Shown piece by piece: positions 1-64,000 of a DNA stretch of 64,000 bases. The position numbers were made by a program, and so were the translations under genes. The first letter of the stretch is position 1. Each line of letters starts with the position of its first letter. Under the pieces are notes generated by a model that was given only the letters and a program-made list of their open reading frames with translations, searched no databases and was not told where the DNA came from. The DNA lies in assembly GCF_030464345.1 (NCBI RefSeq), contig NZ_VCYH01000004.1, positions 124,001 to 188,000 of the forward strand, in the 5' to 3' direction. This DNA comes from Methanoculleus frigidifontis (lineage in GTDB: Archaea; Halobacteriota; Methanomicrobia; Methanomicrobiales; Methanoculleaceae).

Positions 1-1
1 A

Positions 2-361
2 CGGGTCATGGAGAGCAGAAACGTCGACAGCGTCATCATCGTCAGCGGCGAGAACAAACCCCTCGGCATCGTCACCGATCGCGACCTTGCCGTCAGGATC
101 GTCGCACGGGGCGAGGATCCGGGCACGGTGAGAGCGCGGGATATTATGAGCGGCGATCTCGTCACGTTCAGTGAAGGTACCGGGATCTACCAGGCGATCG
201 AGCAGATGACGCGGCGGGGCATCCGGAGAATGCCGATCACTGGCCGGGACGGCAGACTGGTCGGCATCATCACCCTTGACGACATCATCAGGCTGATCGG
301 CGAGGAGATGAGCAAGATCGCCGGCAACATCGAGAAACAGAGCCCACCAATTCCGAGGTGA
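2..361 (+). CDS. CBS-domain protein, 5' end outside window
   Basis: The protein consists of paired CBS (cystathionine beta-synthase) domains, which typically bind adenosine nucleotides and regulate a partner protein. The frame is open through the left edge, and the visible part starts inside the first CBS unit (NVDSVIIV, then PLGIVTDRDLAVRI). The second unit is complete: DIMSGDLVTF at about residue 45 and LVGIITLDDIIRLIGEE near 85. An ATG at 8 exists, but the domain would be cut there, so the true start lies upstream of the window. The tail after the second CBS unit is short and Pro-rich, so this is probably a stand-alone CBS-pair protein. Target unknown. Confidence 0.85.
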   Translation, partial: RVMESRNVDSVIIVSGENKPLGIVTDRDLAVRIVARGEDPGTVRARDIMSGDLVTFSEGTGIYQAIEQMTRRGIRRMPITGRDGRLVGIITLDDIIRLIGEEMSKIAGNIEKQSPPIPR

Positions 362-403
362 GGGCGGAGGGCACCGCCGGCCACCCACCCGGCACACCTC
401 TTT

Positions 404-859
404 TTATCCGGTGCTGAGCGCGACCACCTCGCCGGTCTGGTTCACCGATCCTTCCAGCGCTCTGACGAGGTCCTCCCACCCCGCACCCGGCAGGAGGTGC
501 AGGTCGATGTCCAGCGCATAGACCCGGAAGAGATACGCTTCGGTCTCCCCGCTCTTCGGGCACGGCCCCCGGTAGCCGACGGTGCCGAAATCATTCCTGC
601 CCTGCACCGCCCGGACGGGAGCCGTCACCTCGGCGGTCTTCGGGATGCCCGCCGGCACCGTCTCCGCCGGTTCGACATTCCAGATCACCCACGCAGCCTT
701 CGATTCGCCCTCTTCCGGGCTGCTCGTCGCCACGATCGCAAGCGACTTGATATTCGGCAGCACGCCCGCCACCCGGACCCGGGGCGAGGCGTCGCCGCCG
801 CGGCAGGTGTGTTCCGGGGGAAATTCTGCAAAATTCAGGGTTACCTCCAGCGGTTGCAT
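404..859 (-). CDS. PEBP-family (YbhB/YbcL-like) protein, copy 1, divergent
   Basis: This is a 151-residue member of the phosphatidylethanolamine-binding protein family (bacterial YbhB/YbcL type), a small single-domain fold that binds anionic ligands; the archaeal role is unknown. The family frame is visible: FPPEHTCRGGDASPRVRV near the N-terminus, WVIWNVEP at about 57-64, VRAVQGRNDFGTVGYRGPCP at about 82-101 and a final EGS..TGEVVAL helix. The DPDxP...H ligand-pocket motif of the family is lost (SSPEEGESKAAW), and the GPCP motif is followed by ETEAY instead of the usual xHRY. It is the last and most degenerate of four tandem copies on this strand. No signal peptide, so cytoplasmic. Confidence 0.9.
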   Translation of the reverse strand: MQPLEVTLNFAEFPPEHTCRGGDASPRVRVAGVLPNIKSLAIVATSSPEEGESKAAWVIWNVEPAETVPAGIPKTAEVTAPVRAVQGRNDFGTVGYRGPCPKSGETEAYLFRVYALDIDLHLLPGAGWEDLVRALEGSVNQTGEVVALSTG

Positions 860-919
860 CGCTTCACGCTCCGCTCTGCACTACGGAGGAGGATATTAAA
901 AAGTATTCGCCGGCCGGCA

Positions 920-1387
920 TCACCGACTGTAGATCGCCACGGTATCGCCGAACTGCAGGACATGCCCCTTCATCGCCTCGATCAGGTCGTGTTTGGTCGC
1001 GCCGGCAGCAAGATCGAGCATACTGTCGAGCCCGTAGACTTTGATATGGTAGCGGTGGGTCTCTCCCGGCGGTGGGCAGGGGCCCCGGTACCCCAGCGTG
1101 CCGTAGTCGTTCGTCCCCTGCACCGCGTTCACCGGCGCCGTCACGACACCCTGCGGCGGGATGCCCTCGGGGATGGATGCCGCCGGCTCGATGTTCCAGG
1201 CGATCCAGGAGGTAAAGGAGCAGCCCGGTTCGTTCGGGCTTAGAACGAAGACGGCAAGCGATGCCACGCCCGGTGTCAGGCGCTCTATCCGCACCTCGGG
1301 TGAGAGATTATCGCCGTCACAGGTGTTCCAGATGGAAAACTCCGCAGCACGGAGTTTGACAACCAATTTTCCGACGGTGTCAGCCAT
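920..1387 (-). CDS. PEBP-family protein, copy 2, pocket altered
   Basis: Second PEBP-family copy, 155 residues. It has NTCDGDNLSPEVRI near residue 22, WIAWNIEPAASIPEGIPP at about 60-77, VNAVQGTNDYGTLGYRGPCP at about 86-105 and ETHRYHIKVYGLD after it. The second family motif (GPCP...HRY) is kept, but the DPDxP..H motif has become SPNEPGCSFTSW, so the first Asp and the pocket His are gone. Ligand binding is therefore doubtful. It starts at ATG 1387, 66 bases after the stop of copy 3, in the same direction. The function is unknown; the family assignment is firm. Confidence 0.9.
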   Translation of the reverse strand: MADTVGKLVVKLRAAEFSIWNTCDGDNLSPEVRIERLTPGVASLAVFVLSPNEPGCSFTSWIAWNIEPAASIPEGIPPQGVVTAPVNAVQGTNDYGTLGYRGPCPPPGETHRYHIKVYGLDSMLDLAAGATKHDLIEAMKGHVLQFGDTVAIYSR

Positions 1388-1453
1388 ACAGGGAATACAC
1401 CGCAGGAGATAAAAGAGATGTGCCCTCCCGGAGAAGGGCTCGCAACAGCCACA

Positions 1454-1933
1454 CTACAGAGACCCGGGAGTCGCCAGCACCTCTTTGCGCTCACAGACCG
1501 CCGCCGTCTCGCCGTACTGCGTGGCGGTCGCCTTCAGTACGTCCTCGAGATCGATCCTCGCAGCCCCGGGAGGGAGCTCGAGCTCCGTCTTGACGCCGTA
1601 CACCCTGATAACATAACGATGCAGTTCACCCCGCGACGGGCACGGGCCGCCGTACCCGACCCGCCGGAAGTCGTTCATCCCCTGCACCGCAGCGATCGGA
1701 TGCTCTATCCGGTTCTGCGGCGGGATGCCCTCCGGGATCCTGTCGGTCGCCTTGACATTCCAGATGAGCCAGTGGGTGAACCGGCCGCCGGGGTTGTCGG
1801 GGTCGTCCATGATGACCGCAATGTACGGCTCGTTCAGGCCCTGAATCGTAATTCCCGGGGAGATATCCTCCCCATCGCACGTATACCGCTCAGGGAACCG
1901 ATCGAAGTCAATCTGCACCTGCAATTCCTGCAT
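1454..1933 (-). CDS. PEBP-family protein, copy 3
   Basis: Third PEBP-family copy, 159 residues from ATG 1933. That start is chosen because a GAGGTG ribosome binding site lies just upstream; an in-frame ATG at 1954 would add seven residues without a site. Both family motifs are intact: DDPDNPGGRFTHWLIWN at about 52-68 and GPCPSRGELHRYVIRVYG near 100-117. It ends with a helix LEDVLKATATQYGETAAV like the other copies, so the array arose by duplication. Probably a cytoplasmic ligand-binding protein; partner unknown. Confidence 0.92.
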   Translation of the reverse strand: MQELQVQIDFDRFPERYTCDGEDISPGITIQGLNEPYIAVIMDDPDNPGGRFTHWLIWNVKATDRIPEGIPPQNRIEHPIAAVQGMNDFRRVGYGGPCPSRGELHRYVIRVYGVKTELELPPGAARIDLEDVLKATATQYGETAAVCERKEVLATPGSL

Positions 1934-2024
1934 ACCAGCACCTCTCTGCCGCACCCGACAGGGGCGGGGGATTGATAAGTATTACGGTCTTCGGAACGCA
2001 GGCCCTCTTCTCCCGCCCTCTCCC

Positions 2025-2498
2025 TCACGCCCCGGCCCAGGCAGCAACCTTTCTCCCGTAGGCCGCCATCGCTTCCCCGTACTGCTCGATGACATCCTTG
2101 AGTGCATCTTCGAACGCGACCCTCCCCGCACCAGGTTCGAGATCGATCGCCTCGCGCATGCCGTAGACACGGAAGAAGAAGCGGTGCGTCGTTTCCCGGG
2201 GCGGACACGGGCCAAAGTAGCCGATGCTCCCGTGATCGTTTGTGCCCTGGACAGCCGCGATGGGATCGGTCATCTCCCGCTCGGCGGGCAGCCCTTCAGG
2301 CAGGGTGCCCGTGGCATCGACATTCCAGATGAGCCAGTGCGTATACGTGCCCCCGGGCGCATCCGGATCCTCCAGTATAATCGCCAGATACGGCGTCTGA
2401 AGTCCCCGTATCCCGATCTTCGGTGAGATGTTCTCCCCGTTGCAGGTGTGCTTCTGCGGAAACACGCTAAATCCCGGATCGACGTCCAGCCCATCCAT
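2025..2498 (-). CDS. PEBP-family protein, copy 4, canonical
   Basis: Fourth PEBP-family copy and the most canonical, 157 residues. Start ATG 2498 follows GAGGA with about seven bases spacing; the longer frame to 2573 overlaps the upstream gene and adds 25 residues unlike the family. Motifs: HTCNGENISPKIGIRG near 16-31, DPDAPGGTYTHWLIWNVDATG at about 45-65, and GPCPPRETTHRFFFRVYGMR near 95-114. It is the first PEBP gene of the array, and its start lies 55 bases after the stop of the phosphoribosyltransferase gene, so all five may share a transcript. Confidence 0.92.
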   Translation of the reverse strand: MDGLDVDPGFSVFPQKHTCNGENISPKIGIRGLQTPYLAIILEDPDAPGGTYTHWLIWNVDATGTLPEGLPAEREMTDPIAAVQGTNDHGSIGYFGPCPPRETTHRFFFRVYGMREAIDLEPGAGRVAFEDALKDVIEQYGEAMAAYGRKVAAWAGA

Positions 2499-2553
2499 AG
2501 AGAAGTCCTCCGCGCCTGCATGGATCGGGAAGTATAAAGAGGTTGTGCCGGGC

Positions 2554-3258
2554 TCAGAAGAGCCCCATATCACGCGCCTGTGTCAGCAGTTCCTGCACCT
2601 CGCGGTCGGTGAGATCGTGCCACTGCGTATACGCCTGCGCGACGGCAAACGAGTAGCCGGTCCTGATGTTGAGGCAGACGACCAGATCCGCTTTCTCTGC
2701 CATGAACTCCACCGCACGGATCGAACCCGTCGGAACCGCCACGACCACCCGCCGGGGCGACTCCGCCGCTGCGGCTTCGACCGCGGCCAGCATGGTGTAG
2801 CCGGTGGCAAGCCCGTCATCTATCAGGATGACCGTCGTATCCTCAAGAAACGGTGCCTCCCGGCCGGCCGAGAATATTTCCAGCCGCTCCCGGACGTTTG
2901 CCCGCGCCTTCTCGACGGCGGTGTCGACCTCCCGGTCGGTCATATCGAGTCCGGCAAGAAGCGTGCGGTTCAGGAAGACCTGGCCGTCCCAGGTGACAGC
3001 GCCGAACCCCGCCTCGGGGTTCCAGGGGATCTGCACTTTTCTGACGACGGCCATCCGCATCGGCGCCTGGAGAGCGCGTGCCACCTCGATGCCAAGAGGA
3101 ACGCCCCCCGCAGGGATGGGACAGACAACCGGTTTTTCCATTCGCTCGAGCCCGGAGAGCGTCGCTGCGAGCTGCCTGCCCGCATCGGTGCGGTCAGTAA
3201 AGACATACTCGCGGTTCCGCAGTGTCTTATCCTCGATCACTCGCCCCATGTCCAGCAT
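2554..3258 (-). CDS. phosphoribosyltransferase family protein
   Basis: A 234-residue type I phosphoribosyltransferase-fold protein. The PRPP-binding signature is the stretch VILIDDGLATGYTMLAAV (about residues 143-160), with two acidic residues followed by the loop. Upstream are PIPAGGVPLGIEVARAL (about 47-63) and AVVRKVQIPWNPEAGFGAV (about 70-88), typical of the PRTase-like proteins found beside hydrolases in bacteria and archaea. The substrate base cannot be told; no purine or pyrimidine hood domain is recognisable. The start is ATG 3258; ATG 3249 (MGRVIED) is also possible. It leads the PEBP array. Confidence 0.85.
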   Translation of the reverse strand: MLDMGRVIEDKTLRNREYVFTDRTDAGRQLAATLSGLERMEKPVVCPIPAGGVPLGIEVARALQAPMRMAVVRKVQIPWNPEAGFGAVTWDGQVFLNRTLLAGLDMTDREVDTAVEKARANVRERLEIFSAGREAPFLEDTTVILIDDGLATGYTMLAAVEAAAAESPRRVVVAVPTGSIRAVEFMAEKADLVVCLNIRTGYSFAVAQAYTQWHDLTDREVQELLTQARDMGLF

Positions 3259-3365
3259 ACGGCGGGTATCTATCGGGCCTGAGTATTAACGCATTTCGGT
3301 CGTCCCTGCAGGAAGCACGATTGGATTGTGGAGTATTCCCGGGCGGCATTCCAGCGCCGCGCCGC

Positions 3366-3821
3366 TCATCCCTTCTCCGGCTTGATCCGCCACCCGCCCG
3401 TCGCAGAGGGGATGGAGTCGATCTCGGGCGAGTAGGGTTTGATATCCAGAACCGGCGTTCCGTCCAGGGCGTCAAGACCCCTGACCGTCAGGACATTTCC
3501 GTCCCGGCGGACGAGGTCGACGACGCCGAAACCGATCGGATTCGGCCTGGCCGGAGAACGGGTGGAGAAGACGCCGCGTTCCCGGGTCTCTCCCGGCGGC
3601 GTTGCAAAGAGCAGGCCCCGGTCGGCGCGGTCGAGCCAGTACAGGACGATCAGGTGCGACGCATACTCCACGTCCTGCAGTCCGGGTGCGTAGTCGTCAA
3701 AGATCCGGATCTCGGCCTCCGTCCCGGCAAGCCGGCCCTGGCGGGGAGCATCCCCCCGCACCCGGTAGGGCGAACGGACGACGCCGATCGGAATGCATTC
3801 CATTCTGTCTGATTCTTCCAT
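3366..3821 (-). CDS. trmO: TrmO-family tRNA (t6A37) N6-methyltransferase
   Basis: TrmO (TsaA/UPF0066) family, known to methylate N6-threonylcarbamoyladenosine at position 37 of certain tRNAs using S-adenosylmethionine. The 151-residue protein starts at ATG 3821 with a strong GGAGGAG site five to seven bases upstream. Family landmarks: IGVVRSPYR near residue 10, YASHLIVLYWLDRAD near 50-65, the conserved RGVFSTRSPARPNPIGFGVV near 84-103, and LDALDGTPVLDIKPYSPEID at about 115-134. The start lies one base after the RNase HI stop, so the two are likely translated together. Function follows from family; archaeal activity was not shown here. Confidence 0.9.
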   Translation of the reverse strand: MEESDRMECIPIGVVRSPYRVRGDAPRQGRLAGTEAEIRIFDDYAPGLQDVEYASHLIVLYWLDRADRGLLFATPPGETRERGVFSTRSPARPNPIGFGVVDLVRRDGNVLTVRGLDALDGTPVLDIKPYSPEIDSIPSATGGWRIKPEKG

Positions 3822-3822
3822 G

Positions 3823-4257
3823 CTATCTCCTCCTGCTGCCTCCGGCGCAGCGATCGAGCGTCTCGTTGCAGAGCCTGTCGGCGACCCTGATGTAAGGATG
3901 ATCCCGCGGAACGCTGATAAAGGAAACCTCTGCAAAGGCTCCGGCGTGCCGTATCACCTCCCGGTGCAGGGCGGCAAGGTGCTCCTTTCTGATGCGGTAG
4001 CGACCGGTGAGCTGCCGGACGACGAGTTCGCTGTCCGAGTACACCGTGACCGCTCCGCCGGTATACGTCCGTGCCTCGGCCAGGGCGTTGATGACCGCAT
4101 GGTACTCGGCGACGTTGTTCGTGGCGATGCCGAGGTATTCCGATCGCGTCTGGACGACGGTATCGTCCCGCACGAAGACGAATGCCCATGCTGCGGCACC
4201 GGGGTTTCCCCGCGAAGCCCCGTCGGTGTAGATAGAGAGAGACGCTCCAGTCGTCAT
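3823..4257 (-). CDS. rnhA: ribonuclease HI family protein
   Basis: Type 1 RNase H, which cuts the RNA strand of RNA-DNA hybrids. Start ATG 4257 gives 144 residues; an upstream TTG at 4290 would add eleven. The catalytic acidic residues are visible in order: IYTDGASRGNPG at about 9-20 (Asp), NNVAEYHAVINALAEA near 48-63 (Glu), and VYSDSELVVRQLTG near 73-86 (Asp). The C-terminal part VPRDHPYIRVADRLCNETLD carries the last Asp. The spacing is close to short archaeal and bacterial RNase HI-like proteins without a basic handle region. It lies one base upstream of trmO. Confidence 0.9.
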   Translation of the reverse strand: MTTGASLSIYTDGASRGNPGAAAWAFVFVRDDTVVQTRSEYLGIATNNVAEYHAVINALAEARTYTGGAVTVYSDSELVVRQLTGRYRIRKEHLAALHREVIRHAGAFAEVSFISVPRDHPYIRVADRLCNETLDRCAGGSRRR

Positions 4258-4460
4258 AGGTACATTCCCGCCATATACTCGAGGGTGCAACGTATTAGAA
4301 TGCTGGTGTTCTCCCGCGGCATCGCCCCTGCTCCGCGGCGAGGGTAAACAACTTCACTCCACTCCCCCGCCCTCCGGCAGGATGCTAAACAGCGCGGATT
4401 GCACGCCGTTGACAAAACAGACGGCTTGCCCTCACCTATATGTTTTTGTGCCGATTACAG

Positions 4461-4471
4461 TTAATATATAG
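4461..4471 (+). promoter_or_regulatory. TATA box of the mrp gene
   Basis: The AT-rich stretch TTAATATATAG stands out in high-GC surroundings and lies 43 bases before ATG 4514. A ribosome binding site GGAGG follows at 4499-4503. The spacing fits transcription starting around 4490. Confidence 0.6.
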
Positions 4472-4513
4472 TAACTTTAATAGTACCAACACCCCCGTGG
4501 AGGATACATTACT

Positions 4514-5407
4514 ATGGCAGATACGAATCAACCCACCAGCGAGACGTGTAGCGGCAACTGCGCCAGCTGCCCGTCGGCAACAAAGTGCGACGACCCGCGC
4601 AATACGCCTGAGGCTGGCCTTCCACCGAAGGCAAACGTCAATGTCAAGCACGTCGTTCTCGTGCTCAGCGGCAAAGGCGGCGTCGGCAAGAGTACGGTCG
4701 CGGCGAACCTCGCATTCGCCCTCTCCAATCACGGACTCAAAACCGGTCTCATCGACCTCGATATTCACGGCCCGAATATCCCGAAGATGCTCGGCATCGA
4801 CGAAGCAAAACTGCAGTCCTACGACGGGAAGATCATCGAACCCGTCCGGGTGACCGGCACCCTCGGTGTCGTCTCCATGGCGTTCCTGCTCCCCGCACGG
4901 AGCACCCCGGTCATCTGGCGCGGCCCGATGAAGATGGCGGTGATCCGGCAGTTCCTCGAAGACGTCAACTGGGGAGACCTGGACTACCTGGTCGTCGACC
5001 TGCCGCCGGGCACCGGCGACGAAGCCCTCTCCATCGCCCAGCTTGCCCCGAACATCGCCGGCGCCGTCATCGTCACCACCCCGCAGGAGGTCGCCGTGAT
5101 GGATTCGAGCAGGGCGGTAGAATTCATTAAGAAACTCGAACTGCCGGTGCTCGGTGTCGTGGAGAACATGAGCGGTTTTGTCTGCCCCCACTGCAAGGAG
5201 GAGATCGACGTCTTCGGCAAAGGCGGCGGCGAGAAGGAGGCGAAAGAGCTCGACGTGCCCTTCCTTGGGGCGATCCCGCTCGATCCGGAGATGCGCAGAG
5301 CTGCCGATGAGGGGCGTCCCTTCATCATCAGGACCGCCGAAGACAACCCAACCTGGAAGAGCATCAATACCGTTATGGAAGCCCTCATCAACGAGATCGA
5401 GGGCTAA
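4514..5407 (+). CDS. Mrp/NBP35-family Fe-S cluster carrier ATPase
   Basis: P-loop ATPase of the Mrp/NBP35/ApbC family, which carries [4Fe-4S] clusters to target apoproteins in the cytoplasm. The 297-residue protein has an N-terminal NBP35-like cysteine cluster (CSGNCASCPSATKC, about residues 12-25), a deviant Walker A SGKGGVGKST near 52-61, the switch region LIDLDIHGPNIPKMLG near 79-94, and DYLVVDLPPGTGDEALSI at about 157-174. A conserved VCPHCKE motif near 224 supplies the second cluster-binding Cys pair. GGAGG lies upstream. A 106-residue gene follows after three bases and is likely co-transcribed. Confidence 0.93.
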   Translation: MADTNQPTSETCSGNCASCPSATKCDDPRNTPEAGLPPKANVNVKHVVLVLSGKGGVGKSTVAANLAFALSNHGLKTGLIDLDIHGPNIPKMLGIDEAKLQSYDGKIIEPVRVTGTLGVVSMAFLLPARSTPVIWRGPMKMAVIRQFLEDVNWGDLDYLVVDLPPGTGDEALSIAQLAPNIAGAVIVTTPQEVAVMDSSRAVEFIKKLELPVLGVVENMSGFVCPHCKEEIDVFGKGGGEKEAKELDVPFLGAIPLDPEMRRAADEGRPFIIRTAEDNPTWKSINTVMEALINEIEG

Positions 5408-5410
5408 TCC

Positions 5411-5731
5411 ATGGATCACCGGAAGGTTCTCCGAGGCGAGGGGGACGAACTCGCCATATATGCCACCATCGCCCGGGCGCTTGAGAACCTGGAGGAGTTC
5501 CCCTTTTTGATCGAAGCGATCTACCGCGAGGCAATGGAGCTTGGGGACGAAGACCTCGACCGCATCCGCTTCGCCCTCGTCCGCCTCCAGGTCTACGCCG
5601 ACATCCACCGCTACGAGAATACCGAAGAGACCCACAAGATGCAGTACGTCGCACAGGTGCTCGAGCGGGTGCTCTTCGGCGGGCTTCTCCTCGAAGGGAA
5701 GGAGTCCGGCGATACGTGCCGTATGGGATGA
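5411..5731 (+). CDS. conserved small hypothetical protein downstream of mrp
   Basis: A 106-residue, mostly helical acidic protein that I do not recognise. The codon pattern and position (three bases after the mrp stop) argue that it is real. It starts MDHRKVLRGEGDELAIYATI, and helices can be seen around 15-45 and 50-90 (FALVRLQVYADIHRYENTEE). It has one Cys, near the C-terminus, no signal peptide and no membrane segment. The tight linkage suggests a role with the Fe-S carrier, but that is inference only. Confidence 0.7.
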   Translation: MDHRKVLRGEGDELAIYATIARALENLEEFPFLIEAIYREAMELGDEDLDRIRFALVRLQVYADIHRYENTEETHKMQYVAQVLERVLFGGLLLEGKESGDTCRMG

Positions 5732-5789
5732 TACGTCCCACACCGCACATTTTTCACGCTGCCACCCCCACGCTACGTCCGGAGGAGCG

Positions 5790-6455
5790 ATGACGACCGA
5801 CCGGCAGATCATGGACGCAGCCCTCGCGAAAGCCCGGGACCTCGGCGCCACCGTGGCAGGATTCGTCCCGGCCGCACGGCTCGTCGCCTGCCCGTCTGCC
5901 GTGGCGGAGGGACGGGCGGGGTTTCACACCGCCCGGGGCTCGTTCATCGTGCTCGGGCTCTACCACGACCCGGAGCGGCCCGAGATAGATCTCTGGGAGA
6001 AAGACCGGGGGACGCCCGGCGACCGGATGCTCGCCCGGATAGGCGGCGCCCTCTCCCGCTGGCTCGCAGACGAGCACGGGAGAGCGGCAGAGACCGTCCC
6101 CTACCAGATCACTGACGGCGGGATCTACCTGAAGGACGCGGCGGTGCTCGCCGATCTTGGGACGATCGGGAGGAACAACCTCGTCATCGTCCCCGGCTAC
6201 GGCCCCCGGATCCGGTTCCGGGCGGTATGGACCGATCTCGAACCGGGTGAGCAGGACCTGCCGCACCCGGAGTCGCCCTGCAACCGGTGCCCGGGCTACT
6301 GCCAGTTGTCATGCCCCCAGCACGCCTTCCCAAACGGGCGGTATGACCGGGCCGCGTGCCTTGCCCGGACGGACGCGGACAAAGCAAGAGCCGCCGGGCA
6401 GGCGTCGCCGGCCGACCACTGCCGGATCTGCGAACTGGTCTGTCCGGCCCGGTGA
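5790..6455 (+). CDS. 4Fe-4S protein related to epoxyqueuosine reductase (QueG-like)
   Basis: A 221-residue protein with a C-terminal cysteine-rich ferredoxin-like region, CNRCPGYCQLSCPQ near 172-185 and CRICELVCP at the very end, able to ligate [4Fe-4S] clusters. The N-terminal part (ALAKARDLGATVAGFVPAARL, then DGGIYLKDAAVLADLGTIGR near 110-129) resembles the QueG/archaeal Fe-S protein family, including the ADLGTIGRNNLVI motif. It is much shorter than QueG (about 350), so queuosine reduction should not be assumed. Start ATG 5790 follows GGAGGAG; a longer frame from 5541 overlaps the previous gene and is not supported. Confidence 0.75.
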   Translation: MTTDRQIMDAALAKARDLGATVAGFVPAARLVACPSAVAEGRAGFHTARGSFIVLGLYHDPERPEIDLWEKDRGTPGDRMLARIGGALSRWLADEHGRAAETVPYQITDGGIYLKDAAVLADLGTIGRNNLVIVPGYGPRIRFRAVWTDLEPGEQDLPHPESPCNRCPGYCQLSCPQHAFPNGRYDRAACLARTDADKARAAGQASPADHCRICELVCPAR

Positions 6456-7217
6456 TGGAGACACCCACTCTTTCTGCGGAACCCGAAAATTTCCGAGGTG
6501 CGCCGGGATCGCCGGACGATCGTGCTTGTGGACGGGGATGGCGCCGCAGCTGCATGGCCCCGGGATCACTCCCCGACGAACGGCGTTTTCCCTTCCGGCG
6601 CCGTCAACAAATTTTTTTACCCGGATTTCCCACGCGGAATCAAGCGGTGCACGAAGACGGCGCGGACGGAGGAACCCCTCCTCATCCCCCTTCCCGGGAA
6701 CGGGACGAACCTGCAGGGGACATGGGCCTATGCGGGGCTGCTCAAAGAGTGCCTGGCGATCATCTGCGCCGACACGACGGTGACCGAGGACAGGTGTGGA
6801 TGCACCACCCGGCGGCGGGAGCACCACCATATGGTTGGCCTCAAGGGTTGGCCCCAAGGGGTACAGAACCTGGGCAGATGGGGCAGCGGTCCGGCTCGAG
6901 GACGAGCAGGGCGAACATGGAAGGCGAACTCTCGTAGCTGCCGGTCGCGGTGGAGCTGGTCCTGGACGAAATCGATCTCGGAAATGTCAGGGTCGCGAAA
7001 GAGCGGCCGGTCCCATCCCGGGCAGTCTTTCGCCAGCACCATCCGATCGTCGCCCACCGGGACGATACGCACGGATGCCGTTTCCATTCGGCACGCCTGC
7101 GAAAATCTCTTTGAGAGACTTCAAAAAGCCTTGTTTTCCCAGCAAAGTGCGCAGACCGGTTACTTTCGCACCGCACATGCCGCAGCATTCATACGCTGCA
7201 AGCCGCTATACTCAGTG
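6456..7217 (+). other. 762-base stretch with no convincing gene
   Basis: Open frames on both strands exist here only because the sequence is GC-rich; none shows a recognisable motif, a ribosome binding site and consistent composition together. The plus-strand frame from 6498 stays open into the next gene, but its first 240 residues are low-complexity Arg/Ser/Gly. A minus-strand stretch starting near 7087 (MVLAKDCPGWDRPLFRDPDI) reads more like protein for about 60 residues and then degrades. It may be the remains of a lost gene. Confidence 0.45.
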
Positions 7218-7691
7218 ATGCCCATTCTGCCCTCTCGCCTTCTCCGGCCAAAGACCGTCACGCTCCTCGTCGGCACCGAGAATGCCCTGCAGGCAGCACT
7301 CGCGGGAGCGCTGCGGGAGCAGAGCGGCGATATCCACTATATCTGCCGGCGTGTCCCGCACCTGCTGCCGGCGCGTGAGCCGGAGCTGAGCGAGCGGGTC
7401 CGGGTAGTGCGGGCGGGCGATGCCGGGGCGCTGGCCTACACCGTCCGGCGGTCGCGGCAGAGCCTCGTCGTCATCGAGTGCGATCCCGGGTACCTCGTGA
7501 ACGACCGGGCGGTGCGGACCGTCGCCGACACCTGCCGCGACCGGGCGTGCCGGGGCAATGCCGCGGTGCTGCTCCTCGCCGCGGGCATGGACGATATGCT
7601 CCGGAAACTGGCGATCGACCGGGTGCTCGCCGTGGAGGAGCCGCACGTCCGACTGCAGCAGCTCCCGCTGCCGGGCATCAGGACTGGTTGA
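7218..7691 (+). CDS. hypothetical protein
   Basis: A 157-residue unrecognised protein from ATG 7218. The body looks like an alpha/beta domain: VTLLVGTENALQAALAGALR near 14-33, ERVRVVRAGDAGALAYTVRRSRQSLVVIECDPG in the middle, then NAAVLLLAAGMDDMLRKLAI near 115-134. The pattern of hydrophobic strands ending in small or acidic residues resembles a Rossmann or P-loop-like fold, but no nucleotide motif is present. The frame is open 720 bases further upstream; the chosen ATG marks where protein-like composition begins. No clear ribosome binding site. Confidence 0.55.
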   Translation: MPILPSRLLRPKTVTLLVGTENALQAALAGALREQSGDIHYICRRVPHLLPAREPELSERVRVVRAGDAGALAYTVRRSRQSLVVIECDPGYLVNDRAVRTVADTCRDRACRGNAAVLLLAAGMDDMLRKLAIDRVLAVEEPHVRLQQLPLPGIRTG

Positions 7692-7776
7692 GCATGATAC
7701 AGGCATTCCTTTTGCATATTCCGGAATTTTTCGCAACCGTTATCCGTCCCGGTATGGTATCTTTCCATGATCCGCC

Positions 7777-9156
7777 ATGAAACCCGGGAAAGCCGCAACA
7801 CTCACGATCACGCTTCTCATTACACTTTTGTTTGCCGTTTCTGCAGGCTGCATTGGAACCGGCCAGCAACCGCCGGCATCACCCGTCGTCACTGCGGTCG
7901 CCGCACCTGCCGCTGACTGCCCGCCGCTCGTGTTTACGGATCAAGAGTTTGCTTTCGAGCTCCGGCGGACGCTCAGCGCCGCGTATTCGGGAGAAGCCGA
8001 TATCGGCGAGTGCCTTGCCACTGCGTCCCGGATCGAGGAAGGAGACGTTGAGAGCTGGTACAGAGAGTGGAACAGGACCGCGGACGCCATCAGGACAGCA
8101 GGTGACGAGAGCCTCGCGGCCGGACACAGGGTCAGCGCACGGGAAGCATACTATCGGGCCGCAACCTATTATCGTACAGCCGAGTTCTTCCTGCACGGCG
8201 ATCCCGCCGATCCCCGCATCGTGGAGACGTGGGGGAAGAGCCGTGATTCCTTCCGCGACGCACTCGCGCTCGATGCCGTCCCATGCGAGATCGTCGCCAT
8301 CCCGTACGAGCATACGACGCTGCCGGGGTATTTCTATGCGGCCGACGGCTCCGGCACACCCCGGCCGCTGCTCATCGTCCAGACCGGCTTTGACGGCTGC
8401 CAGGAAGAACTCCACCCGTATGCGATGGAAGGGATCAAACGCGGCTATAACGTCCTGACGTTCGAGGGGCCGGGCCAGGGCGAAGTGATACGGATCCAGC
8501 ATATCCCGTTCCGCCCGGACTGGGAGAACGTGATCGGCCCTGTCGTGGCCTATGCGGTGAGCCGGCCCGACGTCGACGAAGACCGGATTGCACTCTGGGG
8601 AATTTCACTCGGCGGTTATCTCGCCCCCCGCGGTGCTGCATACGAGCACCGGATCGCGGCGTTGGTCGCGGACGGAGGCACCTACGACGTCGGACTGACG
8701 CTCCTGCGGAACCTGCAGAAAGAAGGGGGAGCGGCCGCGAACCTGACGAGGGAAGACCTGCAGGAATGGCTGCAGACCGATCCGGCTGAGTTCAACGACG
8801 CCATCCGCGAGGCCATGGCGCACGATACCGGCACCCGCTGGCTGAACGAGAACGGGATGTTCGTCTTCAATGCCGGCTCGCCGGCGCAGTTCTGGGCGAA
8901 ATGGATGGATTTTTCCCTGGCCGGTATTGCCGAAGAGATACGGTGCCCCACGCTGGTCAGCGCCGGCGCGATCGATCACTTCGACCCGGACTGGGTTCAG
9001 GCACAGGCACTCTACGCCCACCTCACCTGCGAGCGGGAACTGATGGTCTTCTCCGACGAGTACGGTGCCGGATCGCACTGCCAGATCGGGGCGTTCGCGC
9101 AGTCGTTTGCCGCCAAGTTCGACTGGCTCGACGATACGATGGGAATACGTGGATAG
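7777..9156 (+). CDS. lipoprotein-type alpha/beta hydrolase
   Basis: A 459-residue exported alpha/beta hydrolase. The N-terminus is a lipoprotein signal: a hydrophobic stretch at about 8-25 followed by FAVSAGC, with Cys near 28. A helical region of about 130 residues precedes the hydrolase core. The core shows LLIVQTGFDGCQEELHPYA near 190-208, VLTFEGPGQGE near 227, the nucleophile elbow LWGISLGGYLAP near 272-283 (Ser nucleophile), CPTLVSAGAIDHFDPDW near 390-406 (Asp candidate) and a His near 430. It resembles the FrsA/DUF1100-type esterases. The substrate is unknown. It stands alone, with a plus-strand surface protein next. Confidence 0.85.
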   Translation: MKPGKAATLTITLLITLLFAVSAGCIGTGQQPPASPVVTAVAAPAADCPPLVFTDQEFAFELRRTLSAAYSGEADIGECLATASRIEEGDVESWYREWNRTADAIRTAGDESLAAGHRVSAREAYYRAATYYRTAEFFLHGDPADPRIVETWGKSRDSFRDALALDAVPCEIVAIPYEHTTLPGYFYAADGSGTPRPLLIVQTGFDGCQEELHPYAMEGIKRGYNVLTFEGPGQGEVIRIQHIPFRPDWENVIGPVVAYAVSRPDVDEDRIALWGISLGGYLAPRGAAYEHRIAALVADGGTYDVGLTLLRNLQKEGGAAANLTREDLQEWLQTDPAEFNDAIREAMAHDTGTRWLNENGMFVFNAGSPAQFWAKWMDFSLAGIAEEIRCPTLVSAGAIDHFDPDWVQAQALYAHLTCERELMVFSDEYGAGSHCQIGAFAQSFAAKFDWLDDTMGIRG

Positions 9157-9268
9157 GGGCGGAACGCCGGCAGGCCGCTCACCCGAGAGATCTGCGGGTA
9201 ATTTCCGGATTCCCTTTTCCCACCAGGATTCGAGATTTCCTAAATAAAGGGAGTTTTATACGAGCGAA

Positions 9269-10498
9269 ATGGTACACTCCACCATGCGTGAAAGATTCCT
9301 CACGGCCGTCTGCATCCCGGCGATATGCATCGCGCTGTTCCTCTGTGCGGCCCCCGCCGCGGCAGAGACCGGCTGGGTGACAGAAGGAGTATCCGAAAAT
9401 ACAACCAGTGCACTGGGCGGGAAGATCTCCGGAGATTCCATCCTCTACCTCGGCGGGGCGGAAGGGATCGACCAGTCGCAGAACAGGATCTACCTCTACA
9501 GCATCCTGACCGGCGATCAAAAGATCATCGGCAGCCCGTCCGTGAATATGACCGTGACGGGAGAGGATATTTCAGGCGAGTACGCAGTATGGTTCGAAAC
9601 CCCCGTCGTGGACTTCACGCTGAACGAAACCAGCGCTGCACCGAACCGGGTTTGCCTCTACTCGCTCCGGAGCGGTTCGACGAACGTCCTCGATACGCCG
9701 GACACCGCGGAGTGGCCGAAGATCGACGGCGACCGAATTCTCTTGACGGATGACTCCGGCGACTCGTGCAACGTCACCGTCTCCCTCCACGACATCGCCA
9801 CCGGGACGAGCGAAGCGGTCTGCGAGCTGCCGATCATCGATCCCGCGGGCGTCTGCTTCGCCGGCGGCCGGATCGCATACCTGAGGTACGACGGCCTGTA
9901 CCTGTATTCTCTCGACACCGGAGCGAACACGACGGTATTTCGCAATGTCTTCGGGAACGAATCCGGCGCCGACGTCGGAGACTATGCGATGGGCGGCGAT
10001 TACCTGATCTACCTCAGGCATAGCGTCAACTATGCAGGTCCCGAAAAAGGCATCTCCGACGAACCGTATCTCTATCGCATCTCGACGGGAGAGGCGAAAC
10101 GCCTCGACCCGAGAACGGGGGATTTTGCAGAGTCTTCGAACATCTCGAGCGCAGAGGAGAAGAACCTCCAGATCTCTTCACCGTTCACCGACGGAGAACG
10201 GATCGGATGGGTGTATTCCGAGAATTCACCGGGGTCGACGATCGTTCTCTGCGACCCGCAGACCAGAACGGTTGAAACGATTCCGTTGGACGGCCTGGCT
10301 GACCGCATAGCCCTGGATGGTAACCGGATGGTCTGGGTCGAAACGCACTTCCCGTCGTTCCACGGAGAGCTCATCTATGCCGAGGAGCATGCCGGCACCG
10401 CGGAGACGGCGCCTGCGTCCGCGCCCGGGTTCACCGCAGGCATCGGTATCGTTGCCCTCATGGTAGCGCTGGTGCTGCTTGCGGGACGGAGACGATGA
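9269..10498 (+). CDS. surface beta-propeller-like protein with PGF-type C-terminal anchor
   Basis: A 409-residue secreted protein. A signal peptide (FLTAVCIPAICIALFLCAAP then AAAE) precedes repeated units of about 45-60 residues of the kind ILYLGG...QNRIYLYSILTGDQKI, VCLYSLRSGSTNVLDTP and LYLYSLDTGANTTVF, which look like TolB/WD-type propeller blades. The C-terminus has ASAPGFTAGIGIVALMVALV then RRR: a Pro-Gly-Phe motif, a membrane stretch and basic residues, as in PGF-CTERM proteins processed by archaeosortase. Many Asn-X-Ser/Thr sites fit S-layer-type glycosylation. ATG 9269 is used; ATG 9284 (MRERFL) is equally possible. It probably sits on the cell surface; ligand unknown. Confidence 0.8.
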   Translation: MVHSTMRERFLTAVCIPAICIALFLCAAPAAAETGWVTEGVSENTTSALGGKISGDSILYLGGAEGIDQSQNRIYLYSILTGDQKIIGSPSVNMTVTGEDISGEYAVWFETPVVDFTLNETSAAPNRVCLYSLRSGSTNVLDTPDTAEWPKIDGDRILLTDDSGDSCNVTVSLHDIATGTSEAVCELPIIDPAGVCFAGGRIAYLRYDGLYLYSLDTGANTTVFRNVFGNESGADVGDYAMGGDYLIYLRHSVNYAGPEKGISDEPYLYRISTGEAKRLDPRTGDFAESSNISSAEEKNLQISSPFTDGERIGWVYSENSPGSTIVLCDPQTRTVETIPLDGLADRIALDGNRMVWVETHFPSFHGELIYAEEHAGTAETAPASAPGFTAGIGIVALMVALVLLAGRRR

Positions 10499-10508
10499 AA
10501 CTATACCC

Positions 10509-10516
10509 TTTTTTTT
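10509..10516 (+). terminator. oligo-T terminator after the surface-protein gene
   Basis: Eight consecutive T residues begin eleven bases after the stop codon at 10498. Archaeal transcription ends at such T-rich tracts without needing a hairpin. Confidence 0.55.
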
Positions 10517-10540
10517 ACCGCGCCGGCAATCAGCAGGGAT

Positions 10541-10741
10541 TTACTGCAGAGGGTGACCGGTACGTATCCTGTCGAACATCCAGGTTAGGGGACTCTCGTT
10601 ATTCATCCCGGCGCTCCCTTTCCACAGGACAAAGTAGACAACCGGCGGGAAGGTCAGGAGGCTGATCAGATAGGTCGCAATCACGATGGCTGCGGCAAGC
10701 CGGCAGTCGCAGCCGTATCTGCCCGCGACCACCGCCGCCAC
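10541..10741 (-). pseudogene. C-terminal remnant of an AEC-type (auxin efflux carrier) permease
   Basis: An open stretch of 66 residues with one strong membrane segment: GCDCRLAAAIVIATYLISLL then TFPPVVYFVLW. The pattern of a short residue block, a long hydrophobic helix and a Thr-Leu-Pro-like kink matches the last segment of AEC-family permeases, which normally have ten helices and about 300 residues. Nothing upstream (10742-10881) encodes the missing nine helices, and the tail after the helix is polar and non-typical. It is read as a decayed fragment; a real 66-residue membrane protein is the alternative. Confidence 0.4.
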
Positions 10742-10816
10742 CCGCTCTTGCCGGACAACGAACTGCTGACTGCGCGAATCAGGCAGGATACGTGGGTGCG
10801 AAAATTTCCACCGATC

Positions 10817-10847
10817 AAAAAAAGAAGGGTTTTCGCGTGGAAAACCC
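10817..10847 (-). terminator. hairpin plus T-run terminator of the FMN glutamate synthase gene
   Basis: Read on the minus strand, GGGTTTTC pairs perfectly with GAAAACCC around a five-base loop (10827-10847) and is followed by TTCTTTTTTT. This lies about 35 bases after the stop at 10882. The form is like a bacterial intrinsic terminator. Confidence 0.7.
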
Positions 10848-10881
10848 GGGCCAAAGAACGCAGAAAACCCTGGATATCCTA

Positions 10882-12471
10882 TCAGGAGTCCAGGATCGCT
10901 TCCGCAGCGTCCCGGTATGCTTCCATGACGTACGGGATACCGGAGACCTTCTCGGCCTCTTCCGTCAGCGCCATCAGGTCGCTCCGGGAGACGGTCTTTA
11001 AGTTGAAGTTCCGGCTGCCGGCCATGATCTGCTGCATCCCGGTTCTGAACTTCTGGGCATACGAGTAGATACCAATGGCGCCGAGCGGGATCTCGTCGAT
11101 CCGGTCGTGGTACTTCTCCTTGAGGTCCTCGTAGTAGACGAAGATCTCGGGGACCGAACTGCCGTACTTGGCGACGGTCTTCGGGATGTCGCCGCTCTCA
11201 AGCCACTTGGCGATATTCTTGCCGGTCATGCCCGGGATCATGAGGGCACGGCCCATGCAGATCGCCTTGACGTAGGGGCTGCCCATGGCGAGCGCCTTGA
11301 AGGCGTTTGCCTCGTCGGCGAATCCACCTGCGATGGCGAGGTCGGGGACACGGATACCGCGCTCGCGGAGCCTCTCTGCGAACTGGTAGGTGAGCGCCTC
11401 GATGTAGAAGGTCGGGATACCCCACTCGTTCATCATCGGCCAGGGGCTCATGCCCGTGCCACCCGGCGCACCGTCGATGGTGAGCAGGTCGATCTTCGCT
11501 TCGGCACTGTAGCGGAGCGCCATTGCAAGCTCGACCGCCGAGTAGGCGCCGGTCTTGAGGGTGATCCGCTTGAAACCGATGTCGCGGAGCCGGTCGACCT
11601 CTTCGAGGAAGCCTTCCCGGGTCACGAAGCCGAGACGCGAGTGGCGCTCGAACTCCTTGAGTGCACCGTCCTCAAAGGCCTTCTGAACCTCGGGGAGAGT
11701 CGGGTCGGGGAGAACGACGTAGCCGCGGTTCTTCAGTTCGGTTGCACGGGAGAGGGTCTTGACCTTGATCTCGCCGCCGATGCACTTGGCACCCTGGCCC
11801 CACTTGAGCTCGATCGTCTCCAGGTTGTGCTTCGAGGAGACATACTCCGCGGTTCCAAGCCGCGTGTCCTCCACATTCAGCTGCACCAGGATCTCACCAT
11901 AGCCGTCGTGGAACTTCTTGTAGGTGTTGATACGGCGGTCCATCTCGGGCGATTCCTTGACCTTACCCTTGTTGTCCAATACAAGTTCGGGGTCAACGCC
12001 ACAGACGTTCTCACCGCAGACCAGTGTAATACCGGCGATTGCTGCACCGATGGCAAAGTGCTCCCAGTTCGCACGGGCGATCTCGGTCGAGCCGAGTGCA
12101 CCGGTGAAGATCGGGACACGCATCGGGACCTTGATATCCCAGCCGTACTCGGTCTCCGTGTCAACGGCCGAGAAGACGGCACTGTCGGAGTTTGCCTCGA
12201 CGCCCTCGGGGAGACCCTTGGCGCCCACGGCATAGCCCTGGATATTCAGGTGGGAAAAGTCAATAGGATAGTCTTTGTCTGCGCCTGCAGTCATTTCACC
12301 AAACGGCCCCGGGTAGAGGACTTCCCTGCCCCGGAACGAGGAGAGCCAGACTTCGCAGCTCCCCTTGCATCCGTCGACACAACGGGTGCACAGACCGGAC
12401 ATCGGAACGACGTTCCGCGACCGGTTGGTGGTTCCAATAGCTTCGTTAGCATTCGGTTGTCTAAGATTCAT
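10882..12471 (-). CDS. FMN-binding glutamate synthase family protein
   Basis: A 529-residue protein equal to the central synthase domain of glutamate synthase, where FMN and a 3Fe-4S cluster convert 2-oxoglutarate and ammonia to glutamate. The N-terminus has a Cys cluster (CTRCVDGCKGSC near 27-38). Synthase motifs follow: ELKWGQGAKCIGGEIKVKTL near 218-237 and LLTIDGAPGGTGMSPWPMMN near 330-349. FADEANAFKALAMGS near 391 and ICMGRALMIPGMTG near 412 complete the TIM barrel. No amidotransferase domain is attached. Start ATG 12471 follows GAGGT. It lies beside glnA and opposite the split glutamate synthase, so the island encodes two synthase-domain proteins. The true substrate of this type is not certain. 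Confidence 0.88.
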   Translation of the reverse strand: MNLRQPNANEAIGTTNRSRNVVPMSGLCTRCVDGCKGSCEVWLSSFRGREVLYPGPFGEMTAGADKDYPIDFSHLNIQGYAVGAKGLPEGVEANSDSAVFSAVDTETEYGWDIKVPMRVPIFTGALGSTEIARANWEHFAIGAAIAGITLVCGENVCGVDPELVLDNKGKVKESPEMDRRINTYKKFHDGYGEILVQLNVEDTRLGTAEYVSSKHNLETIELKWGQGAKCIGGEIKVKTLSRATELKNRGYVVLPDPTLPEVQKAFEDGALKEFERHSRLGFVTREGFLEEVDRLRDIGFKRITLKTGAYSAVELAMALRYSAEAKIDLLTIDGAPGGTGMSPWPMMNEWGIPTFYIEALTYQFAERLRERGIRVPDLAIAGGFADEANAFKALAMGSPYVKAICMGRALMIPGMTGKNIAKWLESGDIPKTVAKYGSSVPEIFVYYEDLKEKYHDRIDEIPLGAIGIYSYAQKFRTGMQQIMAGSRNFNLKTVSRSDLMALTEEAEKVSGIPYVMEAYRDAAEAILDS

Positions 12472-12491
12472 CGCTATACCTCACGATAGCG
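12472..12491 (-). promoter_or_regulatory. hairpin enclosing the ribosome binding site of the FMN glutamate synthase gene
   Basis: CGCTAT and ATAGCG form a perfect six-base inverted repeat with an eight-base loop, directly before the start codon. On the mRNA the loop contains the GAGGT ribosome binding site. This could hide or present the site; it is a sequence observation with inferred function. Confidence 0.4.
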
Positions 12492-12517
12492 GTAACAAGA
12501 AAGTTCCATCCACAGGT

Positions 12518-12527
12518 AGTTATATGT
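12518..12527 (-). promoter_or_regulatory. TATA box of the FMN glutamate synthase gene
   Basis: Minus-strand ACATATAACT lies about 47 bases before ATG 12471, the only AT-rich element in this gap at the right distance. Confidence 0.5.
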
Positions 12528-12721
12528 TTGTTTTCCGCACCGGAGCGAAAACCAAAAAAGTATCGATATTCTTGTTTTCCCAGCGATTTTGGCGAGAATT
12601 CTGCAAAATAATGATCGAATGCCTGCGGGGCAGACGGGAGAGCAGCTGCTATCCGGTTTCTCTTCAAAAGAGGGGCATTTTAGATCCGGGAAAAAGAAGC
12701 GAGGGAAGGGAGTGGCGGGGA

Positions 12722-14050
12722 TCAGTACGTCGCGAGGTAGCGCTCGAGTTCCCATGGGTGGACTGCCGTCCGGAAGGAGTCCCACTCGATCTCAGCACTG
12801 CAGGTGAGCGCATCCACGACGTGCTTGCCGAGCGCGTTGCAGACGACATCGTCCGCGAGCATGGCCTCGTTTGCCTCGTAGAGGTTCCCCGGCAGCGTCT
12901 CGATGCCCGCTTCCTGCCGCTCGGCGGCGGTCATGTGGAAGATATTCTTGTCCGTGCTCGCCGGGGGCTCGATCTTGTTGCGCACCCCGTCCATACCGGC
13001 GGCGAGCATTGCTGCGAATGCAAGGTAGGGGTTGCAGCTCGGGTCGGGGCTCCGGAACTCGACACGGGTGCTGTTGCCACGCGGGGCCGGGACGCGGATC
13101 TGCGCAGAGCGGTTGCTCGCGCTCCAGCTGATGTAGCAGGGCGCCTCATAACCGGGGACGAGCCGTTTGTAGGAGTTGATCGTCGGGTTCGCAACACGGG
13201 TGATAGCCCGGGCGTGCTTCACGAGACCGCCGATGAAGTAGTATGCGGTCTCGGAGAGCTGCAGTTTGCCGTTCGGGTCGAAGAAGGCGTTCTTCCCGTC
13301 TTTGGAGAGCGAACAGTTCACGTGCATACCGCTTCCGTTGATACCGTAGATGGGCTTGGGCATGAAGGTTGCGTGCAGGCCCGCCATCAGCGCCAGGCTC
13401 TTGACGGCGAACTTAAAGGTGATGACGTTGTCGGCTGTCTTGAGCGCGTCGCTGTACTTGAAGTCGATCTCGTGCTGGCTCTCGGCAACCTCATGGTGAG
13501 AAGCTTCGATCTCAAAGTCCATCGCTTCGAGCGCGAGGATGATGTCCCTGCGGACGTTCTCGGCGAGGTCGGAGGGTGCGAGGTCGAAGTATCCGCCGAC
13601 GTCCTGGAAGAGCGTTGTCGGCTTGCCGTCCACCATCTTGAAGAGGAAAAACTCAAGCTCCGGCCCGGTATTGAAGACGAAACCGTCCTTTGCCGCGTCA
13701 TCCAGCGCCCGCCGCAGCACGTAGCGCGGGTCGCCCTCGAAAGGCTGGGTGTTTGCCTTGTGTACGTCGCAGATGAACCGGGCGACGGCGGTCTCGTGCG
13801 ATCTCCAGGGGAGAAGCGTGTAGGTGTCGAAGTCCGGCTTGAGCAGCATATCGGACTCCTCGATGCGCACAAAACCCTCGATGGATGATCCGTCAAATCC
13901 GATGCCGTCGGTCAGCGCCTTCTCCGCCTGGCTCACCGGGATGGCCACGTTCTTGGGCATCCCGAAAATGTCGGAAAACTGCAGTCGCAGGAATTTAACG
14001 TTGTCTTGCTCGATTCTTGCGAGCATTTCCGCTGTCGCATCTTTGGCCAT
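12722..14050 (-). CDS. glnA: glutamine synthetase type I
   Basis: Glutamine synthetase, which makes glutamine from glutamate, ammonia and ATP. The 442-residue length is typical of the GSI-alpha group. Visible motifs: DGSSIEGFVRIEESDM near 53-68, the metal-binding EASHHEVAESQHEIDFKY near 197-214, GSGMHVNCSLSKDGKNAFFD near 255-275, the PGYEAPCYISWSASNRSAQIR region near 308-328 and RVEFRSPDPSCNPYLAFA near 341-358. The region before the C-terminus lacks the NLYE-like adenylylation loop of the beta type, so control by adenylylation is not expected. A nitrogen operator-like site lies just before the start. Confidence 0.95.
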   Translation of the reverse strand: MAKDATAEMLARIEQDNVKFLRLQFSDIFGMPKNVAIPVSQAEKALTDGIGFDGSSIEGFVRIEESDMLLKPDFDTYTLLPWRSHETAVARFICDVHKANTQPFEGDPRYVLRRALDDAAKDGFVFNTGPELEFFLFKMVDGKPTTLFQDVGGYFDLAPSDLAENVRRDIILALEAMDFEIEASHHEVAESQHEIDFKYSDALKTADNVITFKFAVKSLALMAGLHATFMPKPIYGINGSGMHVNCSLSKDGKNAFFDPNGKLQLSETAYYFIGGLVKHARAITRVANPTINSYKRLVPGYEAPCYISWSASNRSAQIRVPAPRGNSTRVEFRSPDPSCNPYLAFAAMLAAGMDGVRNKIEPPASTDKNIFHMTAAERQEAGIETLPGNLYEANEAMLADDVVCNALGKHVVDALTCSAEIEWDSFRTAVHPWELERYLATY

Positions 14051-14052
14051 AT

Positions 14053-14066
14053 GGAAGAAAACTTCT
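14053..14066. promoter_or_regulatory. GGAA-N6-TTCT site before glnA (candidate NrpR operator)
   Basis: GGAA, six bases, then TTCT lies between the glnA TATA box and its start codon at 14050. The NrpR repressor of methanogens is known to bind GGAA-N6-TTCC; this is a one-base departure. The same departure occurs before amt at 18580. Confidence 0.5.
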
Positions 14067-14075
14067 ATCCAATCA

Positions 14076-14084
14076 CATAAATAC
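14076..14084 (-). promoter_or_regulatory. TATA box of glnA
   Basis: Minus-strand GTATTTATG lies about 26 bases before ATG 14050, so transcription would start at or very near the start codon. Confidence 0.55.
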
Positions 14085-14106
14085 CTATTGATACAAATAC
14101 CAAAGG

Positions 14107-14121
14107 TACAGAAGTTCTGTA
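14107..14121. promoter_or_regulatory. 15-base palindrome in the glnA/gltB divergent region
   Basis: TACAGAAGTTCTGTA is a perfect palindrome around a central G. It lies 50 bases before the glutamate synthase start and 57 before glnA, a place for a shared operator. The binding protein is unknown. Confidence 0.4.
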
Positions 14122-14170
14122 GCCAGCAGCGTACTGGAAACCATACCGAGCTTTATCACTAGTGATTGTA

Positions 14171-15223
14171 ATGTGTGGCATAATTGGAGTTATCGACAGG
14201 CAGCGCCGGAAAATGGACGGTTCAGCCATCAAACGTGCTCTTTCCATGATGAACGAGCGTGGCAGCGGGGAGGGGGCTGGCTACGTCGCCTACGGAGCCT
14301 ACCCCGAGTACGAAGACTGCTACGCGTTACACGTGTTCTTTGACAATATTCACGAGACAAAGCGCACACTCGAAGCGATGCTCGAGCAGTGGGGTCATAT
14401 CGTGCACGACGAGCGGATCCGCACCTACGATCAGCCGAACCTGCGGACGGTCCACATCCCCTGGCGGTACTTCTTCAAGCCCTACGCCGGGCTGATGGCT
14501 CACAGCACCTCACCCGAAGACGACATCGTCTCGCAGATTGTGATGAAGATCAACACCGCTCACACCGGCGCCCTCATCTACTCGTCGGGCAAGAACGTCG
14601 GCGTCTTCAAGGCGGCGGGCTGGCCGGAAGAGGTGGCCGACTTCTACCGGATCGAGGACTACGAGGGCTACATCTGGCTGGCGCACAACCGGTATCCGAC
14701 CAACACCCCCGGGTGGTGGGGAGGAGCGCACCCGTTCAACCTGCTCGACTGGAGCGTCGTGCACAACGGTGAGATCACCTCGTACGGGACGAACCGGCGG
14801 TACATCGAGAGTTACGGATATATCTGCACGATGTTCACCGACACCGAGGTGGTCGCCTACCTCATGGACCACCTGGTGCGCAAACAGAACCTGGACGCCG
14901 ATCTCGCCGTCCGTGCCCTCGCACCCCCCTTCTGGGACGACATCGACCGGATGCCCGAAAAAGAGCAGGACCTGAACCGCGCTCTCAGACTCGCGTACGG
15001 CCCGGCGATGATGAACGGCCCCTTTGCGATCGTCGTCGCCAACCACGAGATGATGGTCGGGTTCACCGACCGCATCAAGCTGCGCCCCCTGGTCGTCGGG
15101 GAGCATGGCGACCGCCTCTACATCTCCAGCGAAGAAGCGGCCATCCGCGCCATGGACCCGAACGTCGAGCGGATCAGCATGCCTCCGGCGGGCAAGCCGA
15201 TCATCGGGAGGGTCGCCCGATGA
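14171..15223 (+). CDS. gltB1: glutamate synthase, glutamine amidotransferase subunit (class II)
   Basis: This subunit releases ammonia from glutamine and passes it to the synthase subunit. In archaea this domain of bacterial GltB is a separate protein. Start ATG 14171 gives MCGIIGVIDRQ with Cys2 as the catalytic nucleophile, after GTGAT. The class II landmarks are HNRYPTNTPGWWGGAHPF near 174-192, VVHNGEITSYGTNRRYIE near 198-215 and TDTEVVAYLMDHL near 225-237. There are 350 residues. The last four bases overlap the next start (ATGA), so the cluster is translated in series. Confidence 0.92.
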   Translation: MCGIIGVIDRQRRKMDGSAIKRALSMMNERGSGEGAGYVAYGAYPEYEDCYALHVFFDNIHETKRTLEAMLEQWGHIVHDERIRTYDQPNLRTVHIPWRYFFKPYAGLMAHSTSPEDDIVSQIVMKINTAHTGALIYSSGKNVGVFKAAGWPEEVADFYRIEDYEGYIWLAHNRYPTNTPGWWGGAHPFNLLDWSVVHNGEITSYGTNRRYIESYGYICTMFTDTEVVAYLMDHLVRKQNLDADLAVRALAPPFWDDIDRMPEKEQDLNRALRLAYGPAMMNGPFAIVVANHEMMVGFTDRIKLRPLVVGEHGDRLYISSEEAAIRAMDPNVERISMPPAGKPIIGRVAR

Positions 15224-16731
15224 CCATCGGAAGCCTCCCTCTCCGGTATAAGATCAGCATCGATCGCGAGCGCTGCATGGAGTGCGAGCGCTGCATCGAC
15301 AACTGTTCGTACGGTGTCTTCCGACGGGAAGGAGATCGGATCCTGGTCGACTCGCGGAAGTGCACCGCGTGCCACCGGTGTATCGCCATGTGCCCCCGCG
15401 ACGCGATCACGCTGGAGGAGTGTCCCTGCGACTACCGCAGCCACCCGCTCTGGACGCGCCAGGCCCGGGAAGCGATCTACAACCAGGCGAATTCGGGCAA
15501 GATCATCCTCTCCGGGATGGGCAACGCACAGGACTACCCGGTCATCTTCGACCGCCTGGTGCTGGACGCCTGCCAGGTGACGAACCCGAGCATCGACCCG
15601 CTCCGCGAACCGATGGAGGTGCGGACCTACATCGGCAAAAAGCCGTCCCGCATCGAGGTTATGCGGAAGGAGAACGGCGACGTCGAACTCGCTACGACCG
15701 TAGCCCCGAACCTCCAGGCGGAGACCCCGATCATGATCGGCCACATGAGCTACGGCGCGATCAGCCTCAACGCCCAGCTCTCCATGGCGCGGGCGGTCGC
15801 CGAGACCGGCACCTTCATGGGCACGGGGGAAGGCGGGCTGCACAGCAGACTCTACCCCTACCAGGAGCACATGATCGTCCAGGTCGCGTCCGGCAGGTTC
15901 GGCGTCGACATCGACTACCTCGAACGCGGGTCGGCCATCGAGATAAAGATCGGACAGGGTGCCAAGCCCGGGATCGGCGGCCACCTGCCGGGGGAGAAGG
16001 TCTGCATGGACGTCTCCTGCACCCGGATGATCCCCCTCGGGAGCGACGCCATCAGCCCCGCCCCCCACCACGACATCTACAGCATCGAAGACCTCGCCCA
16101 GCTCGTCCGGAGCCTGAAAGAGGCGACCGAGTGGAAGAAACCGGTCTTCGTCAAGATCGCAGCCGTCCACAACGCGGCCGCGATCGCTGCGGGTATCGCC
16201 CGGTCGAGCGCCGATGCCATCGTCATCGACGGGTTCCGGGGAGGGACCGGGGCGGCGCCGCGGGTCTTCCGCGACCACGTCGGCATCCCCATCGAGGCGG
16301 CCGTCGCGAGCGTGGACGCAAAACTGCGGAGCCAGGGAATCAGAAACGAAGTCTCCCTCATCGCCAGCGGCGGTATCCGGGAGAGCGCGGATGTGGCGAA
16401 GGCGATCGCGCTCGGCGCCGACGCCGTCTACATCGGCACCGCCGCGCTGGTGGCGATGGGGTGCCGGGTCTGCGGCAGTTGCTACCGCAACCTCTGCCCC
16501 TGGGGCATCGCAACCCAGGAAGAAAGGCTCGTCCAGAGACTCGACCCGGAGGTCGCGTCGCACCAGGTGGCGAACCTCATCAAGGCATGGACGCTCGAAC
16601 TCGCCGAGCTGATGGGAGCGGCGGGTATCAACAGCATCGAGAGCCTCCGGGGCAACCGCGACCGTCTCCGCGGCTACATGCTCGACGAGAGCCTGATGAG
16701 CGTGCTCGACGTCAAACAGGTGGGGGCGTGA
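15220..16731 (+). CDS. gltB2: glutamate synthase, Fe-S/FMN synthase subunit
   Basis: Catalytic synthase subunit, 503 residues. It begins with two ferredoxin-type clusters (CMECERCIDNC near 19-29 and CTACHRCIAMCP near 48-59), which would bring electrons to FMN. The FMN barrel follows: PIMIGHMSYGAISLNAQLS near 169-187, GTGEGGLHSRLYPYQEH near 200-216, IKIGQGAKPGIGGHLPGEKV near 244-263 and IDGFRGGTGAAPRVFRDH near 334-351. C-terminal CRVCGSCYRNLCPWG holds further Cys ligands. It overlaps gltB1 by four bases and leads into gltB3 after two bases. Confidence 0.93.
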   Translation: MTIGSLPLRYKISIDRERCMECERCIDNCSYGVFRREGDRILVDSRKCTACHRCIAMCPRDAITLEECPCDYRSHPLWTRQAREAIYNQANSGKIILSGMGNAQDYPVIFDRLVLDACQVTNPSIDPLREPMEVRTYIGKKPSRIEVMRKENGDVELATTVAPNLQAETPIMIGHMSYGAISLNAQLSMARAVAETGTFMGTGEGGLHSRLYPYQEHMIVQVASGRFGVDIDYLERGSAIEIKIGQGAKPGIGGHLPGEKVCMDVSCTRMIPLGSDAISPAPHHDIYSIEDLAQLVRSLKEATEWKKPVFVKIAAVHNAAAIAAGIARSSADAIVIDGFRGGTGAAPRVFRDHVGIPIEAAVASVDAKLRSQGIRNEVSLIASGGIRESADVAKAIALGADAVYIGTAALVAMGCRVCGSCYRNLCPWGIATQEERLVQRLDPEVASHQVANLIKAWTLELAELMGAAGINSIESLRGNRDRLRGYMLDESLMSVLDVKQVGA

Positions 16732-16733
16732 GC

Positions 16734-17474
16734 ATGGGAAAGAATGTCACGATCGATGCGAAGGGGATGCACTACACGCCCCTGAACCGGATGATACGGC
16801 AGGCGGTCGCCGAGGGCTCTGAGGAGATCGTCCTCGAGAACGTCCTCGGGCAGCGGTTCATCGCGAACGGCCTGCGGGGCGAGGCGACGATCACCGTTCA
16901 CGGTGTTCCGGGCGGCGACCTCTGCATGTTCATGAGCGGGCCGACCTGCGTCGTCCACGGGAACGCGGACCATGCACCCGGCAACACGATGAACGACGGC
17001 AAAGTCGTCATTCACGGCAGCGCCGGAGACGCGGTGGCGCACAGCATGCGCGGCGGCACGGTCTTCGTCAGGGATAATATCGGCTACCGGGGCGGCATCC
17101 ACATGAAGCAGTACGATGAAAAGCGGCCGATCCTTGTCGTCGGGAAGAACGCACAGTCGTTCCTCGGCGAGTACATGGCGGGCGGCCTCCTCATCGTGCT
17201 CGGAATGGACGGCAGCACCTACACCGGCCGTGGCGTCGGGAGCGGGATTCACGGCGGCGAGATCATCATCCGCGGCGATGTCGATGAAAGCCTCCTCGGC
17301 GTCGGGGCGACGAAACTGCCCCTGACGGACGACGACCGCATGAGGATTGCCCCGGTGATCCGCGAGTTTGCGGAGGCGTTCGGCCTCGATCCGGAGCCGC
17401 TGATCAATGCGGAGTATACCAGGATCATACCGGCGAGCTCCAGGCCGTTTGCAGGCAAATACACGTGGGAGTAG
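16734..17474 (+). CDS. gltB3: glutamate synthase, GXGXG-domain subunit
   Basis: This 246-residue protein is the structural beta-helix domain that forms the C-terminal end of bacterial GltB and helps hold the ammonia tunnel. The repeated Gly pattern can be seen: GQRFIANGLRGEATITVHG near 37-55, CVVHGNADHAPGNTMNDG near 73-90, GSAGDAVAHSMRGG near 96-109 and GEYMAGGLLIVLGM near 143-156. Start ATG 16734 lies right after the gltB2 stop. A GTG at 16728 is the alternative. Confidence 0.92.
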   Translation: MGKNVTIDAKGMHYTPLNRMIRQAVAEGSEEIVLENVLGQRFIANGLRGEATITVHGVPGGDLCMFMSGPTCVVHGNADHAPGNTMNDGKVVIHGSAGDAVAHSMRGGTVFVRDNIGYRGGIHMKQYDEKRPILVVGKNAQSFLGEYMAGGLLIVLGMDGSTYTGRGVGSGIHGGEIIIRGDVDESLLGVGATKLPLTDDDRMRIAPVIREFAEAFGLDPEPLINAEYTRIIPASSRPFAGKYTWE

Positions 17475-17479
17475 ATCAG

Positions 17480-18496
17480 ATGGAGAAGAAGACATTCAAA
17501 GACCTCGAGAGAGAGGTCTGGCTTGAGGGTACCTGCGCCGGGTGCGGGGCCTGCGTCGCGGTCTGCCCGGCGGACGCACTCTATTTTGCACCGGGCGACA
17601 CCCTCACCCCGAGAAACACCGGGTACTGCAAGGCGGGTACCGACGGCATTCTCTGCGGCGCCTGCTACGCCGTCTGCCCCCGCACCGCCCTCGCCCGCCC
17701 GGAGACGCTCCTTGGGGAGTTCGAAGAGATTACTGCAGCACAATCAACCTTTGCCGTGGAGCGGAAGCAGAGCGGCGGCGCGGTGACCGCCATCCTGATG
17801 AGCGCTCTCGAGGAGGGGCTGATCGACGCGGTGGTCACGGTGACGGAAGACCGCTGGACGCTCAAACCCTCATCGGCCATCATCACGTCGTCCGAGGCGC
17901 TCGTCCACCATGCCGGCAGCCGCTACGCCTGGTGGGTACCGCTCCTCGCATCGCTGAAAGAGGCGGTCGTCACCCGGAAGTGCCGAAGGATCGCCGTTGT
18001 CGGCGTCCCCTGCGCCGTGCAGGCGGCGAAGGCGCTGCGCGAGAGCGACAACGATCTCCTGCGCCCGTTCGGGAAGGCCATACGCCTCGTCGTCGGCCTC
18101 TTCTGCACCGAGACCTTCGATTACGCGCGGCTGATGGAGGGGAAGCTTCAGCAGGAGCACCGGATCGAGCCCTGGCAGGTCCGCCGCCTCGACGTCAAAG
18201 GAAAACTCGACGTTCACCTGCAGGACGACACCGTCGTCTCGATCCCCCTGGCAGAGCTCGAGGAGTGCGTCCGGCCGGGCTGCCGGGTCTGCACCGATCT
18301 CATCGCCGCCGACGCCGACATCTCGGCCGGAGCAATCGGTTCGCCCGACGGCTACACGACCCTGATCATCAGAAACGAGACCGGCCGCGGGTTCGTCGAT
18401 CACGCGGTCCGGCGGGGACGGCTGGCGACAAAAGACGAGATCAACACGCAGCTCATCGAGCGGCTCGCCGGGCAGAAAGCGGCTCGAACTCCGTAA
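17480..18496 (+). CDS. F420-hydrogenase/dehydrogenase beta-subunit family protein of the glutamate synthase cluster
   Basis: A 338-residue protein of the FrhB/FpoF/FdhB family, whose members bind FAD and exchange electrons with coenzyme F420. N-terminal CAGCGACVAVCPADAL (about 16-31) and CGACYAVCPRTAL (about 55-67) supply two [4Fe-4S] clusters. The family core follows: ERKQSGGAVTAILMSALEEG near 93-112 and RIAVVGVPCAVQAAKALRES near 173-192, then GLFCTETFDYARLMEGKL near 209-226. CxxC-like GCRVCTDL lies near 270. It starts five bases after gltB3. Inference: it feeds electrons from reduced F420 into the split glutamate synthase. Start ATG 17480 is used; a GTG at 17465 overlaps gltB3. Confidence 0.88.
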   Translation: MEKKTFKDLEREVWLEGTCAGCGACVAVCPADALYFAPGDTLTPRNTGYCKAGTDGILCGACYAVCPRTALARPETLLGEFEEITAAQSTFAVERKQSGGAVTAILMSALEEGLIDAVVTVTEDRWTLKPSSAIITSSEALVHHAGSRYAWWVPLLASLKEAVVTRKCRRIAVVGVPCAVQAAKALRESDNDLLRPFGKAIRLVVGLFCTETFDYARLMEGKLQQEHRIEPWQVRRLDVKGKLDVHLQDDTVVSIPLAELEECVRPGCRVCTDLIAADADISAGAIGSPDGYTTLIIRNETGRGFVDHAVRRGRLATKDEINTQLIERLAGQKAARTP

Positions 18497-18562
18497 TCAT
18501 TCTCCATATCCTTTTTGCCACTCCAGACACCCGGTCGGCGCCGTCCGTACGAAAATAACAAC

Positions 18563-18574
18563 CTTTTTAAAAAG
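18563..18574 (+). promoter_or_regulatory. TATA box of amt-glnK
   Basis: CTTTTTAAAAAG lies 42 bases before ATG 18616 in otherwise GC-rich sequence. It is itself a perfect 12-base palindrome. Confidence 0.6.
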
Positions 18575-18579
18575 TGGAA

Positions 18580-18593
18580 GGAAACGTACTTCT
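18580..18593. promoter_or_regulatory. GGAA-N6-TTCT site before amt (candidate NrpR operator)
   Basis: GGAA, ACGTAC, TTCT starts five bases after the TATA box, where a bound repressor would block transcription start. It has the same imperfect half-site as the one before glnA. A further ACCTG-N5-CAGGT inverted repeat (18594-18608) runs into the ribosome binding site. Confidence 0.55.
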
Positions 18594-18615
18594 ACCTGTA
18601 GACCAGGTGATTACC

Positions 18616-20369
<1,754 letters not shown>

Positions 20370-20491
20370 GGTTCGGTCAAAACAGCGTCGCACCGACATT
20401 GCAAACCTTTGGGTGCCGGAACGGCACCAAACCCTCTCTCCCTCCTTCCTCCCCAGGATAGGGGGATGCCGGCAGGCATTCCCTCTCTTTC

Positions 20492-21886
20492 TTACTGATC
20501 TTCCCGGCATTCCATCTGATATCGCCGGATTCGGACGAGCGGTGAGGCATTCAGGAAGAACTCACCGAAGAAGAGGGAAAACTCCTCTTCCCAGCACTCC
20601 CGGCCCTCCCGAACCTCCCAGCCCGCCTTCATGGACTTGCGGACATGCCTGCCGAGCGCCACGTCGAGGAGGAGGCGGGAGCGGAGCATCTCGACAGCCC
20701 GGGTGAACCGCCGGGTAATCTCGACGTAGTAGCGCCCGTCTTCGATGAAGGGGCCCGAGAGGGTGTCGGCGGCATCGGCGTACTTCGCGGCGAACTTCCG
20801 GGCGTTCCCCGCCGACCAGACCGGAGGACCGAGATGGCGCCGTACCGCGGGGAGCGTGTCCGCCAGCAGTTCGAAGAGCAGCATGCACCGTTCATCACGC
20901 ATGCAGACGTCAATCCGGTTGATCACGAAGTCACTCCGTTCGAGGAGCTCACGGACCGACTCGGCGGACTTGCGGAGCTGCGGAACGACGGTGTCGGCGG
21001 TATACGGGGGCGTCGGAAACGTAATGCTGATCAGTTTCGTGTTCCGCTGACCGAGAACCCGGACGAAATCCTCACGGGTCACCAGGGGATCGGGCGGCGG
21101 GATAAAAAACACCTCAACGGGATCGTCCAGGTACCCCCGTGCCAGCTCCACGAACTCGCTCATCCGGGTGAGCGAGAGGGCGGCAGCGACGTTCCGCTCC
21201 GGGTCGACGGGATCGACGACCACGAGGGGTTCGTCGAACGTCCGGGTGCCGTGCCCCTCGATATCGATAACGGTGCCGGGCTTCCAGTCCGCAGCGGCCT
21301 CGAGGAGCGGAAGAAATCCGCCATAGCGGATCACCAGAAGTTCGCAGAGATACCCGGAGAAGCCTTCGGTCATATGGTCGGAGCCGTAGACCCCGCCCGC
21401 CTTGGCAAACTGCTTGAGGAGGAGTACCTCGTCGCCGAGGCTGCCGATATGCTGCTGGATATACCGGGTGTGGAACGGCGTCCGGTCGACGGCGCTCTGG
21501 ATCTCCGTGGCACGCTCGACGGCATAGCAGGGGACCAGATCGACGTCCAGCCCGTCGATCGTCGCGTTGATGTAGGGGTGCTCCGCGTACTTCTCCCGGC
21601 ACGAGCCTCCGAACTGTGCCGCCACGCTCCGCGCAAGGGCGAGACCCCGCTCCTCCAGGTCCTGGCGCGGCAGCGCGGGATCAAAGAGCATGAAGATATC
21701 CAGGTCGCGGTCGCCGCGGATGAACGTGTCGCGGGCGACCGACCCCACCATCATCGCCCGGGCGAGGCCGCTTTGCTCGACCGCTGCGATCAGTCCCGCC
21801 CCGATCCTGTGGAGATACGCCCGTTCCTCCGGCTTCGGCCGGATCCGCTCGAGCACCCCCTCTTCACAGGAGCACCGGCCGGTCAC
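20492..21886 (-). CDS. cca: archaeal (class I) tRNA CCA-adding nucleotidyltransferase
   Basis: It adds or repairs the CCA end of tRNAs without a template. The 464-residue length fits archaeal class I enzymes. The nucleotidyltransferase signature is GSVARDTFIRGDRDLDIFML at about 51-70, with the metal-binding DLD, followed by a third Asp in the TIDGLDVDLVPCYAV segment near 115. Start GTG 21886 is chosen because it overlaps the RNA ligase stop as GTGA; the upstream frame is the shadow of that gene. Central GSLGDEVLLLKQFAKAGGVYG and VIRYGGFLPLLEAAADW also match the family. Confidence 0.93.
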   Translation of the reverse strand: MTGRCSCEEGVLERIRPKPEERAYLHRIGAGLIAAVEQSGLARAMMVGSVARDTFIRGDRDLDIFMLFDPALPRQDLEERGLALARSVAAQFGGSCREKYAEHPYINATIDGLDVDLVPCYAVERATEIQSAVDRTPFHTRYIQQHIGSLGDEVLLLKQFAKAGGVYGSDHMTEGFSGYLCELLVIRYGGFLPLLEAAADWKPGTVIDIEGHGTRTFDEPLVVVDPVDPERNVAAALSLTRMSEFVELARGYLDDPVEVFFIPPPDPLVTREDFVRVLGQRNTKLISITFPTPPYTADTVVPQLRKSAESVRELLERSDFVINRIDVCMRDERCMLLFELLADTLPAVRRHLGPPVWSAGNARKFAAKYADAADTLSGPFIEDGRYYVEITRRFTRAVEMLRSRLLLDVALGRHVRKSMKAGWEVREGRECWEEEFSLFFGEFFLNASPLVRIRRYQMECREDQ

Positions 21887-22422
21887 AGCGCGACCTCCGC
21901 CAGATCCTCGTAGATTGAACCACGGGGAGTGAGGCTGCTCTTTTTGAGGGTGATCTTCTCGACGGTGAACGTGCCGACCGGGTCGCGGGGCGTACATTCC
22001 ACCTGCCGGAGGAGCGACGAATCGAACTCTTTCACCCGGGTCAGGGTCACGTGCGGGCGGAACGGACGTTTCTCGCGCGGAAAGCCAAGCGGCTCCAGCG
22101 CCGCGTCCACCCGGGCGGCGAGCTCGGCAGACTTCCCGGCATCCATGATATCGCACCAGACCACCCGGGGCCGTTTCGGCGGGTTGCAGACAGCGCAGCC
22201 GAGTGTCACCTCGAAAGGATCGGCGGCGATCGTCCGGAGCGCCTGTACGATCGGCTCGATCTGGGCCGGATCGACCTCGCCCAGAAACTTCAGGGTGATG
22301 TGGAGGTTGGTCGGCGCGACGATGGCGAGCCGCCCCTTCGAGCGCGCGAGGATCTCCTGCGATTCACGGAGGCGATCCTGCATCCCGGCGGGCAGATCGA
22401 CCGCGACGAATGTCCTGACCAT
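21883..22422 (-). CDS. thpR: RNA 2',3'-cyclic phosphodiesterase (2'-5' RNA ligase family)
   Basis: Member of the 2H phosphoesterase superfamily, which opens 2',3'-cyclic phosphates on RNA. 179 residues. The two HxT motifs are present: NLHITLKFLGEVD near 39-51 and FRPHVTLTRVKEF near 127-139. The start is ATG 22422 (MVRTFVAVDLPAG), which falls inside a 16-base palindrome. The stop overlaps the GTG of the CCA-adding enzyme by four bases, a common archaeal pairing of tRNA end-processing genes. Confidence 0.93.
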   Translation of the reverse strand: MVRTFVAVDLPAGMQDRLRESQEILARSKGRLAIVAPTNLHITLKFLGEVDPAQIEPIVQALRTIAADPFEVTLGCAVCNPPKRPRVVWCDIMDAGKSAELAARVDAALEPLGFPREKRPFRPHVTLTRVKEFDSSLLRQVECTPRDPVGTFTVEKITLKKSSLTPRGSIYEDLAEVAL

Positions 22423-22436
22423 AGTACGCGTACTAT
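22421..22436. promoter_or_regulatory. 16-base perfect palindrome over the thpR start codon
   Basis: ATAGTACGCGTACTAT is fully self-complementary and includes two bases of the thpR start codon. It could bind a dimeric regulator or form a hairpin at the mRNA 5' end. Function unknown. Confidence 0.4.
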
Positions 22437-22557
22437 CTCTGCATCCACCTACAAATGGTGATCGCTCGTGATCATACCTGCTCAGTACCGACAGCCACAG
22501 CAGGATATTCCGCAAGAAGAATGCAGGCGAGCGCCACTGCCACATGCCATTTCATTC

Positions 22558-22576
22558 AAAAATGGGAACCATTTTT
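22558..22576. promoter_or_regulatory. inverted repeat before the nrdH-like gene
   Basis: AAAAATGG, three bases, CCATTTTT lies 14 bases before ATG 22591. Eight-base perfect arms in a GC-rich genome are unlikely by chance. It is a candidate operator or 5' hairpin for the ribonucleotide reductase genes. Confidence 0.5.
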
Positions 22577-22590
22577 ACGGCAAGCGACGA

Positions 22591-22890
22591 ATGATCATCG
22601 ATCGATTCGGGGGTGTCATTATACCAGATACATCGCAGTTTATTGTCTATACGCTTGAATTTTGTCCAAATTGCGAAATTTTAAAGGAATTTCTCACCAC
22701 AAAGGGTGCCGGCTACACCGAACAGGATATGATGTCCGCCGAAGCACTGACCGAGCTTCGGATCAATGGCGTATTCGCTCAGGAAGCCCCGGTGCTACAG
22801 AAGGACACCTCGTTTTACACATCGCAGGATCTCTTTCCGGGAGGCGTTTTTCAGGAGAAGTTGGTTGCCGACCTGATCGCGGAGGCGTAA
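22591..22890 (+). CDS. nrdH: glutaredoxin-like protein (NrdH-type)
   Basis: Small thioredoxin-fold redox protein, 99 residues. The core is SQFIVYTLEFCPNCEILKEF near 15-34, with the redox pair CPNC at about 25-28, and then a cis-Pro-like EAPVLQKDTSFYTSQDLFPG near 65-84. It lies five bases upstream of the anaerobic ribonucleotide reductase. In methanogens such as Methanosarcina barkeri, a glutaredoxin-like NrdH reduces the class III enzyme, so the same job is inferred here. ATG 22591 is the first ATG in the family region; no strong ribosome binding site is seen. Confidence 0.88.
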   Translation: MIIDRFGGVIIPDTSQFIVYTLEFCPNCEILKEFLTTKGAGYTEQDMMSAEALTELRINGVFAQEAPVLQKDTSFYTSQDLFPGGVFQEKLVADLIAEA

Positions 22891-22895
22891 AGATC

Positions 22896-25800
22896 GTGCC
22901 GCGCAAATCGAAGCAGACGACGCTTGCCGGAGACTTTATCCCCGTCTTCCCGAAGGTTCGGACCTCCCGGGGATATCTCCTCGACTGGAACCGCAAAAGG
23001 ATCATCCAGCAGGTCATCGAGGAGACGAAACTCGTCGAGGTCTTCTATGACGACGAGGGCGCCACGGACGATATCGCCGAGGAGGTGGCGCGGCGGGTCG
23101 AGAAGAAGATCCAGATGCTGGGGCTGCAGTCCCTCTCGGGCCCCCTTATCCGCGAGATTGTCAATATGACCCTGCTCGAGCGGGGAATGACCCAGTACCG
23201 CAACGTCTGCACGCGCGTCGGAACACCGGTCTTCGACGCGCACCTCATCGACGTCGGCAGGGGATTTGAGGCGAAGGACAACGCCAACCTCCAGGAGAAC
23301 GCGGAGACTTCGCACAAAAAAAAGGCGGACAAGATCAGCAAGGAGCAGTACCTCCTGCAGCTGCCGCCGCACCTCGCAGACCACCACCTCTGCGGCAACC
23401 TCCACATCCACGACCTGGAATACTTCGGGACGAGGCCGTTCTGCATCGACGGGAGCACGGCCATACCAGTGCGGTCGGACGGCCGTATCCGGAGCGTCAG
23501 GCCTGACGAACTGCCGTTTGCAGAAGACGACGTGCTGCGTCCGGACGACCTCGCCGCTCTCACGCCGCAGGGCTGGCGGCGCGTCGTCAAGGTAACCCGG
23601 CGCCGGGTGGACGACGGGGAAATGCTCCGTATCAGGACATCGCGGGGTCGATCGCTCCTCGTCACCGGCGAACACCGGATCCCTGTCCGGTTGGAGAGCG
23701 GAATGGCGATCAAGCGGGCGGACGAGGTCCGGAGCGGTGATGCGCTCTATCCGATCACCGCAGCGGATCCGGTCCGCGGCGAGCCGGTCCGCGAACTCGA
23801 TCTCGTCAGGGAGCTCCCCGCATCGGTGCCGGCGGACCTCCTCGAGAATACCTACGTCCACGGCGCCGCCGCATACTTTGCTGCGGTGGTGGAGAGCGGG
23901 CGGGCTGACTCGTTCACCGCGATCTCGCGCACTCTCGGGATCGAACATCGGAAACAGTGGTACACCCGCGGCATCATGCCGGTCGCGGTCTTCAGGGCAT
24001 TCTGCGAGGAGTACGGCATCACCGGGTACTCCGATCTCACCATCGTCACGGCAGGAAGCGGGCACGAGCTCCCTGCAATCTTCCCGCTCACCCCCGAGTT
24101 CGCCCGCCTTCTCGGCCTCTTCGTGGCCGAAGGGAACTACAACGTATCCCATGCCGCGGGGCAGTACAACCTCGCGATCACCGAGAACCGGCAGGCGGCG
24201 GCCGTCCAGGTCGCGGCACAAAATACCCTTGCGACCTACGCGACGCTTACCGGCGGCAACCCGGACACGACAACCATCTACGGCGTCCCGGTCGAGCGGA
24301 GCCGCGCGATGCAGGTCTACTTCGGCGGAAAGACACCCTACCTCCTCTTCCACTACGTCTTCGGGATACCCGAAGGGAGCGCAGGAAAACGCCTTCCCTG
24401 GATCGTCTACCACCTCGACGATGTCCTGCTGCACGAGTTCCTCTCCGGCCTCTTTACCGGCGACGGTTCCGCGTACTACCGCCCGGAGAAGTCCGACTGC
24501 ATCGTGAACTACACGACGGCATCGGAGACGCTCCGCCAGGAGCTCGCGCTCCTCCTGACGGCCCTCGGCATGCAGCCGCAGATCGTCGAGCTCTACCGGG
24601 GCGACTCCAGTCGGCGGACGCTCTACCGCATCCAGCTCTATGACCGGAAGAACATCGAGACCTTCGCACGCTACGCCTCGTTCCTCGACGGCCGCCAGGA
24701 CCATATCGACACATTCCTCTCGCAGGTTCGGGGAATACGCCGCATCGGGAGAGACGAGCGGGTTACCGCGATCGAGCCCGCGGAACCGTCAGGAGCATAC
24801 GTCTACGACCTCTTCATCGAGGGGGACGGGAGCGAGGAGAGCCACACCTTCTTCGCCTCGGACGGCCTCCTTCTCCACAACTGCCAGGACTGGGATCTCC
24901 GCTACTTCTTCTACTACGGCCTGATGCCCGACGGCAACGGGACGAAGGCATCGGTCGCCGGGCCTGCAAAGCGCGCAGAGGTGGCGGTCCTGCACGCGGT
25001 CAAGGCGCTCGGGTCGGCGCAGACGAACTTCGCCGGCGGGCAGGGCTACTACAACTTCCTCACCTTCATGGCGCCCTACTTCGAGGGAATGGCCTACGAG
25101 GAGATCAAGCAGCTCATGCAGATGTTCGTCTACGAGATGACGCAGATGATGGTCGCCCGGGGCGGCCAGGTCGTCTTCTCGTCGGTGCAGCTCTCACCCG
25201 GCGTGCCTACCCTCTGGAAGGACAAGCCCTGTGTCTCTCGCGGCCTTGTCTGGGACGGCACAGAGGGCGCACCCTTGCGGACCTACGGGGAGCTCGAGCG
25301 GGAGGTGCGGCTCCTCTTCAAGGCGCTGATGGAGGTGATGCTGGAGGGCGACTACTGGGGCAAACCCTTCAGTTTCCCGAAGCCCGAGATCAGCATCGAG
25401 CCCGACTTCATGACCGAGGACGAGGAGTTCAACCGCGACAACCCCGACATCCCCACCTACCAGGATCTCTACCTGATGACCTTCGAGCTCGCCTCCAAGT
25501 TCGGCACCCCCTACTACGACAACCAGATCCCCCCCTACCGCGGTGCAGGGGAGGGGATCTCGTGCTACCAGTGCCTTGCCGGCGACGAGCTCGTCCCGGT
25601 CACAGGGCCGGACGGGAGGATGCGCATCACCCGGATCGAAGACCTCTTTGCCGAGGCGGCCCGAAACGGCAGGCGGATCGATCCTCTCGGGACGGAGTTC
25701 GCCTACTACGATGCACAGACCCCGAGTGCCGACCCGGTCGGCATGAAAGCTTCTCTTCGCCCATTCCGCGGGGTGATGCGGCGAAAATATGCAGGGGAGA

Positions 25801-27956
25801 TGCTCCGGATCACTCTCGACTCGGGGCGACGGATCACCGTCACCCCGGATCACCCGGTCTTCGCCCTGGAGAAGGGGACGTTCACAAAACGGACGGCGCG
25901 CGAACTCCGCACCGGCGACTACCTGCCGGTGCTCAGGAACACCGACTTCTGCGACGAACCCCTGCGGGAGATCGACGTCGCCGTGCTTCTCCGCGATGCC
26001 GGGCATGCGGACGAGATCGTCGTCCGGGACGGCGATGTGAACATCCGGAACGCAAAACGCCGCGGCCTGCCGGAAAGCCTCCCAGTAACCCGGGAGCTCG
26101 TCAGGTTCCTCGGCTACTACCTCGCCGAGGGGTGTAGCGACGCGAGCGGGCGGCGGTATACGATCAGGCTCTCGTTCGGGAAAGACGAGACAGACCTTAT
26201 CCGGGATGCGGCGGCATGTATCAGGACGGCGTTCGGATACGATGCGCTCGTCCAGGAAGAGAAGACCGCCGTCAACGTCACCATCAACAGCAAACTCCTC
26301 TATCTTCTGCTCGACGCCCTCGGGTGTGGCAGGTTCGCCGCCGGGAAGCGTGTGCCGCACCTGCTCTTCAATGTCGACCGCAACCTCGTGGGCGCGTACC
26401 TCGATGCCGCGTTCCGCGGCGACGGGAACATCGATATTCAGACGACGGAGCAGGGCTCCTCCATCCACCGCGCCCGCGGCATCCGGATGAAGGTTGTCTC
26501 GCGTGAGGCCGTCCAGACGCTGGTCTGGCTCGCCCAGCGTATCGGCGTCCGGATGAACTACGTCGAGGAGACACGGCCTGTCACGCACCCGCAGACGGGC
26601 AGGCCGTATCCCCTCACGGCCTACACCTGCAGACTGACCGCCCAGGATCAGATCCGGCAGTTTGCGGAGAAGACCGGATACGGCGGGGCGGCGGTCACGG
26701 GTACGGGAAGGCGGACAGGAGGGATCTTCACCCGCATGCCGATCGAAGCAAGCGGCCTTGCCTATACCGATCTCACCTACGCAAGCCAATACGCGGCATC
26801 GGGATTCGGGCAGGTGCAGGTATCGCTCATCCGCCCCGAGGCGCAGACAGGACAGGTACAGCGGCTCATCGACGGCGACCTCCACCCGGTTCGCGTCCGG
26901 TCGATCGAGGCAGTACCTTGTGAAGGATACGTCTACGACCTCGTCGATGTTGCGGGAACGCACACCTTCTGCAACGCCCTCGGAGTCCTGACCGGCAACT
27001 GCTGCGCATACCAGTTCTCCTCCGTTGCCGAGAAAGACGACCAGTTCGAGGACAAACTCTACTTCCGGGACGGGAAGCACTTCTCCATGGGCTCCTGGCA
27101 GGTGATGTCGATCAACTGCCCGCGGGCGGCATATCTGGCGGAAGGCGATCAGGAGCAGCTCTTTGCCGAACTCAAAACGCTCATGGACATCGCCGTCGAG
27201 CTCTTCCGGATCAAACGGCGCTGGATGTCGCTGATCCGAACCAACGGCCGGATGCCCTTTGCCATGCAGCGCCCGAAGGACCCGAACACCGGGGAGCGCG
27301 GCGCGATCGCCGTCGACCTCGAGGGGCTCGTCTACACCATCGGCGTCGTCGGCGTCAACGAGATGGTGCAGCATTTCACCGGCTCCCAGCTCCACGAGTC
27401 AAAAGACGCCTTCCGGCTTGCCGTGCGGACGATGACCGAACTCGAGATGTACGCACGCGAACTCTCGGAGCGCCACGGCATGACGATCGCCCTCGCGCGG
27501 ACACCCGCCGAGACGACCGGCCAGCGGTTCGCCGTCGCGGATCTGCTCGACGAACGGTTCCGTGACCACGCCATCAAGGTCGTCAAGGGCGACGCAGAGC
27601 AGGCGCTCACGATGCTCGGCACGACGCTCGACCTGCCGATCTATTACACGAACGGGACGCACGTCACCCCCGCAGCCCCGGTCCCGCTCACCAAACGGAT
27701 GGAGATCGAGCACGTCTTCTTCCCGATCGTCGACGGCGGAAATATCTTCCATGTCTGGCTCGGTGAAGCACGCCCCGATCCGCGAGGTCTGATGGAGATG
27801 GCGATGAACCTCTGCCGCAGGACGCAGATCGGCTACTTCGCCTTCACCCGCGACCTGACCGTCTCCTTAAAGGAGTTCCAGGAATACCGGCGCGAGGCTG
27901 CAGGGGCGGAGACCGGCATCGAAATCGCATCCCCCGACTACCGGTCGAGTGCGTAA
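22896..27956 (+). CDS. nrdD: anaerobic (class III) ribonucleotide reductase with two inteins
   Basis: It makes deoxyribonucleotides from ribonucleotides without oxygen. The precursor is 1686 residues from GTG 22896, after GGAGGCG. An ATP-cone lies at the N-terminus (KVRTSRGYLLDWNRKRIIQQ near 18-37). Two inteins of 480 and 476 residues interrupt it. The spliced protein would have 182 + 230 + 318 = 730 residues. Both insertions sit at conserved Cys segments (TRPF before CQDWD; GISCYQ before CCAYQF). The usual C-terminal Cys4 zinc ribbon and RVxGY glycyl-radical loop are not visible: after RTQIGYFAFTRDLTVSLKEF the protein ends within about 30 residues. Activity therefore needs testing. Confidence 0.93.
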   Translation: MPRKSKQTTLAGDFIPVFPKVRTSRGYLLDWNRKRIIQQVIEETKLVEVFYDDEGATDDIAEEVARRVEKKIQMLGLQSLSGPLIREIVNMTLLERGMTQYRNVCTRVGTPVFDAHLIDVGRGFEAKDNANLQENAETSHKKKADKISKEQYLLQLPPHLADHHLCGNLHIHDLEYFGTRPFCIDGSTAIPVRSDGRIRSVRPDELPFAEDDVLRPDDLAALTPQGWRRVVKVTRRRVDDGEMLRIRTSRGRSLLVTGEHRIPVRLESGMAIKRADEVRSGDALYPITAADPVRGEPVRELDLVRELPASVPADLLENTYVHGAAAYFAAVVESGRADSFTAISRTLGIEHRKQWYTRGIMPVAVFRAFCEEYGITGYSDLTIVTAGSGHELPAIFPLTPEFARLLGLFVAEGNYNVSHAAGQYNLAITENRQAAAVQVAAQNTLATYATLTGGNPDTTTIYGVPVERSRAMQVYFGGKTPYLLFHYVFGIPEGSAGKRLPWIVYHLDDVLLHEFLSGLFTGDGSAYYRPEKSDCIVNYTTASETLRQELALLLTALGMQPQIVELYRGDSSRRTLYRIQLYDRKNIETFARYASFLDGRQDHIDTFLSQVRGIRRIGRDERVTAIEPAEPSGAYVYDLFIEGDGSEESHTFFASDGLLLHNCQDWDLRYFFYYGLMPDGNGTKASVAGPAKRAEVAVLHAVKALGSAQTNFAGGQGYYNFLTFMAPYFEGMAYEEIKQLMQMFVYEMTQMMVARGGQVVFSSVQLSPGVPTLWKDKPCVSRGLVWDGTEGAPLRTYGELEREVRLLFKALMEVMLEGDYWGKPFSFPKPEISIEPDFMTEDEEFNRDNPDIPTYQDLYLMTFELASKFGTPYYDNQIPPYRGAGEGISCYQCLAGDELVPVTGPDGRMRITRIEDLFAEAARNGRRIDPLGTEFAYYDAQTPSADPVGMKASLRPFRGVMRRKYAGEMLRITLDSGRRITVTPDHPVFALEKGTFTKRTARELRTGDYLPVLRNTDFCDEPLREIDVAVLLRDAGHADEIVVRDGDVNIRNAKRRGLPESLPVTRELVRFLGYYLAEGCSDASGRRYTIRLSFGKDETDLIRDAAACIRTAFGYDALVQEEKTAVNVTINSKLLYLLLDALGCGRFAAGKRVPHLLFNVDRNLVGAYLDAAFRGDGNIDIQTTEQGSSIHRARGIRMKVVSREAVQTLVWLAQRIGVRMNYVEETRPVTHPQTGRPYPLTAYTCRLTAQDQIRQFAEKTGYGGAAVTGTGRRTGGIFTRMPIEASGLAYTDLTYASQYAASGFGQVQVSLIRPEAQTGQVQRLIDGDLHPVRVRSIEAVPCEGYVYDLVDVAGTHTFCNALGVLTGNCCAYQFSSVAEKDDQFEDKLYFRDGKHFSMGSWQVMSINCPRAAYLAEGDQEQLFAELKTLMDIAVELFRIKRRWMSLIRTNGRMPFAMQRPKDPNTGERGAIAVDLEGLVYTIGVVGVNEMVQHFTGSQLHESKDAFRLAVRTMTELEMYARELSERHGMTIALARTPAETTGQRFAVADLLDERFRDHAIKVVKGDAEQALTMLGTTLDLPIYYTNGTHVTPAAPVPLTKRMEIEHVFFPIVDGGNIFHVWLGEARPDPRGLMEMAMNLCRRTQIGYFAFTRDLTVSLKEFQEYRREAAGAETGIEIASPDYRSSA
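23442..24881 (+). mobile_element. intein 1 of NrdD with LAGLIDADG endonuclease
   Basis: A 480-residue in-frame insertion from Cys1 (CIDGSTAIPV) to the terminal His-Asn (GLLLHN), with Cys as the first residue of the following extein. Block B is VTGEHRIPV, near residue 70 of the intein. The homing endonuclease motifs are RLLGLFVAEGNYN and FLSGLFTGDGSAYY, two LAGLIDADG-like helices with acidic ends. All splicing residues are canonical, so this should be a working self-splicing and possibly homing element. Confidence 0.93.
25572..26999 (+). mobile_element. intein 2 of NrdD with LAGLIDADG endonuclease
   Basis: A 476-residue in-frame insertion from Cys1 (CLAGDELVPVTG) to GVLTGN, with Cys as the next extein residue. 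Block B is VTPDHPVFALEKG. The endonuclease helices are FLGYYLAEGCSD and YLDAAFRGDGNID. The penultimate residue is Gly where His is usual, a known but less common variant that can slow the Asn cyclisation step. Sequence is unlike intein 1 apart from the shared domain plan, so the two were gained separately. Confidence 0.92.
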
Positions 27957-28019
27957 ATCCGGCCAAACCCTCTTTTCCGATAGGTTCTTCTGATGGGCGG
28001 GAAGAGAAGAGATATACGT

Positions 28020-29051
28020 ATGATCGGCATAGATGCGCCCCTTCTCGCCATCGATATCGGCAGGGGAACGCAGGACATTCTGGTGTACGATCCTGACCGG
28101 CCGCTTGAGAACAGCATCAAGCTCGTGCTGCCGTCCCCGACCGAGGTTGTGGCGGCGGCAATCAGGCAGGCAACGCTCCGCGAGCAGCCGGTGTTTCTGG
28201 AAGGCCACCTGATGGGCGGCGGGGCGAACGTGAAGGCGGTGCGGCAGCATCTGGCCGCCGGGCTTGCGGTCTCTGCGACCAGAGAAGCCGCAGCGACCAT
28301 TCACGACGATCTCGATCGTGTCCGCGCCCTCGGCATCCGGATCGCCGACAATGCACCCACCGATGCGGTTCCAATTCACACGACCGATTACATGGAGCGG
28401 GAACTGCGGGCGACGCTTGAGATGTTTGCGGTCGAGTACCCGGCGAAGGTCGCGGTGGCGGTGCAGGATCACGGGTATTCACCGCACCGCAGCAACCGGA
28501 TCCGGCGGTTCGAACTCCTGCGCGAGCGGCTCGATGCAGGCGACTGGCACCTCGACTCCCTCATCACTGAACCACCGCTGCCCGATATGACCCGGATGCG
28601 GGCAATCCTGAAACAGGCGCCCGGCGCGCTCGTGACCGACACCGGCCCGGTCGCTCTCATCGGAGCACTCTGCGACCCGTGGGTGCGCTCCCGGGCGGAC
28701 GACGGGATCATCCTGGTCAACGTCGGCAACGGCCATACCCTCTGCTGCACCCTGAAAGGCGAGGAGATCTACGGGTTCTTCGAGCACCACACCGCGTCGC
28801 TCGACCCGCACAAACTCCAGCACTATATCTGGCGGCTTGCAGACGGACTCCTGACAAGCGAGGAGATATTCGATGACGGTGGACACGGCGCAGCGGTGAG
28901 AAAGCCGCTCTTCACCGAGATCATCGCCGCCACCGGCCCGAACCGGCAACGCTTCCTTCCGGATGCTTACCAGGCAGCGCCCTTCGGCGACATGATGCTG
29001 ACCGGGAGCTTCGGGCTCCTGAAGGCGTGGGAACGGATCCGGCAGGGATGA
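28020..29051 (+). CDS. DUF1786-family protein downstream of nrdD
   Basis: A 343-residue protein matching the DUF1786 family, which Pfam labels a putative pyruvate formate-lyase activating enzyme. No CxxxCxxC radical-SAM motif is present. Instead there are actin-like ATPase-type phosphate loops: LLAIDIGRGTQDILVYD near 7-23 and IILVNVGNGHTLCCTL near 227-242, suggesting an ASKHA-type nucleotide-binding fold. A MGGGANVK loop (near 63) and conserved DHGYSPH (near 150) may form an active site. It lies 63 bases after nrdD, another glycyl-radical-family gene. Start ATG 28020 fits the family; ATG 27993 is possible. Confidence 0.75.
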   Translation: MIGIDAPLLAIDIGRGTQDILVYDPDRPLENSIKLVLPSPTEVVAAAIRQATLREQPVFLEGHLMGGGANVKAVRQHLAAGLAVSATREAAATIHDDLDRVRALGIRIADNAPTDAVPIHTTDYMERELRATLEMFAVEYPAKVAVAVQDHGYSPHRSNRIRRFELLRERLDAGDWHLDSLITEPPLPDMTRMRAILKQAPGALVTDTGPVALIGALCDPWVRSRADDGIILVNVGNGHTLCCTLKGEEIYGFFEHHTASLDPHKLQHYIWRLADGLLTSEEIFDDGGHGAAVRKPLFTEIIAATGPNRQRFLPDAYQAAPFGDMMLTGSFGLLKAWERIRQG

Positions 29052-29061
29052 ACCGGCAGGT

Positions 29062-30798
29062 TCACCCGAGCACCGCGTGAACCGTTCCCTGGAGCCATCC
29101 CACCATGTTTACAAACGCAGCGATAATACCGTCGAGAGGCGATGCGCCGGTCGCCTGCAGTGGTTGTGCAGGCGACTGCAATGCATACAGACGCTGCAGA
29201 TCCTCTTTTGACAGGCTCTGGAGTTGGAGAAGGTTCGAGGCGGACGCAGCGAGTATCTCGTCCTCGCTCACACCGCGCTGCCATGCATCATTCAGCGTCT
29301 CCGACGCCTGCATGGCCGAAGAGCTCATCCCCACCAGGGTGTAGCAGTCGGGAAGGTCGGGATACGGCCCGTCACGCGCCATCGCGGGGCGGACGGTGAT
29401 GACCGGGTCGGAGACGACCGATGCGAACGCCTCGTCCCGGCCATCGGTGAAGACGTAGGCGCGGAACGAAAACATCCCGGGATACGCGGTCATATTGGTT
29501 ATCTTCCCCTTTTCCGTGGCAGTCAGATTTTCCAGGGCGATTCTCCCTACGAGCGTGGTGACATCGAAACTCCAGGCACTCCTCTCACCGGCCATCAAAG
29601 TCGCCGGGGCCGCAGCCCGCGTGATCCGGTAGACCCCCGTCTCACCCGGAGGAGGCGCGAGGACGACAAAGATGGGGTCATCCCCTGCGAACGATCGGTT
29701 ATAGGCTTCCAGGGTCACCAAAACCCTGAATGTCTCTTCTTCAAGCGCTACCCGGGGTTCGCCCGATGACAGCATACTCTCGTTCAACAGCCAGGAGAGA
29801 TAGGCAACCTTGGTGCCGTTCTCCATGATCCCGATCGAAGCGGGCGTATGGGTCACGTAGACGCCCATGCCGCGGATGCGGAGATCTTCATCGGGCGGGG
29901 CGGCGGATTCCTCCATCGGCAGGAGCGTTGCTGCAGGGGCCGTAGCGCCGGGAACCGGGGTATGCGAACTTTCCCCTCCCCATACCAGCACGGCAGGCGT
30001 TGTGGGAACGGCCGCAACGAAGCGGGAGGCCCCGGACGAAGATGCAACCGGGGTGGCACGGGTCGTCAGCGGGCGATCGATCTCATTCGCCGGATCGGGT
30101 GTTATCACCGGAGATGCTCCGGTATCGTCATTCTCTGTAGGCACCTGCGTCGGTGCGGTGGTCGTTGCGGTCACGGCCGGTGTTTCTGTCCCGGCCGGCG
30201 CCGTGGTCACCGGCTTTGTGGTCGGTGCTGTTGTCGTCGGGTTTGTCGTCGGGGAGGTGGTCGGAACCGTTGTAGTCGGGGAGGTGGTCGGAACCGTCGT
30301 AGTCGGGGAGGTGGTCGGAACCGTTGTGGTCGGGGAGGTGGTCGGAACCGTCGTGGTCGGGGAGGTGGTCGGAACCGTCGTGGTCGGGGAGGTGGTCGGA
30401 ACCGTTGTGGTCGGGGAGGTGGTCGGAACCGTCGTAGTCGGGGAGGTGGTCGGAACCGTTGTGGTCGGCGCCGGAGAAGGAGTTGGTGTTGCGGTCGGCG
30501 TTGCCGGAGTTTCCGGCACCTTCTGGGAAGGAGGGGCGTCACCACCCGGCACGCGTTGTCTCCGCTCATCATCCCTGTCATCGCCCTCCGCAGTATCCTC
30601 ACTTGCCCAGTAGGTTGCCCGGATGACCATACAGGAGGGGAGCAGAGGGCGGATCTTGTCAGCCGCTGCGGGCAGGGACGAGAGCAGACCCGGAGCATCC
30701 GGGCAGCCAGACCCACGATCAGGGAGAGAAGACCAGGGGAGCACCCCAACGCCGGAGATCACGACCAGTACCAATACCATTGCCAATACCCGCATCAT
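29062..30798 (-). CDS. secreted surface protein with Thr/Pro repeats
   Basis: A 578-residue unrecognised exported protein. Start ATG 30798 follows AGGAGGTG. The hydrophobic segment MRVLAMVLVLVVISGVGVLP is a signal peptide or anchor. A Thr/Pro/Ser-rich linker around residues 85-200 holds eight exact nine-residue units TTTVPTTSP, typical of O-glycosylated stalks on archaeal surface proteins. After it come a folded region (GVYVTHTPASIGIMENGTKV near 310 onwards) of beta-rich sequence and a helical C-terminal region ending VNMVGWLQGTVHAVLG. No sorting motif is seen at the C-terminus. The partner and function are unknown. Confidence 0.75.
   Translation of the reverse strand: MMRVLAMVLVLVVISGVGVLPWSSLPDRGSGCPDAPGLLSSLPAAADKIRPLLPSCMVIRATYWASEDTAEGDDRDDERRQRVPGGDAPPSQKVPETPATPTATPTPSPAPTTTVPTTSPTTTVPTTSPTTTVPTTSPTTTVPTTSPTTTVPTTSPTTTVPTTSPTTTVPTTSPTTTVPTTSPTTNPTTTAPTTKPVTTAPAGTETPAVTATTTAPTQVPTENDDTGASPVITPDPANEIDRPLTTRATPVASSSGASRFVAAVPTTPAVLVWGGESSHTPVPGATAPAATLLPMEESAAPPDEDLRIRGMGVYVTHTPASIGIMENGTKVAYLSWLLNESMLSSGEPRVALEEETFRVLVTLEAYNRSFAGDDPIFVVLAPPPGETGVYRITRAAAPATLMAGERSAWSFDVTTLVGRIALENLTATEKGKITNMTAYPGMFSFRAYVFTDGRDEAFASVVSDPVITVRPAMARDGPYPDLPDCYTLVGMSSSAMQASETLNDAWQRGVSEDEILAASASNLLQLQSLSKEDLQRLYALQSPAQPLQATGASPLDGIIAAFVNMVGWLQGTVHAVLG
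30251..30466 (-). repeat. eight tandem 27-base units inside the surface-protein gene
   Basis: Eight in-phase 27-base copies of a GGGGAGGTGGTCGGAACCGT-type unit (plus-strand reading) differ only at third positions such as GTA/GTG and CGT/CGTT. They encode TTTVPTTSP. Near identity suggests recent slippage or recombination and possible copy-number variation. Confidence 0.95.
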
Positions 30799-30918
30799 GG
30801 TGCACCCACACCTCCTAAAAGCGGGCTCAGACAGTAGAACGTGAGGATTGCTCTCAGAAAATCGAGACTGGAACAGAAGCAAAGCCCGCCTTCACGGGAA
30901 GGGATAATACATACACGG

Positions 30919-30927
30919 ATATAAATA
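30919..30927 (-). promoter_or_regulatory. TATA-like element upstream of the surface-protein gene
   Basis: TATTTATAT on the minus strand sits in an AT-rich island (30902-30962) about 120 bases before ATG 30798. The distance implies a leader of about 95 bases. Confidence 0.4.
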
Positions 30928-31034
30928 CCTTTCTAAGTATAAGCAAATTAATATAAAATTCGTTGAATATTTATCTGCATGAGGTGCATCGGAAGCACCA
31001 ACGAATGCAGGACGCCGATCATGCAGGAACGATC

Positions 31035-31049
31035 AAAGAAAAAAGAAGA
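31035..31049 (-). terminator. T-rich terminator after nusA (end of the RNA polymerase operon)
   Basis: The minus strand reads TCTTCTTTTTTCTTT right after the nusA stop at 31055. It marks the end of the rpo operon here. Confidence 0.55.
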
Positions 31050-31054
31050 TGCGA

Positions 31055-31507
31055 TCAGGAATCTTCGTCCTGCACCAGCTGGACGTCTGCAATATTGTGC
31101 TGCCGCTGGGCGAGAACCTTCGCCTTGAAGATGTTCTTCCCGGCCTTCCCGATTGCGAGCCCCCGATCCTCGTCGCGAACACTGACGTGGGCGATGGACT
31201 GGTCATCCTCCTCACCTTCTTCAAATTCGATATCAGTCACCTGAGCGGGCAGGAAACAGTTCTTCAGGAACTGGGTCGGGTCGTTCGCGTACTCGACGAC
31301 TTCAATCCGCTTTCCAAGCGCATCGGAGGCTTTCTTGATGCTTGAACCGCTTTTACCGATTGCAAGACCCATATCTCCGGGATTGATCACAAAGATGATG
31401 CGTTCGTTGCGCCCGTCCACAACACAGTCGCGGCTCCCGGCTCCGGTGAGGCTCTCGAACTGCGAGATGAGACGCATACACTCTTCCGTCAGTACAACCT
31501 GGGCCAT
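31055..31507 (-). CDS. nusA: NusA-like transcription factor (archaeal, KH domains only)
   Basis: RNA-binding protein that joins RNA polymerase during elongation or termination. Archaeal NusA has only the two KH domains of the bacterial protein, as here in 150 residues. The KH signatures are GLAIGKSGSSIKKASDAL near 47-64 and GLAIGKAGKNIFKAKVLA near 114-131. Start ATG 31507 (MAQVVLTEEC) lies one base after the L30e stop, so it is translated with the rpo operon. In many Euryarchaeota S12 and S7 follow; here the operon stops. Confidence 0.95.
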   Translation of the reverse strand: MAQVVLTEECMRLISQFESLTGAGSRDCVVDGRNERIIFVINPGDMGLAIGKSGSSIKKASDALGKRIEVVEYANDPTQFLKNCFLPAQVTDIEFEEGEEDDQSIAHVSVRDEDRGLAIGKAGKNIFKAKVLAQRQHNIADVQLVQDEDS

Positions 31508-31508
31508 G

Positions 31509-31799
31509 TTACACTCTCTTGACATTCAGGATGTCGGACTCACCCGGCTCGATGACCGTGAGAGCGCTGACAACAAAGGGCATACCACACGCTTTTCCGA
31601 GCTGAACGCTCGATCCGCTGTAGACATAGACGGAAGTCTCTTCGTGTTCGTTGATAAATTTTTTAAAGGCTTCAGGACAGTTCTCGGCCACGACAACGAG
31701 CTTGGCCTTGCCTTCCTGAACGCATTCCCGGGTCTTGTTCTGACCGAGGAATACAGTGCCCGTTTTTACGGCTTTCCTTAATGAAGTGTTAAAATCCAT
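31509..31799 (-). CDS. rpl30e: ribosomal protein L30e
   Basis: A 96-residue RNA-binding ribosomal protein of the L7Ae/L30e fold. Motifs: SLRKAVKTGTVFLGQNKTRE near 6-25, AKLVVVAENCPEAFKKFI near 32-49 and SGSSVQLGKACGMPFVVSAL near 61-80. It is the usual neighbour of rpoA2 in Euryarchaeota. It begins 17 bases after the rpoA2 stop. Confidence 0.96.
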   Translation of the reverse strand: MDFNTSLRKAVKTGTVFLGQNKTRECVQEGKAKLVVVAENCPEAFKKFINEHEETSVYVYSGSSVQLGKACGMPFVVSALTVIEPGESDILNVKRV

Positions 31800-31816
31800 T
31801 TACGATTCTCCTCGTT

Positions 31817-35625
<3,809 letters not shown>

Positions 35626-35643
35626 ATCTGTATTTCGCCCCCG

Positions 35644-37458
35644 TTACACCATATCTTCGAGCCGCAGGCGGGGAGCAATACCCATACTCTTCATCTCATC
35701 CAGCAGCAGCTTGAACGCATAGCTCATCTCGACCGGATATATGTCAGTCTCGCCGCCGCAGGCGAGGCAGCGGGTGATCTTGCGTTTCCGGTCAAGCATC
35801 GCCACCATGCCGCACTTGGCGCAGACCCACTCGGAGACCTTGTCAGACTCGTCGAGGAGACGCTCTTTGAGCGCCATCGCAGCGCCGTGACCGATCATCA
35901 CGTCGCGCTCCATCTCACCGAACCGGAGACCTCCCTCACGGGCACGACCTTCGGTCGGCTGCCGGGTCAGCACCTGCACCGGGCCGCGCGACCGGGCATG
36001 CATCTTGCTCGAGACCATGTGGTAGAGCTTCTGGTAGTAGATAACGCCGACGTAGATGTCGGCGGCGAACCGCCGGCCCGTGATTCCATCGTACATGACT
36101 TCACGGCCGGTATGGGAGAACCCGAGCTCCCGGAGCGATTTGCGCATGGCCGCCTCGCGCTCACCGCGGAAGGCGGTGGCGTTGATCCGGTGCCCCTCGA
36201 GGCTGCCGACCTTGCCGCCGAGCATCTCCAGCATGTGGCCGATGGTCATACGGCTCGGGACGGCATGGGGGTTGATGACGAGGTCGGGGGTCATCCCGGA
36301 CTCGGTGAAGGGCATATCCTCCTGGGGCTGGATGAGCCCGATGACACCCTTCTGACCGTGACGGGACGCGAACTTGTCGCCGACCTCGGGGATACGAAGG
36401 TCTCGCGTCCTGACCTTCACCAACCGAGAGCTGTTCTCGCCCTCGGTGATGATGACGGTGTCCACGATACCGTGCTCGTTGCTCCGCATCGTCACCGAGG
36501 TGTCGCGCCTTTTTTCGACGGCGATCAGTTCGCTCGTCGGCTCCTCCAGGAACCGGGGCGGCGAGGTCTTCCCGATGATGACGTCTTTTTCCCGGACGAT
36601 CGTCTCGGGGCTGATGACGCCGTCCTCGTCGAGGTTCGCATAGTACTCGACGCCGTGCGCACCCGAAACCTCTTCGTCCGGGATCTCGATCCGGTCGACC
36701 TGACCGCCCGGGTACCGCCGTTCTTCCCCGTCGTAGGTACGGAAGAAGTGAGAGCGGCCGAGTCCGCGGTCGATGGATGCCTTGTTGATGATGAGCGCAT
36801 CCTCAATATTGAACCCCTCGTAGCTGATGATGGCCACGACGAAGTTCTGACCCGCGGGACGGTCGTCCGACCCGATGACGTCGGAGGTCTGGGTGTAGGT
36901 GAGGGGTTTTTGGACGTAGTGGAGCATGTGGCCGCGGGTGTCAGGCCGCAGTTTCATGTTCGCCGCGGCAAACCCGAGCGCCTGCTTGACCATTCCCGCA
37001 CCCATGGTGACACGCGGACTGGCGTTATGCTCCGGGAACGGCACGTGGGCCGCGCCGATCCCGAGGATGAGCGCAGGGTCGATCTCAAGGTGCGTGTGGT
37101 CGGGGGTGATATCCTCTTCGCTGATGGCGATGTAGAGGTCTTCCTCCTCCTCCGCGTCGATGAACTCGATGGTGCCCCGTTTCACGAAATCGTCGAAGCC
37201 GATCTCGCCTGCCCGGAGCCGCTCGATGTCTTCGGGCATTATCCGCGGCCTGCCGTCCTCGACGACGATCAGCGGGCGGCGTGCCCTGCCGCGGTCGGTA
37301 TGGATGATGACGTCGTTATTGAATGCCTTGTACGAGACATTGATCTCGGTCGGGAGTTCACCCCGCCGGCGCATGCGCCGGAGGTTCGCGGCGAGGGCGA
37401 CCGGGTCTTCGGTGAGCCCGATCAGCGCCCCGTCGACGAAGACACGTGACATCTTCAT
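35644..37458 (-). CDS. rpoB1: DNA-directed RNA polymerase subunit B'
   Basis: C-terminal half of the second-largest subunit, 604 residues; separate B' and B'' occur in methanogens and halophiles. Motifs: [20 protein letters not shown] near 213-232, [20 protein letters not shown] near 354-373, [20 protein letters not shown] near 500-519 and a C-terminal zinc site [10 protein letters not shown]...CLACGGE near 543-573. ATG 37458 overlaps the rpoB2 stop; ATG 37452 is an alternative. Confidence 0.97.
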
Positions 37459-38996
37459 ACGGTTTCCCTCCGCAGGGCGATGACACCCGAATCAAACAGG
37501 ATGTTCTTCACTTCCTCTTCGTCGATGACGCCCTTGCTGATCTCGACCATCTGGGCGAAGTTCTTCACAAGACCACAGTTCGGACCTTCCGGTGTCTCGC
37601 TCGGGCAGATCCGCCCCCACTGTGTGGGGTGCAGGTCACGCGCCTCGAAGTGCGGCTGCGAGCGGGAGAGCGGCGAGATCACACGCCGCAGGTGGGAGAG
37701 CACGGCCATGTGGTCGACGCGGTCGAGCAGCTGGGAGACACCCGTCCTGCCGCCGACCCAGTTTCCGGTGGCGAGCGGGTGAAGCAGACGCTCGGTAAGA
37801 ACGTCCGCACGGACGGCGGTGCCGATGGAGAGATCGCGGTGCCGCATGCTGGCGCGCTCGAGCTGGTACTTGACGTCCCGTGTGAGACGGTTTAAGGAGA
37901 TCCGGAAGAGGTCCTCCATGAGGTCGCCGGCGAGTTTCAGGCGCTTGTTCGAGTAGTGATCCTTGTCGTCGATGCGCCGGCGGTCGAGGACGAGATCGAA
38001 GCAGGCCTCTGCCATACGGCCGAGGAAGTGCGCCTTTGCAAGCCGGACCTCCTCAACCGTCTGCAGGTAGCCGTGATCCTCCTCTTTGAGGCCGACCGGC
38101 ATCAGGTAGTTGAGGTGCGGCAGCAGGTAGTTGTCGAGGACGAACTCTGCGCGCTTGCGCTGGTAGTCGCGCGTCTGGTTCGGGGCGAGTTTCTTGCCCA
38201 CGTACATGACGCCCTCCTCAACGGTATCGCACTCGCTCTCCTCGAGGTTCTGCATCATGAAGGTGAGCACGTCCTCGTCCGTGGAGACGGCTTCGACGAT
38301 GTCGTGGTCGCCGGGGAGGCCCAGCGCCCGCATCAGGTCGACGAACCTGAGGTGCCCGGCGACCGAGGGGAACGAGACCTCAAGCAGGTTCTTGCGGTTC
38401 CGCTCGACGATGACGAGCGCACGGTAGCCCCGGAACTGCGAGAAGACCTTGGCAACGTAGATACGTTCGTTGTAGCGCTCGGTGAACTCGGTCATGATCT
38501 TGTTGGATGCCAGATCCTCGAGCGTCATCAGGACGCGCTCGGTCCCGTTGACGATGAAGTAGCCGCCCGGGTCGAGCGGGTCCTCGCCGTGCTCAACCCG
38601 CTCGGCATCGCTCATGCCGTAGAGGTTGCAGGCAGCCGAACCAACCATCACCGGCAGCTGCCCGATGGTGGTGATGACGGGCTCCTGCCGCTCGTCGCCC
38701 TGGACGAGCGTCATGCTGAGCTGGATCGGTGCGGCATACGTGAGATTTCTGAGGCGTGCTTCGCTCGGGAAGAGCTCAGACTGCGAACCGTCCGCCTCGC
38801 GGACGAGTGGCTTTTTCACCTCGATCGTCCCGAGCTCAACCCAGACAGCTTCTCTTCCCTTTCCACGCGTTTCGATGTCTGTTTCGATAATACGCTGTTC
38901 GTTTACGACTTTCTGAAGGTTGTGCAGGAGAAAATTATTAAAGGAGTCCAATTGATGTCGTGCTACGTGTTCCCGCGAAAAATAAGCTCTAGACAA
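37455..38996 (-). CDS. rpoB2: DNA-directed RNA polymerase subunit B''
   Basis: N-terminal half of the second-largest subunit, 513 residues. Conserved segments: [20 protein letters not shown] near 14-33, [20 protein letters not shown] near 140-159, [20 protein letters not shown] near 336-355 and [18 protein letters not shown] near 467-484. No ATG lies near the family's N-terminus; the only fitting start is TTG 38996 (reads [10 protein letters not shown]). No clear ribosome binding site precedes it. It lies 41 bases after rpoH. Confidence 0.95.
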
Positions 38997-39037
38997 TACA
39001 CTTCTGTCTATCAGATGTATCAGCTCCCGGCCAGGAT

Positions 39038-39289
39038 TTATTTCTTCGGTCTCTTGATAACGAGACGGTACGATTCGGCTCTGCCTGCAGTTCGGCTTTC
39101 GCGGACTATCCTGACAACTTCCCCGAGATTGCCGCCGATAGCCCTGACTGCTGGATCGTCATGATAGATTTTTGGCAGTTGCTCCAAAGAGATGTCGTAC
39201 AGAGCGAGTAGCTCCCGTACCTCTTCTTCGCTCATAATCTGATGGTCCGGAACCATCGTGTGTTTGAGTACGTCAAATGAGGTGCTCAT
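39038..39289 (-). CDS. rpoH: DNA-directed RNA polymerase subunit H
   Basis: Small archaeal RNA polymerase subunit H (the RPB5 C-terminal domain), 83 residues. It reads [20 protein letters not shown] near 5-24, [16 protein letters not shown] near 38-53 and [20 protein letters not shown] near 57-76. Start ATG 39289. It heads the operon H-B''-B'-A'-A''-L30e-NusA. A TATA-like TTTTTATACC (plus reading) lies directly before the start codon, too close to drive it, so the promoter is not resolved. Confidence 0.96.
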
Positions 39290-39369
39290 CTTTTTATACC
39301 CCGCTGACGAAAGAGTCACATATCAGATGCATCACCTTTACAAAAACCATAGATCAACGCCCATGGCAA

Positions 39370-39443
39370 CGGGCCCAAGGGGATTTGAACCCCCGACCAC
39401 CTGGTTAAAAGCCAAGCGCTCTACCTAACTGAGCTATAGGCCC
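39370..39443 (-). tRNA. tRNA-Lys (anticodon UUU)
   Basis: A 74-base cloverleaf: acceptor GGGCCTA pairs with TGGGCCC, discriminator G; the anticodon loop is CTTTTAA on a GCTTGG/CCAGGT-type stem; the T arm is GGGGG TTCAAAT CCCCT. No intron, and CCA is not encoded. A TATA-like TTTTTATACTTT lies about 45 bases upstream (39484-39495). Confidence 0.96.
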
Positions 39444-39635
39444 CGCGCGTCATGCCACACAGCATTATTACAACGCAAGAAAAGTATAAAAACTTTACCA
39501 CAGTGCGCATCATATTATGATACGTATTCCGATATAAACTTTTATGTCTGAATCCCTTTTCCCGACCTATCGGAATATTTAATGCGCTTTAAGACGCCCT
39601 AATTGAGTGAGAAGTTCCCTACAGAGGTATGCAGC

Positions 39636-40085
39636 GTGACGATGCAGAACCGGCATGTGACGACGATCATCAACGTTCTGACGAACGTGACGCTGGCGAT
39701 TTACCTTGCAATCGCCATTGGACTCTCAATCCTGGCCATACTCTCTATTTACGACGTTGCGCTGCTCATTCTGGACATCTTCACCGCAGATGACATGACT
39801 CTCGGCGTGCTTGCGGTACTGCACGCCCTCCTGCTGACGATCATCATCATCGAACTGCTGGATACGGTAACCCTGTACTTCAAGACGAACCGTCTGCAGG
39901 TCACCCCCATTCTGATCGCCGGACTGACCGCCATGGTGCGGCGCATCCTGACCTTCGGCGTCGAACCTGTTGAGGCCGTCGATGTTGCGCTCACCATCGT
40001 TGCGATCCTGATCCTGACGGTGGCCATCGTCTACATCGGAAAACAGGAGCGGGGCTGGGGAAGCCCGAAGACGGCATCCGAATAA
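39636..40085 (+). CDS. PsiE-like small membrane protein
   Basis: A 149-residue membrane protein with four hydrophobic helices: NVTLAIYLAIAIGLSILAIL near 17-36, LGVLAVLHALLLTIIIIELL near 56-75, VTPILIAGLTAMVRRILTFG near 88-107 and VALTIVAILILTVAIVYIG near 116-134. The arrangement, including the charged segment DTVTLYFKTNRLQV between helices two and three, matches the PsiE (phosphate-starvation-inducible) family. Function unknown. GTG 39636 is chosen since GAGGT lies seven bases before it; ATG 39642 and TTG 39603 are alternatives. A TATA-like GATATAAAC is at 39530-39538. Confidence 0.75.
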   Translation: MTMQNRHVTTIINVLTNVTLAIYLAIAIGLSILAILSIYDVALLILDIFTADDMTLGVLAVLHALLLTIIIIELLDTVTLYFKTNRLQVTPILIAGLTAMVRRILTFGVEPVEAVDVALTIVAILILTVAIVYIGKQERGWGSPKTASE

Positions 40086-40091
40086 AAAAGA

Positions 40092-40724
40092 TTATGCTTC
40101 CGTAAAGACGGCGAACTCGTCGCGGATCTGATTTAAGCGCTCTTCCTGCAGTTTGATGCTGGTCGCCATGCTCTTGATGGCGCGGGTGATATTCTCGCCC
40201 ATCCCTACCTTTGCATCCTTGATGCTGTAGGTCGTCTCGAGGATCTTCAAAAGACGCTTATTGATATCGACGCTTTTGCTGAGCCGTTCGTATTCATCGA
40301 TGATTCGCTGGTCGATACCGGCCTCTTTCGCGCGTTCGATATCCGCCGAGATGGAGTGGCGGCGCTGGAGGACACGCTCGATGGCATCGTAGAGCTGGTG
40401 ATGGGTCGTCGGTTTGAGGATATAGTCTTCGATATAGACACCATACTCCCGCGCCTCTTCGGGAGTCAGCGGTTTTGCGGTCAGCATCAGAACGGGGATG
40501 TTCTTCGTTGCAGGGTTGCCCTTCACATTCTCCAGTGTCTCCCAACCGTCCATCGGCTCCATCATAATGTCCAGCAGGATCAGGTCGGGCACAGAATCTT
40601 TCAGAACCGTAAGCGCTTCTTCACCACTGTACGCGGTTATCGGTCGATACCCCCCACGTTCCAGCATCGTAACAAACACGTCAACGATCATAGGACTGTC
40701 ATCGACGACCAGTATCGTATACAT
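40092..40724 (-). CDS. response regulator with receiver domain and helical output
   Basis: A 210-residue two-component receiver. The phospho-acceptor pocket is clear: ILVVDDSPMIVDVFVTML near 3-20 (acidic pair), LILLDIMMEPMDGWETL near 50-66 (Asp), and PVLMLTAKPLTPEEAREYGV near 78-97 (Thr, then Lys in DYILKPTTHHQL). The C-terminal 90 residues are helical (ERAKEAGIDQRIIDEYERLS onwards) without a DNA-binding motif, so output is likely by protein contact. The start overlaps the roadblock stop by one base. No histidine kinase is nearby. Confidence 0.9.
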   Translation of the reverse strand: MYTILVVDDSPMIVDVFVTMLERGGYRPITAYSGEEALTVLKDSVPDLILLDIMMEPMDGWETLENVKGNPATKNIPVLMLTAKPLTPEEAREYGVYIEDYILKPTTHHQLYDAIERVLQRRHSISADIERAKEAGIDQRIIDEYERLSKSVDINKRLLKILETTYSIKDAKVGMGENITRAIKSMATSIKLQEERLNQIRDEFAVFTEA

Positions 40725-41101
40725 CACATATCCTCCCCGAATCTTGCTGCAATCGCCGCAATCTGCTCACATATCGCCGAAATATCTGCGGATTTCTCAA
40801 CGACCGCCGTGATGAGTTGTTCACTTCCTGCATAGACAACCAGAATTGCCGCTTCCGCAGTGGTTACAATAACTGATGAGGGGGAGCTGATGTGGATGGC
40901 ACTTGCAGCGGCTTCGGCGGATGCGAGAATCGTAGCGCTCATCGCCGCGAAGAGTGAAGGAGCATGCCCGTCATCCCGGAAGTACTTGCCCATAACAAAG
41001 CCATCCTGCGACACAAGAGCACAGGCAATGATGCCATCGATGGATTTAACCTCATCGATGTACGATTGAGCCTTTTCTCCCACGGATGGATGGTCACCCA
41101 T
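40724..41101 (-). CDS. roadblock/LC7-domain protein
   Basis: A 125-residue roadblock/LC7 (MglB-like) domain protein, a fold that in bacteria and archaea regulates small GTPases or forms signalling scaffolds. Family features: KSIDGIIACALVSQDGFVMG near 19-38, SLFAAMSATILASAEAAASA near 49-68, and the following beta strands SSVIVTTAEAAILVVYAGSE near 74-93. The gene is translationally coupled to the response regulator (TGATG), so the two probably form one signalling unit. No small GTPase gene is in the window. The minus-strand TGTATATG near 41131 is a possible TATA box. Confidence 0.88.
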   Translation of the reverse strand: MGDHPSVGEKAQSYIDEVKSIDGIIACALVSQDGFVMGKYFRDDGHAPSLFAAMSATILASAEAAASAIHISSPSSVIVTTAEAAILVVYAGSEQLITAVVEKSADISAICEQIAAIAARFGEDM

Positions 41102-41469
41102 TTGTATTTACCCCCAGCATGTATACAAGGACATATACACCTCGCACCATATATCAATATCGAATCGCGTATATCCAAGACCCCCGGTTATCTCTCCTTT
41201 TCAATACAGCACCTCTCTCGTAAGCAGAATCACCGAATGGCTCAGTCAAGCACGAGCTGCAATCCGCCGGGCTATCGGAGCAGGCCGGGGACGATCTGAT
41301 CGGACGAAAACTGAACGTTCTTGCGAGAGAAATATTATTCAAAAAATCTCCCATTCTAGTAAATAGGCCTTACACACAGGTAATAAAACCAGGTGGAAAA
41401 TTTAAAGGCATTTCAATAAGAGAAATCTCTTTATAACATAAGTTCAATTTATCCATGAGACGGAATGAG
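41102..41469. other. intergenic region between divergent roadblock and minD genes
   Basis: It holds the minus-strand promoter of the roadblock gene (TATA-like near 41131, several GTATAC/CATATAC motifs up to 41175) and the plus-strand promoter of minD at the far end. In the middle, 41180-41400, I see no gene, only an AT-rich run from 41330. Confidence 0.6.
41429..41437 (+). promoter_or_regulatory. TATA box of minD
   Basis: CTTTATAAC lies 32 bases before ATG 41470, which would place transcription start within a few bases of the ATG at 41455 and leave a very short leader. Confidence 0.55.
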
Positions 41470-42255
41470 ATGATACGCGCATACACTATCGCTTCCGGGA
41501 AAGGCGGGACGGGAAAGACCACGGTTACCGCAAACCTCGGTACCGCGCTCGCCCAATACGGAAAAGAGACGTACATCATCGATGCCGACGTAGGCATGGC
41601 AAATCTTGGACTTGTTCTCGGCCTTGAGAATGCTTCGATCACCCTGCACGAAGTGCTGGCCGGGAAGGCAAAGATCGGCGATGCAATCTACGACGGACCT
41701 CAAGGACTGAAGGTGGTGCCGAGCGGGATCTCGCTCAAGGGATTCCAGGATGCAGATCCAAAACGGCTGAAGGACGTCATGGGCGAACTCGTCAGCCGCT
41801 GTGATTTTCTGCTCTTCGATGCCCCCGCCGGCCTCGGCAGCGATGCGGTGATCCCGCTTGCCATTGCCGATGAGGTCATTCTGGTCGTCAATCCCGAGAT
41901 CTCTTCTCTTGTCGATGCCCTGAAGGTAAAGATACTGACGGAGATGGTCGGGGGGGCGGTCAAAGGCGCCATCCTCAACCGGGCAACCCTGCAGGACTCC
42001 GAGCTCTCCCGGCAGAAGATCCAGCAGGTTCTGGGAGTTCCGATCATCGACGTGATCCCCGAAGATCCGAATGTCCGCCGGTCGTCGGCATGTAAAGTGC
42101 CGGTCGTATCCCGGCACCCAGATTCTCCGTCGTCAGCGGCATTTCGACGCATTGCAGCCACTCTGGCCGGAATCGAGTATACAGAAGCCATCGAAGAAAA
42201 AGATGAGGGGTTCATCGAGAAACTTGCTCGGACCCTCTTCAGGAGACCATCATGA
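41470..42255 (+). CDS. minD: MinD-family P-loop ATPase
   Basis: ParA/MinD-type ATPase, 261 residues. In bacteria these position division or polar structures by ATP-dependent membrane binding; archaeal paralogues place archaella or chemotaxis arrays. Motifs: deviant Walker A SGKGGTGKTTVTANLGTALA near 9-28, YIIDADVGMANLGLVLG near 35-51, DFLLFDAPAGLGSDAVIPLA near 113-132 and SELSRQKIQQVLGVPIIDVI near 177-196. The C-terminal helix EDEGFIEKLARTLFRRPS-like end may be a membrane-targeting amphipathic helix. ATG 41470 (MIRAYTIASGK) fits the family; ATG 41455 would add five residues. Confidence 0.93.
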   Translation: MIRAYTIASGKGGTGKTTVTANLGTALAQYGKETYIIDADVGMANLGLVLGLENASITLHEVLAGKAKIGDAIYDGPQGLKVVPSGISLKGFQDADPKRLKDVMGELVSRCDFLLFDAPAGLGSDAVIPLAIADEVILVVNPEISSLVDALKVKILTEMVGGAVKGAILNRATLQDSELSRQKIQQVLGVPIIDVIPEDPNVRRSSACKVPVVSRHPDSPSSAAFRRIAATLAGIEYTEAIEEKDEGFIEKLARTLFRRPS

Positions 42256-42449
42256 CGATCGACAGTGTAATGATCATTATTCTCTCCCTTATCATCATCA
42301 GCCTGCTGTTCATCATGTACGTCATGTACGTGCGAATCAAGCAGCTCCTTGCAGAGGTCGAGGGCCTCACCAGCAGGATGGAGGTGACCGGAAGCGAAGT
42401 TGAGCAGCTGACCCGGAGCATGGAAGAGTACAAAATGATGAAGATCTAA
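42252..42449 (+). CDS. small membrane coiled-coil protein coupled to minD
   Basis: A 65-residue protein. The first half is one strong membrane helix (VMIIILSLIIISLLFIMYVM near 6-25). The second half is a charged coiled coil with heptads (IKQLLAEVEGLTSRMEVTGS then EVEQLTRSMEEY). The start overlaps the minD stop as ATGA, so both are made together. It has no known domain. Inference: a membrane anchor or activator for the MinD ATPase, like the short MinE- or FtsL-type partners; homology to them cannot be shown. Confidence 0.75.
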   Translation: MTIDSVMIIILSLIIISLLFIMYVMYVRIKQLLAEVEGLTSRMEVTGSEVEQLTRSMEEYKMMKI

Positions 42450-42510
42450 CAACCTCTTTCACAATGCGTAAGGGAAAGTACATAAGCAAATCTAACCCAT
42501 AGAATAGGGA

Positions 42511-42584
42511 GGGGCCATAGGGTAGCCTGGCCATCCTAGGAGACTGGGGGTCTTCTGACCTGCGTTCAAATCGCAGTGGCCCCA
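42511..42584 (+). tRNA. tRNA-Pro (anticodon GGG)
   Basis: A 74-base cloverleaf: acceptor GGGGCCA pairs with TGGCCCC, discriminator A; the anticodon stem GGAGA/TCTTC holds loop CTGGGGG with GGG; the T arm is CTGCG TTCAAAT CGCAG. No intron, no encoded CCA. Confidence 0.93.
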
Positions 42585-42624
42585 TTGTGATCTTTTTTGT
42601 TCTGCAGATGCGATCAGTACATCC

Positions 42625-43482
42625 ATGAGACTGAACCCCGGATGCGCTGAATGTCTGCTTTCCCGCGTCGAGTACGAGTCCCGTCTGGTGACGGACGACG
42701 ATGAGCGGGTCAGGGAGATCGTAGCGGCCTGCAGCGATCTGCTCGCAGAACGCCGCACACTGCCGGCCCCCTCGCCGGTGATTGCAAGCGAGATCCATCG
42801 ACTTGCATACCGGATGGTCGGCGCACGGGATCCCTACCGGGAACTGAAAGCGGCGAACAATGCAGACGCCAGGGCTGTCTGCAGGGCAGTCCGCGGCGAT
42901 CTTGCGACCTTCCGCGACCGCGCGCTTGCCGCCGTCATCGGCAATACCCTGGACTACGGATCGATGGCGCATAAGGTCACCGACAACTTCGTAGAGTTCT
43001 TTCACCGGGAGTTTTCCGCAGGCCTGACCGTGGACGACACCGAGGCTATCGAGGCGCTCACGAGCCGCGTGGTCTACCTCGCCGACAACTGCGGGGAGAT
43101 CGTCTTCGATGCGCTCCTTGTCGAGTACCTCAAGAGACACGGATCGCACGTCACCCTGGCCGTCCGGGGCGCCCCTATTCTCAACGATGCCACACTGGAA
43201 GACGCAAAAGCCCTCGGCCTCGACCGGAAGGTCGATCTTCTGACGACGACCTCGCGGGGTGTCGCCGAGCTCGGCCTCAACCTGGAGACGATGCCTCCCG
43301 ACCTTGCGGACGCGCTCGACCGGTGCACGCTCATCATCGGGAAAGGCATGGCCAACTACGAGTCGCTCTCCGATTACACGGATCTTCCTCCAGTCGCGTA
43401 TCTGATGTCGGTGAAGTGCGAACCGATCGCACGCCACGTCGGCATTCCGGTCGGATCCAAGATCGCGCTGCTCAGGGAATGA
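42625..43482 (+). CDS. DUF89-family protein (metal-dependent phosphatase-like)
   Basis: A 285-residue archaeal DUF89 protein. The family includes damage-control phosphatases that remove phosphate from reactive metabolites, with a metal site of Asp/Asn residues. Here the landmarks are NPGCAECLLSR at the N-terminus, IGNTLDYGSMAHKVTDNFVE near 111-130, VVYLADNCGEIVFDALLVEY near 150-169 (DN in the active site), RGAPILNDATLEDAKALGL near 182-200 and IGKGMANYESLSDY near 238-251. It lies 41 bases after tRNA-Pro. The substrate is not known. Confidence 0.88.
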   Translation: MRLNPGCAECLLSRVEYESRLVTDDDERVREIVAACSDLLAERRTLPAPSPVIASEIHRLAYRMVGARDPYRELKAANNADARAVCRAVRGDLATFRDRALAAVIGNTLDYGSMAHKVTDNFVEFFHREFSAGLTVDDTEAIEALTSRVVYLADNCGEIVFDALLVEYLKRHGSHVTLAVRGAPILNDATLEDAKALGLDRKVDLLTTTSRGVAELGLNLETMPPDLADALDRCTLIIGKGMANYESLSDYTDLPPVAYLMSVKCEPIARHVGIPVGSKIALLRE

Positions 43483-44111
43483 TGCCCCCCGTCACCCCTC
43501 CCCGCATGCGAGTACCCGTGCAACCCCCAGACGTGGCGGGCCGCAGACACACATACCGTACCAATTACCTGGACGAGAAGTATCAGCAGATTCTTCGAGG
43601 TTTCCCGAAAACACCGTCCCCTGCGCGCCCTGAGACGTACGTCCGGGTATAAATACCTGGCGGCAAAACAGGATTTCATTGAAACGGTTTTGTTTGCATG
43701 GGCGGCATCTTTCACAGGCGCATTTTCTATTAAGGGCGATTTATATCGAGATATAATAATAAGTCACTATTATATAACCCTCCGTATAGATAATATTCCG
43801 GGGTACGACCACACCCGTATGTTTCAGGTCACAACACCTATCAGTGATGCAAATCGGCAGCCAGAATTCAATACTACAGCAAGCCAGCAATTCCGTACAG
43901 CAATTCGCCAGTGTTCAGCAATTCAGCAATTCAACACCATACACACATCTTTCAGAGAACAGAGATCCTCGGTTCAGAACCGGGAAACAGGTACCTCCCG
44001 GGTGTCGGTCCCCCCCCATACTCCTTTCTTGCACCAATGAGACAGGGATGCAAGACCGCGCACCGTCTCCTTCACGCCGCCGGTCTCCGCGGCACGTTCA
44101 TGTACCGTTCG
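43483..44111. other. 629-base AT-rich stretch without a clear gene
   Basis: No open frame has protein-like composition and a start site. The stretch contains a strong, nearly symmetric TATA-like GGTATAAATACC (43646-43657), an AT-rich island (43738-43800) and four copies of CAGCAATTC (43885-43932). A promoter without an obvious product could drive a non-coding RNA. The right part lies downstream of the decayed methylase and may contain its remains. Confidence 0.55.
43885..43932. repeat. four CAGCAATTC direct repeats
   Basis: Exact nine-base copies begin at 43885, 43898, 43916 and 43924, with a CAGAATTC relative at 43862. The spacing is irregular (13, 18, 8), so this is not a CRISPR or simple tandem array. 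It could be a cluster of protein-binding sites. Confidence 0.6.
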
Positions 44112-45024
44112 TCAATAGTTCATGACAAGGATCTCGGCGAGGCAGCCACGCCCGTTTCCGTCCCGGTTAATGGCACGGCGGGCGGGAACCCGCTCGATGG
44201 AGAACCCGTCGTACAGGTCGTCGAAGAACCCGTCATCCGGGTCGGCATTCCGAGGATCGGAGTTGCTGAGCATAAAGTATGCGCCGATGCCGTCGAGCCT
44301 CCTGCAGAACGCTGCCAGCCGGATCTGGTCGTCGTCGCCGAAGCTGCTCCGGGCATAGGAGGTAAACTTCGCGGTGCGGGTGAGCGGCCGATACGGCGGG
44401 TCGATATAGACGAAGGTTTTTTCATCGACGAACGGCTCGCATGCGGTAAAGTCGCCCTGCCGCACCTCTGCCCGGGCAAGCAGCTGCGATGCCGCACAGA
44501 GGTTCACCCGGCTCACAATGCAGGGATGCCGGTACCTCCCCGAGGGTACGTTGAAGTGGCCGCGGGAGTTCACGCGAAAGAGGCCGTTGTAACAGGTGCG
44601 GTTCAGAAAAATGAGGTCGGCAGCCCTAAGCACCCATACTCCGGGCGTGTAGGCCGCGTAATCGATACTCTCCTTCGTCCGGTTGAACCGCTCCCGCACC
44701 GCATAGTAATACTCGCGGCGCCCCTCCTCGGAGAGAGGGAGATACGCATCTTCATGGCAGCGTATCGATCAGCGCCTCGACGTCCTGCTGCACGACGCGG
44801 TAGGCGATGACCAGTTCTTCGTTGATGTCGAAGAGATAACTCCGCTCGGGAGCAAAATCGCCGGCGACTGCAAAAAAGACGGCGCCACCGCCCAGGAACG
44901 GTTCGACGTAGCGGGTCACCGCCCCAGAACGGAGAGCCCCGGGGAGCCGGAACCGCAGTGCCTCCAGCAGCTGCGACTTGCCGCCGGCCTACTTCAGAAA
45001 CGGTCGTGCAGGTGAAGTGCTCAT
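44112..45024 (-). pseudogene. DNA adenine methylase (Dam family), disrupted
   Basis: A class alpha N6-adenine methylase. From ATG 45024, after GGAGGAG, it reads MSTSPARPFLK, then TAG at 44991-44989, then AGGKSQLLEALRF: the stop replaces the invariant Trp of the FLKWAGGK motif (TGG to TAG). Motif I continues in frame as RYVEPFLGGGAVFFAVA. At 44754 the frame hits TGA after DTLP and resumes one base over as EDAYLPLSEEGRREYYYAVR, going on to motif IV TFVYIDPPYRPLTRTAKF and the stop at 44112. Two separate lesions mean no full-length enzyme. The downstream fragment (from about 44699) alone lacks the cofactor site. Confidence 0.88.
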
Positions 45025-45095
45025 ACTCCTCCGGTGCACAGCGGGTTCGAGATCCTGACGTTCCGACCGGGGAGGGGAAAGATACGGGAAATACC

Positions 45096-46310
45096 TCACC
45101 CGAACTTTGCCTTCGACATCTCCAGCGCCTGGATGGCAGGGAGTTTCTTGCCGGTGAGGAACTCGATGCATGCCCCGCCGCCGGTGGAGATGTGCGTGAA
45201 GTCGTCTTCAAGACCGAGTTTTTCGATGGCAACAGCCGTATGCCCGCCGCCGACCACCGAGAACTCGACACCGGCCGCGGCCCGGACGATCTCGAACGTC
45301 CCGACAGCAAAGGTGTCCTCCTCAAAGAGCCCGGCAGGTCCGTTCAGCACGACCGTTCCCGAGTCCTTGATCGCCCGGGCAAGAGCCTGAACGGAGTCCA
45401 CTCCGAGATCAAGCACCGGCGCATCGGACGGAATGGCCTCGACCGGATACTCCTCCCGTTCGCCGTCCTCACGGACGGCAACCGTCTCGGGCATGACGAT
45501 CCGGTCGCCGAACGTCCGCAGCAGATCTGCGGCGATCCGCACCTGGTCGCCGTACTTCAGCTGCTCGATGAGCTGCGCCGACGGCCTGCCGATATCGATG
45601 CCCCGGGCCATCAGGAAGACGTTCGCAACGACCCCGGTGACGACCACCCGGTCGGCGATCCCGCTCGAGAGGACATGCTGAGCCACGGCAACGGAGTCGT
45701 CCATCTTTGTTCCGCCGAGGACGAAAGTCACCGGTCGCGGGGCACCGGCAAAGACCCGGGAGAGGGATGCAACCTCTTTCTCCATCAGAAGGCCGGCCAC
45801 GGTCCTGACGGCGAGGGGAAGCCCCACGATCGAGGGCTGCGACCGGTGCGCCGTGCCGAAGGCATCGTTCACGTAGAGGTCCGCCATCGCGGCAAGGTTG
45901 CGCACCAGGATCGTCTTCTGCGCATCCTCGGGTTTCAGCGTCAGGTTCTCCTCCGCGTTGAACCGGAGGTTCTCGAGCATGACGACGTCTCCCCGTTTCA
46001 TGCCGCGGATCGTCTCCCGTGCGGTAGATCCGAAGATATCCTCGACATAATCGACCGGACGGCCGCTCAACCGCTCCAGTTTCTCTGCATGTGCCTCCAG
46101 GGTCGTAAAATCCTTTTTCCCGGGCCGGCTCTGATGCGTGAGGATGACGAGCTTTGCATCCTCGAGCGCCTGAACCGTCGGAAGGTGCTCCCGGAACCGT
46201 TTATCGTCAAGGATCTGATGAGAAGAAGGATCGATGGGGGAGTTGAAATCGACACGGAGCATAACCGTGCCGCTCCGGCTCCCCGCACCAGCAAGCGTAC
46301 CGATCTCCAA
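45096..46310 (-). CDS. pgk: phosphoglycerate kinase
   Basis: It interconverts 1,3-bisphosphoglycerate plus ADP and 3-phosphoglycerate plus ATP, serving gluconeogenesis in methanogens. 404 residues. Motifs: VMLRVDFNSPIDP near 16-28, VILTHQSRPGKKDFTTLEAH near 54-73, MLENLRFNAEENLTL near 110, YVNDAFGTAHRSQPS near 144-158, VLGGTKMDDSVAVA near 196-209 and VLNGPAGLFEEDTFAVGT near 321-338. The start is TTG 46310 after GGTGAT; no in-frame ATG exists nearby. It sits 17 bases after the ATP synthase operon's last gene and may be read through from it. Confidence 0.94.
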   Translation of the reverse strand: MEIGTLAGAGSRSGTVMLRVDFNSPIDPSSHQILDDKRFREHLPTVQALEDAKLVILTHQSRPGKKDFTTLEAHAEKLERLSGRPVDYVEDIFGSTARETIRGMKRGDVVMLENLRFNAEENLTLKPEDAQKTILVRNLAAMADLYVNDAFGTAHRSQPSIVGLPLAVRTVAGLLMEKEVASLSRVFAGAPRPVTFVLGGTKMDDSVAVAQHVLSSGIADRVVVTGVVANVFLMARGIDIGRPSAQLIEQLKYGDQVRIAADLLRTFGDRIVMPETVAVREDGEREEYPVEAIPSDAPVLDLGVDSVQALARAIKDSGTVVLNGPAGLFEEDTFAVGTFEIVRAAAGVEFSVVGGGHTAVAIEKLGLEDDFTHISTGGGACIEFLTGKKLPAIQALEMSKAKFG

Positions 46311-46327
46311 CGGACATCACCTGTACT

Positions 46328-46957
46328 CTATGAGGAACTTCGAGCCTTAATCTTTTTGAGACGGAAGAGTTCTTCACGCTCCATTTCGTCGAGCCGCATC
46401 TTGATGAAGTTGCTGGCTTCGGTGAGCTCGGGGATGACCTTGAACTCCAACGCGTTCACACGCCGCTTGGTGCTCTCGATCTCGTCGAGCAGCCGCTTCA
46501 TCGTGGTCTCGATCTCCGCCGCCTCGATGATGCTCTCGAGGAGATCCTCGAAAGCCTCCGCCGTCTCGTCGATGACGGCCGAGGTGCCGAGCACACCGTA
46601 GCCGCGCTCGGCCAGGTTCTTCCTGACCGCCGAGGCCTCGATCTCCGGCACGACCACGCCCATGATGTTCTTGCTCTTGAGGGTGATCTCCGGACGGTCT
46701 GCCGCCGAGAATGCGGCTGCCTTGACACCGATCGCACCCTCAACGGTGTCTGCGATGGCGATCATCTCGGTCGCCCTCGCATAGCGTTCCTGCATCGCGC
46801 CGCGGCTGTCTTTCGCCTGCTGCAGCACTTTGAAGAATTCAAGGATCAGTCCATCGCGCTTCATCTTGAGGATGTTATAGCCACGCTCCGAGAGCTTGAT
46901 CCGCCGCTTGATATTGATCAGCTCGGAACGGGTCGGCTTGATGTCTCGCAGCGCCAT
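46328..46957 (-). CDS. atpD: A-type ATP synthase subunit D
   Basis: Central rotor shaft of the archaeal ATP synthase, 209 residues, two long helices forming a coiled coil. N-terminal DIKPTRSELINIKRRIKLSE near 5-24 and GYNILKMKRDGLILEFFKVL near 26-45; C-terminal IETTMKRLLDEIESTKRRVN near 148-167 and ALEFKVIPELTEASNFIKMR. It follows subunit B by six bases, the standard last place in the operon. Confidence 0.96.
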   Translation of the reverse strand: MALRDIKPTRSELINIKRRIKLSERGYNILKMKRDGLILEFFKVLQQAKDSRGAMQERYARATEMIAIADTVEGAIGVKAAAFSAADRPEITLKSKNIMGVVVPEIEASAVRKNLAERGYGVLGTSAVIDETAEAFEDLLESIIEAAEIETTMKRLLDEIESTKRRVNALEFKVIPELTEASNFIKMRLDEMEREELFRLKKIKARSSS

Positions 46958-46963
46958 GGATCT

Positions 46964-48349
46964 CTACCCCTGCACGTTCTTCCGGTACTTCGGGTGATAC
47001 TTCTGGATCAGTTCGCGGTCGATACGCACGAGCTGCTCTTCGGGCAGCGTCGCCAGAAGTTCCCAGCCGAGATCGAGCGTCTCCTGGATCGTCCGGTCCT
47101 CGTAGAGGCCCTGGCGGACGAAACGGTCTTCGAAGAGGTCAGCAAACTCGAGGAACATCCGGTCGCGCTCCGAGAGTGCGTCTTTCCCGACGATGGCCAC
47201 GAGGCCGCGGAGATCGTTCCCCTCTGCGTAGGCCGCGTAGAGCTGATCCGAAACCTTCTTGTGGTCTTCACGGGTGTGCCCCTCGCCGATACCGAGGTTC
47301 ATCAGCCGGGAGAGAGACGGCAGCACGTTGATGGGCGGATAGATGCCCTTCCGGTGCAGATCACGGTTGACCACGATCTGACCTTCGGTGATGTAGCCGG
47401 TCAGGTCAGGGATCGGGTGCGTGATATCGTCGCCGGGCATCGTCAGGATCGGGATCTGGGTCACCGAACCCTTGACGCCCTTGATGATACCGGCACGCTC
47501 GTAGATACCGGCAAGATCGGTGTACATGTATCCGGGGTAGCCGCGACGGCCGGGCACTTCCTCACGGGCGGCACCGATCTGACGGAGCGCCTCACAGTAG
47601 TTGGTCATATCCGTCAGGATAACCAGCACGTGGTAGCCGAGATCGAACGCCAGGTACTCTGCGGTGGTGAGTGCCAGCCGCGGGGTGATGATACGCTCGA
47701 CCGCCGGGTCGTCGGCAAGGTTTAAGAAGACGACGGCACGCTCGAGCGCACCGGTCTTCTCGAAGTCGGCCATGAAGACGTTCGCTTCCTCACGGGTGAT
47801 ACCCATGGCAGCGAAGACCACAGCGAACTCTTCGGTCGAACCCGGCACCTTCGCCTGGCGGGCGATCTGCAGCGCCACATCGTTGTGCGGGAGACCGGAC
47901 CCCGAGAAGATCGGGAGTTTCTGTCCACGGACGAGGGTGTTGGTACCGTCGATCGTGGAGATACCGGTCTGGATGAAATCTTCCGGAGAGCTCCGGGCAT
48001 ACGGGTTGATTGCAGCGCCGGTTATATCGAGGCGCTTCTCGGGCACGATATCGGGACCGCCGTCGATCGGCTTACCGCCTCCGGAGAGGATACGGCCGAG
48101 CATCTCTTTTCCCACCGGCATCTTGATCGTCTCGCCGGTGAAGCGGATACCGCTGTCCCTGCCGATGCCGGCGGTGGTCTCGAAGACCTGCACGACGACG
48201 ATCTCGTCGCTGGTATCGAGCACCTGTCCGCGCTTCATCGTCCCGTCTGCAAGCGAGATGTTGACGAGTTCGTTGTAGCCGATAGGCTCGGTCTTCTCGA
48301 CAAAGACGAGAGGGCCCGCGATCTGTGTTACCGTTCTGTACTCCTTCAT
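46964..48349 (-). CDS. atpB: A-type ATP synthase subunit B
   Basis: Regulatory nucleotide-binding subunit of the A1 head, 461 residues. It has the beta-barrel start ([20 protein letters not shown]), [20 protein letters not shown] near 143-162 in place of a canonical P-loop, as expected for the non-catalytic B subunit, [20 protein letters not shown] near 243-262 and [20 protein letters not shown] near 263-282. It begins one base after the subunit A stop. Confidence 0.97.
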
Positions 48350-48350
48350 G

Positions 48351-50114
48351 TTAAGCCGCCCTCAGTGCGTTGAATTCAGCTTCCATGTCTTTGAGGATCT
48401 TCGCGAGGACCGGCTCGTAATCCTTGATGAACTTGATCTGCGGAAGCTCGTTCTTCGTCTTGATACCGATGACCTGCTGCGGCGTCGCCCCTGCCACCTG
48501 TGCGCTGCGGGCGAAATCGGCGTAGGCCTTGATCGCCTTCATCATGTCGTACTGCTTGGACATCGGGCAGAAGGTGTCGACTGCATCGTAGGCGTTCTGC
48601 TGCAGGAAGATCTCACGGATCATCCTGGCGACCTCGATGGTGACCTGCTCCTCGTCGGGCAGCGCATCGGAACCGACCAGCTGCACGATCTCCTGGAGTT
48701 CGGCCTCCTTCTGGAGGACTTCCATCGCCCAGGCACGCAGGGGGTTCCACTCAGGGGAGACCTCGCGGTCGTACCAGTCGTGGAGCGTGTCCAGGTAGAG
48801 CGAGTAGGAGTTTAACCAGTTGATGGCCGGGAAGTGACGCCGCTGCGAGAGCTTGGCGTCGAGCGCCCAGAAGACCTTCACGATACGGAGGGTGTTCTGC
48901 GTCACCGGCTCGGAGAAGTCACCGCCGGGCGGCGAGACCGCACCGATGACCGAGACCGAACCCTTCGCATTGCTCAGGGTCTCGACGAGACCCGCACGCT
49001 CGTAGAACTCCGAGAGGCGTGCCGCGAGGTATGCGGGATACCCTTCCTCACCGGGCATCTCTTCGAGACGGGAGGAGATCTCACGCATCGCTTCAGCCCA
49101 GCGGGAGGTCGAGTCTGCCATCAGCGAGACGTCGTAGCCCATGTCACGGAAGTATTCCGCGATAGTGATACCGGTGTAGACGGATGCCTCACGGGCAGCC
49201 ACCGGCATGTTCGAGGTGTTCGCGATCAGCACCGTCCGCTCCATCAGCGGCTTGCCGCTCTTCGGGTCCTCGAGCTCCGGGAACTCGGTCAGAACCTCGG
49301 TCATCTCGTTGCCGCGCTCACCGCAGCCGATGTAGACCACGATCTCGGCGTCGGACCATTTTGCAAGCTGCTGCTGGGTGACCGTCTTGCCGCTGCCGAA
49401 CGGGCCGGGAATGGCTGCCGTTCCGCCCTTGGCGATCGGGAAGAGACCGTCCAGAATCCGCTGACCGGTGATCAGGGGAATGTCCGGGTTCATCTTCTCG
49501 GCGACCGGCCGTGGGACACGGACAGGCCAGCGCTGGAGCATGGTGATCGCGGTTCCGTCCTCGAGCTCGCAGACCGTCTCGTCGACGGTATAGCTGCCGG
49601 ACTGGATGCTCTTGATCTTCCCGCCCTTCATGTTGGGCGGCACCATGATCTTGTGAACGATGTTCGTCTCCTGCACCTCGCCGATGATCTCGCCGGGGGC
49701 GACCGTGTCGCCTGCCTTCGCGATCGGCTTGAATTCCCACTTCTTCTCGTGGGAAAGGCCGGGAGCGGATACACCGCGCTCGATGAAGTTGCCCATCTTA
49801 TCGACGAGCACCTCGAGGGGACGCTGGATCCCGTCGTAGATACTGGTCAGGAGACCGGGTCCGAGTTCGACGGCAAGCGACAGGCCGGTGTTCTCGACCG
49901 GTTCGCCCGGCCGGATACCGGCGGTGTCCTCGTAGACCTGGATGATGATGTTCTCACCCTGGATCTTGATGACCTCCCCCATCAGCTCTTCGTCGCCGAC
50001 CTTCACCACGTCGTACATGTGCGCGTCCAGACCGACCGCAGTGACCACCGGCCCCGAAATCCTTTTCAGGACGCCTTTTGTTCTATTTCCAGTTGCTTGT
50101 TCTTTTACTTCCAC
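48351..50114 (-). CDS. atpA: A-type ATP synthase subunit A (catalytic)
   Basis: Catalytic subunit, 587 residues. The P-loop is [20 protein letters not shown] near 234-253. The family's [13 protein letters not shown] form differs from F-type beta. Also [20 protein letters not shown] near 258-277, [20 protein letters not shown] near 328-347 and [20 protein letters not shown] near 351-370. The start is GTG 50114, ten bases inside the end of atpF. No intein is present, although inteins occur in this gene in other archaea. Confidence 0.97.
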
Positions 50115-50407
50115 AGATCAACACCCACCGATCTCTTAATTCTCTCTCGCATGGAAAGGCCGCCTTCTTCACCGCCGATCGTAATTACGGTCGGCTTTAC
50201 AGAGTTCTCCAGAGTGGTGCGGAGTCGTGGGGGGATCCGCTCCATATCTTTGCCTTCCAGGACGAGAATGCCAACATCCTTATCTCCGAGTGCCCGGGTG
50301 ACGGAGTCGACCAGTCGCTCGTCGGTCTCGGCGGCATACGTCTTCTGTACACCGGCAAGCCTGAAACCGAGGATGAACTCGCTGTTTCCGATTACTGCGA
50401 TCTCCAT
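50105..50407 (-). CDS. atpF: A-type ATP synthase subunit F
   Basis: Small central-stalk subunit, 100 residues. It has a Rossmann-like start [20 protein letters not shown], then [20 protein letters not shown] near 44-63 and [13 protein letters not shown] near 72-84. It sits between C and A in the standard operon order and overlaps the atpA start by ten bases. Confidence 0.95.
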
Positions 50408-50408
50408 G

Positions 50409-51464
50409 TTACATCACCAGATAGCTCCGTATTCGCTCACCGGGGAGTCCGGCCTCTTTGCCCCGGGCGAGTGCACGGAGGTTTGCGACCTCGTACTTCT
50501 TCTGCTCGAGGTAGACCAGGATGGGAGTGATGGAGAAGGGATACCGCTTGGACACCCGATCCATCTGCTCCAGCTGAACCCGGGTCAGCGCGATCTCAAC
50601 CTCATGGATGGGGCGCTCGCTCCGGAGATCCTCAAGCACGTTGAGCAGCGGGGGAAGCGTCACCTGCTTCTTGACGCCGTCGATGAACTCGTCGCGGCTC
50701 TCGGCAGTGGAGAGGCGCTGCAGTTCGTCGACAGTGAACGAACCGCCCGGAATCATCATCTCCCGCACGTCTTCCAGAGTGGGCTGTGCCCGAAGACGGA
50801 AAAGGTTCTGGATATTCCGGATATCGATCTCGAGCTGGACGTAGCCCTTAAAGACCCTTCCTCCCTTGACGCCGCCTTTGGTCTCTGCGAGCAGCCGCTC
50901 GTAGTAGCCCTTGTAGAGCTCGTTCTCGAGGCGGGCAAACGACCCGGTCTCGAGGGCTCGGGGGAACTCCCGCTCCAGCACCGGATAAAGACGCATGCCC
51001 TTGAGCGCTTCGACGACCCTTTCCGGTGAGTCTTCCGCGAGCATGCGATCGAGGAAGACCCGATCGAGGGCGCCGGCGGGGATCAGCACTTCGCGGATCT
51101 TGCCGGCCGGCATGCCCTGGGTCTTGCCGCGGAGGATGGTGAGCACGTTCTGGATGTCCCAGCGCCGGAGGTAACTTGCGGTGAACCGCATCAGTTCTCC
51201 GGGCGTGATCGCAAGAATGCTCTGGTACTCCTTGGCAAGATTCCAGCTTAGGGCCACCTCGACGAGGTCGATACCGGAGAATGCGGTAGCAAGCTCGTCG
51301 ATCTCGGACTTATATCCGGTATCTTCGATAAACCGGGTGATCTCAGGCAGGCTCATATTCAGCATGCGGAGATAATCCTCACGCGGTATCAGCTGCGAGC
51401 GCCGCACCCGCATGCGGGTACAGACGTAGATGTACTGCGCCGATCCGCTACTTATCTCTGCCAT
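50409..51464 (-). CDS. atpC: A-type ATP synthase subunit C
   Basis: Socket between the central shaft and the membrane rotor ring, 351 residues, fully helical. It starts [20 protein letters not shown] near 8-27 with [20 protein letters not shown] next, and has [20 protein letters not shown] near 97-116. ATG 51464 follows GGAGG. It ends one base before atpF starts. Confidence 0.95.
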
Positions 51465-51477
51465 ATCTGAAGCCTCC

Positions 51478-52056
51478 TCACCCGAACAGGAGATCAGATG
51501 CAGCCTTCAGCTCTGATTCCCATACATCGTTCAGAAACGTCCGGTAACTGTAGTCGATCTGCAGCTCGCCATCCGTACTCTCGACGATGATACCACCAGG
51601 GATATCGATCGCCGTACCCACGCTGTAACCCTTCAGGGTCGTTGAGGAGGAGATGATATCCTGCAGCGCCGGGACATCCTGCTCGTTGCAGTGTACCACA
51701 CCCTCGTCGATCTCCTTCGCTGCCTGCTCAAGCAGTCCGGCAAGAGCCTTTTTATGGAAATCTGCCGGGAGATCCCTGACAGCGGCTAATGAGGCCTGAT
51801 AGACCTGATCAAGGAGTTTCTTCTGGGCGTTCAAGACCTGCCGCTTGACGATGAGGTTGGCAGCGGAGACCTCCTGGTTCACGATGTGAGCAGCCTGGCG
51901 CTCCGATTCCTCCTCTGCGGCGAGTTTGATGGATTCTGCACGCCCCTGGGCGTTCTGCAGAATCTCTTCGACCTCTTTGCGGGTCTCCGCACGGGCCGCC
52001 TCTACCTCTCTTCGCCCTTTTTCCTTGATCTCATCGACGACAGCTTCAAGTCCCAT
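51478..52056 (-). CDS. atpE: A-type ATP synthase subunit E
   Basis: Peripheral stalk subunit, 192 residues. A long N-terminal coiled coil (VVDEIKEKGRREVEAARAET to AAEEESERQAAHIVNQEVSA, about 6-70) pairs with subunit H. A small C-terminal domain (GYSVGTAIDIPGGIIVESTD near 141-160, then DYSYRTFLNDVWES) contacts the head. Start ATG 52056. Confidence 0.95.
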   Translation of the reverse strand: MGLEAVVDEIKEKGRREVEAARAETRKEVEEILQNAQGRAESIKLAAEEESERQAAHIVNQEVSAANLIVKRQVLNAQKKLLDQVYQASLAAVRDLPADFHKKALAGLLEQAAKEIDEGVVHCNEQDVPALQDIISSSTTLKGYSVGTAIDIPGGIIVESTDGELQIDYSYRTFLNDVWESELKAASDLLFG

Positions 52057-52067
52057 GGTTCACTCCA

Positions 52068-52325
52068 TCAGAACAGAAGCAGCAGTGCGACCACAAGACC
52101 GAAGATGACGATTGTCTCAGGAATAACCGTGAAGAGCAGTGCCAGACCGAACATGTCCTTGTTCTCTGCCGTCGCACCGACTGCGGCAGCACCGATACCC
52201 ATCTCGGCGACACCGGTACCGATACCGGTGAGACCGACGGCGAGACCTGCGCCGACTGCCTTGAGACCAACCTGCGATGCCTGAATCATTTCAAGAGTGA
52301 GTTCTGCTGTACCAAAATCTACCAT
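52068..52325 (-). CDS. atpK: A-type ATP synthase subunit K (membrane rotor proteolipid)
   Basis: Rotor ring subunit, 85 residues, a single hairpin of two membrane helices. The first is AVGAGLAVGLTGIGTGVAEM near 23-42; the second is LLFTVIPETIVIFGLVVALL near 64-83 with the ion-binding Glu in PET. Thr next to the Glu is compatible with either sodium or proton use; the coupling ion cannot be told from this alone. Confidence 0.95.
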   Translation of the reverse strand: MVDFGTAELTLEMIQASQVGLKAVGAGLAVGLTGIGTGVAEMGIGAAAVGATAENKDMFGLALLFTVIPETIVIFGLVVALLLLF

Positions 52326-52328
52326 AGT

Positions 52329-54293
52329 TTATTCCTCCGTAAATTTCTGTTCCATTCCAAAGGGATCGTACTTCTTTCCTCCACCTTTGTAGAATTTGGT
52401 GAAGAATTCGACATAGTGAAGACGAATCGAGTTCAGTCCGCCGCCCAGGATGCCAAGCGCCGTGTTCAGCGCGTGTCCCAGGAGGAAGACAAGGATGCCA
52501 ACGATGATGATGAGGACACCGACGACGGTGATCTCTTCGAGTTGAGGCTCAATCATCATGCCGATGGCAATGTAGTTGATTACCAGTGCAATAGCGACCG
52601 AAGAGAGCCCCACCGCAGTCAGACGGGCATATGAAAGCACATGACTGATGATGGTCGGGATCTCAACCACTTCGAGAGCGTTCTCCTGAGCAATGGCAAC
52701 GATACCTCCCAGAAGGAGAACAACACCGATAACCGCTGCCAGATTCAGTCCCATTGCAATCATCGGAAGCCCGGTAAGATCGGGCATCAACGGGATTGCA
52801 TAGAGAGACCAGATCATGAGGAGAATACCCCACATAGTACCGAGCCATCCGGCGTTTGCAAGCATCGCCTTTGTGGCGTGCTTCCCGTGGTACATCTTCC
52901 TGGCATTGACGATGCCAAGAACCCGCCCGAGCGAGATATGCAGAATACCTATCCAGATCGAGACGATCAACAGTTCCGCCACCTGAGCTCCGTGCTCAGA
53001 AGCGTGGCCGCCGATGTTTAAGTGGCGGCTGTAGATGATCGGCTCCCAGGGCAGTGCGAACCCGAAGAATTCGCTGAAAAGAATGCCGAAACCGATACTG
53101 GCAATACTGGCGTTACGTAGCGAGATCAGGAGCTGCCGCCCCTCACCGGCTTTGAAGAACTTCCGGAGACCAAACGTCAGAAGCAGCAGGATCAGTCCGT
53201 ACCCGACATCGCCGAGGATCAACCCGAAGAAGAGCGGGAAGACGATCGACACCATCAGGGTCGGATCAACCTCGGTGTACTTGGGACGGGAGTAGAGATC
53301 CATGAGCATCTGCGACGGCTTCGCAAATGACGGGTTCTGGTACTCTACCGGCACGTCGTTCAGATTCTCAATCTCCATCTCCGTGATGTAGATCTTCCCA
53401 CCGGCGGCCCGGACGAGTTCCTCTTTGACCTTCTCCACACCGTCTGCGGGCACCCATCCTTCCGTGACAAACGTCTCTTCCGTGGTAGCAAAACGCAACG
53501 GGGCTTCCGCCCGCTCTACATCAGCCGTGAGTAGTTCATCGCATGCTACCAGGGTTTCCCCATGCCGGTCTTTTACATCCTGAATTCGCCGGTTAATGTC
53601 CGATATCTCGCCTTCGAGCTGCTTGACCTCTTTCGTGTAGTGATCAATGCGGCTCTGCGGAGAGCCTGTCTCTTCAGGTATCGGAACCGCCTGGAATCCG
53701 GCGTCCAGAAGCGTACGCTCAACCGCCTCGCGATCGCTGCTCTGGACGATCACGACGACGATGTTGCCGGCGACCTTGTCTGAAAAATATTTCTCATGGG
53801 GTACGGCGATCTGGATATCTTTGGGGATATGCCCTACAAGGACAGAAAAGCGTTCGTAGCCGTGGTACATCTCCATATCGAGAGGGATCGCTGCAAAAGG
53901 CTCGAGCTCGCGTGCCCGCTGCTCGGACTCTTTCTGGTTCGCCTCCAGCCTCGACCGCTTTGCGAGGAGTTCCTCCACTTCGTGCTGAAGGGCAGGGAGA
54001 TCACGCTCAATGATGGACCGCACCTTTGCAGCGGGGATCTTCTGCTTGATCTCCACTTCGTCGGGGTCGATCCCGCATGCATTCTCGATGGCTCTGATTT
54101 TGATCAGCGCTGAAGCTGCGTCACTCGCTCCCGGACGGGGCATACCGATCTTGACCGGAACGGCCGCCTCGCTCTCAGCCACAAAGTCCTCGATGTGGTA
54201 GGCATTGTGCTTGTAGAGCGTTGCGATCACGGCATCGATCTGCCCTTTCGGAGCCGCAATGAGCAGCCTGCGCATCAGTTCAGGCCGTAACAT
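52329..54293 (-). CDS. atpI: A-type ATP synthase subunit I (a-type stator)
   Basis: Membrane stator subunit with the ion half-channels, 654 residues. The N-terminal half is soluble and coiled (VEELLAKRSRLEANQKESEQ near 106-125). The C-terminal half has seven or eight helices beginning at MVSIVFPLFFGLILGDVGYG near 343-362. The conserved Arg is in SHVLSYARLTAVGLSSVAIA near 551-570. ATG 54293 overlaps the end of atpH by 14 bases; ATG 54275 is an alternative start. Confidence 0.95.
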   Translation of the reverse strand: MLRPELMRRLLIAAPKGQIDAVIATLYKHNAYHIEDFVAESEAAVPVKIGMPRPGASDAASALIKIRAIENACGIDPDEVEIKQKIPAAKVRSIIERDLPALQHEVEELLAKRSRLEANQKESEQRARELEPFAAIPLDMEMYHGYERFSVLVGHIPKDIQIAVPHEKYFSDKVAGNIVVVIVQSSDREAVERTLLDAGFQAVPIPEETGSPQSRIDHYTKEVKQLEGEISDINRRIQDVKDRHGETLVACDELLTADVERAEAPLRFATTEETFVTEGWVPADGVEKVKEELVRAAGGKIYITEMEIENLNDVPVEYQNPSFAKPSQMLMDLYSRPKYTEVDPTLMVSIVFPLFFGLILGDVGYGLILLLLTFGLRKFFKAGEGRQLLISLRNASIASIGFGILFSEFFGFALPWEPIIYSRHLNIGGHASEHGAQVAELLIVSIWIGILHISLGRVLGIVNARKMYHGKHATKAMLANAGWLGTMWGILLMIWSLYAIPLMPDLTGLPMIAMGLNLAAVIGVVLLLGGIVAIAQENALEVVEIPTIISHVLSYARLTAVGLSSVAIALVINYIAIGMMIEPQLEEITVVGVLIIIVGILVFLLGHALNTALGILGGGLNSIRLHYVEFFTKFYKGGGKKYDPFGMEQKFTEE

Positions 54294-54609
54294 TCAGCTG
54301 CTCCTTAAAACGTGAAACGATATAATCGACAGCAGTGTCAAGTTTCTTGCTGCCTTCCGTTTTCAGTGTTTCGGCGCTCTGCTCTCCTTTTTTGACGATC
54401 TCAGCGTACTTCTGCTGCGCCTGCTCGCGTGCGGAGGCAAGGCGCTGCTTTTTGTATTCCTCGGCATCGCTTGTTGCCTTCAGAATCAGGTTTTCAGCTT
54501 CCAGCTCCGCATCGTAGAGGCTTTTTTTCCTCTCCGCCTGCGCATCACTGATCATCGCCTGATACTCTTCCTCAGTTTTTTTGATGCTCTTCAGGACCTC
54601 GGTCTTCAT
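54280..54609 (-). CDS. atpH: A-type ATP synthase subunit H
   Basis: Peripheral stalk partner of subunit E, 109 residues, a continuous coiled coil (VLKSIKKTEEEYQAMISDAQ, SLYDAELEAENLILKATSDA, QRLASAREQAQQKYAEIVKK). Start ATG 54609 follows GGAGGG at five bases. It is the first gene of the operon H-I-K-E-C-F-A-B-D. Confidence 0.93.
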   Translation of the reverse strand: MKTEVLKSIKKTEEEYQAMISDAQAERKKSLYDAELEAENLILKATSDAEEYKKQRLASAREQAQQKYAEIVKKGEQSAETLKTEGSKKLDTAVDYIVSRFKEQLNVTA

Positions 54610-54652
54610 CAAACCCTCCTTCTCACGGCATATGAATATTTGATGGAAATGA

Positions 54653-54663
54653 ACTTATATACA
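54653..54663 (-). promoter_or_regulatory. TATA box of the ATP synthase operon
   Basis: Minus-strand TGTATATAAG lies about 45 bases before ATG 54609. It covers the stop codon of the preceding gene, so the operon promoter sits on the end of that gene. Confidence 0.65.
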
Positions 54664-55152
54664 TTGTTGTTTGTCGTCCGCAGATCCGCCCGGATCATAG
54701 TATTCCACAGCCGTATCCGGCGGCATCTGCTCAATCTCAACGCCGCTTTCCGTCCCTGAAATACGCATCCCTGCAAGCTCGCTCGACGAACAGAGCACGT
54801 GCTGCTCGGGATGTGTCCCGCGCTGGATGTCACAGGCGAGCAGGATCGCGGGAGCGACCGAGACGACCATCTTGAGCCGCTGTGAGCCGGGATGGCCCTT
54901 CGGCAGGACAACGAGCGGTATATGGTTCCCCCGGACGAGCTCGAGCAGCATGGAGGCCGCATCCACCGATCCGCCCTCGGGCGCCGATATGACGACCAGA
55001 TCATCGGGCTCGACGGTCTCGGAGTACTCCTTCTCGAACGTTTCGAAGGTGAGCGCATACCGCACGCCCGCTTTTCCAATCAGTAAAAAGGAATGTCCCT
55101 TTCGTATGAGGAGGAAACCCTCATCGAGAGGTACATGCATCCGAGTCGGCAT
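54655..55152 (-). CDS. hypothetical protein upstream of the ATP synthase operon
   Basis: A 165-residue protein I do not recognise. It has an alternating alpha/beta character: EGFLLIRKGHSFLLIGKAGV near 11-30, DDLVVISAPEGGSVDAASML near 50-69, IPLVVLPKGHPGSQRLKMVV near 78-97 and SVAPAILLACDIQRGTHPEQ next. The gap between DDLVVISAP and LVVLPKG could form a Rossmann-like sheet. ATG 55152 has AGGT before it; ATG 55140 is the alternative. No link to ATP synthase beyond position. Confidence 0.65.
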   Translation of the reverse strand: MPTRMHVPLDEGFLLIRKGHSFLLIGKAGVRYALTFETFEKEYSETVEPDDLVVISAPEGGSVDAASMLLELVRGNHIPLVVLPKGHPGSQRLKMVVSVAPAILLACDIQRGTHPEQHVLCSSSELAGMRISGTESGVEIEQMPPDTAVEYYDPGGSADDKQQCI

Positions 55153-55183
55153 AGAACCTGCGGACGTGCGTGCAACGCGGGTA

Positions 55184-55339
55184 TTAAACCGCTTCCACAT
55201 CCTCGGACTGGCAGCTCGGACACATCGGACGTTTGCTCGGGCTCTCAAACGTCTGTTCACAGTCTTTGCATCGGTACCGCTTGCTTGCCTTCAGCCTCTC
55301 GTTCCATTCAACGTCGGGCCCACCGCCGGTGCTGCACAT
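55184..55339 (-). CDS. small zinc-ribbon protein
   Basis: A 51-residue protein with two Cys pairs, YRCKDCEQTF near 22-31 and MCPSCQSED near 38-46, forming one zinc ribbon like that of the FmdB/rubredoxin-like regulators. Start ATG 55339 follows GGTGA by seven bases, and a TATA box lies at 55373. Function unknown; such ribbons often bind nucleic acid or partner proteins. Confidence 0.75.
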   Translation of the reverse strand: MCSTGGGPDVEWNERLKASKRYRCKDCEQTFESPSKRPMCPSCQSEDVEAV

Positions 55340-55372
55340 CTGGTATTCACCGGTACCATGATTGCACAAAAA

Positions 55373-55383
55373 GGTATAAAACC
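55373..55383 (-). promoter_or_regulatory. TATA box of the zinc-ribbon gene
   Basis: Minus-strand GGTTTTATACC lies 34 bases before ATG 55339. Confidence 0.55.
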
Positions 55384-55406
55384 CTGCCGAGACACCGGCC
55401 CATCGC

Positions 55407-57347
55407 TCAGAGAAAGATCGTGAAAACGACGACGGCGATGAGGATCAGGACCGCAGCGTGCTTGACGCCCGCCCGGAGCGACGCCTCGCCCATCTCCCCG
55501 GCGATCAGCCCTGAGAAGAAGGCCTGGAGCAGGCACGTGTGGTACAGGAGCCGTTCGAAGGTCATGATCGGCGTATTTCCCATCTGGATTGCGCCGCCGA
55601 CGCCCTTGAGGCCTTCGGTGTTGATCTCGGCCAGGGCGGAGAGGAACTGGCTGTCGATGACGACGACGACGAAGAGGAAGACGAAGAAGACGAGGTAGAC
55701 GATCACCGTGTAGATGAACATCTCGGCCATCCGCTCGCGTTTCAGCACCTCGGACATCTCCGCATCGCGGGCTGCGATGTTGAGGACCTCCCCGATATCG
55801 CCGGTCATCTGGCTGGCCTTCGTGATCAGGGTGACGGTGCGGGCGATCGAGGCGGTCCGGACCCGCTCTTCAAACCGGACGAGTGCCTCGTTGATGTTCG
55901 CGCCCCACTCGATGTCCCGCTTGATCCGCTTGATCTCGTAGGTGAGGACGCCGAGGTTCGCCCGGACCAGGATCGTGATCGCCTGTGCAAGCGTCAGGCC
56001 GACCTGGTTGATGCCGGAGAGGCGGTCGAGAAAATCAGGGATTCCCGCCTCGATGCTCATCACCTTGCTCCTCCAGAGCTGGTAGAAGACGCCGAAGGGG
56101 AGCAGTATCATCAGGATGCCAAAGACGATGTGGTCGTCGATGACATCTATCAGAACCTCGATATCGGCGTACTGGGGGATCGAGAGGAGCGTCAGGCCGA
56201 CGTATACGAGTGCGATGGGCACCGTGACGTAGAATGTCCGCGACGGCTCGATGAGGAATGTCTGGAGGGGGTGGCGGAAGAATTCCCGGACTTTGCGCCA
56301 CCGGTCGTAGCGCTCGAGCTGGGCAAAGAGCGGCTCTTCCCCCTCGCGCTTTTCTGTCCGGACGTCCGAGTACTCGTGGAGCCATTTCGTCCCGATATAG
56401 CGCTCGACGTTCTCGGATTTGATCGAGATCATGTCGATGAAGAGGATAAAGACGAGCGAACCCAGGGGGATGAGCATGTAGGTCACGACCGAGAGCTCCA
56501 TGATCGGCGCCGTGCCCATGAAGCCCATGACGACCATGATGATGATGATGAAGAGCGGGCCGGCCACAAAGAGCGTGACGTACCCCTCGGCGGCAAGCTG
56601 AAGCGTGTTGAGGAACGTCTTCTGCTCGAACCGCGCCTCTTCCTGGTAAGTGCGCACCCTGGCGGCGAGGAACGTCAGGACGTCTCCGCCGCTGTCGATC
56701 ACCGATATCATGTCCTGCAGAAAATCACGCATCTTATCCGAGGGGGTGGTCTCGTGGAGGTGCTTGATGGCCGAGATCATATCGTACCCGAAATAGTCGG
56801 TATCCCGGACGATCTGCCGGAACTCGTTTGAGACCTCGCCGTAGATCGATGAGTTCTCCGCGACCGACCGGAAGATGACCATCAGGTGGGTGCCGCCCCG
56901 CCGCATGGCGTACATGTACGAGACTGCGTTGTGGAGCAGCAGATTGATCTTCGTCGCCCGGCTGCTTTTCTGGAACGACGGATACTTCAGAAGAAAGACG
57001 TAGACCAGGGAGGAGACGACGAGGAAGATGACCAGCGCCGCGACGGCACGCAGAAGGCCGAAGGAGAGATCGGCGGGGATGATCGAGGGCACCTGGACGT
57101 TGAATACATTATAGATGCGAACGGAGAGGAGCGGCGTTAAGAAGAGATTTGCCGCAAGGTATCCGAGCACCGCCCAGAGCGCCCCCGCCAGCGCGGAGAT
57201 CAGGATCGACCGCAGGATGTAGTGGTCGAGGGTCATCCCGATCCGTGCCGCGATCATATCCTCGCGGAGGCTCCGGTACTTGATAGGGTCACGCGTGACC
57301 CACCAGTGAATCCCCTGCCGTGCCTGGGCTGCCGGTCGGAACGTCAT
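55407..57347 (-). CDS. TadC-like type II/IV pilus membrane platform protein
   Basis: Membrane platform for a type IV pilus-like machine, 646 residues. Two T2SSF domains are present. The first has AMRRGGTHLMVIFRSVAENS near 155-174 and DKMRDFLQDMISVIDSGGDV near 204-223. The second has DRLSGINQVGLTLAQAITIL near 435-454 and ITKASQMTGDIGEVLNIAAR near 510-529. Hydrophobic helices flank each (ILISALAGALWAVLGYLAA near 50; FVFLFVVVVIDSQFLSAL near 564). Two-domain platforms of this size are typical for archaea (FlaJ/EppA-type). The start is ATG 57347, two bases after the ATPase stop. No pilin gene is adjacent. Confidence 0.9.
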   Translation of the reverse strand: MTFRPAAQARQGIHWWVTRDPIKYRSLREDMIAARIGMTLDHYILRSILISALAGALWAVLGYLAANLFLTPLLSVRIYNVFNVQVPSIIPADLSFGLLRAVAALVIFLVVSSLVYVFLLKYPSFQKSSRATKINLLLHNAVSYMYAMRRGGTHLMVIFRSVAENSSIYGEVSNEFRQIVRDTDYFGYDMISAIKHLHETTPSDKMRDFLQDMISVIDSGGDVLTFLAARVRTYQEEARFEQKTFLNTLQLAAEGYVTLFVAGPLFIIIIMVVMGFMGTAPIMELSVVTYMLIPLGSLVFILFIDMISIKSENVERYIGTKWLHEYSDVRTEKREGEEPLFAQLERYDRWRKVREFFRHPLQTFLIEPSRTFYVTVPIALVYVGLTLLSIPQYADIEVLIDVIDDHIVFGILMILLPFGVFYQLWRSKVMSIEAGIPDFLDRLSGINQVGLTLAQAITILVRANLGVLTYEIKRIKRDIEWGANINEALVRFEERVRTASIARTVTLITKASQMTGDIGEVLNIAARDAEMSEVLKRERMAEMFIYTVIVYLVFFVFLFVVVVIDSQFLSALAEINTEGLKGVGGAIQMGNTPIMTFERLLYHTCLLQAFFSGLIAGEMGEASLRAGVKHAAVLILIAVVVFTIFL

Positions 57348-57349
57348 TG

Positions 57350-59299
57350 TCAATACATCCTGGCGATAGCGCTCAGGTCATCGAGAGCATCGATGACCTT
57401 CATCCGGTCGATGGCGTAGGCCTGAATGATCCGGGAGACAGCAATATAATCGGTGATCCCCTGGTCCCGCATCGCCTCGAGGATGCGCCTCCGAGCCCCG
57501 ATCTCCTCGTCGAGCTGCTCCCGCGTCCACCCGCGAAACTCGATGATCTCGTTGTAGATCCGCGACCGCCCGGTGAATGAGAAGGTGTCGGAGACCGGGT
57601 CGTACTCGAAGACGTTGTTCACCTGAAGATTACCGGTGATCGGGTCGATGCCGGCGACTTCGACGATCTCTTGGCAGCGCCTGACCCGTTCACGCCCCTG
57701 GTAGATGAGCGCCTGGACGCTGACGACGTCGAGCGCCTGGATCATGTTCCGCGGGACGTTGAGCGGAGAACTCTCCAGCCGGTGGATTGCCGCGTCGACA
57801 CCGCCCGCGTGCATCGTGGAGAAGGTGGTGTGGCCGGTGTTCATTGCCTGGAAGAGCGTCTGCGCCTCCTGGCCGCGGACCTCGCCGACCAGGATATACT
57901 CGGGGCGCTGCCGCATCGCCGCCTTCAGGAGATCGAACATGCTGATCGTCGCGCCGAGACCCTCACTCACCGCTTCGCGGGTGACGCTCGCGATCCAGTT
58001 CTCGTGGTACAGGGTGATCTCACGGGTATCCTCGATCGAGACGACTTTGGCGAGCGGCGGGATGAAGAGCGAGACCGCGTTTAAGGACGTCGTCTTCCCG
58101 GATGCGGTGCCTCCGATGAAGATCAGGCTCCGGTTGTTCTCGATCGCCATCCAGAAGTAGACCAGCGCCTCGATGTCGAAGGTGCCCGACTGGATAAGCT
58201 CGACGGGGGTGAACGGCACCTCGCGGAACTTCCGGATCGTGAACGAGGTTCCCCGGGTGGTGACTTCGGTCCCGAGGGTCAGCTGCAGACGGGAGCCGTC
58301 CGGCAGTGTTGCGTCCAGCATCGGGTTCCCGACCGAGATGTGTTTCCCGGACCGCTGAGCAAGGGTGATGGCGAGGGAGTTTAAGGCCGATTCTTCGAAG
58401 AATATATTCGTCTTGATGTTGCGGTAGCGGCGGTGGTACAGAAAGATGGGGATCCCGATGCCGTCGCAGGAGATATCCTCGATCATCGGGTCTTTCATCA
58501 GTGCGTTGATACGTGACCAGCCGAGGAAGTTGCGCTCGATATAGTACTGCAGTTTGAATATCGAGTCTCGGTCAAGCACGAGGCCGTACTCTTTCAGGAG
58601 ACCCTGCACCTTCTCAAAGAGCACCCGCCGCCGATCGCCCGCCATCTCGTCCTCGGAGAGGATCAGCACGTCCCGCAGATCTTCGAAGATGCGTTCGAGG
58701 AGTTCGTACTCGAACTCCGACAGCACCGGTTCGGAGAGGAGGTACTCGTCCTGGTTCGTGTTCCGGTTCCGGCCGATACAGACCTCGGAAAGCCCTTCCT
58801 CTATCCAGTAACGATCAATCTCGGCATAGTCCGGAGGCACGGCGGCGCGAACCAGATAGCCGTGCCTCCGTGGGTCGTACTCCTCGACGCCTTCTTTCTT
58901 CTGAAGGGCGGCCGTACCTTTCGCAACGGCCGGCGCCGCCGGAACGAGGGTCCTGAGGCGCACCAGGATGCTTGCGAGGAGATTGCCCGGTTCTGCAGCG
59001 GTATCCGAAGGCTCGAGGTAGGGGAGCAGCTCTTTCGGGACGGTAAACTCGGTGTCGGGCAGATCCGGTACGCCGAGTTCTGACCGGTAGTTATACGACG
59101 TCGCCGGAAGGTCGCTCGCCGTTCCGGGAACCGCGTCGGCACCGGCAGAAGCCTCCGTCGCACCGTCGCCCGGGAGGAGGCCTGCCGGGTGCTGCTCCGG
59201 TGCCCCGGAAAAAGTGTCCGATACCTGCTGGTCGTCATCCGGAAACGGAGACTCTAACGGCTCGTGCGGAATCTTTCTGGAATCGTCATCGTGATGCAT
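57350..59299 (-). CDS. TadA/VirB11-type secretion ATPase
   Basis: Hexameric motor ATPase for pilus or secretion, 649 residues. An acidic disordered N-terminal region (about 1-120) precedes the N-terminal domain. The motor core has Walker A FIGGTASGKTTSLNAVSLFI near 408-427, the Asp box VVSIEDTREITLYHENWIAS near 432-451, Walker B RPEYILVGEVRGQEAQTLFQ near 479-498 and His box MNTGHTTFSTMHAGG near 500-514. Start ATG 59299 follows GGAGAG. It pairs with the platform protein next to it. It could be a FlaI-type or adhesive-pilus motor; no archaellin genes are near. Confidence 0.92.
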   Translation of the reverse strand: MHHDDDSRKIPHEPLESPFPDDDQQVSDTFSGAPEQHPAGLLPGDGATEASAGADAVPGTASDLPATSYNYRSELGVPDLPDTEFTVPKELLPYLEPSDTAAEPGNLLASILVRLRTLVPAAPAVAKGTAALQKKEGVEEYDPRRHGYLVRAAVPPDYAEIDRYWIEEGLSEVCIGRNRNTNQDEYLLSEPVLSEFEYELLERIFEDLRDVLILSEDEMAGDRRRVLFEKVQGLLKEYGLVLDRDSIFKLQYYIERNFLGWSRINALMKDPMIEDISCDGIGIPIFLYHRRYRNIKTNIFFEESALNSLAITLAQRSGKHISVGNPMLDATLPDGSRLQLTLGTEVTTRGTSFTIRKFREVPFTPVELIQSGTFDIEALVYFWMAIENNRSLIFIGGTASGKTTSLNAVSLFIPPLAKVVSIEDTREITLYHENWIASVTREAVSEGLGATISMFDLLKAAMRQRPEYILVGEVRGQEAQTLFQAMNTGHTTFSTMHAGGVDAAIHRLESSPLNVPRNMIQALDVVSVQALIYQGRERVRRCQEIVEVAGIDPITGNLQVNNVFEYDPVSDTFSFTGRSRIYNEIIEFRGWTREQLDEEIGARRRILEAMRDQGITDYIAVSRIIQAYAIDRMKVIDALDDLSAIARMY

Positions 59300-59492
59300 G
59301 AACTCATCTCTCCGTTCGCTCATCCGGAACACATCGGCGCCCGGGTGCCGGGTGACCGCCCCCTTCCCCGCAAGCGCGAAGAGCTTCGGCACCGGTGCGG
59401 AGGGGCGCGCCCCGGGTCTCTTCCTCGCCGGGTATGGCGACACCGCTGCAGTATCTCTATTGTGTGTGGGAATGTCTCACTATAAAAATTCT

Positions 59493-59502
59493 CCTTTTAT
59501 AA
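59493..59502 (-). promoter_or_regulatory. TATA box upstream of the pilus-motor genes
   Basis: Minus-strand TTATAAAAGG lies in the divergent AT-rich region. It is 194 bases before ATG 59299, so the leader would be long (about 165 bases). Confidence 0.45.
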
Positions 59503-59551
59503 TCATGGCGATATTTTATGGGAAATTTCGATCTTCGCAAAAATATACAAA

Positions 59552-59560
59552 TATTTTATA
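59552..59560 (+). promoter_or_regulatory. TATA box of the KaiC-like pair
   Basis: TATTTTATA lies 28 bases before ATG 59588, with no ribosome binding site between. This spacing predicts a leaderless transcript. Confidence 0.6.
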
Positions 59561-59587
59561 GCACAATGCTGAAATACTACATCTATT

Positions 59588-60427
59588 ATGCCGGATCATC
59601 TCCGTGTGCGGATGCCCACCGGAATCTCGTCGCTCGACCCCGTTCTGGACGGCGGGGTGCCTCCGGGTTCGATAGTGCTCCTCTTAAGCGACCTCGGGGC
59701 GGGAAGCACCGATTTTGTATACAGTTCCATCATCTATCTCTCGCTTCTGAAAAACCAGGCCGGTAACGGAAAGCAGCACATACTGCTCCCCGAAGAGATC
59801 ACGTATATTACGTTTACCCGGATGAAAGAGGATGTCCTCAAAGATATCGCCCTCTCGTTCAGCCCCAGCATGTACGACCAGCTCGAGAAGGTGGTTGCGT
59901 TCGAAGACCTCTCGGAGCTCTACTTCGACGCCAGCATCGTTCCCCCGGGCTGGTACGGCGAAGAGGATATCTTCACCCGGCTCCAGAAGAAGCAGCGTAA
60001 AGAACAGGGTGATATGCTGGCCGATCTGTCCCATGTCTTGGGCACCCGCAGGCCGGGCAGCCTCATCGTCCTGGACTCCCTCACCGATATTGCCACGACG
60101 TACGCGGACAGAGACGCCTGGCACACGTTTATCGCCTTCCTTCGGGGCCTGCAGCGGGTCGCGAAACGATGGAACTCGACGATCTATCTGCTGCTCACGG
60201 CCGGGATCCTGGATCGGTCGAAGGAGACGGAGGTCGCCGACTGCGCCGATGCACTGCTGCTGTTCCAGTGGGAAGACGTCGGTGCGCAGCGGCGGCAGCG
60301 GATCATGTACTTCGAGAAGTTCCGGGGCGTCATGCCGCACCTCGAAGAGCGGGATCTCGTAAAGTTTGCCGTCAAGATCTCGGCGGCGAACGGGTTCGAG
60401 GTCAGAAACATACGGGTGGTCGTATGA
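59588..60427 (+). CDS. KaiC-like RecA-fold protein with degenerate Walker A
   Basis: A 279-residue RecA-superfamily protein of the archaeal KaiC/HTR-like kind. The fold shows RMPTGISSLDPVLDGGVPPG near 8-27, typical of KaiC family starts, and a Walker B-like SLIVLDSLTDIATTYADRD near 158-176. The P-loop position reads LLLSDLGAGSTDFVYS: the GxxGxGK[ST] Lys is replaced by Ser/Thr-Asp, so ATP hydrolysis is unlikely. The stop overlaps the next start (ATGA). It is probably a regulatory or structural partner of the intact protein that follows. Confidence 0.85.
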   Translation: MPDHLRVRMPTGISSLDPVLDGGVPPGSIVLLLSDLGAGSTDFVYSSIIYLSLLKNQAGNGKQHILLPEEITYITFTRMKEDVLKDIALSFSPSMYDQLEKVVAFEDLSELYFDASIVPPGWYGEEDIFTRLQKKQRKEQGDMLADLSHVLGTRRPGSLIVLDSLTDIATTYADRDAWHTFIAFLRGLQRVAKRWNSTIYLLLTAGILDRSKETEVADCADALLLFQWEDVGAQRRQRIMYFEKFRGVMPHLEERDLVKFAVKISAANGFEVRNIRVVV

Positions 60428-61119
60428 GTATAAAACGGGTGAAACTCGGGATTGAAGGCCTCGATGCCATGCTCTCCGGCGGCCTTCTGGAGCAGAGCAT
60501 CTGTGCCGTCGTCGGAACATACGGCACCGGGAAGACAACGGTTGCTCTGCAGTTCGTCTACGAAGGTCTGCAGAAGGGCGAAAAGGTCATCTACATCAGC
60601 CTTGAGGAGCGTGAAGATTTTCTCAAGGCCACGATGCAGCAGAAGGGCTGGGACATGGAGGTCTACGCCGATTCGTTCTACCTCATCCGGCTCGACCCGA
60701 CCGATTTCAACATCGCCATCAGCAGCATCAAAAACGAGCTGCCGTCCCTGATCCGGGATGTCGGGGCGAGCCGCGTCGTCATCGACCCGATATCCCTCTT
60801 CGAAGGGCTCTTCGAGGACGAATCGGTCAGAAGGAAGGAGATGTTCAGGTTCATCGAGACGATGCGGGACGAGGCCTGCACGCTCATTCTGACGAGCGAG
60901 ACCGACAAAAGCGACCAGTACACCAGCAAATACGGGCTCGTCGAGTACCTCTCCGATACGGTGATCCTCCTGCGCTACGTCCGGCCTACCAACATCGCGG
61001 AGGTGCACCTCGCGCTGGAGGTCGTGAAGATGCGCCGGTCGGCGCATTCACGCGAGATCAAGCCCTTCGAGATCCTCCAGGATCAGGTGATGGTCTACTC
61101 CGAGGCGAACGTCTTTTAG
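60424..61119 (+). CDS. KaiC-domain ATPase
   Basis: A 231-residue single-domain KaiC/RAD55-type ATPase. Start GIEGLDAMLSGGLLEQSICA near 9-28; Walker A VVGTYGTGKTTVALQFVYEG near 29-48; the Glu pair IYISLEEREDFLKATMQQKG near 58-77; Walker B SRVVIDPISLFEGLFED near 116-132; C-terminal strand VVKMRRSAHSREIKPFEI near 200-217. It is co-translated with the degenerate partner. The archaellum protein FlaH is of the same fold and works with a FlaI/FlaJ pair, so a link to the divergent pilus-motor genes is possible but unproven. Confidence 0.9.
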   Translation: MSIKRVKLGIEGLDAMLSGGLLEQSICAVVGTYGTGKTTVALQFVYEGLQKGEKVIYISLEEREDFLKATMQQKGWDMEVYADSFYLIRLDPTDFNIAISSIKNELPSLIRDVGASRVVIDPISLFEGLFEDESVRRKEMFRFIETMRDEACTLILTSETDKSDQYTSKYGLVEYLSDTVILLRYVRPTNIAEVHLALEVVKMRRSAHSREIKPFEILQDQVMVYSEANVF

Positions 61120-61379
61120 ACCGGGATCCCGAGCAGGTGGAGCAGGACGAGGATGAGTGCTCCGGCCAGTCCGCCAAATGCGCAGATGAGTACGGTGACG
61201 AGGTTTATCCCGATATCGGGAGCGCCGAACCAGCTCAGCACCTGAAAGACGTTTAAGAGGTAGAGCGTGATGAGCCCGACGACCGCGTTGATGACGAGTG
61301 TCATGGCTTTCTTCAGCAGAAAGTAGATCGTCGCCGCAATGGCTATCGCGAGAATAATAGTGATGATCGCTTCTATCAT
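61116..61379 (-). CDS. BofA-like membrane protein
   Basis: An 87-residue membrane protein with three hydrophobic segments: IITIILAIAIAATIYFLLKK near 5-24, TLVINAVVGLITLYLLNVFQ near 27-46 and LVTVLICAFGGLAGALILVL near 60-79. The length and pattern match the SigmaK-processing regulator BofA family, which has archaeal members of unknown role. ATG 61379 is used; GTG 61382 overlaps the tldE stop. Its stop overlaps the end of the convergent KaiC gene. Confidence 0.8.
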   Translation of the reverse strand: MIEAIITIILAIAIAATIYFLLKKAMTLVINAVVGLITLYLLNVFQVLSWFGAPDIGINLVTVLICAFGGLAGALILVLLHLLGIPV

Positions 61380-61381
61380 CA

Positions 61382-62674
61382 CTATGTACCAACGATATGC
61401 TGATTATTAAACCGTATGGATGGGAGTATCAATCGTCCGACAATCCGCGAGTCTTCCCCGAGTCCGTCGACGCTCCTGAGCATCTCGAAGAGATTGCCGG
61501 CGAACATCGCCGTCCTGATCGGGTCGCCCGCCACGCCGTCCTCTATCCAGTAGGCGTTGGAGACCTCGATCGAGAAGTCGCCCGAGAACGGATTTGCCGT
61601 ATGGGCGCCGACGACAGTGTGGACGAAGATCGCCCGCTCGTCGTCGACCCGTGTCCGCGGGCCGTCCACCACCAGGTTGTGCAGGCCGATCGCGGGCGCC
61701 CCACCGGCGCCGGAGCGGGTAGCGCTTCCCGTCGAGTCCTCGCCGTAGCGGTACGCCGTCTTCAGGTCGTAGGCGAAGCACCGGAGTTCGCCGTCCCTGA
61801 CGAAATCGAGCTGCTGTGTGGGGACGCCTTCGCCGTCCCAGCAGGTGCTTCCCATGCCCCGGGCAAAGGGATCGTCGACGATCGAGAGGGACTCGTCCAT
61901 GCACTGCTCCCCGAGCTTGCCCGCCAGGTACGACCGTCCCGCCTTCACGTTCCTCCCCGAGAGTGCAGGAACCAGGATCGTTCCGATGAGCTGGGCCGCG
62001 GCGATCGGTGAGAGGACGACGTCGTACCGGCCGGTCAGGATCTCCTGCCCGCCGACCGAGTGGGATGCCAGAAACGCCGCCTGCTCGCCGACGCTCCGCG
62101 GATCGATATCAGCGGTGAACGGAGATGCGGCAAACTCGTATCCGGTGGAATGCTCCCGGATTGCCTCGAGCGAGACGCTGGCGCTCGTCCGCTCCATGCC
62201 GTAGAGCACGCCGCTGCTGTTTGCGATGGTGAGATGCGATCGGGCAAGGTCCGCGCCGCCGCCGGCCACATCGACCGGATACTCCGCCGCTCCCTCGAGA
62301 AGCCTGGCGATGAGATCGGCAGCGCCCCCGGCATCGACGACCAGCTCCCGGTCGGCCGACGGAGCGGTGCTGACGATATCGGCGGGCTTCGGGAGGCCGT
62401 GCCATTCCTGCGGCGTGGCGATACGCCCGCTGGCGAGGGCGGCGTCCAGGCACTCCCGCCACTTCGCAGGGTCGCTGGTGCTGGATATGCCGATCCGCCC
62501 GTCCTTGATCGTGCGGATGGCGACCGCCCATTCCCGCGAGGCTTCGGCGGCACCGATGATCGACTGCTTGATCTCGGCGGAGATGCTGCTCCCCCGTACG
62601 TAGAAGACCTCGACCTCGTCTGCGTGGTGCCGGCCCTCCCGGATGATGTCGTCGATCAGGTACTCGCCCTTCAT
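61382..62674 (-). CDS. tldE: TldE/PmbA-family protease subunit
   Basis: Partner subunit of the TldD/TldE metalloprotease, which degrades unfolded peptides into the active site formed with TldD. 430 residues. Features: DEVEVFYVRGSSISAEIKQS near 19-38, TTPQEWHGLPKPADI region near 88-100, GRYDVVLSPIAAAQLIGTIL near 214-233, GSTCWDGEGVPTQQLDFV near 275-292 and SGDFSIEVSNAYWIEDGVAG near 368-387. It lacks the HExxxH motif, as expected for TldE. It overlaps the tldD stop by four bases. Confidence 0.93.
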   Translation of the reverse strand: MKGEYLIDDIIREGRHHADEVEVFYVRGSSISAEIKQSIIGAAEASREWAVAIRTIKDGRIGISSTSDPAKWRECLDAALASGRIATPQEWHGLPKPADIVSTAPSADRELVVDAGGAADLIARLLEGAAEYPVDVAGGGADLARSHLTIANSSGVLYGMERTSASVSLEAIREHSTGYEFAASPFTADIDPRSVGEQAAFLASHSVGGQEILTGRYDVVLSPIAAAQLIGTILVPALSGRNVKAGRSYLAGKLGEQCMDESLSIVDDPFARGMGSTCWDGEGVPTQQLDFVRDGELRCFAYDLKTAYRYGEDSTGSATRSGAGGAPAIGLHNLVVDGPRTRVDDERAIFVHTVVGAHTANPFSGDFSIEVSNAYWIEDGVAGDPIRTAMFAGNLFEMLRSVDGLGEDSRIVGRLILPSIRFNNQHIVGT

Positions 62675-63996
62675 GATCCGCGTCCTCCGAGCATTGCGTT
62701 TTTGAGGAGGAGGTGCGGCGCACCGTCGCTCACCGGCACGCTCTGCCCGCCTTTCCCGCAGTATCCGGGATGCATCTTCCTATCGTTCCCGATGAGGACG
62801 ATGTCGTGGAGTGTCCGCAGGATCTCTCCCGAGAGCGAGACGTCCCGGACCATCCGGGTCTTCTCGCCGTTCTCGATGAGGTAGCCGTACTCCGCGTTGA
62901 ACTGGAAGACACCGCGGCCGGGATCGACCTGGCCGCCGCGTGACCCGATCAGCAGGATGCCGTCTCTGCACTCGTCCATGATCTCCTCGTAGGTCGCATC
63001 ACCGTTCTCGATGAAGGTGTTGCTCATCCTGACCTGCGGAGCGGCGCCGTGTTCGGCGCGGGCGTGCCCGGCGATGCCGTCGCCGACGGCGGCGAGCGTC
63101 TCCCGGTTGTGGAGATACGCCTGCAGGACGCCGCCGCTGATGATCTCGGTCCTCTCCGGCTTCACGCCCTCGGCGTCAACCGGGTCGAACCCGAACCCGG
63201 GGAGGGAAGGATCATCCACGATGACGAGACCCTCGCAGCCGATCGTCTCACCGATCTTCCCTTTCAGGACGGAGTTACCTTCCCGGACGAGGTCGCCCTC
63301 GCTCGCGTGCCCGACCGCCTCGTGGGTGAAGACCCCGGCGAGCTCGGGGTCGAGGACGGCCTTCGTCGCCCCGCCCTTCGCAAGCCCCGCACCGAGCAGG
63401 TCGACCGCAGTCTCCCCGGCTTTTTGCCCGAGACCCTGTTTGTCCCGGAGATTAAACCCACCGGTGATATGATCGCGTTCGCTCCCCATCTGCATCACCC
63501 CGTTCCGGGAGGCGACCGCAACCACCGAAAAACCGCTCCTGACAGTCTCGTACGACATCTCGCTCCCGCTGGAGTCCATGAACCGGACGTGGTCGATCCC
63601 CTCCGTATACCGGGCACGGGTGTTCACCACCTCGGGGAGGCGGGCAGCGGCCTCGATCTCGGCAAGGAGACGGGTCTTCTCCTCGAGATCGACGTTCCGG
63701 GGGTCTTCCCGGAGCGGCGGGGACGCGAGGAGTCCCCGGGGGGCGGGAGCAAGATCGACCCGGTCCTCCGTGATCCCGGCAAGCGGCACGGCCTCGGCGA
63801 CGATCGCTTCGACCGCCCTGCGGGAATCGAGATCGACGTGGTCGAGGACGAGAATACCCCATCCCGCTGGCCCGAGCACCCGGACGACGGTCTTGTCAAA
63901 AAAGGATGTGCCTGCGGATTCGACCACCCCGTCGTCGACTTCTATCTGGGTGACCTCGCCCCGCACGCACCGTATATCATAGTAGCGTGGCTCCAT
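62671..63996 (-). CDS. tldD: TldD-family zinc metalloprotease subunit
   Basis: Catalytic subunit of the TldD/TldE protease, 441 residues. The zinc site is THEAVGHASEGDLVREG near 225-241, with HExxxH and a later Cys in the PGYCGKGGQSVPV stretch near 411-423. Also RARYTEGIDHVRFMDSSGSE near 125-144 and GLVIVDDPSLPGFGFDPVDA near 255-274. Start ATG 63996 is four bases from the window edge, so regulation upstream cannot be seen. Confidence 0.94.
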   Translation of the reverse strand: MEPRYYDIRCVRGEVTQIEVDDGVVESAGTSFFDKTVVRVLGPAGWGILVLDHVDLDSRRAVEAIVAEAVPLAGITEDRVDLAPAPRGLLASPPLREDPRNVDLEEKTRLLAEIEAAARLPEVVNTRARYTEGIDHVRFMDSSGSEMSYETVRSGFSVVAVASRNGVMQMGSERDHITGGFNLRDKQGLGQKAGETAVDLLGAGLAKGGATKAVLDPELAGVFTHEAVGHASEGDLVREGNSVLKGKIGETIGCEGLVIVDDPSLPGFGFDPVDAEGVKPERTEIISGGVLQAYLHNRETLAAVGDGIAGHARAEHGAAPQVRMSNTFIENGDATYEEIMDECRDGILLIGSRGGQVDPGRGVFQFNAEYGYLIENGEKTRMVRDVSLSGEILRTLHDIVLIGNDRKMHPGYCGKGGQSVPVSDGAPHLLLKNAMLGGRGS

Positions 63997-64000
63997 ACGG

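Follow-up and report, generated by a model that had tools for sequence, protein, structure and literature searches.

A probable split class III ribonucleotide reductase in Methanomicrobiales with a putative glycyl-radical subunit encoded apart from its catalytic chain

The nrdD gene in the window (the analyzed 64,000-nucleotide stretch of Methanoculleus frigidifontis contig NZ_VCYH01000004.1) very likely specifies the catalytic chain of a class III ribonucleotide reductase that is split into two obligate subunits. Judged from sequence, a fused nrdD would have undergone fission once, with the glycyl radical now supplied in trans by a protein of 120 amino acids, a reading to which we assign a probability of about 0.92. 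The two genes are conserved, co-occur and were lost together, the split chains form a single clade, and the genes are adjacent in two viral contigs. The radical would reside on the small chain, which would form a complex with the large one and receive the radical through an NrdG2-type activase.

The gene and its parts are listed in Table 1. The Pfam NRDD model (PF13597) covers the large chain over profile positions 1-510 of 562 (E = 1.6e-122 for the whole protein), and TIGR02487 scores 431 bits against a cut-off of 326. In alignment, the spliced chain retains the RPFCQDWD and CYQCCAYQF catalytic cysteine motifs, as in fused methanogen NrdDs. Approximately 100 N-terminal residues precede the NRDD-matched region, and no Pfam match to an ATP-cone was obtained in the large chain at E 1e-3. 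The protein ends with the final barrel strand, TQIGYFAFTRDLTV; a zinc ribbon and a glycyl-radical loop on the chain itself, a defining feature of NrdD, are missing. After TQIGYFAFTRDLTVSLKEF, extein 3 continues for 25 residues to the stop codon at 27954-27956, and neither a CxxC pair nor an RxxGY motif was found between this stop and the next gene (27993). The original prediction, made from the window alone, had noted that both motifs are absent from the last extein and the sequence that follows, and the halt of the NRDD match at 510 of 562 bears this out. Its proposal that the IGYF stretch might carry the radical is rejected, as this strand is also present in fused homologues, where a separate RVTGY loop lies downstream of it. 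In alignment, the fission point coincides with the position of the first zinc-ribbon cysteine in fused NrdDs. Both inteins are placed at active-site cysteine segments; one same-genus gene (L145) reads uninterrupted through the intein A site in alignment, and a same-genus relative (G037) is intein-free.

Table 1. Features of the nrdD locus, with positions counted from the first letter of the window.
Feature	Position	Strand	Basis or remark
Glutaredoxin-like (NrdH-type) protein, VYTLEFCPNCEILKE	22468..22890	+	TIGR02196 weak match; 5 nt upstream of nrdD
nrdD catalytic (large) chain, two inteins included	22896..27956	+	GTG start; spliced product 730 aa
Extein 1, to ...FGTRPF ahead of the conserved Cys of RPFCQDWD	22896..23441	+	Splice borders, alignment
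Intein A, 480 aa, LAGLIDADG; immediately before the conserved Cys of RPFCQDWD	23442..24881	+	Pfam LAGLIDADG_3, TIGR01445
Extein 2, CQDWDLRYFF ... GISCYQ	24882..25571	+	Splice borders, alignment
Intein B, 476 aa; within CYQ/CCAYQF	25572..26999	+	Pfam Intein_splicing, borders
Extein 3, CCAYQF ... to catalytic barrel end	27000..27956	+	Splice borders
IGYF, barrel strand common to aligned fused methanogen NrdDs	27828..27839	+	Alignment
Variable tail in place of zinc ribbon and glycyl-radical domain	27864..27953	+	Alignment

When the genome of the window was searched with the Pfam NRDD model, a stand-alone ORF of 120 residues was found on another contig (G000:C11:47651-48013; 124-codon open frame), matching positions 506-562 of the model above cut-off (E = 3.3e-14). 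A genome search for a free glycyl-radical domain had been proposed with the original prediction, and because the missing piece lies on another contig it was beyond a reading of the window only. The protein, MNWNAEQRALAEKYQRLDDIPVGERRYKCHSCHYVVAETPCPHCGETHLEIMCPLDHCSCPHTVIERIEYCPLCGQAVCPECGSHDVVQISRVTGYMQDVAGWNAGKQQELKDRVRYSAV, contains two zinc-ribbon motifs and an SRVTGY motif (Gly95), and among the models scanned it matches NrdD models only. No match to PF01228, the glycyl-radical family of pyruvate formate-lyase (PFL), was found in the window's genome, and by this model the small protein is not of the GrcA/YfiD type. Its C-terminal part aligns to the glycyl-radical domain of the solved Prevotella copri NrdD (E = 1e-6), while its N-terminal part bears a weak likeness to Spt4-type zinc ribbons (E = 0.04). 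The predicted structure has a mean pLDDT of 70 but falls below 50 over residues 99-120, and at E 0.001 it matched no PDB fold; because the confidence of the radical loop is low and no fold was matched, the model says nothing for or against docking.

Across 94 small proteins, C29, C32, C41, C44, C53, C60, H62, C71, C74, C79 and C82 are at least 98% conserved, as are R92, T94, G95, Y96, W103 and N104. Conserved cysteines beyond the glycyl-radical domain would also be expected if this zinc-rich protein were only a redox or activase adaptor and the large chain drew on another radical source. We consider such a role very unlikely, as the R-x-T-G-Y and W-N motifs and the residues that follow are among the most conserved and align to the radical loop of a solved NrdD, and the NrdG2-type activase is co-conserved and co-lost. 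Comparison with relatives gave pN/pS values of 0.11-0.39, which are rough because many pairs have almost saturated dS, and the small gene is under purifying selection. Its surroundings are conserved in 24 loci from six families: genes for deoxyhypusine synthase and OMP decarboxylase precede it at differing distances, and those for CbiZ and an OB-fold (RPA-like) protein follow it. In the window's genome, a fusion of CbiZ with a cysteine-rich domain (PF04071; L007:8011-8889, on G000:C11) overlaps the stop codon of the small gene by 4 nt (ATGA); the CbiZ-small gene neighborhood is kept in 24 of 24 loci, though CbiZ is a cobamide enzyme.

Among 132 high-quality Methanomicrobiales genomes (completeness at least 90%, contamination at most 5%), both chains were present in 118, neither in 12 and a single piece in two. 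Of the latter, one has the large chain only (G109) and the other, in 810 contigs, the small chain only (G194); the missing pieces are probably assembly gaps. All 12 genomes with neither chain belong to one genus (g20, family f6), and weak small-protein matches in this genus (E about 1e-4) were left out of the counts because it has no NrdD match. Within the family of the query, the small gene occurs in 39 of 40 genomes, and its relatives are 77-86% identical to the query. The best 80 small-gene loci in named genomes all fell in Methanomicrobiales genera or families or in unresolved Euryarchaeota bins. Among the matches listed for the order, intact large chains end at profile positions 510-516, single-contig genomes included, and the same end point recurs across six families; intein-free frames span about 720-870 codons and intein-containing ones about 1,160-1,765. 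Outside the order, the NrdDs listed in a phylum-wide search span essentially the whole model in one frame, with a few cut matches in fragmented genomes, and the cellular NrdDs inspected from outside Methanomicrobiales are fused. The large and small genes were never neighbors in the cellular genomes examined; on host chromosomes they are distant and not co-transcribed.

In a tree of the trimmed barrel, 19 split chains form one clade (support 100/100) nested within fused methanogen NrdDs, and 22 small proteins form one clade (100/99) among fused radical domains in a tree built on 42 columns only. Both trees and the fission point are consistent with one gene fission and the gain of an extra N-terminal cysteine-rich part, and the fission, which parted the zinc ribbon from the last barrel strand, probably took place in an ancestor of Methanomicrobiales. 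The two inteins held by the window gene bring to mind another arrangement, in which a split intein or frameshifting rejoins both pieces into one normal NrdD. This has a vanishingly small chance of being correct: the only two intein N-terminal regions found belong to the complete inteins A and B, with none in the small protein, which begins MNW and carries no intein C-half; relatives without inteins are split at the same site, and the two genes lie hundreds of kb apart in single-contig genomes such as G159.

The presence of other reductases bears on whether the split enzyme functions. The class I/II reductase model PF02867 was matched in 108 of the 132 high-quality genomes. Each of the remaining 24 has matches to both NrdD chains (in G164 the large chain is cut), and a second model, for class II, found nothing in 23 of them and a fragment in one (G054). 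Split NrdD is thus the sole reductase detected in 23 genomes, including the single-contig genomes G159, G129 and G182. As these 23 genomes have no other detectable reductase, the two-part enzyme must therefore work there, and the small part is apparently essential where no other reductase exists. This weighs directly on the reading that the early stop is damage, through truncation, pseudogene formation or a sequencing error, and leaves a dead enzyme, for which the large chain's lack of a domain common to all fused NrdDs would speak. The original prediction had allowed for a truncated gene and had named a shared end point in close relatives as a ground for refutation; relatives in six families, including single-contig genomes, end identically, and this order-wide conservation refutes damage. 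The missing domain is, moreover, encoded elsewhere under purifying selection, and we give a dead enzyme almost no credence. The split enzyme is not alone in the window's genome, which also encodes a class II enzyme. Genus g20, devoid of NrdG2 and of the two NrdD chains, encodes a reductase of class I/II type, which is class II where tested (G064).

A candidate activase was found at G000:C3:250510-251217, where an NrdG2-type radical-SAM protein scores 143.7 bits with TIGR02495 against a curated cut-off of 131.15. With the classical NrdG model, the window's genome gave sub-threshold matches only, one of them this same protein; the search for nrdG urged in the original prediction thus failed for the classical form and succeeded for the NrdG2 type. 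NrdG2 orthologs are present in 118 of the 132 high-quality genomes, and the 14 without one include all 12 of g20. The joint loss of the large chain, the small chain and NrdG2 from one genus links the three; because this co-loss was probably a single event, the co-occurrence does not amount to many independent observations. We infer that the NrdG2-type protein is the activase of the split enzyme. The glutaredoxin-like protein is the probable reductant; relatives of its gene adjoin the large chain in 17 of 21 loci. Directly 3' of the large chain lies a DUF1786 protein (27993-29051), described in Pfam as a putative pyruvate formate-lyase activating enzyme, with relatives in 11 of the 21 loci. It is followed on the minus strand by a protein with a long Thr/Pro-rich repeat (TTTVPTTSP; 29062-30882).

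In the mechanism we propose, the NrdG2-type radical-SAM activase would abstract a hydrogen from Gly95 of the small chain to generate the glycyl radical, and the small chain would dock in the large chain's barrel, at the position that the radical domain takes in fused enzymes. The radical would then be handed to the active-site cysteine, giving a thiyl radical in the YQCCAY loop of the large chain, and the adjoining glutaredoxin-like protein would re-reduce the active site, resupplying electrons. More speculatively, the extra zinc-ribbon motif may serve to anchor the small chain, either on the large chain or on the activase. The original prediction had allowed for a radical on another protein, and the stand-alone glycyl-radical-domain gene in this genome and throughout the order supports that option.

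Relatives of both chains are also encoded by IMG/VR contigs, which are taken as viral because IMG/VR classifies them so and because genes resembling those for tail, baseplate and terminase proteins were recognized in them by eye. In a 135-kb contig (L297), the small gene has an end at 9795 and a truncated large chain of 671 aa occupies 10007-12022. In a 128-kb contig (L301), the small gene (9324-9728), a glutaredoxin-like gene (9756-9998) and a truncated large chain of 690 aa (10001-12073) lie on one strand. Both viral contigs with a truncated large chain carry the small gene within about 300 bp, so that two genes distant from each other on host chromosomes are neighbors wherever the truncated chain is virally encoded. 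No separate small gene was found in the stretch examined of viral loci with a fused NrdD (L294, L295, L296, L298, L299 and L307). In a tree that includes viral sequences, a branch (96/95) sets off the truncated chains, viral and cellular alike, and the viral branches are long; a viral large-chain structure predicted without an alignment was uninformative (pLDDT 33). Nine more contigs (L289, L292, L308, L309, L310, L311, L312, L313 and L314) include the small gene but no large chain within the 5-20 kb examined, and large-chain scans gave no match on them, though divergent copies could escape such scans.

These small-only viral contigs recall phage T4 Y06I, which serves PFL, and would fit a small protein that is a spare part only, repairing oxygen-damaged NrdD as YfiD/GrcA does pyruvate formate-lyase, rather than a permanent subunit. 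Precedent exists in YfiD and phage Y06I, which as free glycyl-radical domains restore PFL after cleavage by oxygen, and the paper on these PFL spare parts suggested that other glycyl-radical enzymes might have such parts too (PMC8683613). Like the small chain, YfiD/GrcA and Y06I are stand-alone domains activated by a radical-SAM enzyme that dock on another chain and can be carried by viruses; they differ in serving, facultatively and after oxygen damage, a PFL that has its own domain (PMC8683613). We regard a pure spare part as very unlikely here, as the catalytic chain of the whole order lacks its own glycyl-radical domain and would need the part from the start; any repair advantage of the small chain may be a by-product. 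Returning to the split enzyme, it is conceivable, with the odds somewhat against, that this obligate two-subunit glycyl-radical enzyme keeps its radical on a distinct 13-kDa subunit that can be replaced. This arrangement might allow an oxygen-cleaved carrier to be swapped without remaking the 80-kDa chain, and viruses of these archaea might raise host dNTP synthesis, or take it over, by encoding only the radical subunit.

To our knowledge, in class III reductases and other glycyl-radical enzymes the radical has been described on the catalytic chain or on a post-damage spare part. A search of an open-access library found no report of a class III enzyme in two chains or of an NrdD radical domain encoded on its own. 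Fused NrdDs of other methanogens and related archaea share with the split enzyme the barrel, the RPFCQDWD and CYQCCAYQF motifs and the C-terminal SRVTGYxQxVSGWN loop, but are one polypeptide with a three- or four-cysteine zinc ribbon, and their radical domain is not preceded by the additional N-terminal zinc-ribbon motif. Among solved structures, the small protein is matched best by the glycyl-radical domain of P. copri NrdD (8p23; residues 676-739, Gly711), which is reported to be mobile, and ordered in the substrate-bound monomer (PMC11226230); it is covalently attached, whereas the small protein is free and has an extra N-terminal cysteine-rich part. NrdJa/NrdJb of Pseudomonas aeruginosa, called in 2015 the only split reductase known in a non-viral organism, likewise consists of a catalytic chain plus a small one that forms the C-terminal part, but is a cobalamin-dependent class II enzyme encoded in one operon, whose small chain serves disulfide exchange and not radical storage (PMC4520616). 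Phage nrdD genes with introns, inteins or breaks also have their coding sequence in more than one piece, but these are neighboring fragments produced by mobile elements or breakage, with no order-wide conserved free glycyl-radical domain (PMC3653736).

With a naturally split class III reductase, oxygen damage and the installation, docking and transfer of the radical could each be followed on individual chains, and, unlike the PFL spare parts, its small part would be permanent and order-wide. The free-standing viral small chains lead to testable predictions on viral control of dNTP supply, and for annotation the case is a warning that a reductase without a radical loop need not be dead. Additional nrdD copies occur in two genomes of the survey: one encodes a divergent full-length NrdD of 565 aa alongside the split enzyme (L149, G040:C1:590703-592373), and another carries the large chain twice, approximately 16 kb apart and with equal scores (G008, C1:285076-286791 and 300796-302511).
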